From a bacterium (GTDB lineage Bacteria; Patescibacteriota; Minisyncoccia; Minisyncoccales; UBA10102): a stretch of DNA of 34,891 nucleotides. Shown here one piece after another: positions 1-34,891 of the stretch (positions are counted from its first letter, which is position 1; every line of letters begins with the position of its first letter). The DNA lies in contig JAQBTT010000004.1 of assembly GCA_027624865.1 (NCBI GenBank), positions 1 through 34,891 on the forward strand, in the 5' to 3' direction. The notes beneath the pieces are model-generated. The model saw nothing but the letters and a program-made list of their open reading frames with translations, made no database searches and was not told where the DNA came from. The position numbers and the translations under genes are program-made.

Positions 1-102
1 GAAAATGGCTGATTTCTTCGTTGCTCCTCCTTGACGTACCTTTTAGGTACGCCAGCGTCGTCGCGCCTTGAAATCGTCTCATTTTACAGCTTCTCAATCT
101 GA

Positions 103-130
103 TGCCAGTTCAAATCCCGCCCTCCTAGTA
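103..130 (+). other. tRNA 3'-end-like fragment (TTCAAATCCCGCCCTCCTA) without a matching T-arm 5' strand
   Basis: TTCAAAT followed by CCCGC and CCTCCTA resembles a T-loop, T-stem 3' strand and acceptor 3' strand; the upstream bases (GATGCCAG) do not pair. Confidence 0.3.
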
Positions 131-158
131 TATCAACTTCTCCTGGAAAAGAAAAAGC

Positions 159-207
159 GCTGTCCTATCTTCTCATTTAACAGTGAGAAAGCAGTGACAG
201 CCTTTTT
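159..207 (+). terminator. Rho-independent terminator
   Basis: GCTGTC..TTCTCA..TGAGAA..GACAGC nested stem followed by CTTTTT. Confidence 0.6.
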
Positions 208-224
208 AAAGAGGATACAAATCC

Positions 225-423
225 TTGAAGGTGCTATGTAGGGCCCCGTCCTCCTTGGGTAAAGGAAGAACGGGGCCTGAAGGAGGCACCTCTCCGTCGA
301 GAGGCCCGGACAGGTTGGGCCCGGTCAAAGACCGGTCAGGTGCTAGAGGAGGAGTGTTCCGGTCGCAGACGAAACACTCCATCTCTGGTAAAGAAGGCAG
401 AGGTCGAGGCTATGCCTTCTTTT
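225..423 (+). ncRNA. Candidate structured non-coding RNA of unknown class
   Basis: Run of perfect stems (AGGTGC/GCACCT, GGCCCCGT/ACGGGGCC, TCCTT/AAGGA, CCTCTC/GAGAGG, CCGGTC/GACCGG, GGAGTGTT/AACACTCC) ending in AAGAAGGCA/TGCCTTCTT plus TTTT; GC-rich against an AT-richer background; possible gTGACA-16-TACAAA promoter just upstream. Confidence 0.55.
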
Positions 424-446
424 AGGAATACTGAAAGAACAAGGAA

Positions 447-499
447 AGGGGTTGCTCGATATAGCTCCAACCAGATAGCTACAAGAGCGAGCAACCCCT
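447..499. other. Long perfect hairpin
   Basis: AGGGGTTGCTCG (447-458) / CGAGCAACCCCT (488-499), 12 bp, with inner TAGCT/AGCTA. Confidence 0.6.
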
Positions 500-558
500 A
501 CCGAAGATGACAAAACGAACTAGGATATTCTATTGTGCTACGCTCTTTTTCCCTCTTG

Positions 559-1866
559 TCAAGCAGGCGAGCTGTCTTGGTTAAACCTCACAGAAAGCTT
601 CGTATTGTCTGGAATATTTTTAAACACCATAGTTCCTGGTCCCACCTGGCACAAAGAACCTATCAATACTCCTGGCATGGTACCAACATGAATACCAACT
701 TGCGTCCCGTTTCCCACAATAGCGCCCAAAGAAATAGCTTCTGTATCAACTTTCTTGTCTTTCACAACTGCTTTAATGGGAGCCCCATCAAACCTGCGAT
801 TAGCCGTAATAAATCCTGCCCCAAAACGGCAGTTTTCCCCAACAATTGAATCGCCAAAAAAACCTTGGTGACTGTGGGTTCCTTTTTGAAAGATAGATCT
901 TGTAACTTCGCCGTGAGCGCCAATAACAACCCCTTCTTCTAAGTTTGTATAGTCCCGGATAAGCGCGTTGGTGCCAATAACGCAGTTTTTCCCAATATAG
1001 CAGGGGCCTTTAATCACGGCATTTTCAAAAATCCGCGCCCCCTCTCCAATATATACAGTGCCCTCAATAACTGCGTTTTTGGCGATTGTCGCGTTTGACG
1101 CAACGTGAGATTGAAGAAAAGCATCCATAAGAAGGCGACTCAAAGAAAACACATTCCAGGGATACTTAAGAGTAGGGGCATCCTTTTTTAAAAGCACCAA
1201 GGAGGCCCTTCGTTCTTTCATATAGATGTTGATAACATCGTTAAAATCGGTTTCATGATTTTGCGGGAGCGTTGCATAGTAGTTAAAAAAGTTTTGCTCA
1301 AATAAATAAAGCCCTACTGCCTTAACATTGGAGGGCTCTTTGCCAGGATTTGGTTTTTCTTCTATGCCCGAGGGAATCCCATTCTCAAAGCTAAAAATGC
1401 CATAGTCCCAAGGGGTTGAGGTGTAAGCTCCAAGCAAAACCATGCCCAAGCCCTCTTGCTTGTATTTTTCTATCATTTCCCTTATTACGCCTTCCAAGAC
1501 CACTTTATCTGGCCATAACACGAAAAAGGGGCCTGTGATATATTTTTTTGCCTGCCATAAGGCGTTTCCCGTTCCCAAAGGCTCCTCTTGCACGGCAAAA
1601 GATATTTTTATCCCAAGGTCGTTTTCTTGCCCAAGCATTGCGGGCAAAGAAGAATCCTTGGCATGAACCACCACAACGTCTTTAATGCCCGCGTCGCAAA
1701 GCCCCTTCAAGGTCCAATAAATTAAAGGCTTGCCCAAAAGAAAAGTTTGGGATTTGTGAATTCCGTTCGAAAGAGGCCAAAACCTTGATGATTCACCTGC
1801 CGCTATGATTACTGCTTGCCCCGTAGTAGAATTTCCAAAAAGTTTTTTTTCTTTATCGCTTGCCAT
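559..1866 (-). CDS. GlmU-like sugar-1-phosphate nucleotidyltransferase with left-handed beta-helix domain
   Basis: N-terminal [16 protein letters not shown] nucleotidyltransferase motif; C-terminal hexapeptide repeats ([28 protein letters not shown]). Confidence 0.85.
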
Positions 1867-1967
1867 AACTTTGATTTATTAATTATAAAGTTCATAAAGC
1901 CCTTCTTGCAACCACATCCCAAAACTTTAAATAAAGAATTGGAAATCTCACTACAGGGCTTGCATTA

Positions 1968-4265
1968 CTATTTTTGCGTAAAATATTTATAAGCTCCAGA
2001 CGGACGAGAAAATGCATATACCTTTAAAATATCCATATGACTTGCAACATGCATTGCACTCTCCATTAACTGCACTGCAAGTGATGCTTTGCCATCCGGC
2101 TCAATCACCTTTGATAAAACAAGCTCAGGATATTTAAGTAGCATGCAGTATCCTAAAGATAGTGTATCTTCTGGCCTTGCTTGAGGCAAGAGGGCAACTA
2201 ATGTTGCACCTTCAGCTCCTCCCTTTGGTTTTTGGTGAAAATTATATACAAGATCCGCCCCTGCAAGAAGGTACGCTTCCATTTCTTCTGGCAAGGGACT
2301 TTTAGGAGTGCTACCTTCTGCAATTTCTTGAGGCTTTGCACTGTTGCTACAAATAGAAACACATACAATTTTATCACCCTCCTCTTGATTTGTTTTTAAG
2401 GTTACATCCCCTGTTAGCTCTTGGTAACTAAGCTTTGCAATCTCTTCTTCTTTTAATGATGTCTTTATAAAACTTATGAGGCCTGCTACATTATCTTTTG
2501 TATCAACTCCAATAATCACAATGCCGTTTTCAACGTGCGAGGCAAAAGTATCTTCATCTATGCGCATCGGTTGCCAGCAATAATTGAAAAGAGTAAAGGC
2601 TTGCTTCATATATCTCTTCTCATCTTTAATAAGCCTGAAAAAGATATACTCATTATTTTTTGCAACAAGCGTAATTTGTTCAAGTGCACTTTCTGCCATA
2701 TTCTTTTTTATAACAGCGCGTTGTACCTTTCCAGTTGTAGTTCTTGGAATGAAAAACTCTTCAATAACCCCAATATACTTTGGCTTTTCAAAATCAGGGA
2801 ATTCCTTTGATGAAATAATCTGATGCGCAAGCTGTGTCTTAAGTTTTTCAACTGACTTTTCGCTCTTTTTAAAACAAACTACCGCGCCGACCTCCTCTCC
2901 AAATCTCCTATCATCCACCCCTATAACATACACCTCGCTAATATCTTTACACATTTTTCTTAAGCGTTCCTCAATACTTACTGGAGACAAGTTTATGCCT
3001 CCTTTAATAATAATTTCCTTTATCCTTCCTTTCAAAAAGAAGTACCTTTCCTCACCAATATTCTTGTAATACCCAAGATCTCCAGTTAAAAAGTATCCAT
3101 TTAAAAACGCTTTCTTGTTCTCGTCTGTGTTTTGCACGTACCCTTTCATAATGGCAGGGCCTTTTACTGCGACCTCCCCTTCCTTTCCTTCCTTTAGTAT
3201 ATTGCCTTTACTGTCCATAATCTGCACATCTGCCCATTTCATTTCTTTCCCAATACTATTTTTGGCAAGCAAAATTTCATGCATGCCTTTTTCAAGTCCC
3301 ATAGGCACTCCCGTAACTCGCAAGGCAGTTTCTGTCTGTCCATATCCTTGAAATAGGGGGATACCAAACTTCTCCATAAACTCCTTTGCGTCAGCTGGAA
3401 CTACGGGAGCCGAGCCAATCTGAATTCTACTTATTTTTAGTTCTTTTTTTACCTCATTAAATTCTTTTTCTCGCGAAAGTTGATCGTAACAAATTGTAGG
3501 AACAATAGAGGTAAAAGTACACTTGGTTTTTGCCAACTGTTCCCAGAACCTGGAGTGAGAATATGTTGGGGGCACCACGATACTTGCTCCTGCCAAAAGA
3601 GATGCGAGACAAAACGTTGTTGAGTTTATATGATGCAAAGGTAGTAGCACGCAAAATCTATCCTCCTTTCTAATTTGTAGCCAATTGTAAATCCCATCTG
3701 CATTAGTGAGGATGTTCTCAAGGGTTAGTTCGGCTCCCTTAGGTGCTGCCGTAGTTCCAGATGTAAACAGTATCATTGCGCTGTGCGCGGTTCCTTTCTC
3801 CCATGCAGGGGCAATAATCACCTCATTGTGCTGCAAAGATTCATTAATGTTTACAACCTTTACATGCTCTTTAATGCTTTCAAAATCAATAGGAGAAAAT
3901 ATATCCTCTTTTGTGATAAGAAGTGTTACTTTGGCAAGCTGCACTTTATACAAATGCTCTTTTTGAGTATCGCGTTTAATGTCTAAAGGAACAGTAACAA
4001 TGCCCATTGCCCATGCGGTCCAAGAAATAAGCAAAAACTCTACGCTGTTTGGCAGGGCTAACGCAACAATATCTCCTGCACATAGCCCAAGCTCACGCTC
4101 AAACCAAACCCCAGTTCTCTCAACTATCTCTTGTACATCTTTATAAGTATATGTTTTCTGTGCATTTCCATGACTATCGCACGATAAAAGCGCCTCCTTT
4201 TCAGGGTACTGCGTGGCAAGGCTCAAAATATGTTCATAGAGATTTTTCACAGATAAAACATTCAA
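1968..4265 (-). CDS. AMP-dependent acyl-CoA synthetase/ligase with about 240-aa C-terminal extension (possibly GNAT-like)
   Basis: ANL signatures ILFTSGTTAAPKGAELT, GYGQTE, YFLTGDLGY, GRIKEIIIKGGINLSP, TTGKVQR; extension past the usual ANL C-terminus. Confidence 0.85.
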   Translation of the reverse strand: MNVLSVKNLYEHILSLATQYPEKEALLSCDSHGNAQKTYTYKDVQEIVERTGVWFERELGLCAGDIVALALPNSVEFLLISWTAWAMGIVTVPLDIKRDTQKEHLYKVQLAKVTLLITKEDIFSPIDFESIKEHVKVVNINESLQHNEVIIAPAWEKGTAHSAMILFTSGTTAAPKGAELTLENILTNADGIYNWLQIRKEDRFCVLLPLHHINSTTFCLASLLAGASIVVPPTYSHSRFWEQLAKTKCTFTSIVPTICYDQLSREKEFNEVKKELKISRIQIGSAPVVPADAKEFMEKFGIPLFQGYGQTETALRVTGVPMGLEKGMHEILLAKNSIGKEMKWADVQIMDSKGNILKEGKEGEVAVKGPAIMKGYVQNTDENKKAFLNGYFLTGDLGYYKNIGEERYFFLKGRIKEIIIKGGINLSPVSIEERLRKMCKDISEVYVIGVDDRRFGEEVGAVVCFKKSEKSVEKLKTQLAHQIISSKEFPDFEKPKYIGVIEEFFIPRTTTGKVQRAVIKKNMAESALEQITLVAKNNEYIFFRLIKDEKRYMKQAFTLFNYCWQPMRIDEDTFASHVENGIVIIGVDTKDNVAGLISFIKTSLKEEEIAKLSYQELTGDVTLKTNQEEGDKIVCVSICSNSAKPQEIAEGSTPKSPLPEEMEAYLLAGADLVYNFHQKPKGGAEGATLVALLPQARPEDTLSLGYCMLLKYPELVLSKVIEPDGKASLAVQLMESAMHVASHMDILKVYAFSRPSGAYKYFTQK

Positions 4266-4891
4266 GTTATTACTCTTGCTATGGAATTCACACTCAAATC
4301 CTTTACTTCAATATGCTCATACTGACCTTTTGGGAAGTCAGAACTTTCCCGATGCACCCACGCGGTAACAACATCCGAGGAATCTTGAAATTCCTCACGC
4401 ATCAAATCAAGAATATCTGCCCTATTATCAAACACGAAAAGGGGCTTCCCGTATTTTTTAAGCAGAGTTGTCAAAATAGCAACTTTCTCTTTTGCCCTTG
4501 GAACAATGATCAATTCATCATATGAAATTTGCGTTATAGCTACTTTTGTTTTTTGAATTACTTCCTCTCCTGCCGTTAAGATAACGACTGGCATTCCTTG
4601 TTTCTGTATATTTTCAATTGCCTCCATACTTTCTTTATACAAAGATAGATCTCGCTTAACTCGATCTGTAAATTCATTCTCTAATATATCTTTATCAAGA
4701 GAAAACCCCTTCCCCTTCAACTCATCGTATAAATTTTTGATTGAGAATCCTTTGCTTTCTCGCACCACCTCATAGCTCTCTTTTACAATGCGCTTTGAAA
4801 CTCCTTGTTTTTCAAATATACTAAAAAACTCTTCCGGTCCACCTGGAAAAGAAGCTAACGTACCATCAAAATCAATCACCGCGCAGCTCAT
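4262..4891 (-). CDS. HAD-superfamily hydrolase
   Basis: N-terminal VIDFDGTLA; VVILTAGEE; FVFDNRADIL. 4-bp overlap with the preceding ligase frame. Confidence 0.8.
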   Translation of the reverse strand: MSCAVIDFDGTLASFPGGPEEFFSIFEKQGVSKRIVKESYEVVRESKGFSIKNLYDELKGKGFSLDKDILENEFTDRVKRDLSLYKESMEAIENIQKQGMPVVILTAGEEVIQKTKVAITQISYDELIIVPRAKEKVAILTTLLKKYGKPLFVFDNRADILDLMREEFQDSSDVVTAWVHRESSDFPKGQYEHIEVKDLSVNSIARVIT

Positions 4892-4892
4892 A

Positions 4893-5858
4893 TTATTTCC
4901 CTCCCATAATCTTTATAATCTGACGAGCCAATTTATCTGAGTCATGGCGAATGAAGCCTTGGGGGCGCAAAAGATTTGTTCTTACAACCTCAAAGTTCTT
5001 ACCCTTAAAATCCTCTGCCCCGTATTCCACAAACTCCGCCTTTTCCTTCTCGTACTTTTTAATTCTTGCAAAAGAAGGTCTTTTACTGTTTAAAAAAACA
5101 TAATCTATTACCTCTTCCCCTATGTACTGCTCAATTACTGCAACAAAATCTTTTGCGTGAAAACTATGCGTTTCCCCAAACTTTGTCATAAGGTTACACA
5201 CATATATTTTCTTTGCTCTGCTTTTTTGCACTGCCTCTTTCATCCCTCCAAGGAGGAAATTAGGAAGTATGCTTGAATATAAATCTCCTGGTCCAATGAT
5301 AATGGCATCTGCTTTTTTTATTGCCAAAAGAGCTTTAGTATTTGCCCGGGCCTTAGGTTCAACCCACACCTCCTTAATTTTTAACATTCCATCATGACTT
5401 GGCACATCAATATTATGCTCACCTGTAATAATCTTTCCATTTTCTAGCTTGGCAACTAAGTGAATGTGCTCAAGAGTAGAGGGGATTACCTGTCCCTGTA
5501 ATTTTAAAAGTTTTCCTGCCTCTTCTAGCGCTTTTTCAAAACTACCAAGTTGGTTTGTTAGCGCAGTAAGAAATAAGTTACCAAAGTTATGACCATTAAG
5601 ACCACCACCTTTATCAAAGCGGTACTCAAAGAGCTTTGCTAAGGATTCTTCTGCATTTGATAGAGCAACCATAGCAGGCCTCACAGAACCCGGGGGTAAT
5701 ACCCCAAACTCCTCTCGAAGTTGCTTCGTAGATCCCCCATCATCTGCCATGGAAACTATTGCAGTAAGATTCACGGGGTATTTCTTTAAACCAGAGAGCA
5801 CGGTGTAGGTTCCGGTTCCACCTCCAATAACCACAATGTTCTTTTGTTTTTTTATCAT
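4893..5858 (-). CDS. yvcK: YvcK/GlmR (CofD-like) gluconeogenesis factor
   Basis: VVIGGGTGTYTVLSGLKKYP, VSMADDGGSTKQLREEFGVLPPGSVRPAMVAL, GPGDLYSSILPNFLL. Confidence 0.9.
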   Translation of the reverse strand: MIKKQKNIVVIGGGTGTYTVLSGLKKYPVNLTAIVSMADDGGSTKQLREEFGVLPPGSVRPAMVALSNAEESLAKLFEYRFDKGGGLNGHNFGNLFLTALTNQLGSFEKALEEAGKLLKLQGQVIPSTLEHIHLVAKLENGKIITGEHNIDVPSHDGMLKIKEVWVEPKARANTKALLAIKKADAIIIGPGDLYSSILPNFLLGGMKEAVQKSRAKKIYVCNLMTKFGETHSFHAKDFVAVIEQYIGEEVIDYVFLNSKRPSFARIKKYEKEKAEFVEYGAEDFKGKNFEVVRTNLLRPQGFIRHDSDKLARQIIKIMGGK

Positions 5859-7696
5859 TCTACTGTCACTGATTTTGCAAGATTTCTTGGCTTATCTACG
5901 TCATTTCCCTTCAATACTCCAAGATAATAGGCAAAAAGCTGCAGAGGAATAATAGAAAGAATCGGGGTAAGCATTTCCAAGGTCTTTGGAATATATATCA
6001 CATCATCCACAGTAGATTTAATGTCCTCATTCCCCTCGGTGGCTATTGCAATAACAGGGCCCTTTCTTGCTTTTATCTCTTGAATGTTTGAGACCATCTT
6101 TTCGTATACCGAATCTGAAGGAACAATGGCTATGGTGGGAAAATCCTCGTCAATCAGGGCAAGGGCCCCGTGTTTTAATTCCCCACCAGCTATTCCTTCT
6201 GCATGGATATACGCTGTTTCTTTTATTTTAAGCGCTCCTTCCAAAGCTGCAGGATAATTATACTTACGTCCCATAACCCACAAGTTTTTAATATTCTCAT
6301 ACTTTCGTGCTATCCCCTCTATATCTGATGCACGTTCTAGCACTTTTTTTATAAGCTCCGGAAGACGCAAAAGCTCCTTTCCCATTCGTTGCCCCATAAC
6401 CAAGGAAAGGTCTCTCTGCCTCCCAAGATACAAAGACAACAATGCAAGTACTGCAAGTTGCGCAGTAGATGCTTTTGTAGATGCAACTGCAATCTCGGGC
6501 CCTGCATGCGTATATATTCCTTGTTCTACTTCCCGCGCAATGGAAGAACCCATCGTGTTTATAATCCCAATCGTAGGACTTCCCTTGCGTTTAGCCTCTT
6601 TTACAGCTGCAAGAGTATCTGCGGTTTCTCCGGATTGTGAAATAACTACGGTAAGTGTTTTTTTATCTATCACAGGCTTTTTATAGCGAAACTCAGAACC
6701 AATATCTCCCTTAGATGATAGCCCCGCATATTCTTCAAACATATACTCTCCAACTTTCCCCATAAAGGAAGCGGTGCCACAAGCCAGTACCTGCACTCGC
6801 TCAACCTCTTTGAGCTTTTCTTTTATATCCTCAAGTCCTCCAAGCTTTACACTTCCGTCTTCCAAAACAATTCTGCCTCGCAAAGCATCCTTGATACTCT
6901 TTGGTTGCTCCATAATTTCCTTGAGCATAAAATGTGCGTACCCATCCTTTTTTGCATCCTCCACATTCCACTCAGTTTCACGTGGTGCTCTTTTCACTGG
7001 ATTACGACTATAGTCCTCAATAGAAAACCCACCCGGGATTGAGGTTAAAATCGCAAGCTCTCCATCCTCCAAGTACACCACATTCTTTGTATGAGTAATA
7101 ATCGCGGATGGATCAGAAGCGGCAAGATATTCATTATTCTCACCAATCCCGATAAGCAAAGGGGCAGAATACTTTGCGAGTACAAGCTTGTTAGGATCAT
7201 CTCTGGCGATAATGCCCAAAGCATATGCTCCTTTTACCAAAGCAAGAGCTTTTCTTGTTGCCTCTTCTAAATTTCCCTCAAAGAACTTCTCGATTAAGTG
7301 AGGAATAACTTCCGTATCTGTCTGTGAAGTAAACGTATGCCCTTCCTTGATAAGCTTATCTTTTAATTGTTGGTAGTTTTCAATGATGCCGTTATGCACC
7401 ACAAACACATTTCCTTTGCAGTCTTGATGGGGATGCGCATTCTCTTCTGTCACATTGCCGTGTGTTGCCCACCTTGAGTGAAAAAGCACAGGGCTTCCCT
7501 TAAGATCTAGCCCTCCCATTTTTTCTTCCAGATTTACTATCTTCCCTACAGCCCGCATAGAATCGATTTGCTTTGTTTCTTTATTATAAAAAGCAACGCC
7601 AGATGAATCATACCCACGGTATTCCAAGCGCTTTAATGCCTCAAGACCAATACGAATATCCCTATTGTGCCCAATATAGCCAACAATTCCACACAT
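5855..7696 (-). CDS. glmS: Glutamine--fructose-6-phosphate aminotransferase (isomerizing)
   Basis: MCGIVGYIG N-terminus, RLEYRGYDSSGVA, SQSGETADTLAA, C-terminal DKPRNLAKSVTVE. Confidence 0.97.
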   Translation of the reverse strand: MCGIVGYIGHNRDIRIGLEALKRLEYRGYDSSGVAFYNKETKQIDSMRAVGKIVNLEEKMGGLDLKGSPVLFHSRWATHGNVTEENAHPHQDCKGNVFVVHNGIIENYQQLKDKLIKEGHTFTSQTDTEVIPHLIEKFFEGNLEEATRKALALVKGAYALGIIARDDPNKLVLAKYSAPLLIGIGENNEYLAASDPSAIITHTKNVVYLEDGELAILTSIPGGFSIEDYSRNPVKRAPRETEWNVEDAKKDGYAHFMLKEIMEQPKSIKDALRGRIVLEDGSVKLGGLEDIKEKLKEVERVQVLACGTASFMGKVGEYMFEEYAGLSSKGDIGSEFRYKKPVIDKKTLTVVISQSGETADTLAAVKEAKRKGSPTIGIINTMGSSIAREVEQGIYTHAGPEIAVASTKASTAQLAVLALLSLYLGRQRDLSLVMGQRMGKELLRLPELIKKVLERASDIEGIARKYENIKNLWVMGRKYNYPAALEGALKIKETAYIHAEGIAGGELKHGALALIDEDFPTIAIVPSDSVYEKMVSNIQEIKARKGPVIAIATEGNEDIKSTVDDVIYIPKTLEMLTPILSIIPLQLFAYYLGVLKGNDVDKPRNLAKSVTVE

Positions 7697-7713
7697 ATAT
7701 TGCTATAAATTTA

Positions 7714-10356
7714 TTAGTAAGAAACAAGGTTTAACAATCTTCCCTTCACAAACACTACGTTCTTTGGTTTTTTTGTAGGGAACCATTTTTGTATCTTCTC
7801 TTGCGCCAAAGCCAAAGCAACAGCCTCCTTCTCTTTGATACCAGGGGAAACTTCCACAACATCTCTTACTTTTCCATTTACCTGAATCACCAGACGAACA
7901 ACTTTTTCTTCCAATGCCTTTGGATCATACTCTGGCCAAGGCTGATTATGTACACTCCCCTCATTACCAAGCTTTTCCCAGAGCTCTTCTGTTAAATGGG
8001 GAGCAAAGGGCGAAAGAAGAATCAACAATGCATTAAATTGATCGAGTGTCACTGTCTTTTTTGAAAACTCATTTGAGTACTCCATGAGCGCTGCAATAGC
8101 AGTGTTATAACGAAGACCTTCCAAATCCTCAGTCACCTTCTTTATAGTTCGATGCCTTACCGCCTCAATTTCAACCCCTTGCGCCAAAACTCCACTACTA
8201 CGTAGTAGCAAAGTTTCCGCCCTCTTCTGTAATTGAGCATTTTCAGCAAAAGACCAAAGCCGGTTGAAGAATCTAGAAATACCAACAATCCCTTTATCTG
8301 ACCAGTCTCCACCTTCGCCGAGAGGACCAATAAACATTAAGTATGTTCGCACTGTATCTGCACCGTACTTTACAAAGTATTCATCTGGATTGACTACGTT
8401 CCCCTTGGACTTGGACATCTTGGCTCCCTCCTTAGTAATTAACCCATGGGCACGAAACTTTTTAAAAGGCTCTTCAAACTCAATATGCCCCATGTCTTTG
8501 AGCGCCATAGTGATGAATCTAGTGTAGAGAAGATGGAGCACTGCATGTTCATGCCCCCCAATGTACATATCTAAGGGAAGCCACCGCCGTGTAATCTGCT
8601 GATTCCACGGAATTTCTAATTTCGAATTTCTAATTTCTAAAACTGAATTCTTGGCCTCTACTGACGGATATCTTAAAAAATACCATGCTGAATCCAAGAA
8701 TGTATCTGAAACATCTGTCTCTCTCTTTGCTGGTCCTTTACATTCAGGGCATGTAGTTTCAACGAAGCTAGCAACCGAGGCTAATGGGGACTTCCCAGTT
8801 CCAGAAGGTCTGAAATCTTCAACATCAGGCAACAATACTGGAAGATCTTTTTCTTTGACAGGAACAATCATATGCTCTTTTCCCTCAATAATCGTATAAT
8901 CATGTCCTACGATTAAATTTCGGATTCCGGATTTCGGATTTCGGATTTCCCAGCATTTACGACAGTAAATGATGGGTATGGGAGGACCCCAGTATCGCTG
9001 GCGAGAGATGAGCCAGTCACGAAGATGATACTGCGTCTTGGGTTCTGCAAGTCCTTTTCTAATTACATATTTGATCACTTCTTGCCTTGCGTCACCAGCA
9101 CGTTTCCCAGAAAATTCATTGGGCTCCGCAAGATAACCATTGAGCATATCCGTATAGCACTCTTCGAGTTTCTCTACCCTTACCTTCTGCTCTTTATCTT
9201 TAGGAAACAATACAGGTTTCAATCGAATTCCATACTTTTTCGCAAAGGCAAAATCTCTCTCATCATGAGCAGAGCATTTTACGATACCTGTCCCATACTC
9301 CTTAATCGCATAGCTTGCAACCCAAATAGGTAAATCACCATTACCAACGGGATCAACTATATATCTCCCAGTAAAAATACCTTCGAATTTTTTTTCTTCT
9401 ACATAACCTTCTTTCTCGCGATTTTCGACTATCTTCTGGGAAAAACTCAAAATCTCTTTTTTATTTGGTACATCTTCAATCAAGGTCTCGAGTAACGGAT
9501 GGTCTGGGGCAATAACTACGAACGTGTCAGCCTGAAAAGCCTCAAAATGAGCCGAAAATGTTTGAATGTGAAGCTTTGAATTCTTAACAGGAGCAGTAAA
9601 GACAAGGCCTTCACTTTTACCAATCCAGTTTCTCTGCGCAATCTTTGTCTTCTCGGTCCAATCAATCCATTCTAAGTTTTTAAGTAAACGCTCTGCGTAC
9701 TTAGTAATACCAAAAAACCATTGCTCAAGCTCCTTTTGGATTACCTCAGAATTGCACCGCTCGCACTTTCCGTCAATAACTTGCTCATTAGCCAACACGG
9801 TCTTGCAAGAAGGGCACCACTCAACAGGAGCTTCTTTTTTATATGCAAGCCCTGCTTTGTATAATTGCAAAAAAAGCCACTGAGTCCACTTGTAGTACTC
9901 TGGTTCTGAAGTAGTTACACTATGCTCCCAATCAAAAAGACCTCCCAAGTGCTTAAGCTGCAAAGTAAAATTTTTAATATTCTTTGCAGTTTGTTCCTTG
10001 GGATGAGTTCCCTGCTTTATAGCAAAGTTTTCAGAATGGATACCAAAAGAATCAAACCCCATTGGTTCAAATACATCATTTCCTCGCATTCGCGCAAAGC
10101 GTCCATGAATATCAGAGCCGACAAAAGCATAGACGTTCCCCACATGTAATCCTTCGGCTGAAGGATACGGAAACATCATTAAGTTATAGTAAGGCTTTTT
10201 GGCCTTGGCCAAATCAACCTTCCAAGTCTTCTGACGTTCCCATTTAGTGCGCCACTTCTTTTCTATCTGTTGATGGTTATATCTATCCATTTTGCCCCTG
10301 CCCTCCGTAGCTTTATGCGAAGGAGGGTCTATTTTTTGATGATCGTAGCGCTCCAT
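7714..10356 (-). CDS. leuS: Leucyl-tRNA synthetase
   Basis: MFPYPSAEGLHVGN, KMSKSKGNVVNPD, FLDSAWYFLRYPS, YIGGHEHAVLHLLYTRF. Start may be the second Met at 10290. Confidence 0.97.
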   Translation of the reverse strand: MERYDHQKIDPPSHKATEGRGKMDRYNHQQIEKKWRTKWERQKTWKVDLAKAKKPYYNLMMFPYPSAEGLHVGNVYAFVGSDIHGRFARMRGNDVFEPMGFDSFGIHSENFAIKQGTHPKEQTAKNIKNFTLQLKHLGGLFDWEHSVTTSEPEYYKWTQWLFLQLYKAGLAYKKEAPVEWCPSCKTVLANEQVIDGKCERCNSEVIQKELEQWFFGITKYAERLLKNLEWIDWTEKTKIAQRNWIGKSEGLVFTAPVKNSKLHIQTFSAHFEAFQADTFVVIAPDHPLLETLIEDVPNKKEILSFSQKIVENREKEGYVEEKKFEGIFTGRYIVDPVGNGDLPIWVASYAIKEYGTGIVKCSAHDERDFAFAKKYGIRLKPVLFPKDKEQKVRVEKLEECYTDMLNGYLAEPNEFSGKRAGDARQEVIKYVIRKGLAEPKTQYHLRDWLISRQRYWGPPIPIIYCRKCWEIRNPKSGIRNLIVGHDYTIIEGKEHMIVPVKEKDLPVLLPDVEDFRPSGTGKSPLASVASFVETTCPECKGPAKRETDVSDTFLDSAWYFLRYPSVEAKNSVLEIRNSKLEIPWNQQITRRWLPLDMYIGGHEHAVLHLLYTRFITMALKDMGHIEFEEPFKKFRAHGLITKEGAKMSKSKGNVVNPDEYFVKYGADTVRTYLMFIGPLGEGGDWSDKGIVGISRFFNRLWSFAENAQLQKRAETLLLRSSGVLAQGVEIEAVRHRTIKKVTEDLEGLRYNTAIAALMEYSNEFSKKTVTLDQFNALLILLSPFAPHLTEELWEKLGNEGSVHNQPWPEYDPKALEEKVVRLVIQVNGKVRDVVEVSPGIKEKEAVALALAQEKIQKWFPTKKPKNVVFVKGRLLNLVSY
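8187..8216. repeat. LLRSSGV-family palindrome in leuS
   Basis: AAACT cca CTACTACGTAGTAG caa AGTTT. Confidence 0.8.
8611..8638. repeat. 4 x 7-bp tandem repeat in leuS
   Basis: AATTTCT AATTTCG AATTTCT AATTTCT. Confidence 0.85.
8918..8945. repeat. 4 x 7-bp tandem repeat in leuS
   Basis: TTTCGGA TTCCGGA TTTCGGA TTTCGGA. Confidence 0.85.
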
Positions 10357-10423
10357 AATACACAGATTGTAGCCAATTTACCCCTATTTGTCCATCTAGC
10401 TTAATTTCATTACAAAATGAGGA

Positions 10424-10429
10424 TATAAT
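10424..10429 (+). promoter_or_regulatory. -10 box TATAAT directly upstream of mutY
   Basis: TATAAT ends 6 nt before the mutY ATG, implying a leaderless or near-leaderless mRNA. Confidence 0.5.
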
Positions 10430-10435
10430 AAGGAT

Positions 10436-11302
10436 ATGACCATACCAAAATTCCAAAAACTTATCCTAAATTGGAGTATGGAAAATAGAAGAGATATGCC
10501 TTGGCGCAATACTCACGATCCCTATAAAATCTTGGTGTCTGAAGTTATGTTGCAACAAACTCAAGTTGCAAGGGTTCTTTTAAAATACAAAGAATTTTTA
10601 AAAGAGTTTCCAACCTTACAATCACTTGCAAGGGCGTCAGATAAAAAACTTCTTTTTGTGTGGGCAGGTCTTGGGTATTGGAAACGCGCTCTCTCTTTAA
10701 AAAAGACTGCGCAAATAATAGCGCGGAACTACCAAGGGAAGTTCCCAAAAGAACCCACGCTTCTTACAAAGCTTCCTGGTATTGGTCCATATACCGCAGG
10801 AGCTGTTGCATGCTTTGCTTTTGGACATCAGGAAGCTTTCCTCGACACGAATATAAGAAGAGTCTATCTTTATTTCTTTTTTCCTCCTTCAACAAGCTCA
10901 GGACAAACAAGCAAAAAAGTTTCAGACAAAGAAATTCTGGCAATAGCTCAAAAAGCACTTATATCATTACCAAACCATGGTACGGTATTGATACAACCAA
11001 TCATTACTCCACGAGAATGGCACTATGCCCTTCTTGATTATGGCGCTGTAGCTTTAAAAGATAAGAGGATAAATAAGCAGAGCCAACACTACAAAAAACA
11101 AAGTAAATTCACAAACTCTTTTCGTTCATTTCGCGCTCAAGTACTCCACTTTCTTTTACAGGAGCCAAAACAAACTGCAACTATAAATAAAATTGAGAAA
11201 TTACTTACAAAAGTAAAGAGTCCTTACAAATCAAAAGAGATTCTTCTTGCGCTCACAAAAGATGGACTCGTAAAAAAGAAAGGTACCTCCTACTCCATTT
11301 AA
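10436..11302 (+). CDS. mutY: A/G-specific adenine glycosylase, apparently lacking the [4Fe-4S] cysteines
   Basis: PWRNTHDPYKILVSEVMLQQTQVARVL, LPGIGPYTAGAVACFAFGHQEAFLDTNIRRV. Confidence 0.92.
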   Translation: MTIPKFQKLILNWSMENRRDMPWRNTHDPYKILVSEVMLQQTQVARVLLKYKEFLKEFPTLQSLARASDKKLLFVWAGLGYWKRALSLKKTAQIIARNYQGKFPKEPTLLTKLPGIGPYTAGAVACFAFGHQEAFLDTNIRRVYLYFFFPPSTSSGQTSKKVSDKEILAIAQKALISLPNHGTVLIQPIITPREWHYALLDYGAVALKDKRINKQSQHYKKQSKFTNSFRSFRAQVLHFLLQEPKQTATINKIEKLLTKVKSPYKSKEILLALTKDGLVKKKGTSYSI

Positions 11303-11303
11303 T

Positions 11304-11347
11304 CCTCGCTCGGAGCGAGGTGTGAATAACTCGCTCCGAGCGAGTTA
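11304..11347. terminator. Twin palindromes between convergent mutY and tatD
   Basis: CCTCGCTcggAGCGAGG and TAACTCGCTCcGAGCGAGTTA; together they also form a 15-bp inverted repeat. Confidence 0.5.
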
Positions 11348-12244
11348 CAAACTAAAGAGAGATTTAGCGTTTGCGGTTGTAGTAGAAGCAACTTCTTCTA
11401 TGGAGATATTTTTGATGCGAGCTATTTCCTCTGCTACATACCGTATAAACAAAGGTTCATTTCTCTCTGTTTTTGCTTCAGGTGGCGCAAGGTAAGGAGA
11501 ATCAGTTTCCAAAACAATTCTATCCAACGGCAGTGATTCAATAATATCCTCTGGATTGGGGAGCGCAGGAACATCTTTTAGTATAAGGCCATTAAAGCCA
11601 AAAGAAAGTCCAAGATTATAAAACTGCTCTGCTTGCTTTAAGTCTCCTGTATAGCAATGCACTACTCCTTTCAATTTTCCCTTATGAGGTTTTAAAAACT
11701 CTAGTAAGTCCTCATGCGCCTTACGGCAATGAAGAATAATTGGTAAATCTAACTCCTTGGCAAGCTTTATGTGTTGCGCTAAGGTGCTTTTTTGTTTCAT
11801 TCGCTCCGCTTGCCTTTTCTCTTTACTCTTTGACTCATAGTAATAATCTAGCCCACATTCCCCTACGGCAACCACCTTGCTGGGCCGTTGCTTCCCCAGG
11901 GGAAGCAACGGCCCTTGCGCGAGGGCTTTGTATTTTGCATACGAAAATTCCTCTTCATTCGTTTCAAAGGTCATCCATTCTTCTTCTTTTACATTCTCTG
12001 ATTGTACCTCTTGCACATCAACTCTGCGCTTTTCTGAGAGATGAATGGGGTGCAGACCAATAGCAGCATACACTCCTTTTTCGTATTGCTCCGCAAGCTC
12101 CACAGCTCGCTTTGAGGCTGCATACTGGGTACCAGGCATTATAACCCAAGTATCTTCTTTGAGTGTGCGCTCCAATACTTTATCTGCATCATGCTTAAAG
12201 GCATTGAAGCTTACATGACCATGGGTATCTATATACATATCCAC
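11345..12244 (-). CDS. tatD: TatD family metal-dependent hydrolase
   Basis: MYIDTHGHVSF, VVAVGECGLDYYYE, LPIILHCRKAHEDLL, VLETDSPYLAPP. Confidence 0.93.
   Translation of the reverse strand: MDMYIDTHGHVSFNAFKHDADKVLERTLKEDTWVIMPGTQYAASKRAVELAEQYEKGVYAAIGLHPIHLSEKRRVDVQEVQSENVKEEEWMTFETNEEEFSYAKYKALAQGPLLPLGKQRPSKVVAVGECGLDYYYESKSKEKRQAERMKQKSTLAQHIKLAKELDLPIILHCRKAHEDLLEFLKPHKGKLKGVVHCYTGDLKQAEQFYNLGLSFGFNGLILKDVPALPNPEDIIESLPLDRIVLETDSPYLAPPEAKTERNEPLFIRYVAEEIARIKNISIEEVASTTTANAKSLFSL
11882..11914. repeat. 33-bp perfect palindrome in frame in tatD
   Basis: GGGCCGTTGCTTCCCC a GGGGAAGCAACGGCCC. Confidence 0.95.
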
Positions 12245-12271
12245 ATACTAGATATATTACAGAAAAAAGAA

Positions 12272-12302
12272 AAGGGGCCCCGCTTTGAACACAGCGAGGC
12301 CC
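12272..12302 (-). terminator. Rho-independent terminator for the 12337..12597 gene
   Basis: On minus: GGGCCTCGCT GTGTTCAA AGCGGGGCCC followed by CTTTTCTTTTTTC (one mismatch in stem). Confidence 0.65.
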
Positions 12303-12336
12303 TTGTTGAATAGGGGGGGCAACATCCCCTTTTTGA

Positions 12337-12597
12337 CTACGATGCTTGCTTTAGGTGTAGGTCAGCAGCTTTTACCAACACCCAGTCCGGAACATCCGCG
12401 GGCGGAGAAATCAATTTACGAATTTCTGCGCCCGCAGCTTTAATCCTTTCTTCCCCTGTACTTTCGGGTGTACCTTTGAGCCAGCGCATCAAGCACTCGC
12501 TTGGCACATTTACCCTTCCCAGAAGCACCACGGCGTCTTCAATCTGCCGTTGCTCCTCCGGAGAAATGGTAAGTTCGTCATCTTGTTTGGTGCGCAT
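12337..12597 (-). CDS. Hypothetical 86-aa protein downstream of an attenuator-like leader
   Basis: ORF preceded by GACAGGAGAGAG (SD) and bounded by a promoter/leader and a terminator. Confidence 0.6.
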   Translation of the reverse strand: MRTKQDDELTISPEEQRQIEDAVVLLGRVNVPSECLMRWLKGTPESTGEERIKAAGAEIRKLISPPADVPDWVLVKAADLHLKQAS

Positions 12598-12630
12598 CTC
12601 TCTCCTGTCAGACCCCTAATTTTGGTTTGC

Positions 12631-12665
12631 GGCCTGAAAAATAGAAATACTCCATTTTTCAAGCC
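12631..12665 (-). other. 12-bp hairpin between attenuator terminator and the 86-aa gene
   Basis: Minus: GGCTTGAAAAAT..ATTTTTCAGGCC (one G-U). Confidence 0.5.
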
Positions 12666-12675
12666 ACAAAAGAAG

Positions 12676-12699
12676 AAACCTCCCGACCTTGGGAGGTTT
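12676..12699 (-). terminator. Attenuator terminator hairpin (3:4)
   Basis: Minus: AAACCTCCC AAGGTC GGGAGGTTT then CTTCTTTTG. Confidence 0.65.
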
Positions 12700-12726
12700 C
12701 ACATATTTGCTTTTGGCTTTACTGTC

Positions 12727-12813
12727 TTATACCAGTTTCAATATGCGAAAACTCCCAACCTGCTTTAAGGCTGAAATAATAACCAACAATTTTCGCAAGC
12801 CAAAAGTATTCAT
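12727..12813 (-). CDS. Putative leader peptide MNTFGLRKLLVIISALKQVGSFRILKLV
   Basis: ORF begins 16 nt past the -10 box, overlaps helix regions 1 and 2, and ends upstream of the terminator. Confidence 0.55.
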   Translation of the reverse strand: MNTFGLRKLLVIISALKQVGSFRILKLV

Positions 12814-12828
12814 AATTTTACTTTACTT

Positions 12829-12857
12829 AATATATAAAAACCCAAGCCTTCTGTCAA
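12829..12857 (-). promoter_or_regulatory. Sigma70-type promoter TTGACA-17-TATATT
   Basis: Minus: TTGACA gaaggcttgggttttta TATATT. Confidence 0.75.
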
Positions 12858-12879
12858 GCATCTCTATACAAATAAAAGG

Positions 12880-12922
12880 AGGAAGGATGCATATTTGCCT
12901 AAACGACATTACATCCTTCCCC
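12880..12922 (-). terminator. Rho-independent terminator downstream of the aroG operon
   Basis: Minus: GGAAGGATG..CATCCTTCC followed by TCCTTTTATTTG. Confidence 0.6.
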
Positions 12923-12954
12923 TTTATCCCCCTATGATTTACCCAGCTAGATTC

Positions 12955-13260
12955 TCAGAAACCAGCCCAGGAGTCCCAAGATCTCATGCCAGATCTACGA
13001 ACCCTTTCCCTACAACGATCGCTTCTGGTTATCTGTCCCCTCCTTTGAAGTAGGCTATATGCTCCCCGTGAAGTGCGGATCTCTACACCATCGGGTAAAG
13101 ATTCCAATAAATCCGTTCGTGCTAAAACATATTTACACGCACGATTGAGAAGAGTAGCGATTGCCTCTTCTAGATCTTTGCACACAATTACCCTACGTGG
13201 AGGCGTGCTACCAAAAAAGCTATTAACTGGACCATCGTTTATGACGAAAAGAACTGCCAT
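12955..13260 (-). CDS. Hypothetical protein co-transcribed with the DAHP synthase (start at MAVLFVINDG)
   Basis: Internal ATG at 13260 preceded by GCAGGAGGAAAAGTG (SD); longer frame overlaps the DAHP synthase. Confidence 0.55.
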   Translation of the reverse strand: MAVLFVINDGPVNSFFGSTPPRRVIVCKDLEEAIATLLNRACKYVLARTDLLESLPDGVEIRTSRGAYSLLQRRGQITRSDRCRERVRRSGMRSWDSWAGF

Positions 13261-13286
13261 CACTTTTCCTCCTGCAACTTTAGATA

Positions 13287-14318
13287 CTAGACTTGCCTTA
13301 AAAGCTCTGCAGTCTGCTCCCATCCGATGCAAGCATCGGTAATAGAAACTCCATAGCGAAGATTTTCCGGTCCCTCCTTCAAGGATTGATTACCCTCAGA
13401 CAGATGACTCTCAATCATCATGCCTACTACCCCACGAGAACGCTGCTCCAAAGCGCTGCGGAATACTGCAGGTTGCCTGCTGTGATCCTTCCCACTATTG
13501 TCGTGAGAACAATCTATAAGAAGGCGCTCTGGAAATTTTGCCTTTGCCAGCATTTCACACGCACTAGCAACAGAGTCACTGCCATAGTTTGGTCCCTGTT
13601 CACCTCCCCGAAGAATGAGATGGACTCCCAAATTCCCCTTAGTATGAGTTTGTGCAACTCTACCCTCAACGTCCATGCCCAAAAAGACGTGAGGATTACT
13701 GGCAGCAATCATACCATTAACACCAATTTGAATACTGTGCTTTGTTCCTCCAGTACCATTTTTAAACCCCACAGGCATGGAAAGTCCAGATGCCAGTTCA
13801 CGATGAGTCTGACTCTCTGTGGTTCTTGCTCCAATAGCTCCCCACGACACTAAATCGGCAAGGTACTGAGGAGTGATAGGATCTAACCACTCGGTTCCAG
13901 ATGGAAGACCAAGACGCGCAACCTCCAAAAGAAATTGACGTGCACGCCCTAAACCCTCAGAAGGATTCATGACTCCATCCAGATTGGGCTCATTGATAAG
14001 TCCTTTCCACCCAACGGTGGTGCGCGGCTTTTCAAAATAGACGCGCATTACGATAAACAAACGCTCTTGCAACTCATGGCTAAGCGCAACAAGACGTCGC
14101 GCATACTCAAGCCCAGCCTTCTCGTCGTGAATGGAACAAGGTCCCACGATTACAAGTAGTCGCGTATCGCCCCCAGATAGAATCGTCTTGATTTGCTGTC
14201 GCCACCCTATGACATCCTCCCTTATTCCTTTAGTGACAGGGGACCTCTCAAGATACACTTGAGGCGGATCAAGCGGTACCAAGCTATGAATGTTTTGGTC
14301 ATGAAGCTCTTCTGGCAT
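13287..14318 (-). CDS. aroG: 3-deoxy-7-phosphoheptulonate synthase, class I (AroF/G/H type)
   Basis: LLVIVGPCSIHDEKAGLEYARRL, MRVYFEKPRTTVGWKGLINEPNLD, GARTTESQTHRELASGLSMPVGFKNGTGG, LLIDCSHDNSGKDHSRQP. Confidence 0.95.
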   Translation of the reverse strand: MPEELHDQNIHSLVPLDPPQVYLERSPVTKGIREDVIGWRQQIKTILSGGDTRLLVIVGPCSIHDEKAGLEYARRLVALSHELQERLFIVMRVYFEKPRTTVGWKGLINEPNLDGVMNPSEGLGRARQFLLEVARLGLPSGTEWLDPITPQYLADLVSWGAIGARTTESQTHRELASGLSMPVGFKNGTGGTKHSIQIGVNGMIAASNPHVFLGMDVEGRVAQTHTKGNLGVHLILRGGEQGPNYGSDSVASACEMLAKAKFPERLLIDCSHDNSGKDHSRQPAVFRSALEQRSRGVVGMMIESHLSEGNQSLKEGPENLRYGVSITDACIGWEQTAELLRQV

Positions 14319-14349
14319 AAAACCCCTTATTCATTTGTTAAATTGCTAC

Positions 14350-14383
14350 CCAGAGAATTGAAGATTACTTCGATTTTCTCTGG
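14350..14383 (-). other. Hairpin in the DAHP synthase 5' UTR, upstream of the SD
   Basis: Minus: CCAGAGAA aatc GAAG taat CTTC aa TTCTCTGG. Confidence 0.5.
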
Positions 14384-14433
14384 TGAGGATCTCCAAAAAA
14401 CTTTTGGGAATCTTCATCAAAAAACATCTACAC

Positions 14434-14463
14434 AAAAAAACCAGCCCTCTTGCGAAGGGCTGG
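14434..14463 (-). terminator. Attenuator terminator (3:4) of the DAHP synthase leader
   Basis: Minus: CCAGCCCT TCGCAAG AGGGCTGG TTTTTTT. Confidence 0.85.
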
Positions 14464-14486
14464 AATGAAGTCAAAAGTATCTTATA

Positions 14487-14561
14487 CTACAAACTCTCCA
14501 AGCTCTTCGCTGGGTTGATAAACATAAAGTAAAAGAAATATGTAGAAGCTTGCTTTGTCAT
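14487..14561 (-). CDS. Leader peptide MTKQASTYFFYFMFINPAKSLESL (Phe/Tyr-rich attenuator peptide)
   Basis: ATG 10 nt after the -10 box; codons TAT TTC TTT TAC TTT ATG TTT; stop upstream of the terminator; overlaps helix regions 1 and 2. Confidence 0.8.
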   Translation of the reverse strand: MTKQASTYFFYFMFINPAKSLESL

Positions 14562-14570
14562 TGTGGCTAA

Positions 14571-14599
14571 AATATAACAAACTCAGAGAATCCTGTCAA
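14571..14599 (-). promoter_or_regulatory. Sigma70-type promoter TTGACA-17-TATATT
   Basis: Minus: TTGACA ggattctctgagtttgt TATATT. Confidence 0.85.
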
Positions 14600-14645
14600 C
14601 CCCTTGTGGCAAACTTGGCCTGCCTAAGTTTCTATGCGGGCCTTG

Positions 14646-14680
14646 CCCGCCGTAGCCAAGTCAGACTTGGCGAAGGCGGG
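14646..14680. repeat. 35-bp nested palindrome containing the metG stop codon
   Basis: CCCGCC gta GCCAAGT cag ACTTGGC gaa GGCGGG. Confidence 0.75.
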
Positions 14681-16118
14681 GAAAGAGGGATTCGCCTTTT
14701 CCCTCTTTGAGTTGCTCTGTAATTTTCTCTGCAGTTTCTGGGAGAAAGGGCTGCAGGAGTTTCGCGATATGGGAAAGAGCAAAAAGCAAATCCTCTATCA
14801 CTTCTCGTTGCTCTGCAGATTCTTCCCAGGGACGCTTTTGCTCAATATACCTGTCGCAAAACTGAATCAGGCGCCAAATACTTTCGAGCGCTTCGTTAAA
14901 CCGAAATTCTTCCAGTGCCTCAGCGCACTCCTTGTTTACACTCTCAATTATATGCTGAATTTCCAAATTATTCGCCGAAACTCCACTGCTACGTAGTAGC
15001 GAAGTATTAGCAGAATTCTGCGCCATGGTTACTACCCGCGAAACAAGATTACCCAAACCGCTTGCAAGGTCTGCGTTGTACCTTGTTTCAAACTTCTCAT
15101 AGCTAAAGTCCCCGTCTCCTGTAGAAGGAATCTCGCGCAAGAAAAAGTAGCGCACAGCGTCAACGCCATACTTTTTCACCAACTCAAAAGGGTCAATAAC
15201 ATTGCCAAGGGTTTTTGACATCTTTTGTCCGTCTATTGTCAGATAGCCATGAACAAATAGTGTTTTAGGCAAAGGCAAGCCTGCAGACAAAAGAAAGGCA
15301 GGCCAATACACAGCGTGAAAGCGAGTAATCCCTTTTCCAATGACATGCACATCTGCTGGCCACCACTTCTTGTACTTTTCCTCATCAAGCCCAAAACCCA
15401 CTCCTGATTGGTATATATTGAGTGCTTCCAGCCAGACGTAAATTTTTTGGCTATTATCCCCGGGAACAGAAACACCCCAGTTCTTTGCCCGCTCATTCGT
15501 ACGAGAAATGCTAATGTCTTGCAATGAGTTCTTTAAAAAAGCCAACACCTCATTCTTCCTTGTTATAGGCACAATACGCAGTTCATCTTTCTCTATCAAC
15601 CCAACAAGCTTTTCTTGATACTTTGAAAGTTTAAAAAAGTAGTTCTCCTCCGCAACTGTTTCCAGCTTTCTTCCTGGGTGTTCAAAACACTCCTGGTTTT
15701 CGTTCAGCTCGTCTGGGGTATAAAAAGTTTCACATCCTACGCAATAGAGACCCTCGTAAGACTTTTTGTAAATGTCTCCTGCTTTATCGCAAAGCTCCCA
15801 AAACTTCTGGATGGAAAGATGATGTTCCGGGCTGCTACCTTTTTGAAACACGTCAAATTGCACATTGAGATTTTTTGCCAAGTCCAAAAAAAGCTGTGCG
15901 TTTCTATCAACAAACTCTTGTACGGGAATTCCGGCCTGCTCTGCTGCCTGCACGTTTTTTAAGGCGTTCTCATCTCCGCCAGACAACAGCAAAACCTCCT
16001 CGCCTTTCAGGCGGTGAGAGCGCGCTATGACATCTGTTTGTACAAACTCCAACAGATGCCCCGCGTGGGGAACCGAGTTTACATACGGTATTGCAGTTGT
16101 GATATAAAACTTTGCCAT
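14661..16118 (-). CDS. metG: Methionyl-tRNA synthetase
   Basis: MAKFYITTAIPYVNSVPHAGHLLEFVQTD, KMSKTLGNVIDPFEL. Confidence 0.96.
   Translation of the reverse strand: MAKFYITTAIPYVNSVPHAGHLLEFVQTDVIARSHRLKGEEVLLLSGGDENALKNVQAAEQAGIPVQEFVDRNAQLFLDLAKNLNVQFDVFQKGSSPEHHLSIQKFWELCDKAGDIYKKSYEGLYCVGCETFYTPDELNENQECFEHPGRKLETVAEENYFFKLSKYQEKLVGLIEKDELRIVPITRKNEVLAFLKNSLQDISISRTNERAKNWGVSVPGDNSQKIYVWLEALNIYQSGVGFGLDEEKYKKWWPADVHVIGKGITRFHAVYWPAFLLSAGLPLPKTLFVHGYLTIDGQKMSKTLGNVIDPFELVKKYGVDAVRYFFLREIPSTGDGDFSYEKFETRYNADLASGLGNLVSRVVTMAQNSANTSLLRSSGVSANNLEIQHIIESVNKECAEALEEFRFNEALESIWRLIQFCDRYIEQKRPWEESAEQREVIEDLLFALSHIAKLLQPFLPETAEKITEQLKEGKGESLFPRLRQV
14978..15007. repeat. LLRSSGV-family palindrome in metG
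   Basis: AAACTCCACTGCTACGTAGTAGCGAAGTAT, near-identical to the leuS copy. Confidence 0.8.
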
Positions 16119-16160
16119 GATGTTCTTGTAGCATATATTCCTTCCCTTTTCCAATAAAAA

Positions 16161-16192
16161 AGGTCTGGAGACTTCAATTTGTCCCCAGACCT
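16161..16192 (-). terminator. Rho-independent terminator overlapping the CDS 3' end
   Basis: Minus: AGGTCTGGGGAC..GTCTCCAGACCT followed by TTTTTTATT (one mismatch). Confidence 0.75.
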
Positions 16193-16518
16193 ATAAGTCG
16201 TGCCCTCAAAAGAAGGGCTTTTGATTGTCGCCAAACTTGCCTGACACGCCAGAGAGTATCTTGCGGATCCAGAATGTCGACAAACACTTGTCCTGCTATA
16301 ATAGGAAAAGTCCCGCCGATCCTGATTTCCCCAAGCCGCTTCCCTTCGAAGCAAAAAACTGGGGTACATACCTTATCTTCAGGATTTTGAAACGCATAGA
16401 GTTCCCCGGTAATCTTGCCTTCGTAGGGATACCCTGACGACCAAAGTACAAATCTGACCATTCGTCCTGTACGCATGGCGTACCGAATCTGCTCAAGAGA
16501 AAGAATTCTCTTTCCCAT
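16174..16518 (-). CDS. Hypothetical protein
   Basis: ORF with AATAAGGGGG upstream and terminator at its 3' end. Confidence 0.6.
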   Translation of the reverse strand: MGKRILSLEQIRYAMRTGRMVRFVLWSSGYPYEGKITGELYAFQNPEDKVCTPVFCFEGKRLGEIRIGGTFPIIAGQVFVDILDPQDTLWRVRQVWRQSKALLLRARLIGLGTN

Positions 16519-16542
16519 TTTTCTAACCCCCTTATTCCATTG

Positions 16543-16737
16543 TTAGGACGGAAATGACAAAGATTTTGCGTTTACGAAGTTTACTAAAGTCTCTCTGCCA
16601 CTCTCCCCTACAAATTGAAATTGGAATGAACTACGCGGAGCAATAGTTCTAATTGTTCCTTGATAGACACTTCCCAACCTCCTGTATATAACAGGGAGGC
16701 CATCTTGGAATACTTGCTCAGCTTCTTCTACTGACAC
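16543..16737 (-). CDS. Hypothetical 64-aa protein (GTG start)
   Basis: AAGGAG SD 6 nt before GTG; possible TTGACA-35 overlapping the rsmI stop. Confidence 0.55.
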   Translation of the reverse strand: MSVEEAEQVFQDGLPVIYRRLGSVYQGTIRTIAPRSSFQFQFVGESGRETLVNFVNAKSLSFPS

Positions 16738-16798
16738 TCTGTTCTCCTTACTAACCAGTTGATTCTTTTCTTATTTTTTACACGAATAAATCTGATTG

Positions 16799-17470
16799 TC
16801 AATCTCGCTGCACAAGTACGACAAATTCTCCTTTTGCAAACTTTCCTTCCAGCTTCTTTTGCACTTCTTTAATGCTCCCCCGATAAACCGTCTCAAACTT
16901 TTTGGTAAGCTCTCTTCCCACAACCAACAAGAGACTAGGAGCCAATTCTTCCAACTCATGTAAGCTTTTCATGATCCTATGAGGAGATTCATAAAACAAG
17001 GTAGGATGCTTACTTCCTACTACTTCTGCAAAGAACTTCTCTCTTCCTTTCTTGTGCGGAGGATATCCTAAAAACAAAAACTTATCTGTTGGAATACCTG
17101 CAATGCTCAAAAGAGTGACTGCAGCTGAAGCTCCTGGCACAGGAACAATCTCCATCTCTGGATTATTTTTTAAAAGAAAGGCAACAAGTTCATTTCCTGG
17201 ATCGCAAACACCTGGGGTTCCAGCATCCGTCACTAAAGCAAGGTTCTTCCCTTCGGAAAGAAGCTGAAGGGCTTTTTCCATTACGCTCCCTTTGCTGTGC
17301 TGATGGTAACTTATCAAGGGAGCCCGAATCTCATAATGCACCATTAGCTTTTTTGTAACTCTTGTATCTTCTGCTAAAACAAAATCAACCTCTTTTAGGG
17401 TTCCAAGAGCTCTTATCGTTATATCCCCAAAATTCCCAATGGGAGTAGCAACAATGTAGAAAGTTCCCAT
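16799..17470 (-). CDS. rsmI: 16S rRNA (cytidine1402-2'-O)-methyltransferase
   Basis: MGTFYIVATPIGNFGDITIRALGTLKEVDFVLAEDTR, LVTDAGTPGVCDPG; start set after the upstream palindrome. Confidence 0.92.
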   Translation of the reverse strand: MGTFYIVATPIGNFGDITIRALGTLKEVDFVLAEDTRVTKKLMVHYEIRAPLISYHQHSKGSVMEKALQLLSEGKNLALVTDAGTPGVCDPGNELVAFLLKNNPEMEIVPVPGASAAVTLLSIAGIPTDKFLFLGYPPHKKGREKFFAEVVGSKHPTLFYESPHRIMKSLHELEELAPSLLLVVGRELTKKFETVYRGSIKEVQKKLEGKFAKGEFVVLVQRD

Positions 17471-17472
17471 AG

Positions 17473-17520
17473 TCCTGCCTAAGCTAAGCTTAGGAGCTCC
17501 TAAGCTTAGCTTAGGCAGGA
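17473..17520. repeat. 48-bp perfect palindrome (KLSL family), between the permease gene and rsmI
   Basis: TCCTGCCTAAGCTAAGCTTAGGA GC TCCTAAGCTTAGCTTAGGCAGGA. Confidence 0.95.
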
Positions 17521-17528
17521 ATACTGGC

Positions 17529-18560
17529 TTAGACGATGACAGAATTTTCTTCTTTGCGCTTCTTGAGAAAATCTCGCAAGAATTCAAATATAATACCTGA
17601 TAGAGGAATTGCCAAAATAGCTCCCATAATCCCCCAAAGCTGCATTCCCACAGCCAATGCTATCAGCACCAAAGCAGGAGGAATACCCAAGAATTTCCTA
17701 GTTAAAATAGGAGTTAAGATGTTTCCTTCAATCTGCTGGATAAGTGTAAAGGCAAGAAGGATAAAGATTGCCTTAAGTGTAGAATCTAGAGCAACAACAG
17801 TAAACAGGAGAAGTCCCGTTACCAAGGGCCCAATGATAGGGATAAAGTTTAAGATGGTTGCTAGCAGTCCAAGGGAAAATGGATACTGCACATTAAAGAG
17901 GAACAAGGTAAGGTAGGTTGCGACACCAACAAAGATAGAGGTGATAAGCCGCGAGGCAAACCAACCTGAAACCTTACGCTGAGAGCGTGACCATAAGTCC
18001 AATGCAAATGTCTCATACTTCTTTGGGAATAAAAGGCCTATGGTTTTCTCAATAGACTTTTCTTCAATAGAAAGGAATATAGCAATGGAGAGGACAAATA
18101 TGGTGGAAAAGATTCCTCCAAATACCACAAACAAAGCAGAGAAAATACTCCCTGCAATCTTCTCTACTCCCAAGCTTAAAGAATCAAAAAAGGTTTGAAC
18201 ATCACTAAATGCTGCAATCCCAAGTCCTTGGAAAACCGGAGATAGCGTTTCAAAGTATTGGGGAAAGAGTTGAGAAAACCGATGAATCTCACTTACAAAG
18301 AACGGCGCCATACTCCAGAGGATAAGCGTTAACACTCCAAAGACAGTGGAGTACATGCCAATGGCTGCTAAAACTCGAGGGATATGAAATCGTTGCAAAA
18401 AATCAATGGCAGGGTCAAAGAGGATAGAGATGATCAACCCAAAAAGCACCCATACCATAATATCCTTGGTCAAAAATAGTATATATATCACAAGACCAGC
18501 CACTGCAATCTTTACAATTGTGGACCAAGAAATATCCAATAGTCTTGATTGTTCACTCAT
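17529..18560 (-). CDS. AI-2E family transporter/permease
   Basis: Multiple TM segments; GLLATILNFIPIIGPLVTGLLLFTV; GNILTPILTRKFLGIPPALVLIALAVG. Confidence 0.88.
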   Translation of the reverse strand: MSEQSRLLDISWSTIVKIAVAGLVIYILFLTKDIMVWVLFGLIISILFDPAIDFLQRFHIPRVLAAIGMYSTVFGVLTLILWSMAPFFVSEIHRFSQLFPQYFETLSPVFQGLGIAAFSDVQTFFDSLSLGVEKIAGSIFSALFVVFGGIFSTIFVLSIAIFLSIEEKSIEKTIGLLFPKKYETFALDLWSRSQRKVSGWFASRLITSIFVGVATYLTLFLFNVQYPFSLGLLATILNFIPIIGPLVTGLLLFTVVALDSTLKAIFILLAFTLIQQIEGNILTPILTRKFLGIPPALVLIALAVGMQLWGIMGAILAIPLSGIIFEFLRDFLKKRKEENSVIV

Positions 18561-19819
18561 ATAAGAAGTTTTTGAAATGTTTGTGTATCTTTGAATGGCC
18601 CCACTACCACAAGATTTAAGTTTGCAGGAGTAAACATATTCTTTGCCACTCTCTGAATATCTGCAATTCTCACTTTCTCTATCCTACCATAAAGCTCCTC
18701 TGGAGTGGAAAACTTGTTCTCTAAAATCTCTTGCACGCCATAGAACTCGGCTTTGGCATCTGAGGATTCCAAAGAGAGCGCCATTCTTCCCTTGATACGA
18801 TCCTTTGCGTTACGGAGCTCCAGAGCAGAAACTTTAACAGATGTTAGCTTCCTATACTCTTTAACAATAACCGCTACAGCTTTTTTTGCATTCTCATTTT
18901 TCACCCCAGCAAAGGTTGCAAGAAAACCAGTATCAGGATTTTCCTCACAAGAGGTTGAGATGTAGTATGCGAGCCCAAGCTTTTCTCGAACCTCCAAAAA
19001 CAAACGAGAACTCATTCCCCCTCCCAAAATTGCAGCGATAATCTCTTGAGTAAATCTATCTTTATGGGAAAGATTCACCCCGCGCGCTGCAAATGCAACG
19101 TGAGTCTGGTCGGTTGCCCGATACTCCAAAAGTACCTTAGGCTTTTCTTGCATTTCTGTTACTGCAATTTTATTCTTAAAACTCTTTTGAGAAATAGGAG
19201 AAAAGAGCTTTCCTACTGTCTTCCTCACTTTTTCTTCTTTTATGTTTCCTGCCACGCATACCACCGTATTTTCTGCGACATACTGACTTGTAACATAGGA
19301 GAGAATATCATCTCGCGTAAGGTTCTTGACTGTTTCCTTTGTCCCTGCAATATCCCATCCTGCTGGCTGATCCCCATACAAAAACTGTTCTAGAAGATCT
19401 GCTGTATGAATCATAGGGGCATCTCTCCTCATATTAATCTCTTCTACTATCACCCCCTTCTCTTTCGTAATTTCTTTTTGCATAAGCAAAGAGTTCAAAA
19501 AGATATCTGCAACAATTTCCAATGCCAAATTAAGATGCGTGGCGTCAACTTTAATATAGTATCCAGTAACATCTTGAGATGTAAAAGCATTAAACATCCC
19601 TCCAACATTTTCAATGGGACCTGCGATTTTAAAAGGGGTAGAACGTTCTTTTGTCCCCTTAAAAAACATATGCTCCAAAAAATGGGACACCCCATTTATT
19701 CTTTTCTCCTCGTATTTTGAACCAGTCCCCACCAATACCAATACCGTTACCGTTCTTGTATTCTGCTGAGGAATGGTAAGAACCCGAAGTCCGCTCTTTA
19801 ATTTAGTTGTTTTTATCAT
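18557..19819 (-). CDS. M16 family zinc peptidase
   Basis: GVSHFLEHMFFKGTKER (HxxEH), LGLAYYISTSCEE. Confidence 0.92.
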   Translation of the reverse strand: MIKTTKLKSGLRVLTIPQQNTRTVTVLVLVGTGSKYEEKRINGVSHFLEHMFFKGTKERSTPFKIAGPIENVGGMFNAFTSQDVTGYYIKVDATHLNLALEIVADIFLNSLLMQKEITKEKGVIVEEINMRRDAPMIHTADLLEQFLYGDQPAGWDIAGTKETVKNLTRDDILSYVTSQYVAENTVVCVAGNIKEEKVRKTVGKLFSPISQKSFKNKIAVTEMQEKPKVLLEYRATDQTHVAFAARGVNLSHKDRFTQEIIAAILGGGMSSRLFLEVREKLGLAYYISTSCEENPDTGFLATFAGVKNENAKKAVAVIVKEYRKLTSVKVSALELRNAKDRIKGRMALSLESSDAKAEFYGVQEILENKFSTPEELYGRIEKVRIADIQRVAKNMFTPANLNLVVVGPFKDTQTFQKLLI

Positions 19820-21134
19820 ACAATCGTTCTTGAATAGTTGACGCAAGAGAATCCAAGGGAACTCGCTCTTGCGCCATGGTATCTCTATTTCTTAATGTTA
19901 CGGCATTATCATCTAAAGTATCAAAATCAATGGTTACGCAAAAGCAGGTTCCTATTTCATCTTGCCTGCGGTACCTTCTCCCTATTGCTCCTGTCTCGTC
20001 ATACTGACAAGCAAAACGTTCTTTCAGCAAGCCAAAGACCTCCTTTGCCTTCAAAACTACCTCTGACTTGTTCTTAACCAGTGGAAGAACCGCAACCTTC
20101 ACGGGGGCTATCCAGAAAGGAAACTTCATTACAACTCGCATTGCGCTTTCCCCTTCCTCTGCGGTGGGCGCTTCTTCTTCATGGTAAGCCTCTAACATAG
20201 CTACCAATACAGACCTATCTACTCCCCATGTTGGTTCAATCACATGAGGGAGAAATTTCTCATTGGTTTTTGGATCTGTGTATTGCAGGTCCTGCCCGCT
20301 TGCCTCCATATGATTTTTCAAGTCAAAATCTCCACGGTATGCCAAGCCATACAGTTCCTTTTGCCCAAAAGGATAATCATATTCAATATCTACTGTTCGC
20401 TTTGAATAGTGAGCTCGCTCTCCGTCGGGAATATCAACATAGTGAAGTTTCTTTTCTGAAACTCCAAGGTCACGTAACCACTGCTTCATTTCACCTAGCC
20501 ACTCATCAAAATACTTTTCCCACTCTTCTTCCTTCACAAAATATTCAATTTCCATTTGCTCAAACTCACGCATACGAAAGATAAAGTTTCCTGGAGTAAT
20601 CTCATTTCGAAATGCTTTTCCTACTTGCGCAATACCAAATGGGATACTTTGACGGCTCGTATCTAAAATATTCTTAAAATCTACAAACATTGATTGCGCC
20701 GTTTCTGGACGAAAATATACCGTATTTGCAGCATCCTCGACTGGGCCCAAAAATGTCTTAAGCATGAGGTTGAAGTTTTTGGGCTTAGTGAACTCCTTCC
20801 CCTTGCAACTAGGGCACTTGCTATCTTGTATTTGGTCTTCTCGAAGCCGAGCATGACACTTTTTACATTCAACTAGTGGATCTGAAAAATTCTCAAGATG
20901 CCCACTTGCTTCCCACGCCTTTGTATTCATAATGAGAGCGGCATCAATACCAACAACATCAGAACGCTTTTGTACAAAGCGCTTCCACCACTCTTGCTTA
21001 ATGTTATTTTTTAATTCAACTCCCAAAGGACCGTAATCAAATGAATTTGCAAGACCCCCATAGATTTCAGAACCAGGGAAGATAAAACCTCTTCGCTTTG
21101 CTAAAGATATAACTTTTTGCATTAAGTCTTCCAT
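19803..21134 (-). CDS. glyS: Glycyl-tRNA synthetase
   Basis: RRGFIFPGSEIYGGLANSFDYGPLGVELKNNIKQEWW, FRPETAQSMFVDFKN. Confidence 0.96.
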   Translation of the reverse strand: MEDLMQKVISLAKRRGFIFPGSEIYGGLANSFDYGPLGVELKNNIKQEWWKRFVQKRSDVVGIDAALIMNTKAWEASGHLENFSDPLVECKKCHARLREDQIQDSKCPSCKGKEFTKPKNFNLMLKTFLGPVEDAANTVYFRPETAQSMFVDFKNILDTSRQSIPFGIAQVGKAFRNEITPGNFIFRMREFEQMEIEYFVKEEEWEKYFDEWLGEMKQWLRDLGVSEKKLHYVDIPDGERAHYSKRTVDIEYDYPFGQKELYGLAYRGDFDLKNHMEASGQDLQYTDPKTNEKFLPHVIEPTWGVDRSVLVAMLEAYHEEEAPTAEEGESAMRVVMKFPFWIAPVKVAVLPLVKNKSEVVLKAKEVFGLLKERFACQYDETGAIGRRYRRQDEIGTCFCVTIDFDTLDDNAVTLRNRDTMAQERVPLDSLASTIQERLYDKNN

Positions 21135-21170
21135 GACCTCTACTTTAGCAAATTTGCCTTTAAATTCAAA

Positions 21171-21188
21171 GGTGCCTTAAAAGGCACC
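21171..21188 (-). terminator. Hairpin downstream of the GNAT remnant
   Basis: GGTGCCTT aa AAGGCACC. Confidence 0.45.
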
Positions 21189-21215
21189 CTTAAATCTCTC
21201 GTCTCCCCTCACGCG

Positions 21216-21580
21216 CTAGGAGCTAATTGGGTAATCCATTACATGCTCATCTGTGTACTTCCCTTTATAGAAGATACGGCCAGGTAATTTTGCAACAGTC
21301 TTGAACCCAAGCTTTTTGTACATATTTTTTGCAATGATATTTTCTGGCAAAACCCCCAAGGTTAAAACTTTAATTTCTTTATGCCTTTAATAATGCTTTT
21401 CAACCACAATTGCTCCTCTTTTAAGGTAAGTTTTTTATTTATCAGGATTGGCGCGTCTTCTTGAACGAAACTATTAACCAATTTTACCATTGAGCGTGCG
21501 TCTCTAATCTGAGGACTTCGCAATGTAAGATGATGTCCTCCTAAGAAAACTTTTTCTGTCTTACATAGTATAGTACACAT
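21216..21580 (-). pseudogene. GNAT acetyltransferase remnant with internal deletion and frameshift
   Basis: Frame 1: LTLRSPQIRDARSMVKLVNSFVQEDAP..EEQLWLKSIIKGIKK; frame 2: KEIKVLTLGVLPENIIAKNMYKKLGFKTVAKLPGRIFYKGKYTDEHVMDYPISS*. Central acetyl-CoA-binding segment absent. Confidence 0.75.
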
Positions 21581-21582
21581 AA

Positions 21583-23247
21583 CTACTGTACAGTTCCCAT
21601 CAAGATTGTAACAGAATTATCATCTGGAAGCGTAGTATCAACAAAAGAGTCTGTCGCAGACAAAGAACGCTCCGTGAACAAATCATCTGCCTGAATTCTT
21701 GCTTCCCCTATAACCTGCGCGGCGCTTCCCTGCTGCACTGCAAGTGGAGTAAGGCGCACTTGAAAGGCCACAGAAGGAGCTGTAATGGAGACCCCAGTGC
21801 CAGCAGACAAGTCTCCTACCTCCCATACCACTTCACGTGAAGCCTGATCAAATGTTACAGGGACACCTGCTGGAAACACACTTCCAGTTAAGCTTACTCC
21901 TACTGGAAGGATTGCTTTCACTTTTGTGTTTTGTACATCGTTGTATAAATTCATTGCCTGCCACACTACCGTGTATGTTGTGGGAAATCCAACCTGAGGA
22001 GGCAAGGGACCTTGATTCCCAAACACCTCATCTTCAAAATAGACTGCCTGGTCAATTCCTAACTTTGAATTCACCCTAACTTCAAACTCTTCGGTAACAT
22101 CAGAAAGAATGATGCGATCTCGCATAGCAAAACTCTTATCTTGTTCACTAAAGGTTTCCCACTCTTCTTTTACGTTCACCCAAAACTCTACCTTCCCTTC
22201 CTCCCCTTTCCCTAAAAATCTAAGTCTCGAGACATTCTTTGACTCAAAGATAATAGAGTTATCTCCTTTTTGAAAAACTCCAGAATCTGATTTCACCGTT
22301 TCAAGGTCAAAAGGTCGTCCTTCCAAAGAAACTACTAAGAATAAATTTTCTAACGTCTTTTCTGAAACATTCTTGAAAGAAATAACATAGTGAAGACTAT
22401 CTCCTGGTGATGCAATAAAGTCTACAGAGCCATTAATCTCTCGTGAAATCAGCAAACGAGTTCTAGTAATTTCAATCCCTTTAATCGCTTCACGAAGCAA
22501 AGTAAACTTCCCCTCTTTCCAGGTTCCTAACGTTACCTTAAAAATCTTAGCTTCCTGCACCTCTCCCTTTAAAGAACCCGTGATAGCGATGCGACCTCCC
22601 TGCGCTCTATTTAACAAACCAACATTCCATTCTGATTCACCAATAGGAGAAGGAGTAGCTTTTGTAAAAGAAAATCCTTCAGGATACTCTATCTTAATTC
22701 TCAAATCAGATAAGGGGTATTCTGAATTGGAAAAATAGTTTAGGGCAAAAGAAAACTCTTGGCCAGCTTCTATACCAGATGGCGTGTCTAATTCAAGAGT
22801 CAAAGGAACATGCGAAATAAGAGTGGTAACGCTACTCTCAGATTCAAACTGAGCATTGAGGTTCCTTGGGGTATATTGCAAGAGTGCCTTTGCTTCTCTT
22901 ATTTCTCCCTCTTTGCCAAAAAGACGAGCTGCAAACAAGAAGTTTCTTTCCTGTCCTGGATAAATATCGTCTAAGGACTGTGTTATCCTAGTGTCTTCCC
23001 CTTCTGTTGGGACAGATCCTGCTGGATACTCAAAGATTAAAACAGGCTTTTCTAAACGCACATCTCCATTATTTTTATATTTCACAGTATAGGTAATCTC
23101 CTCTCCCATTGTTACTTGTGCAGGAGCTATAATCTCCACTTTTAAGATTTCCTTTGAATAGCTATTTTTCTGCCATAACCAAAACCCACCTACTCCTACA
23201 AGAAGTGCGCTAAAGATAATAAATAATTTGAATTTAGAAATTCTCAC
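21583..23247 (-). CDS. Membrane-anchored protein with repeated DUF11-like beta domains (GTG start)
   Basis: N-terminal TM segment; repeated GEEITYTVKYKNNG / PGDSLHYVISFKNVS / PTTYTVVWQAMN. Confidence 0.7.
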   Translation of the reverse strand: MRISKFKLFIIFSALLVGVGGFWLWQKNSYSKEILKVEIIAPAQVTMGEEITYTVKYKNNGDVRLEKPVLIFEYPAGSVPTEGEDTRITQSLDDIYPGQERNFLFAARLFGKEGEIREAKALLQYTPRNLNAQFESESSVTTLISHVPLTLELDTPSGIEAGQEFSFALNYFSNSEYPLSDLRIKIEYPEGFSFTKATPSPIGESEWNVGLLNRAQGGRIAITGSLKGEVQEAKIFKVTLGTWKEGKFTLLREAIKGIEITRTRLLISREINGSVDFIASPGDSLHYVISFKNVSEKTLENLFLVVSLEGRPFDLETVKSDSGVFQKGDNSIIFESKNVSRLRFLGKGEEGKVEFWVNVKEEWETFSEQDKSFAMRDRIILSDVTEEFEVRVNSKLGIDQAVYFEDEVFGNQGPLPPQVGFPTTYTVVWQAMNLYNDVQNTKVKAILPVGVSLTGSVFPAGVPVTFDQASREVVWEVGDLSAGTGVSITAPSVAFQVRLTPLAVQQGSAAQVIGEARIQADDLFTERSLSATDSFVDTTLPDDNSVTILMGTVQ

Positions 23248-23382
23248 CCCGTACTAGAAATTAGATTTCTCTTGATGACGTGCGACCATTGAAATATTAT
23301 TAGTGTTTAGTTTGACGATTTTATAATAAGCTAAATATTGTATTTTGGCGAGAAATAGCACAGTCTAATTTTCAGTACGGGG
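23247..23382. repeat. MITE-like element with 19-bp terminal inverted repeats
   Basis: CCCCGTACTAGAAATTAGA (23247-23265) versus TCTAATTTTCAGTACGGGG (23364-23382), 2 mismatches; flanked by CTCA on both sides. Confidence 0.6.
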
Positions 23383-23383
23383 C

Positions 23384-23845
23384 TCATACCCCGGCTTCTT
23401 CCCCATATCCTGCCAAGGTCATAAACTTGGGGACAAATGATTGATATGCTTTTTCTGGAACATCCCCTTCTTGAAGTTCACCAAAAGATTGTACAAGTAA
23501 ATCCCACACCCTCTCATCCTTTTCTTGCTCTCCCATGTGCTGATTAATAAGTTCTGCAATCTTAAGGGCCGAGCGTAGAGAAGAAATATCCTGCAAAGAA
23601 ACAGGGTACTGCACAAGTGGAATTGCTTCCACCAGGAGCTTTTTGTTTCTCCCCTGCACAAACTCCAAATATGAGAGAGAAAATAGTTCTAGCCCACCTC
23701 TCAATTTTGAGGTTATCTTACGCTCTGACATTGCAAACATAGAAAGCTTTCCATATTCTTTGCAAAAGACCGTAAAGATTCGATTCGCCTCACCCTGATC
23801 GTGCCTTTTAAGTATAATACCTTGCGTCTTATAATGAAATGCCAT
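23384..23845 (-). CDS. recO: RecO-like DNA repair protein (short, 153 aa)
   Basis: YKTQGIILKRHDQGEANRIFTVFCKEYGKLSMFAMSERKITSKLRGGLELFS (OB-fold N-terminus). Confidence 0.8.
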   Translation of the reverse strand: MAFHYKTQGIILKRHDQGEANRIFTVFCKEYGKLSMFAMSERKITSKLRGGLELFSLSYLEFVQGRNKKLLVEAIPLVQYPVSLQDISSLRSALKIAELINQHMGEQEKDERVWDLLVQSFGELQEGDVPEKAYQSFVPKFMTLAGYGEEAGV

Positions 23846-23850
23846 AGGTT

Positions 23851-24186
23851 TTATGCAAGGTCCTTTCGAGCTGCAAAGGCAAAAGAAAGAAAATATTGAT
23901 CTAGGTCTTTTAAGGTGGTGGCGTACTCCTTACTCCCCAGAACTGCTGCGCAAAAAAGCTCCCTTGCTCTTGCAATTTCTCTCAGGCGCCCTCTCCAGCG
24001 AATATCTGCAAGCGTCATATCAAAGAGTTCAAGCGCGCGTTCAACTGCGTATACAAATTGCCTTTCATCCTTCCCCTGCAATAAGGCAACCCTCCCGACC
24101 TCGCTCCCAATATTTCCCAGCTGATTCATTAAAGAAAATGTACGCCACCTTCCTTTCGCCAGTTCCTTGTGAAATACAATATTCAT
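23851..24186 (-). CDS. Hypothetical helical protein
   Basis: Compact ORF overlapping the DUF5674 gene by 4 bp. Confidence 0.55.
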   Translation of the reverse strand: MNIVFHKELAKGRWRTFSLMNQLGNIGSEVGRVALLQGKDERQFVYAVERALELFDMTLADIRWRGRLREIARARELFCAAVLGSKEYATTLKDLDQYFLSFAFAARKDLA

Positions 24187-24539
24187 TCCTGAATCAATTT
24201 CTTTACCAAGACTTTAATCTTCTTTTGAATCTCTTCATTTTCAACACCACGCGAACGATTCCCAAAGGATGGCTTTAAATTAATCATGGAATCAAACTGG
24301 ATGAAGGCATCGCCAATTTCACCAGGCAAAAGGTTAATCCCCCAAGTATTCTCACGCTTTGATCCTTCCTGCTCCATAAGCATTACCTCTTCATCTGCAT
24401 GAAGTTCTCCACCTATCGCCATAATATTTTGCTGAACATCAACAACGACTTTCACTAAGTGACCAAAGCCCTCCTCTGCAATGATTTTAAGTTCTCCTAT
24501 TGCGATGGGTTCTTTAATAATACGAATTTGAGTATCCAT
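24183..24539 (-). CDS. DUF5674 family protein (start at MDTQIR)
   Basis: VKVVVDVQQNIMAIGGELHADEEVMLMEQEGSKRENTWGINLLPG, FDSMINLKPSFGNRSRGVE. Confidence 0.75.
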   Translation of the reverse strand: MDTQIRIIKEPIAIGELKIIAEEGFGHLVKVVVDVQQNIMAIGGELHADEEVMLMEQEGSKRENTWGINLLPGEIGDAFIQFDSMINLKPSFGNRSRGVENEEIQKKIKVLVKKLIQE

Positions 24540-24543
24540 AATG

Positions 24544-27510
24544 CTATAACTTACGCATCCCAAGCCAAAGTTTCTTACCATCTAAGACGATTTCCCGCTC
24601 AACATCAAACACTTGTTTTGGTCGCGCGCCCTCTAGAAGATCTTTAATGCCTCCAATCTTTACAATGGTCTCTTTATGACGCAAAAACAGATTCTTTGCG
24701 CCAGCTTCTCCAGTATAGCGCAAAAGCACCCGATGCTCTGGCTTATATCCTGCATCTTTTCTCATCCCCTGCACATAGCGAAGTAACTCCCGAAGCGTTC
24801 CCTCTTCTTTGAGTGCTGGAGTAAGTGTAGTGTCAAGTTGCACATCTTCCTTTGCTGTAACGTCCATGACAACTTCCTTTACGTTCAATTCATCTTGAAG
24901 TAACGGCAAAACTTCTTCTCCAAGTTTTTCCTTAATGGTAAGTTTTGCTAAAGGCTGGCGCACCTTTATCCCTTCCTTTGCTCGCAGAGCCAACCCTTTG
25001 CTTGCAGTACTTCTTACTTGCTCCATTTGTTTTTCCAGCCTTGCGTTTTGTCTTTTCTTTTCCGCCTTTGGCCAATCTGCAAGGTGTACACTCCCCCCCA
25101 CAACTAATGGACTAGTGTGGGGGCGAGCCCCCACACTCATTTTTGAGTAGTGAGGGCTTCCTTTCCCATTTGTCTTTTCAAAGATATGCTCTGCCAAGAA
25201 AGGAATAAAGGGGGCGGCGAGCATACTTGTTTGGGAAAGCACGGAACCAAGAGTTGAGACTGCTTCATGCAGCTCTTTCTTGCTTTGTGGATTTTGGAAC
25301 CTGTTTCGGGATCTGCGAATATACCATAAAGAAAGATCATCAACCACAAAGGATTCAAGGGCGCGGGCAGCTCCCGTAATGTCATAGGTATCCATGCTTT
25401 TTGTCATATTTGATGCTGTCGTGTTCAAGCGAGATACAATCCACTGATCTAGCACATTCCTGCCTAAGCTTAGCTTAGGAGCTCCTAAGCTAAGCTTAGG
25501 CAGAAGCTTTGGAGCATAGGTTTCATAAAATACCAAAGAGTTCCAAAGCGTTAACATAAACTTCCTCAAGGTTTGCTGTAAATCTTTTTCAGAAAACAGC
25601 TTTGGATCCCAAGGATGATTGAGAGTATAAAAATACCAACGTACCGCATCCATGCCATACTTATCTGCCATATCCCATGGACTTACCACATTCCCTTTGG
25701 ACTTGGACATCTTCAACCCCTTCTCATCTAACACATGCCCAAGGGAGATAACATTTTTAAAAGGAGCCCCCTTCCCCAAAAGCGTGGATACGGCAAGCAA
25801 GGTGTAGAACCATCCTCGTGTTTGGTCTATGCCTTCCACAATATAATCTGCAGGAAACTCTTGTACCTTCTTTTCCCCCATCCAATGATTTTGCGCAAAA
25901 GGCATGGCTCCAGAATCATACCAAACATCAACCACATCTTTTACTCGTTTCATTGTTCCTTTACACTTTATGCAAGAAAACTCTACCTCATCTATAAAAG
26001 GCCTATGTACGTCAATCTCCTTTTTCCCTTTATATGGGTTACGCAAAAGCTTTTTTCCAAGCAGTTCTTTCACAGAGCCAACAACATCTTTTTCCTCACA
26101 TTTATTGCACTCCCAAATGGGCAAGGGAGTTCCCCAGTACCGTTCCCGCGAAAATGCCCAATCCTTCACTTCCTTTAACCATTCTCCCATTCTTCCCTCT
26201 TTTAAATGCCCAGGAATCCAATTTACCTTTCGATTATTTGCCAATAGCTGTTTTTTTACTTTCTGCATTGAGATAAACCAGCTTTCCTTTGCATAGTATA
26301 AAAGAGGGGTAGAGCATCTCCAGCAAAAAGGGTACTCATGTTCATACAGCTCTTCTTTCAGCAAAAGCCCTGCCTTTTTTAAATCAGCCACAATCAAAGG
26401 ATTAGCATCTTTCACAAACTTTCCTACATATGGTGCTGCCTCTTTTGTAAACTTTCCTTGTTCATCCACTAAATGTAGCATGGCAAGATTCTCCTTTTTC
26501 CCAAGCTCAAAGTCTTCTGCTCCATACGCAACCGCAGTATGCACAATACCTGTTCCGTCCTCTGTTGAAACAAAATCTGCTGTGACAACTTCCCATATCT
26601 TTTTTCCCTCTTGTGGCTTTCCAAAACGAAATAGAGGTTCATACTTTATCCCTACAAGATCTTTTCCAAGAAAGGTTTTTACCACGCTATATTCTCCAAG
26701 TACTTTTTTTGCAAGGCTTTTTGCTACAATATAGTATTGCTTTTCTTTTTTCACTAAGACATAGGGAATACTCGCGCCAACTGCCAGCGCAACGTTTCCA
26801 GGCAGAGTCCAAGGAGTGGTGGTCCAGGCCAAAAAATAAGTATCTAGTATTTTGTATTTTGTATTTAGTATTTTCTTTAAACTTTCTGGCGGTATCTTGA
26901 ATTTAGCATACACCGAAAGATCTTTTACCGTTTTGTACCCTTGAGCAAGTTCATGGGAAGAAAGAGAAGTCCCACACCGCGTGCAAAAAGGTACCACCTT
27001 ATAGTCTTTATACAAGAGCCCCTTCTCCCACCATGTTTTGATAATATGCCAAAGAGTTTCAATGTATGGAGTTTCATACGTGATGTATGCATCATCCATA
27101 TCCAGCCATACCCCCGCTCTATCTGTAAGATCCTCCCACTCCTTTTTGTATTTCCATACTGATTTTCGGCACTCCTCATTAAATTTTTCAATACCATATT
27201 CTTCAATATCTTTTTTGGACTTGAGTCCCAGCTGCTTCTCTACTTCAAGCTCCACAGGAAGACCATGAGTATCCCACCCAGCTTTTCTGGGGACAAAAAA
27301 TCCTCGCATGGTTTTATAGCGAAGCACGACATCTTTAAAGGATCGTGCTGCTATATGGTGCAGCCCTGGCCTTCCATTTGCAGCAGGTGGGCCTTCATAA
27401 AACACAAAAGAAGGAGAGCCTTTTCTCTTAGCAACAGATTTTGCAAAGGTTTTATCTCGCTCCCAACGCTTGAGAATTTGTTCTTCCAGCTTGGGAAAAT
27501 TTGCTTCCAT
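24544..27510 (-). CDS. ileS: Isoleucyl-tRNA synthetase
   Basis: FYEGPPAANGRPGLHHI, KMSKSKGNVVSPWDMADKYG, AWTTTPWTLPGNVALAV. Confidence 0.97.
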   Translation of the reverse strand: MEANFPKLEEQILKRWERDKTFAKSVAKRKGSPSFVFYEGPPAANGRPGLHHIAARSFKDVVLRYKTMRGFFVPRKAGWDTHGLPVELEVEKQLGLKSKKDIEEYGIEKFNEECRKSVWKYKKEWEDLTDRAGVWLDMDDAYITYETPYIETLWHIIKTWWEKGLLYKDYKVVPFCTRCGTSLSSHELAQGYKTVKDLSVYAKFKIPPESLKKILNTKYKILDTYFLAWTTTPWTLPGNVALAVGASIPYVLVKKEKQYYIVAKSLAKKVLGEYSVVKTFLGKDLVGIKYEPLFRFGKPQEGKKIWEVVTADFVSTEDGTGIVHTAVAYGAEDFELGKKENLAMLHLVDEQGKFTKEAAPYVGKFVKDANPLIVADLKKAGLLLKEELYEHEYPFCWRCSTPLLYYAKESWFISMQKVKKQLLANNRKVNWIPGHLKEGRMGEWLKEVKDWAFSRERYWGTPLPIWECNKCEEKDVVGSVKELLGKKLLRNPYKGKKEIDVHRPFIDEVEFSCIKCKGTMKRVKDVVDVWYDSGAMPFAQNHWMGEKKVQEFPADYIVEGIDQTRGWFYTLLAVSTLLGKGAPFKNVISLGHVLDEKGLKMSKSKGNVVSPWDMADKYGMDAVRWYFYTLNHPWDPKLFSEKDLQQTLRKFMLTLWNSLVFYETYAPKLLPKLSLGAPKLSLGRNVLDQWIVSRLNTTASNMTKSMDTYDITGAARALESFVVDDLSLWYIRRSRNRFQNPQSKKELHEAVSTLGSVLSQTSMLAAPFIPFLAEHIFEKTNGKGSPHYSKMSVGARPHTSPLVVGGSVHLADWPKAEKKRQNARLEKQMEQVRSTASKGLALRAKEGIKVRQPLAKLTIKEKLGEEVLPLLQDELNVKEVVMDVTAKEDVQLDTTLTPALKEEGTLRELLRYVQGMRKDAGYKPEHRVLLRYTGEAGAKNLFLRHKETIVKIGGIKDLLEGARPKQVFDVEREIVLDGKKLWLGMRKL
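25114..25137. repeat. Perfect palindrome inside ileS
   Basis: AGTGTGGGGGC ga GCCCCCACACT. Confidence 0.85.
25460..25503. repeat. 44-bp perfect palindrome (KLSL family) in frame in ileS
   Basis: CTGCCTAAGCTTAGCTTAGGA GC TCCTAAGCTAAGCTTAGGCAG; encodes LPKLSLGAPKLSLGR. Confidence 0.95.
26845..26872. repeat. 4 x 7-bp tandem repeat in ileS
   Basis: TAGTATT TTGTATT TTGTATT TAGTATT. Confidence 0.85.
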
Positions 27511-27552
27511 AGAAATAAACTACCACTTTTCCAAGTGCTTTTCAATCGCACC

Positions 27553-27587
27553 TAGGACTGCTTGAAACCCGGTTTCAAGCAGTCCTA
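27553..27587. repeat. 35-bp perfect palindrome supplying the argS stop codon
   Basis: TAGGACTGCTTGAAACC c GGTTTCAAGCAGTCCTA. Confidence 0.95.
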
Positions 27588-29363
27588 CATTTGCTCTAGA
27601 GTTTTGATGCCCAAAAGGTGAAGAGAGTTTTGGATAATCTGAGCTGTCGCTGAAGTAAGCAAGAGACGAAAGTCCTTTTGCTCTTTAGTATCTGCTTTTA
27701 ATACACGATGCTTTGCATAAAAATTATTGTATGCTTGAGCTACATCAAACACAAAACCTGCAACCATATGGGGGGTAAAGTTTTTTGCGCTATCTCGCGC
27801 TACTTCAGGGAATCTATACAGTAGCCGCAACAAAACTACCTCCTCTTTAACTAAGCTAAGCTTAGCAAAACTTACTAAGCTTAGCTTAGTTAAAGGTTCT
27901 GTTTCGCGAAGAATACTCTTGCACCGCACATAGGTATATTGAAGGTAGGGACCACTCTCTCCTTGTAAGCTCAAAGACTTTTCAAAATCAAAAATAATAT
28001 CTTTCCCAAGGCTCACGCGAAGCAAAGAGTATTTTATTGCGCCTATTGCAATAGTTTCTGCTGCACTTTCCTGTTCCTCTTTTGCCACCTCACTTTCTGA
28101 GGATTTCATAATGTCGCGTACCCTTCGCTTCACCTCATCAATCAATTCTTCTCCTGTCACAATATTTCCACTACGACTGGACATCTTTCCTTCTGGCAGG
28201 CGCACCATTCCATGTGAAAGATGCTTAGTTTTTTCGCTAAGCATTGGATCAATTTCCTTTAGCGCGGCAAGCAGTACCTTGAAGTAGTCAATGATTTCAT
28301 TTCCCGTGATAATTAAAGAAAGGTCATACTGAAAATCCTTGTACTTTGTAGGGGCGAGTCCAAGTTCCTTTGCCTCATACGTTGGCAATCCCTTGGAGTT
28401 AATAAATACTCTGCTATGTAAGCCGTATTTCTCCCCAGGAAAAATAATTGCTCCTTGGCTTTTCTCAAAGATTCCTTTTTTTACTCCCTCTTCCACAATC
28501 TTTTTTCCTATCTTTGCAGAGTCACTTTCAAAGTAGTAGGTATCAAACTTTGTTCCAAGACGCTCATACATTTGTTTAAAATAGTCAAGGCTCCATTTTT
28601 TGCCTTGCTCATATAAACGATTAACTTCTTTATCGCTTTTATCATATACAGCTGTATTAATTTCATTGATTCTTTTTGTATCATCACTCTCTTCTTGTTT
28701 CTGCCAAGAATCTCTACTATCTTTTGGAGAGCCGACAAGAAGGATTTTATCTACTGGCTCATACACTGAATTACCATACGCATAGCATGCACCTAAAAAT
28801 TGAGCTTTTTTTGAAAGCGAAGCTTTCTCTTCTGGCATCTGGTGTGAGGATTGCTGCATTCCCCAAATTGCCTTTGCAACATGCAGTCCAACATCCCCTT
28901 GGTAGTTCACGCGCTTCACTTCTGCTCCTTGTAACTCAAGAAGTCTTGATATGCTCTCTCCTGCAGCATTGCTATATAAATGCCCAATATGAAACTCTTT
29001 AAATGGATTTGGGTCAGTAAACTCCACCATCACTTTTTTCTTTCCTTCCCCGCGCCCATACTTTTCTTTCTTTCCCGCTATCTCTTTTGCTTCTCTTATA
29101 AAGTACTTTTTGGTTAAAAAGAAATTTAAAAACCCAGGACCTGCTACCTCGACTTTTTCGAGGAAATCCAAAGCACGAATATCGAAATTCGAAACGATAG
29201 ATTCCGCGACTTCGCGGGGATTCTTGCCGAGCTGTTTTGCCAAAACTAAGGCGACATTGGTGGAATAGTCTCCATACTCCATATTCTCTGGGTGCTCAAA
29301 AACAATCTCCGCGTCATCACTGAGCGCCTTCCTTACCATCTTTTCCAGTTCCTTCACAATCAT
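27585..29363 (-). CDS. argS: Arginyl-tRNA synthetase
   Basis: VEFTDPNPFKEFHIGHLYSNAAGESISRLLE, HLSHGMVRLPEGKMSSRSGNIVTGEELI, YLQYTYVRCKSIL. Confidence 0.97.
   Translation of the reverse strand: MIVKELEKMVRKALSDDAEIVFEHPENMEYGDYSTNVALVLAKQLGKNPREVAESIVSNFDIRALDFLEKVEVAGPGFLNFFLTKKYFIREAKEIAGKKEKYGRGEGKKKVMVEFTDPNPFKEFHIGHLYSNAAGESISRLLELQGAEVKRVNYQGDVGLHVAKAIWGMQQSSHQMPEEKASLSKKAQFLGACYAYGNSVYEPVDKILLVGSPKDSRDSWQKQEESDDTKRINEINTAVYDKSDKEVNRLYEQGKKWSLDYFKQMYERLGTKFDTYYFESDSAKIGKKIVEEGVKKGIFEKSQGAIIFPGEKYGLHSRVFINSKGLPTYEAKELGLAPTKYKDFQYDLSLIITGNEIIDYFKVLLAALKEIDPMLSEKTKHLSHGMVRLPEGKMSSRSGNIVTGEELIDEVKRRVRDIMKSSESEVAKEEQESAAETIAIGAIKYSLLRVSLGKDIIFDFEKSLSLQGESGPYLQYTYVRCKSILRETEPLTKLSLVSFAKLSLVKEEVVLLRLLYRFPEVARDSAKNFTPHMVAGFVFDVAQAYNNFYAKHRVLKADTKEQKDFRLLLTSATAQIIQNSLHLLGIKTLEQM
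27845..27895. repeat. 51-bp inverted repeat (KLSL family) in frame in argS
   Basis: CTTTAACTAAGCTAAGCTTAG n9 CTAAGCTTAGCTTAGTTAAAG; encodes LTKLSLVSFAKLSLVK. Confidence 0.95.
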
Positions 29364-29537
29364 AATCTATTTTTAATGTACCCCGCGCCATTCTTCTTTG
29401 CAATGGATTAAACATCGAAAAGAAACTAAGGTACACTATAAACATGGACAAAAACAAAGAAAGAAAATGGTGCGGGGTGTACCATATTTTCCTCTATAAT
29501 AAATATGACTGTAAAATAAGCAGTTAAAATAGCATAT

Positions 29538-29984
29538 ATGCCAATACTCGCAGAAAACAGAAAAGCACACCATGACTACCAAATCCTTGAAACGATTGAG
29601 GCGGGTTTGGTATTGATAGGGCAAGAGGTAAAAGCAATCCGCCAAGGAAAAATTCAACTAGCCGGTTCCTTTGTATCCTTTCGGGGATCAGAGCTTTTTT
29701 TACTTGGAGCTACTATTCCTCCCTATCAACCACAAAATGCACCCGCAAGTTATGATGCAGAGCGCGCAAGAAAGCTTCTGCTAAACAAAGAGGAACTCCG
29801 TTCCCTATTTGGGAGGGCAGCGCAGGAAGGATTGACTTTTGTGCCCTTAAAGGTGTATACTAGCAAAGCCAAGATTAAGCTTTCCTTTGGCATTGCCAGA
29901 GGGAAAAGAAAGGGAGATAAACGAGAACTCTTGCGAAAAAAAGAGGCCCAGCAAGAAATGCAAAGGGCGCTCAAACGGGGGTGA
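29538..29984 (+). CDS. smpB: SsrA-binding protein
   Basis: LAENRKAHHDYQILETIEAGLVLIGQEVKAIRQGKIQLAGSFVSF; C-terminal GKRKGDKRELLRKKEAQQEMQRALKRG. Confidence 0.97.
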   Translation: MPILAENRKAHHDYQILETIEAGLVLIGQEVKAIRQGKIQLAGSFVSFRGSELFLLGATIPPYQPQNAPASYDAERARKLLLNKEELRSLFGRAAQEGLTFVPLKVYTSKAKIKLSFGIARGKRKGDKRELLRKKEAQQEMQRALKRG

Positions 29985-30325
29985 ATTGTTTCGATAGGGG
30001 AAAGAGCATTAGTATGCAGACTGAGGTTCCAAGATACTCACAAAAAAACTTGGGGCACCATAAATGCCAACATATTTGGTCCACAACGGGCCCTTGCCTA
30101 CGCATAAAGCTTAGGCCATCTCTCCCTTGACCTCGATAGAGGAAAAGAGGTGTCAATCATCGAGCAAGGCATTGTTTCGCGATTCGGGAACCCTGCGACA
30201 TAAACAGAATCAAAAAGAAGAGGGGTTTTGCTCCGTTTTAACTCTCTTTTTCAACCAATGGGGCTATGTCTGAAGAAATACTAATGCAATATCTTCTAGA
30301 CGAGGGGTCATTCCCTCCACCTCCA
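29977..30325 (+). ncRNA. ssrA: tmRNA (transfer-messenger RNA)
   Basis: 5' GGGGGTGAATTGTTTCGATAGGGG; 3' AGACGAGGGGTCATTCCCTCCACCTCCA; acceptor GGGGGTG/CACCTCC; tag frame GCC AAC ATA TTT GGT CCA CAA CGG GCC CTT GCC TAC GCA TAA; directly after smpB. Confidence 0.88.
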
Positions 30326-30382
30326 CACCAAATTATCCTAACCTAAAGATTAAGACACCTTACAAAAGTTTGCCACAATAAT

Positions 30383-30892
30383 CTGACAAAAAAAATATAC
30401 ATAAACAAACAAATACGAGCAACTGAAGTTCGCTTAATTGATGAAACAGGTGCTCAAGCAGGTGTGATTCCTTTAGCGGAGGCACTTGTGCGAGCACAAA
30501 CAGCTGGCCTGGATCTTATCCAGGTAACCGAGAAGGTAGATCCTCCTGTAGTAAAGATTGCAGATTATGGAAAATACCTTTACCAACAAGGGAAAAAAGA
30601 CCGAGAGGTAAAAAAACATACCGGAGGAGACTTAAAGGAAATTCGTCTCAGTTTCAATATTTCAGACCACGATCTTGAAACAAGAGTAAAACAAGCAGAA
30701 AAGTTTTTAAAGAGAGGAGATAATATTCGAATTAATCTCAGGCTTAAGGGACGACAAAAAGCACTTATAGATCATGCTAAAGAGAAGATTCAAAAATTTA
30801 TAAATGAGCTCACCCTCTTAATCCCGATTCGAACAGAACGAGACATGAAGCTGGAACCTCGAGGATTAACGATGGTAATAACAAAGAAATAG
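30383..30892 (+). CDS. infC: Translation initiation factor IF-3 (non-canonical start)
   Basis: Conserved IYINKQIRATEVRLIDETG lies upstream of the first GTG (30464); C-terminus KEIRLSFNISDHDLETRVKQAEKFLKRGDNIRINLRLKGRQ. Confidence 0.9.
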   Translation: MTKKIYINKQIRATEVRLIDETGAQAGVIPLAEALVRAQTAGLDLIQVTEKVDPPVVKIADYGKYLYQQGKKDREVKKHTGGDLKEIRLSFNISDHDLETRVKQAEKFLKRGDNIRINLRLKGRQKALIDHAKEKIQKFINELTLLIPIRTERDMKLEPRGLTMVITKK

Positions 30893-30893
30893 C

Positions 30894-31094
30894 ATGGCAA
30901 CAAAAAAGCCTAAAACAAGAAAAGCCGTTACAAAACGCTTTAAGTTCACAAAGAGTGGAAAGATTTTAAGGCGTATTGCAGGACAAGATCACTACCGAGT
31001 GAAAAGGACTGGGAAACAGCGACGTCAGATGAGAAAATTAATAACCTTGAGCACGCCAGACGCAAAAAAGATAAAAAAACTAGTCACTATATAA
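30894..31094 (+). CDS. rpmI: 50S ribosomal protein L35
   Basis: KTRKAVTKRFKFTKSGKILRRIAGQDHYRVKRTGKQRRQMRK. Confidence 0.95.
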   Translation: MATKKPKTRKAVTKRFKFTKSGKILRRIAGQDHYRVKRTGKQRRQMRKLITLSTPDAKKIKKLVTI

Positions 31095-31095
31095 C

Positions 31096-31443
31096 ATGGC
31101 GCGAGTAAAGCGAGGAACAACTGCAAATAAAAGAAGAAAGAATGTCTTGAGCCAAGCTAAAGGCTTTCGCTTTGGACGAAGCAAAAAATACCGTCTTGCA
31201 AAAGATGCTCTTCGCCACGCCTGGGAACATGCATTCACTGATCGAAAAACTAAGAAGAGAGATTTTCGAAAACTTTGGGAAGTGAAGATTTCAGGTGGGG
31301 TACGAGAGCAGGGTCTTACCTATAGCACATTCATCCCCCTCCTCAAAAAGAAAGAGATTACTATAGACCGAAAAATACTAGCAGAACTTAGAGAAAAACA
31401 CCCTACAGTATTTCAAAGATTAGTAGAGCAGGTAAAACAATAG
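31096..31443 (+). CDS. rplT: 50S ribosomal protein L20
   Basis: MARVKRGTTANKRRKNVLSQAKGFRFGRSKKYRLAKDALRHAWEHAFTDRKTKKRDFRKLW. Confidence 0.96.
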   Translation: MARVKRGTTANKRRKNVLSQAKGFRFGRSKKYRLAKDALRHAWEHAFTDRKTKKRDFRKLWEVKISGGVREQGLTYSTFIPLLKKKEITIDRKILAELREKHPTVFQRLVEQVKQ

Positions 31444-31447
31444 AAGG

Positions 31448-31535
31448 GTCAAAGACAACTGCTTGTCTTTGACGGGCGATTTAGGCGGAGCTCCGGCGAA
31501 GCCGTAAAATCGCACCGGGGTCGCCGTGAGGCGAC
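31448..31535. terminator. Cluster of three hairpins between convergent rplT and the NUDIX gene
   Basis: GTCAAAGACA/TGTCTTTGAC; GCGATTT/AAATCGC enclosing CGGAGCTCCG; GTCGCC/GGCGAC. Confidence 0.55.
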
Positions 31536-31539
31536 TATC

Positions 31540-31983
31540 TTATTGTTTTACCTCATCTTTTATATAGTGCTGTGCAGCTCTTAGAATTCTCCTTGCGTTA
31601 GCAAACTTCAGCTTCTCTATTGCTTGCAAAAAGGGCAACCATATAAATCCTTTATGCTCAAAAGAAATCTGTACTTCTTTTTTCTTTGTTTTGGCAAGAA
31701 AAAATACTACAGTTTTAGATATGGTATTCCCTTCTACGCGAAAATAGTAATGAATGTTCTCTTCAAATCCCGGGGAATAAGTAATCTCTGTAAGCCCTGT
31801 CTCCTCTCCAATCTCTCTTGTCGCAGCTTGCTTTGCTGTCTCCCCTTTTTCCAAATGCCCCTTGGGAAAATCCCAATACTCTTTTTTTACGCGAGGCTCT
31901 GTTGGGTAATGAAGCAAAAGAAAGTAGGGTTCTTTATTCTCCATACGAAATATAACAGCTCCGGCTGATTGCTCTTTTGGCAT
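31540..31983 (-). CDS. NUDIX hydrolase
   Basis: GHLEKGETAKQAATREIGEETGL (Nudix box). Confidence 0.93.
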   Translation of the reverse strand: MPKEQSAGAVIFRMENKEPYFLLLHYPTEPRVKKEYWDFPKGHLEKGETAKQAATREIGEETGLTEITYSPGFEENIHYYFRVEGNTISKTVVFFLAKTKKKEVQISFEHKGFIWLPFLQAIEKLKFANARRILRAAQHYIKDEVKQ

Positions 31984-31984
31984 A

Positions 31985-33697
31985 CTATGATTTTAAAGAA
32001 GGTAATAATTCTTTATAGGAAAGAGTATTCACTACGTCACCACTTTCTGCCCATCCTCTCCGTGCTTGCCCAATACCAAATTGCAAAAATGAAAAATGGC
32101 TCTTTTTGTGTGCGTCACTATTAATAGCAATTGTAACTCCAGCTTTCACCACCTTTGCAATATTAGTATCTTTTAAGTCCATGCGAGAAGAAGCATTTGC
32201 CTCAAGAATCGTTCCAGTCTTTTTTGCTACTAAAATAATCTTCTCCATATCTATATCATATTCTTGGCGTGATGGAAGACGCCTTCCTGTTGGATGAAAT
32301 AGGATATCTACATTTGGATTTTCCATTGCCCGAACAATTCTTTTGGTCATATCACTCTTTGTCATCTTAAAAAATGAGTGCACGGAGGCTCCCACTACAT
32401 CTAGCTTTGCCAGCATCTTGTTCTCAATGTCTAGCGTCCCATCCTTTCGAATATTTACCTCAGCTCCCTTTAAAATCTTGATGCCAGGTATCTTTTTTTG
32501 TACCTTATCTATTTCTTTCATTTGCGCCATAAGCTTTTTCTCATCTGCGCCACCCACCATAGCAAGATCTCTTGTGTGATCGGTAATGGCAATATACAAA
32601 AGTCCTTGCTTCTTTGCTTCTTTTGCCATTTCTTCAATAGAGTGCTTCCCATCAGTCCAATTAGTCTGCACTTGTAAGTCCCCCTTCAAAGAACCATATG
32701 GAATTATGCGAGGGAGTCTCCCTTGCAAGGCCGCTTCCACTTCTCCTCTATCCTCTCTTAACTCAGGCTCTGGATATTCCATACCAAGAGCTTGGTACAC
32801 CTCCTCCTCTGTTTTACAGGCAAGAAGCTTTTTGCCTTGAAAAAGCCCACCCTTTGAAAGTTGAAGTCCCTTCTTTACTGCTAGATCCTCAACTCTTTTA
32901 TTGTGCTCCTTTGATCCAGTAAAATACCAAAGAGCAGCTCCAAATACTTCCTCTCTTGCTACTTTCATATTCACACTAAAACCTTCCTTATCCACAAGAG
33001 ATATATAGTCTTCTCCTCTTCTTTGTACTTTTGCGCGGGAAACTATACTTGCCAAAAAATCCATGGTCTTTTTTGGTTGTTTTGTTGTAACTAAAATATC
33101 AATACCTCCAATAGTTTCTTTCATGCGGCGCAAAGAACCAACAAGAACTGCCTTTTGCACTACCCCTGAGCCTTTAAGCTCCTCTATATATCTTTGCGAA
33201 GTAGGGTATACATCTGCAATTAATTTCCTCCCTTGAAACTCTTTTTGAAGTGCAATACCTTCAAGGATATTTTGTTCTTTCTTTGCTCCAAAGTGAGGGA
33301 GTGATTGTACCTTCCCTGCTTTTGCCATTCTTTCCAAATCCACAAGGTTCTTTATTTTTAAGTGGTGCCATAGCTCTTTTACTGCTTTTAAACCAACTCC
33401 TTCAACGAGCATGAGCTCTTCAATATCTACTGGCATCTTCTTTTTATACGCCTCAAGCTCCTTAATATCCCCAGTCTCTATATACTCCTCTATCTTTTCT
33501 GCAATGCCCTTTCCTACCCCAGAGATACCTTGAAGTCCCAAAGTCCCCTCTCTTTGATATATCTCCCTTATGTCTTCCTCCAGTTCCTCTAGAGCTTCTG
33601 TAGCCTTTACAAGAGCCTGGGCCTTAAAAGAAGCACCCTGCACTAAAAGATGCGATATGAGCTGGGAGAACAGACGAATCAATTCTTGATTTTCCAT
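31985..33697 (-). CDS. polX: DNA polymerase X family protein with HhH and PHP domains
   Basis: GVGKGIAEKIEEYIETG HhH, GSLRRMKETIGGIDILVTT, FGAALWYFTGSKEHNKR, PHP motifs ITDHT, SVHS, NSDAH. Confidence 0.9.
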   Translation of the reverse strand: MENQELIRLFSQLISHLLVQGASFKAQALVKATEALEELEEDIREIYQREGTLGLQGISGVGKGIAEKIEEYIETGDIKELEAYKKKMPVDIEELMLVEGVGLKAVKELWHHLKIKNLVDLERMAKAGKVQSLPHFGAKKEQNILEGIALQKEFQGRKLIADVYPTSQRYIEELKGSGVVQKAVLVGSLRRMKETIGGIDILVTTKQPKKTMDFLASIVSRAKVQRRGEDYISLVDKEGFSVNMKVAREEVFGAALWYFTGSKEHNKRVEDLAVKKGLQLSKGGLFQGKKLLACKTEEEVYQALGMEYPEPELREDRGEVEAALQGRLPRIIPYGSLKGDLQVQTNWTDGKHSIEEMAKEAKKQGLLYIAITDHTRDLAMVGGADEKKLMAQMKEIDKVQKKIPGIKILKGAEVNIRKDGTLDIENKMLAKLDVVGASVHSFFKMTKSDMTKRIVRAMENPNVDILFHPTGRRLPSRQEYDIDMEKIILVAKKTGTILEANASSRMDLKDTNIAKVVKAGVTIAINSDAHKKSHFSFLQFGIGQARRGWAESGDVVNTLSYKELLPSLKS

Positions 33698-33708
33698 ATA
33701 TAAATGCC

Positions 33709-34710
33709 TTACAAGAATTTTTCAAATATATTTACTGCCTTGTTGAGCATCAAACGTTTTGCAAGAGAGATGCCAAGATACACAAACAAAATCAATCCTC
33801 CAAGGGCCACCACAAGCTCTGCTGCTCGAACCAAAAATGCAAAAGCTACCCCTGTGTGCCCCTCAAGCCCAATGGACTGAAACACTAAAGCTTGCAGTAC
33901 TTCATGCACCCCCAATTGTCCTGGAATCGGGATGAGCAAAGAAAGAAAACTAAATCCAGTTATGGTTACTGCAGGAAGAAGTCCTATAACCTTTCCCAAC
34001 AAGCCTGCCAAGACAATGGTTCGAAGCAAAGCGCAGGAAACCTTTGCAAAAGAAAGAAATATTCCTTCCCAGAATGCTTTGCTTTGCAGACGGAAAAAAT
34101 AAAAGACTTCCCTCTCCATCTCCAAAAACCCGTTACTTCCTTTCAGGCGTGGGAAAAACATTCTCACGATACTCTCTTTTTTATGTGATTTAAAATAGAA
34201 AAAAACGAGCGTTGCAATAAGCAGGCCAACGGCAAGTAGAATCCACAAAAAAGTTGATGACGCAAAGACATTTCTTGAGATAAGGAGGAATGCAACCCCA
34301 ACCCCCAAAAAAAGAAGGTAGCTGGTTGCATCAAGAAATCGCTCTATAACGACTGAAACAATAGCGCGCGGAAGCGGAACTTCATGAAACTCTCGCAGGA
34401 AATAAGAGCGAAATAACTCATTACCAAAAAATACCATGGGGAAGAAAAAAGAGAGACTAAATCCTCCAAAGTATTGTTTTAGCAAGGAAGAGAATGGCAC
34501 CTTATACCCCTGGTACCGTAAAATTTCTCTCCAGCGCAATGCGCCAAAAAAGAGCATCAAGAGGGTTAAAACAAGTAGCAAGACTCCTTTCCCACCCCAA
34601 ACACCTTCAATAGCACCCCATACTTCGCGCCATCCTACGGCACTCACCGCGCCCGAGAAAAGAACGATTCCCAAAACAAGGAATACAATAAATGCCAGAA
34701 GCTTTTTCAT
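33709..34710 (-). CDS. Lysylphosphatidylglycerol synthase TM region / flippase-like (UPF0104) membrane protein
   Basis: Multi-TM; ALRWREILRYQGYKVPFSSLLKQYFGGFSLSFFFPMVFFGNELFRSYFL; SLLIPIPGQLGVHE. Confidence 0.85.
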   Translation of the reverse strand: MKKLLAFIVFLVLGIVLFSGAVSAVGWREVWGAIEGVWGGKGVLLLVLTLLMLFFGALRWREILRYQGYKVPFSSLLKQYFGGFSLSFFFPMVFFGNELFRSYFLREFHEVPLPRAIVSVVIERFLDATSYLLFLGVGVAFLLISRNVFASSTFLWILLAVGLLIATLVFFYFKSHKKESIVRMFFPRLKGSNGFLEMEREVFYFFRLQSKAFWEGIFLSFAKVSCALLRTIVLAGLLGKVIGLLPAVTITGFSFLSLLIPIPGQLGVHEVLQALVFQSIGLEGHTGVAFAFLVRAAELVVALGGLILFVYLGISLAKRLMLNKAVNIFEKFL

Positions 34711-34788
34711 CCCGTTAGAAGTTAAAACTGTTAGTATTATTGATTATGGATGGTCTCAATGTTTTTTTGACTGAACTTCTAACGGGAT
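34709..34788. repeat. 80-bp element with 15-bp perfect terminal inverted repeats
   Basis: ATCCCGTTAGAAGTT / AACTTCTAACGGGAT, flanked by TC. Confidence 0.65.
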
Positions 34789-34856
34789 TCATGATTTGAT
34801 ATTATACCAAATTATAGCAAGGAAGAAAGGTTCTATTTTATAAATGAGAAAAGAAA

Positions 34857-34887
34857 AAGGCCCCCATGTAATCAACGATGGGGCCTT
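34857..34887. terminator. Terminator-like hairpin at window end
   Basis: AAGGCCCCCAT..ATGGGGCCTT. Confidence 0.5.
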
Positions 34888-34891
34888 GTAA

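Follow-up and report, generated by a model that had tools for sequence, protein, structure and literature searches.

A predicted leader-peptide attenuator for branched-chain amino acids upstream of an uncharacterised 86-aa gene in Candidatus Wildermuthbacteria

The attenuator unit and its host genome

The window, which is the whole 34,891-nucleotide stretch of DNA that was analysed, is contig 17 in a genome of 559 kb and 98.9% completeness, whose family belongs to Candidatus Wildermuthbacteria (Patescibacteria/CPR); two sister genomes with the attenuator motif described below carry that name. On its minus strand lie, in order, aroG, a 101-aa ORF, a putative branched-chain amino acid (BCAA) attenuator and an 86-aa gene, as follows.

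14599-14441, minus strand: the window's other attenuator, ahead of aroG (14318-13287), with a promoter, the leader MTKQASTYFFYFMFINPAKSLESL and a terminator
13260-12955, minus strand: 101-aa ORF behind aroG, with a Shine-Dalgarno sequence; codon use atypical (from sequence)
12829-12857, minus strand: sigma-70-type promoter TTGACA-17-TATATT, 11 of 12 consensus matches
12727-12813, minus strand: leader ORF of 28 codons, MNTFGLRKLLVIISALKQVGSFRILKLV (read from sequence; sister leaders comparable)
12788-12797, minus strand: region 1 (TGCGAAAATT), 10 pairs with region 2, present in the minimum-energy fold
12775-12789, minus strand: putative control codons Leu-Leu-Val-Ile-Ile (TTG TTG GTT ATT ATT), immediately past region 1 (from sequence)
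12744-12756, minus strand: region 2, partner of region 1 or region 3 (sequence, and pairing compared with shuffles)
12691-12700, minus strand: region 3, partner of region 2 (anti-terminator) or region 4 (pairing and sequence)
12675-12684, minus strand: region 4, which pairs with region 3 in a terminator stem of 10 bp, then TTCTTTTG (terminator call and sequence)
12631-12665, minus strand: 12-bp hairpin right behind the attenuator terminator (GGCTTGAAAAAT...ATTTTTCAGGCC; read from sequence)
12602-12606, minus strand: Shine-Dalgarno AGGAG just upstream of the 86-aa ATG (from sequence)
12337-12597, minus strand: 86-aa cargo gene, predicted four-helix protein without known relative (coding-like codons; AlphaFold2)
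12275-12302, minus strand: terminator behind the 86-aa gene (terminator call)

A first-pass annotation had proposed a trp-type attenuator here, and its promoter, its 28-aa leader ORF and its 1:2 and 2:3 helices (10 pairs including one G-U, and 8 of 9 pairs, respectively) were all reproduced. The terminator helix that it called is present as well, but is 10 bp long rather than 9 (GAAACCTCCC/GGGAGGTTTC, 12700-12691 with 12684-12675). The leader opens with an ATG 15 nt past the promoter, and its predicted 5′ UTR is about 9 nt long without a Shine-Dalgarno sequence; it is therefore probably translated as an almost leaderless mRNA. With the control codons placed as they are relative to regions 1 and 2, a stalled ribosome would cover region 1 and leave region 2 free, and the sister leaders are built alike. 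The 86-aa gene starts 77 bases downstream of the terminator stem. The stable hairpin in that interval has counterparts behind several sister attenuators, in two recurring sequence types (CTTGAAA..TTTCAGGCC and TTGAGCATAG..GCGCTCAA).

A promoter, a short I/L/V- or F/Y/W-rich leader and a terminator occur together at exactly two sites in the window, those of the 86-aa gene and of aroG; the same scan of 150 dinucleotide-shuffled windows gave a mean of 0.007 sites and never two. The RNA from 12822 to 12675 folds with -48.8 kcal/mol (z = -5.8; none of 200 shuffles as good), and its minimum-energy structure holds both 1:2 and 3:4. Compared with shuffles that ignore the coding constraint, P is 0.004 for the 2:3 duplex and 0.022 for 1:2. 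I, L and V make up 12 of the 28 leader residues (P = 0.02), a modest cluster that is weaker than those of the sisters, and the putative BCAA reading of the window's own codons rests on its relatives. A search for a T-box, a riboswitch or another Rfam leader gave no match, tmRNA being the sole Rfam find in the window at gathering score. The unit has the hallmarks of a ribosome-mediated (trp/ilv-type) attenuator, namely a leader ORF near the promoter with a codon cluster, mutually exclusive 1:2, 2:3 and 3:4 helices of which 3:4 is an intrinsic terminator, and conservation of leader and helices among relatives, most genomes of the family having them at this locus. A usual but non-defining trait of the class, a downstream gene that makes or imports the sensed amino acid, is not seen in the case of the 86-aa protein, which matches nothing, and is present in sisters with LeuA.

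Genes of the corresponding pathways are missing. Neither ilvD nor chorismate synthase was found in any of 25 family genomes (14 of 14 controls positive for each), and no ketol-acid reductoisomerase (KARI) scored over the cut-off in the 246 genomes of the order. Judged by gene content, the source organism, tiny and of symbiotic type, would be unable to make leucine, isoleucine or valine.

The 86-aa cargo

The attenuator proposal had been staked in part on the 86-aa frame being coding, and the frame looks coding by its codon use, its AGGAG, its own terminator and a confident predicted fold. Its codon log-likelihood is +0.09 per codon, whereas the remaining five frames score between -0.04 and -0.27; genes of the window have 0.158 +/- 0.074 on this scale, and wrong frames have -0.103 +/- 0.076. 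Structure prediction and remote-homology search, both suggested at the outset, were run: AlphaFold2 without an alignment gives four helices (residues 13-28, 33-41, 48-63 and 71-85) with pLDDT 85.9 and pTM 0.71, and neither sequence nor fold points to a relative. None of 146 relatives yielded a homologue, nor did the GTDB genome scan, PADLOC, PHROGs, NCBIfam, Pfam, IMG/VR, the PDB and BFVD fold libraries or the 8,005 ORFs of the fetched loci. The earlier statement that the product is not a recognised biosynthetic enzyme agrees with all collections searched.

Three candidate identities were considered. The protein matches the LeuA allosteric domain neither in Pfam (PF08502) nor in a model of CPR LeuA domains. 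Its sole PDB sequence match is weak (KARI 4xdy, residues 304-330 in the C-terminal domain, E = 1.4) and probably due to chance; a KARI fragment, for which neither Pfam nor Foldseek gave support in an order with no KARI over the cut-off, was set aside as no more than a lead. Nor does it match the model of a family of small two-helix proteins, about 60 aa long, that was recognised in other islands of eight genomes, one of them outside the training set.

Attenuator modules between metG and tatD

The first-pass annotation had made its case depend also on conservation of the leader and helices in relatives, and these are conserved: most sister genomes have a leader with BCAA codons, and the helices, at the corresponding locus, in keeping with the trp-type assignment. 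The comparative search that it called for, of leader plus gene, thus recovered the leader but no homologue of the 86-aa protein. In many genomes of the family the metG-tatD interval holds one or more attenuator modules. We compared 17 BCAA leaders, many of them richer in BCAA codons than that of the window (for example MKKISQTMLLLLVLVTNP...). Upstream of tatD, each with a promoter close upstream, lie the BCAA leaders MNNFPARKFISILVLDLRKRLGDFVA in G004, MNSANPNNQLALALPIITLVVLLITTFKGLGVARA in G003, ..NLLKVLLIILPPRLGDF.. in G005, ..MNILLVLILILRNRLGAF.. in G012 and MKRFFQTIILLVIVLILDKREAF.. in G014, and in G018 two leaders, MKKISQTMLLLLVLVTNPTRLGDF.. and the Ile-rich MDIILQIRQAIIGIITIISPTKRGSF..; TTGACA-type promoters are found close to most sister leaders. 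The 2:3 pairing has P <= 0.014 in 13 of 15 scored leaders (against shuffles, coding constraint ignored), and in most of them the I/L/V codons sit between regions 1 and 2, where these amino acids make up 91 of 158 residues versus 24% in the window's genes (P ~1e-19). Terminator pairs have changed on both sides at only two of nine positions among relatives, and covariation is therefore slight. One genome of the window's own genus (G002) has tatD directly after metG and no module, so the module is dispensable. By sequence comparison, then, the metG-tatD locus appears to be an island of amino-acid-attenuator modules of which the window unit is one, with the predicted attenuator kept while its cargo varies from genome to genome.

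A covariance model built from 12 leaders, which matches its own training set by construction, has matches in 49 of the 246 order genomes. Eighteen matches outside the training set were read by eye; about 13 have Leu-, Ile- or Phe/Tyr-rich leaders and about four are chance-like. Weaker matches in other families (G211, G225, G130 and probably G040) have no convincing leader, look chance-like and were discarded.

The Leu-Leu-Val-Ile-Ile codons right behind region 1 had suggested BCAA sensing, and this suggestion gains from the sister BCAA leaders at the same locus, from an Anaerolineae operon and from Leu leaders that precede LeuA or its allosteric domain. The core pattern GGTTGGGAG..CCTCCCAASS..GGGAGG, scanned over one genome per species for 85,462 species, occurs at five loci, on four Wildermuthbacteria-type contigs and one Anaerolineae contig (L072, JAFGHR010000086.1). 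In the latter the leader LLALIIVVIVLVIL (also given as MKSRQNLLALIIVVIVLVILGGALAVGRA) is I/L/V-rich and lies directly before ilvD-ilvB. It shares with the window's leader the core motif GGTTGGGAG...CCTCCCAACC...GGGAGG and the I/L/V-rich peptide, but belongs to a biosynthetic operon in another phylum, and the likeness may stem from convergence or transfer.

Leu/Ile leaders of window-like build stand before full-length LeuA in G014 (the window's family), G149 and G166, before the LeuA allosteric domain alone in G001 (the window's genus), G019, G114, G201 and G125, and before a LeuA/CimA-like domain in G032; where scored, leaders before LeuA or its domain have 2:3 P <= 0.01, again against shuffles that ignore the coding constraint. 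In G001 the order is aroG, Leu (BCAA) attenuator, free leucine-binding domain of LeuA, which differs from the window's order by the window's extra 101-aa ORF. The modules of G001, G014 and G019 thus have the same build as the window's, and that of G001 also the same place after aroG, but their cargo is LeuA or its leucine-binding domain and the 86-aa protein is neither. Free-standing LeuA allosteric domains of about 130-215 aa lie directly behind Leu/Ile attenuators at L137, L143, L144, L155, L148, L149 and L151, in Patescibacteria that, where tested, have no ilvD or KARI.

Where resolved, the leader before aroG, pheA or LeuA fits that enzyme's amino acid. Because ilvD, chorismate synthase and ketol-acid reductoisomerase were not found, the aroG, pheA and LeuA genes of these islands are orphans. 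Phe/Tyr leaders precede aroG in G001, G003 and G007 also, although the family has no chorismate synthase.

Proposed switch, alternatives and known systems

We propose, with a probability of roughly 0.8, that the unit is a ribosome-mediated (trp/ilv-type) attenuator that senses a shortage of charged Leu/Val/Ile tRNA and switches on a four-helix protein of 86 aa in a bacterium that makes none of the three amino acids itself. With BCAA in good supply, the ribosome would clear the leader, the 1:2 helix and the 3:4 terminator would form, and transcription would end near 12670. Under BCAA shortage, the ribosome would stall on Leu-Leu-Val-Ile-Ile and mask region 1; region 2 would then pair with region 3, the terminator would be lost and RNA polymerase would read through into the 86-aa gene. 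This sensing mechanism is well supported computationally. The island as a whole may be read as a set of modules that join an amino-acid-specific attenuator to a fitting cargo (aroG or pheA with Phe/Tyr leaders, LeuA or a free leucine-binding domain with Leu leaders) or to small uncharacterised proteins, and the 86-aa protein would most likely be a starvation-induced small effector or adaptor.

The main rival, which we consider unlikely though worth weighing, is that the attenuator once served a gene for a leucine or BCAA enzyme, that, with the pathway gone, the cargo has become smaller or given way to a useless frame, and that the intact switch now regulates nothing important. The vanished pathway, the sister modules that at the same place hold LeuA or only part of it, the differences in cargo between genomes, the genome without the whole module and an 86-aa protein without homologue would all suit such a relic. 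It accords poorly, however, with the maintenance, across many genera, of the three helices and the position of the codons as well as the promoter and the leader, with a cargo that has a Shine-Dalgarno sequence, coding bias and a confident predicted fold, and with other cargoes that are families of their own (the two-helix family of eight genomes and the 101-aa family that also occurs in G020). Since genomes without the pathway still keep the module, we favor the starvation-induced effector.

That the leader responds to a general slowdown of translation or to another amino acid seems improbable. The window's cluster is short and mixed (LLVII) and a ribosome could stall there under many conditions, but leaders of sister genomes at this locus are strongly rich in I/L/V, the same motif stands before ilvD-ilvB, and the adjacent leaders that precede aroG and pheA are of Phe/Tyr type, so that specificity goes with the cargo. 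It is very improbable that transcription of 12857-12670 always stops at the terminator, yielding a short independent RNA (for a small peptide, or a small RNA as such), while the 86-aa gene has its own promoter, since, for all the strength of the terminator and the self-complete leader unit, no promoter is called between 12675 and 12597, the 2:3 anti-terminator is kept in sister leaders, and comparable units precede LeuA, aroG, pheA and ilvD.

Leader-peptide attenuation is textbook control of amino-acid biosynthesis, and in Proteobacteria ilv/leu leader-peptide attenuators act on ilvGMEDA and leuABCD. The window's unit shares with these systems and their actinobacterial counterparts a BCAA-coding leader ORF, the 1:2, 2:3 and 3:4 helices and a terminator before the gene. 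They control BCAA biosynthesis, whereas the window's unit lies in an organism without ilvD, of a Patescibacteria lineage, has a leader ORF that is seemingly translated almost leaderless, and precedes an uncharacterised 86-aa protein. In Actinobacteria such attenuators are described on ilvBNC and leuA (PMC1262725, PMC11857589), and Naville and Gautheret (PMC2965389) added Firmicutes to leader-peptide systems previously placed only in Proteobacteria and Actinobacteria. Full-text searches of open papers returned no description of leader-peptide attenuators in CPR. The mechanism is thus a known one; new are the lineage, the auxotrophic setting and the non-biosynthetic cargo.

On this reading, attenuation with amino-acid-specific leaders would persist in minimal genomes stripped of the biosynthesis, marking genes that these presumably host-dependent bacteria should turn on under starvation. 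The modules would offer a sequence-only entry to the starvation regulon of Patescibacteria, most of which are uncultured, and would single out specific uncharacterised proteins. They also bring to light committed-step enzymes, and allosteric domains on their own, that are orphans without a pathway (aroG, pheA, LeuA). More tentatively, and at slightly less than even odds, Patescibacteria may use an undescribed amino-acid starvation response in which each cognate leader-peptide attenuator governs one orphan protein instead of a pathway. The proteins in question would be committed-step enzymes (DAHP synthase, prephenate dehydratase, LeuA), the free amino-acid-binding domains of these enzymes, and small helical proteins, the 86-aa one among them. 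As sensors or effectors, they would target either translation in the cell itself or the host from which its amino acids come.

Other cargoes were noted in passing. The 101-aa ORF behind aroG has a homologue (E = 6e-21) in G020, where a Phe attenuator precedes it (L099), and therefore represents a separate protein family. Cargoes of roughly 300-400 aa lie behind attenuators at L061, L105, L110, L101 and L104; they have no Pfam match and resemble unnamed families (G210/G120/G032b and G164/G121). At about position 2353 of L112 (G020), on the minus strand, a Trp-type leader MKSAPQIKNSVRVWWWALQYLKAKSKFDA and a terminator precede an unannotated ORF, and this leader shares its island with Phe, Leu/Val and Ile attenuators.

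Follow-up and report, generated by a model that had tools for sequence, protein, structure and literature searches.

In-frame palindromes in ileS and other genes of a Patescibacteria genome, probable REP-like elements mobilised by a resident RAYT

The window (the whole stretch of DNA analysed, 34,891 nucleotides) holds the gene ileS on its minus strand (24544-27510, 988 aa), and within this gene, at 25460-25503, lies a palindrome of 44 bp that is translated in frame. The question raised by this locus is what kind of sequence the palindrome is, how it came to stand inside a protein gene, and whether it has relatives elsewhere in the genome and in the family to which the genome belongs.

The palindrome in ileS and its copies in the genome

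The palindrome described in the initial annotation as perfect is real: 25460-25481 and 25482-25503 form two arms of 22 nt with 100% complementarity and no loop between them. Its translation in the ileS frame, LPKLSLGAPKLSLGR on the minus strand, is confirmed as well. It is built of two near-palindromic hairpin units of 17 bp (CCTAAGCTnAGCTTAGG) around AGCT, with a spacing of 21 bp. The predicted single-stranded DNA fold of the region has an energy of -22.9 kcal/mol versus -8.6 +/- 1.9 kcal/mol for shuffled sequences (z = -7.4). In the protein the insert spans approximately aa 670-685 and is immediately followed by the anticodon-binding domain (Pfam Anticodon_1, 688-855).

Regarding the related palindrome that had been placed at 17473-17520, a second 21-spaced copy is confirmed at 17475-17518; an open reading frame runs through it, but as it is situated between two genes (gene end at 17529, probable rsmI ATG at 17470), just upstream of the likely start of rsmI, it is not clearly coding. 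The inverted repeat noted in argS (27585-29363, minus strand, 592 aa) is a third, in-frame copy at 27845-27895 on the minus strand, with a spacing of 24 bp and 24-bp arms; it encodes LTKLSLVSFAKLSLVK inside the match to the DALR anticodon-binding domain.

The annotation had further proposed that other IleRS proteins have a short loop at this position. The loop is indeed shorter there, but relatives without the palindrome of this genome, whose peptide reads KLSL, already have 11-17 residues at the site and the net gain in the alignment is about 4-10 residues, which rules out a clean insertion of 15 residues and indicates that the loop was partly overwritten, not purely added to. Ancestral coding sequence without a palindrome, which the annotation had named as the finding that would refute an insertion, is ruled out as well, since the residues are not common to the orthologues, which carry other palindromes or none.

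The 15-bp core CTAAGCTNAGCTTAG occurs in 66 exact copies, grouped in 38 clusters, in the 559-kb genome (G000), and in 78 copies if up to two mismatches are allowed; the reversed control pattern gave no exact copy and one with up to two mismatches in the same 559 kb, so that the copies are not due to chance. Their density is low (about one cluster per 15 kb). By spacing, the clusters divide into 11 singles, 16 doublets whose units are 21 or 24 bp apart, and 11 doublets with a 25-bp spacing, which include one triplet. Twelve of the 16 doublets with 21- or 24-bp spacing are in frame inside genes, namely ileS, argS, tsaD (two), cca, pth, uvrC, dprA, rnhB, murE, murL and a capA-like gene (names mostly from profile searches, the CapA-like one from sequence motifs), versus 0 of the 11 doublets with 25-bp spacing (Fisher p = 1.8e-4). 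With two singles (in uvrC and at the end of truB), 14 of the 38 clusters (about 37%) lie in genes, in open frame, and the majority is still found outside genes.

The two architectures differ in their coding capacity. The 21-spaced core has a single open frame on each strand and encodes PKLSLGAPKLSL both ways, whereas the 25-spaced core, in the one representative tested, has stops in all six frames, so that selection against broken genes suffices to explain their segregation. The 25-spaced form usually has TTATCCACA, TTATCCCCA or a similar sequence as spacer, and in a sample of 217 kb 11 of the 14 occurrences of TTATCCACA adjoin a hairpin (25-spaced copies, e.g. L032:3728-3792). The TTATCCACA tag is missing from the in-gene 21-spaced copies.

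Other repeat-like inserts were also seen in the window. A second, imperfect palindromic insert of another family (SPHYSKMSVGARPHTSPLVVG, about 22 residues) is present in ileS at 25095-25156; it is absent from all 13 aligned relatives and constitutes a cleaner insertion than the one at 25460-25503. Both leuS (window positions ~8600-8960) and IleRS (aa 215-225) contain inserts exemplified by RNPKSGIRN, LEIRNSKLEI and ILNTKYKILDT, and similar direct-repeat peptides fill like loops in relatives (tsaD in G001, cysS in G003, ileS in G006 and G024). The element CTACTACGTAGTAG, at 8195-8208 and 14974-15011, reads LLLRSSGV in leuS and LLRSSGV in metG, with a further copy at L033:4948. A MutY-like gene (10436-11302) carries FFPPSTSSGQTS, which resembles another in-frame repeat insert. 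In many members of the family (e.g. L063, L065, L074) ileS has about 190 extra residues after query aa ~493, in ORFs of 1150-1210 aa; this stretch is possibly an intein.

The same protein sites in related genomes

A genome of the same genus, G002, has a palindrome family of its own, CCTAAACGAGATTTAGG, which reads KRDLG or KSRLG. Its palindromes occupy the KLSL sites of ileS, tsaD (both), cca, dprA, murL, pth and murE, and a degenerate form is found at the rnhB site; in leuS, the site of its KRDL insert is taken in G000 by the LLLRSSGV element mentioned above. Palindromes are also present at the ileS, argS and some other sites of G003 and G014, and at ileS, argS and rnhB of G001; the relatives' palindromes at the site of the third copy, in argS, are different ones. 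Core identity between sites is 97% within G000 and 83% within G002, whereas between these two genomes it is 68% for corresponding sites and 67% for non-corresponding ones; the stem thus follows the genome, not the site. An exception is pth of G014, which carries the G000 stem, and the stems of G014 are mixed.

Independent insertions into hot or permissive sites might account for all of this site sharing, with older copies neither replaced nor converted, a reading which is compatible with mobilisation by a RAYT and which we regard as a serious possibility, though not the favoured one. The same loops hold unrelated repeats (tsaD in G001, leuS in G000, cca in G014, murE in G001) and are thus generally permissive, and RPE-4, RPE-6 and RPE-7 of Rickettsia posed the same question (PMC3767692). 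Against it, G000 and G002 share the insert boundaries, exactly or nearly, at the first tsaD site and in cca, murE and murL; in pth they do so for the left boundary. Moreover, the congener G004 (98% complete) is without palindromes and has short or decayed loops, yet it keeps a decayed half-copy of the G002 type (2 mismatches) at the uvrC site, and perhaps another at the murL site, which suggests that an older, ancestral copy was later replaced in G000. When orthologous sites were compared across the relatives, no clean empty site was found and no target duplication could be defined.

A RAYT gene linked to the palindromes

Five Y1_Tnp matches were found in the G000 genome. One of them, outside the window at C11:4237-4944, is a RAYT-type Y1 transposase gene (PF01797 match, E 2e-8) that is bracketed by the palindromes: upstream of it lie the cores at 3728-3792 and 4150-4189, and downstream the core at 4959-4973, with tandem copies beside the gene. 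The structure predicted for an orthologue, with a mean pLDDT of 91, was compared with 350,542 PDB chains by fold search, and the best match was 4er8, a RAYT bound to a REP hairpin (E 1.6e-6); by sequence search the RAYT profile had no match among PDB chains, so that the fold search alone succeeded. The clade of this RAYT has an invariant NHxH, and the predicted fold is that of Y1/HUH TnpA. The motif NP(L/V)(R/K)xG close to the Tyr, which was defined on gammaproteobacterial RAYTs (PMC2817692), is absent from the clade, which has INPGQE in its position.

In a tree of 34 RAYTs the C11 protein falls into a clade of eight (support 100/99). Palindromes around TTATCC[AC]CA stand beside the gene in seven of the eight members of this clade versus none of the 26 others (p = 1.5e-6). 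The gene is located together with comF, dprA and comM in G000, G002, G003 and G014, and the same locus is present in several public Patescibacteria MAGs, including Candidatus Wildermuthbacteria. The stem that flanks the RAYT is the same as the in-gene stem in G000, G002 and G014.

Regarding the 25 genomes of the family, tagged palindromes were found in 16 (control: 0). All nine genomes with a RAYT of the clade have them, whereas nine of the 16 clade-free genomes have none (p = 0.008), among them the near-complete relatives G008, G013 and G015. In G004 no RAYT of the clade was found, only a remote Y1-type match (E 5e-23). Seven genomes have tagged palindromes and no detected RAYT of the clade, four of them being less than 90% complete. 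Despite base changes, Watson-Crick pairs persist at positions 3-5 in 73-79 of the 89 distinct tagged stems that were listed.

The other RAYTs of G000 were rejected as movers, as the palindromes beside them show no amplification in the sampled 217 kb; those of L018, L019 and L017 each adjoin a palindrome of their own (GGGCTAAAACnGTTTTAGCCC, GGGCTAAGACTGTCTTAGCCC and CTTCGCACCCCGGGGGTGCGAAG, respectively) with few or no further copies there. The only RAYT of the clade in G002 (L091:4043-4760) contains one in-frame TAG, which reflects either recent decay or a sequencing error.

Nature and origin of the elements

Quite probably the palindrome in ileS belongs to a REP/REPIN-like family of non-autonomous elements that need, or until recently needed, the resident RAYT for their spread and that are tolerated in protein loops. 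The RAYT would act on single-stranded hairpin units (CTnR...YnAG stems with the tag TTATCCACA or TGTGGATAA), copies would land in many places, and selection would then prune them. The 25-bp-spaced form, stopped in every frame of its tested representative, would survive outside genes only, and the 21-bp-spaced form, with the same open-frame peptide on both strands, would survive in permissive loops of essential proteins. These loops would be re-used, the current stem of a genome replacing earlier stems at orthologous sites by re-insertion or conversion. Mobilisation by the RAYT is opposed by several findings, as the in-gene 21-spaced doublets are tagless, a classical GTAG head is not clearly present, the NP(L/V)(R/K)xG motif is absent, tagged palindromes occur in seven genomes free of the RAYT clade, the RAYT of G002 has an in-frame stop and the copies of G014 are not uniform.

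A more far-reaching form of this proposal is rather speculative. The RAYT of the comF-dprA-comM locus might maintain the palindromes genome-wide, many of them within essential genes, and rewrite them in concert as its stem preference shifts; through TTATCCACA the system may be linked to DnaA or to the processing of incoming ssDNA. If so, the loops of unrelated enzymes would change their sequence together.

It is unlikely that the palindromes are a selected DNA signal (clusters of DnaA boxes, or uptake or recombination signals) kept by a binding protein, with the RAYT a bystander or domesticated for competence. The spacer TTATCCACA is identical to the DnaA-box consensus, the RAYT gene lies beside comF, dprA and comM in several genomes, and stems that are uniform within a genome and differ between genomes are what a signal tracking its reader would show. 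However, that spacer is missing from the in-gene 21-spaced copies, a single cluster per 15 kb or so is a low density, palindromes are absent from near-complete relatives (e.g. G008, G013 and G015), and tandem copies next to the RAYT suit a mobile unit.

MITE or RPE-type elements moved by another transposase, with a secondary association of the RAYT, are a less likely explanation still. In-frame palindromes in essential genes are the hallmark of RPEs (PMC10969869, PMC3767692), and tagged palindromes also occur in some genomes that lack the RAYT clade; but the clade is specifically associated with the TTATCC-spaced type of palindrome, and the identity of in-gene and RAYT-flanking stems in three genomes also speaks for the RAYT. 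That the inserted peptides are useful to their host proteins and under positive selection is very improbable: the same proteins are hit across species, but from species to species it is the DNA palindrome that persists and not the peptide (KLSL, KRDL/KSRL, KLRL and others), the proteins that host it are not related to one another, and G004 manages without inserts. An artefact of assembly or binning, to be considered for metagenome-type assemblies of which one has an N gap next to its ileS palindrome, is practically excluded by copies in different unique genes and by palindromes at orthologous sites of separately assembled genomes, one of which is a single 671-kb contig.

The RAYT-mobilised element here favoured shares with REPs and REPINs the short dispersed palindromic units, often in inverted doublets, the variable stems with palindromy kept, and a RAYT gene of the 4er8 fold flanked by the same palindromes. 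In size and number it comprises doublets of 38-44 bp, within the 20-60 bp expected of REPs and made of a 15-17 bp unit, and the 66 exact cores given above; REPs usually exceed 100 copies, and the present genome has fewer. A GTAG (or GT[AG]G) head 5' of the stem is not clearly present: GTAG itself is lacking, the spacer TGTGGATAA has GTGG four bases from the stem, and the in-gene 21-spaced copies are headless. Further differences are the TTATCCACA spacer, the Patescibacteria host, the RAYT in a competence-gene locus and its lack of NP(L/V)(R/K)xG. REPs are mostly extragenic (in Pseudomonas fluorescens SBW25 14 of 1067 overlapped genes; PMC3116915), whereas about 37% of the clusters here are in frame in genes. 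The element is therefore called REP-like and not a plain REP, as its location and RAYT motif depart from those of REPs and a GTAG head is not clearly present.

Intragenic GTAG/CGTC REPs have been described in Opitutus terrae, Rickettsia conorii and others. They are in-frame singles or dimers, and their hosts are truB and genes for repair proteins and tRNA synthetases, of which some hold two; in one case different REPs occupy approximately the same recB site (PMC3733652). In-frame singles and dimers in such genes are common to both; the present elements differ in the absence of a GTAG/CGTC tag and in about a dozen sites compared across species, most of them shared, with species-specific stems.

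The resemblance to Rickettsia palindromic elements (RPEs) suggested in the initial annotation holds for the behaviour, since RPEs are in-frame palindromes in protein genes (PMC10969869, PMC3767692) and 14 clusters are here in open frame in genes. The closer kin are REPs and REPINs, in view of the palindrome-flanked RAYT, the clade association and the 4er8 fold. RPEs are set apart by their description as elements of approximately 100-150 bp with an internal ORF, as opposed to the 38-44 bp seen here, and the available parts of the RPE reports name no RAYT as their mover, whereas a flanked RAYT is present here. A further parallel is that one place may be occupied, or nearly so, by RPEs of different groups in different orthologues (RPE-4/6/7; PMC3767692).

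In-frame REPs (PMC3733652) and in-frame RPEs with different groups near one locus (PMC10969869, PMC3767692) are thus already known. No report of REPs or palindromes in Patescibacteria was found in the open-licence literature; as far as that literature shows, new features are the tag, the proportion of in-gene copies, the RAYT in a competence locus, the wide range of shared sites at which the stems are species-specific, and the host group itself.

The mover and the turnover of in-frame palindromes have been left unsettled in Rickettsia and in the few REP-rich bacteria. In this streamlined Patescibacteria family the pieces occur together. A single RAYT clade is found at a locus that is largely syntenic, its palindromes stand in about a dozen housekeeping genes, the stems at shared protein sites differ by species, and a genome of the same genus that is free of the RAYT clade has decayed sites. 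The spread of the copies and the joint change of loops in unrelated essential proteins thereby become testable by genome comparison.

Follow-up and report, generated by a model that had tools for sequence, protein, structure and literature searches.

An in-frame palindrome in a patescibacterial argS gene as a probable REPIN-type element of a divergent RAYT system with dialect turnover

Introduction

What keeps a perfect palindrome intact inside the coding sequence of argS? In the window (the whole 34,891-nt stretch of DNA analysed here), which belongs to the 559-kb genome of a Parcubacteria-like bacterium related to Ca. Wildermuthbacteria (G000 below), argS (27585..29363, minus strand) carries such an element at 27845..27895, where the DALR_1 domain region begins. 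A first-pass annotation had attributed the upkeep of the palindrome to selection or gene conversion, a fair partial guess that missed the agent to which our analysis points, a REP-associated tyrosine transposase (RAYT) system.

REPIN-RAYT systems are widespread and, to our knowledge, neither their role nor the mode of REP family change is known. REPINs or BIMEs with their RAYT (TnpA-REP) have been described in E. coli, Pseudomonas and Stenotrophomonas (PMC2817692, PMC3116915, PMC8266576). Intragenic GTAG/CGTC REPs and Rickettsia palindromic elements (RPEs) occur as in-frame monomers or dimers in housekeeping and repair genes, among them uvrA, uvrB and tRNA synthetase genes, and RPE-4/6 have been classed as CGTC REPs (PMC3733652). 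In the REP 'orthoswitch' of Pseudomonas and Stenotrophomonas, syntenic RAYTs of related strains have REPs of different classes at their flanks, and the published model holds that old REPs remain and decay as new ones spread (PMC3686654).

Results

The argS palindrome belongs to a family of paired hairpin units

The argS element reads CTTTAACTAAGCTAAGCTTAG-CAAAACTTA-CTAAGCTTAGCTTAGTTAAAG, with perfect 21-bp arms at 27845-27865 and 27875-27895 around a 9-nt loop at 27866-27874, exactly as first annotated; on the minus strand it encodes LTKLSLVSFAKLSLVK in frame, between KSILRETEP and EEVVLLRLLYRFPEV. Folded as single-stranded DNA it reaches -20 kcal/mol (z = -7.1), a value as low being obtained in 0 of 200 shuffles. 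Its arms hold two inverted copies of a 15-bp unit, CTAAG-CTAAG-CTTAG, made of 5-bp palindromic arms and a 5-nt centre, the first at 27851..27865 (plus strand) and the second at 27875..27889 (minus strand), and palindromic flanks often extend past the core, as with CTTTAA/TTAAAG in argS and GCTC/GAGC in cca.

This 15-mer is the unit of a genome-wide family. The core TAAGCTAAGCTTAG has 66 matches on both strands of G000, at 38 loci, compared with 0 for the reversed control, and its 12-mers are about 1200-fold above order-2 expectation. Units form inverted doublets that can fold as a hairpin, a few doublets being direct repeats instead, and roughly two thirds of the loci lie outside genes and one third inside. 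Pairs within genes measure 36 bp (6-nt spacer, mostly GAGCTC) or, in argS, 39 bp, and are always placed in the KLSL frame, the sole open one. Out-of-gene pairs are mostly 40 bp long with a 10-nt TTATCCACAC-type spacer, other extragenic units being single. The bias towards frame-compatible lengths for which the first-pass annotation had proposed a test is present: strict in-gene pairs are multiples of three in 12 of 12 cases, compared with 4 of 15 outside genes (Fisher p = 2e-4), and in the sister species G004 the corresponding figures are 11/12 and 12/37 (p = 5e-4). In-gene copies are thus shown to be filtered for lengths and for a frame that stays open.

The intergenic 10-nt spacer equals the DnaA box TTATCCACA, and 40-bp copies with this spacer stand at gene ends and in intergenic DNA. 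The box consensus is 4-6-fold over expectation in both G000 and G004, mostly because it is the spacer of the intergenic elements. The GT[AG]G tetranucleotide is absent from the foot of the hairpins, where unit flanks read TTATCCACA/TGTGGATAA or TGC/GCA.

Other copies in the window had been placed in ileS and rsmI. The core is indeed common to the family, and the ileS copy (25460..25503, minus strand; core 25464-25499, spacer GAGCTC) is truly in the gene. The second copy (17475..17518, minus strand; core 17479-17514) lies a short way 5' of the codon at which rsmI probably starts: the open reading frame continues through it, the conserved RsmI start MGTFYIVATPIG follows just downstream, and RsmI relatives align only from that start onward, so this copy is probably not translated. 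Neither it nor a transketolase-like copy is counted as a translated insert, since both probably precede the true start. Its position directly 5' of the probable start may affect translation or termination. A simple terminator was rejected for the in-gene copies, through which transcription must run. Between mutY and tatD, at 11305..11344, an intergenic element of the same architecture occurs in another dialect (CTCGC-TCGGA-GCGAG / GTGTGAATAA / CTCGC-TCCGA-GCGAG).

Orthologous sites carry different dialects

Ten of 13 in-gene sites are co-occupied in G004, a species of the same genus, in the dialect of G004 or another. The G004 spelling CTAAA-CGAGA-TTTAG is found at ileS, dprA, pth, cca, murE-like, nadE-like, tsaD (two sites) and rnhB, and argS of G004 has yet another spelling. 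Co-occupied positions agree to the codon at cca, murE-like, nadE-like, tsaD and others, and the coincidence of in-gene sites has p below 1e-14 even with only 5% of codons permissive. Syntenic intergenic gaps are co-occupied in 8 of 13 cases, compared with an overall gap occupancy of 14% (p = 1e-4). Copies of the G004 dialect number 142 in G004 (within 2 mismatches), with no intact one left in G000.

The argS site itself holds four dialects (G000, G001, G003 and G004) and, in G002, a decayed insert. At ileS the dialect differs in each of four species, G000, G001, G003 and G004, and the arms are compensatory; at this single site 8 of 15 pairs have changed on both sides and 97% are paired. Across eight dialects, 11 of 15 pairs have changed on both sides with 98% of cells paired, which bears out the earlier expectation of compensatory changes that keep pairing. 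At shared sites, the peptides of orthologues are unrelated (KRDL/KSRL, RLGL/RPSL, SYSHL) or stem from decayed inserts.

Pairing would nevertheless not be kept up by slow compensation in each copy, as the first-pass annotation might suggest; rather, whole elements or single 15-bp units appear to be swapped in place for those of another dialect. Point-mutation drift of each copy is unlikely as the only process, since one site can also vary between species in the length and type of the spacer and in the number and orientation of units. Mosaics of two dialects occur at L014:2925-2964, L017:6105-6144, L022:3294-3333 and L024:12073-12112, for example CTTGG-TTTGG-CCAAG / TTATCCCCAC / CTAAG-CTAAG-CTTAG, and several seemingly solitary G000 units are halves of mosaics. 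This pattern favours unit-wise replacement in place, which would follow a change of RAYT/REP specificity; replacement in place is read from comparison between species, G000 against the distant G004 (about 65-80% protein identity at these loci, intermediates unseen), and not from transposition or conversion events. Arms decaying independently in relatives, which had been named as evidence against maintenance, do occur in G002, a genome with decayed copies and no RAYT of the clade described below, and this decay fits upkeep by a transposase and not by the encoded peptide.

In G004:C1 we also observed a second REPIN family, CTTAATGAAATTAAG / GATTC / CTTAATTTCATTAAG, with a 5-nt spacer and 31 nongenic and 3 genic pairs.

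One RAYT clade is flanked by such units

The G000 genome has several Y1_Tnp (PF01797) genes, one of which, at G000:C11:4228-4947, has the same units on both sides. Its product matches PF01797 over the cut-off, has the HUH motif PNHFHLLL and belongs to a clade with the motif DCLK[PS]NH[FY]H (support 100/97). Nine genomes of the family encode a member of this clade (identity of at least 71%), and G017 encodes two. Where the flanks of clade RAYTs could be read, they hold 5-5-5 hairpin units of a dialect particular to that RAYT, as a rule next to a TTATCCACA-type spacer; the exception is G012, where the gene is at a contig edge and only a downstream unit, imperfect at one pair, is present. As predicted, the G004 RAYT locus is flanked by G004-dialect units, and the prediction also held for G011 and its own units.

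A search of the RAYT sequence directly against the PDB gave no match, and for this reason we turned to fold comparison. Among PDB entries, 4ER8, the structure of E. coli TnpA-REP bound to a REP hairpin, matches the AlphaFold model (pLDDT 93) best (E = 2e-6, probability 1.00, TM-score 0.47/0.66), and the protein is thus predicted to have the TnpA-REP fold. The NP[LV][RK]xG motif is absent from the RAYT, the position reading NPGQELE. The system works like known REPIN-RAYT systems; as it lacks their canonical markers, the GT[AG]G foot and NP[LV][RK]xG, it is a divergent variant. Judged by its substitution pattern, the RAYT is strongly conserved (dN/dS about 0.05, with dS saturated).

Gene and units do not always go together. 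The G004 RAYT has an in-frame TAG, and many units are kept in G004 despite this premature stop; G001 has well-formed units and no RAYT of the clade in an 84%-complete assembly; and G008 has six TTATCCACACCT sites and no RAYT match. In G005 (L202, G005:C2:5500-9100), the truncated start of an older RAYT and a CTAAACGAGATTTAA-dialect unit lie beside the present RAYT with its new dialect.

The RAYT gene lies in a competence neighbourhood

Gene order in G000 runs PurA/DUF3276-like, RAYT, comF, a gene for a four-helix protein, dprA and comM. In eight of the nine genomes that carry the clade, comF adjoins the RAYT gene with dprA within about 2 kb, the exception being G023, in which the RAYT is at a contig end and dprA has no match. 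Five of these loci could be located again in public records, each with comF, dprA and comM in succession, and more distant RAYTs, in Nealsonbacteria and others, are also in the cluster, sometimes between dprA and comM. Co-occurrence of RAYT and dprA (8/1/5/11, Fisher p = 0.011) is a weak signal, given the physical linkage of the genes and the incompleteness of the assemblies.

Discussion

Taken together, we consider it likely, with a probability of roughly three in four, that the argS palindrome is a REPIN-type element of a single-copy Y1/HUH RAYT whose new dialects overwrite old ones at existing sites. The element would consist of two inverted 15-bp REP-like hairpin units, and the gene for its putative transposase lies at another place in the genome, ahead of comF-dprA-comM. 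This enzyme may nick or copy its cognate hairpins as single-stranded DNA; when the specificity of RAYT and REP shifts, units of the new dialect would overwrite existing sites by conversion, beyond merely colonising new ones. Copies inside genes would be passengers that are tolerated in surface loops or linkers and whose peptides have no selected function.

The same REPIN-RAYT system could produce a similar picture if old elements were lost and new-dialect ones re-inserted independently at a few permissive or preferred hot spots. The sites do lie in variable loops, unrelated inserts are found near some of them (uvrC in G004, leuS in G000), and the recurrent element ends TGC/GCA could reflect a target; however, the agreement is codon-exact, with the coincidence far too strong even if one codon in twenty were permissive, and the mosaics join one old and one new unit around a common spacer, so that we regard repeated insertion as unlikely. 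Much less probable still is that host selection maintains the motif as a DNA site with a function of its own (in protein binding, in relation to the DnaA box or in uptake), the nearby transposase being incidental. A 10-nt spacer that matches the DnaA box and is conserved while the arms change, the enrichment of that box, mostly beside units, and the position of the RAYT in a competence locus would all suit such a site, but the 36-bp copies in genes have no box, each RAYT has its own dialect at its flanks, and covariation within each 15-mer fits recognition of the hairpin.

In-frame palindromes selected for an open frame in housekeeping genes also resemble RPEs, and could be passenger DNA without a dedicated transposase; this is very improbable, since the genome has a cognate transposase gene with the same units at its flanks. 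Least credible of all is that selection acts on the KLSL...KLSL peptide as a feature of ArgRS, IleRS and other proteins. Only one reading frame is used, but the other frames contain stop codons and the frame therefore follows from the sequence, the same repeats also occur outside genes, and selection on the peptide was rejected on the ground that orthologues encode unrelated peptides at the site.

A REPIN-type element that is probably overwritten in place invites comparison with known systems. Dispersed short hairpin units in inverted pairs and a Y1 transposase gene with its own class of unit on its flanks are shared with REPIN-RAYT systems, from which the present one differs in its 15-bp 5-5-5 units with a conserved TTATCCACA-type spacer and no GT[AG]G tag, in having about one third of its loci in genes, in its conserved RAYT in a competence locus and in the re-use of sites by new dialects. 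In-frame palindromic insertion in protein genes recalls RPEs, but here the units are of another class than those of intragenic REPs and RPEs, are linked to a RAYT and turn over at orthologous sites. In Neisseria and Pasteurellaceae, DNA uptake sequences are dialect-like short repeats, often in inverted pairs, with a link to competence and thousands of copies. The likeness lies in the dialects, the inverted pairs and the competence connection; the difference lies in a copy number of 66 units per 559 kb, not hundreds to thousands, and in the hairpin with its dedicated HUH transposase. As in the orthoswitch, syntenic RAYTs have differing flanking REP classes, but in the present family the new dialect is found at the old sites, and mosaics occur.

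Earlier work has described REPs inside genes (PMC3733652), REPINs (PMC3116915), RAYTs (PMC2817692) and, at syntenic RAYTs, switches of REP class (PMC3686654). The open-access literature searched yielded nothing specific on REP/RAYT or uptake sequences in Patescibacteria, and no description of a non-GTAG 5-5-5 class with a DnaA-box-like spacer, of orthologous in-gene sites re-used by new dialects with mosaics, or of a conserved RAYT in a competence cluster. Orthologous insertion sites in essential genes let dialect turnover be followed copy by copy, and the mosaics argue for unit-wise overwriting, a mode outside the published orthoswitch model.

The tie between a conserved RAYT and comF-dprA-comM further provides a testable competence hypothesis for domesticated RAYTs. 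Transforming single-stranded DNA is handled by ComFC and DprA (PMC9005727), and as single-stranded DNA is also the substrate of TnpA-REP, a role for the RAYT in handling it is plausible, though unproven; the synteny could result from linkage and common descent. More speculatively, and in our judgement doubtful, the RAYT may have been co-opted to recognise its own hairpin dialect on incoming single-stranded DNA, transformation and nicking then driving in-place replacement genome-wide. If so, self recognition or processing of incoming DNA would take place beside ComF, DprA and ComM, and the dialects would behave like codes for uptake or self-recognition, drifting from species to species.

Other repeats in the window

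Between ileS and argS, at 27553-27587, lies a perfect 17-bp palindrome, TAGGACTGCTTGAAACC, of a separate family with at most 13 12-mer copies in the genome. A 16-bp palindrome, GGGCCGTTGCTTCCCC, is in frame in the tatD-like gene at 11882-11914, its core 12-mers having about 6 copies per genome, and ileS has as its second insert an imperfect 30-bp inverted repeat at 25095-25156, in frame and of low copy. The leuS and metG genes (7714-10356 and 14661-16154) both contain an LLRSSGV peptide repeat, which in leuS occupies the position of a REPIN in G004.
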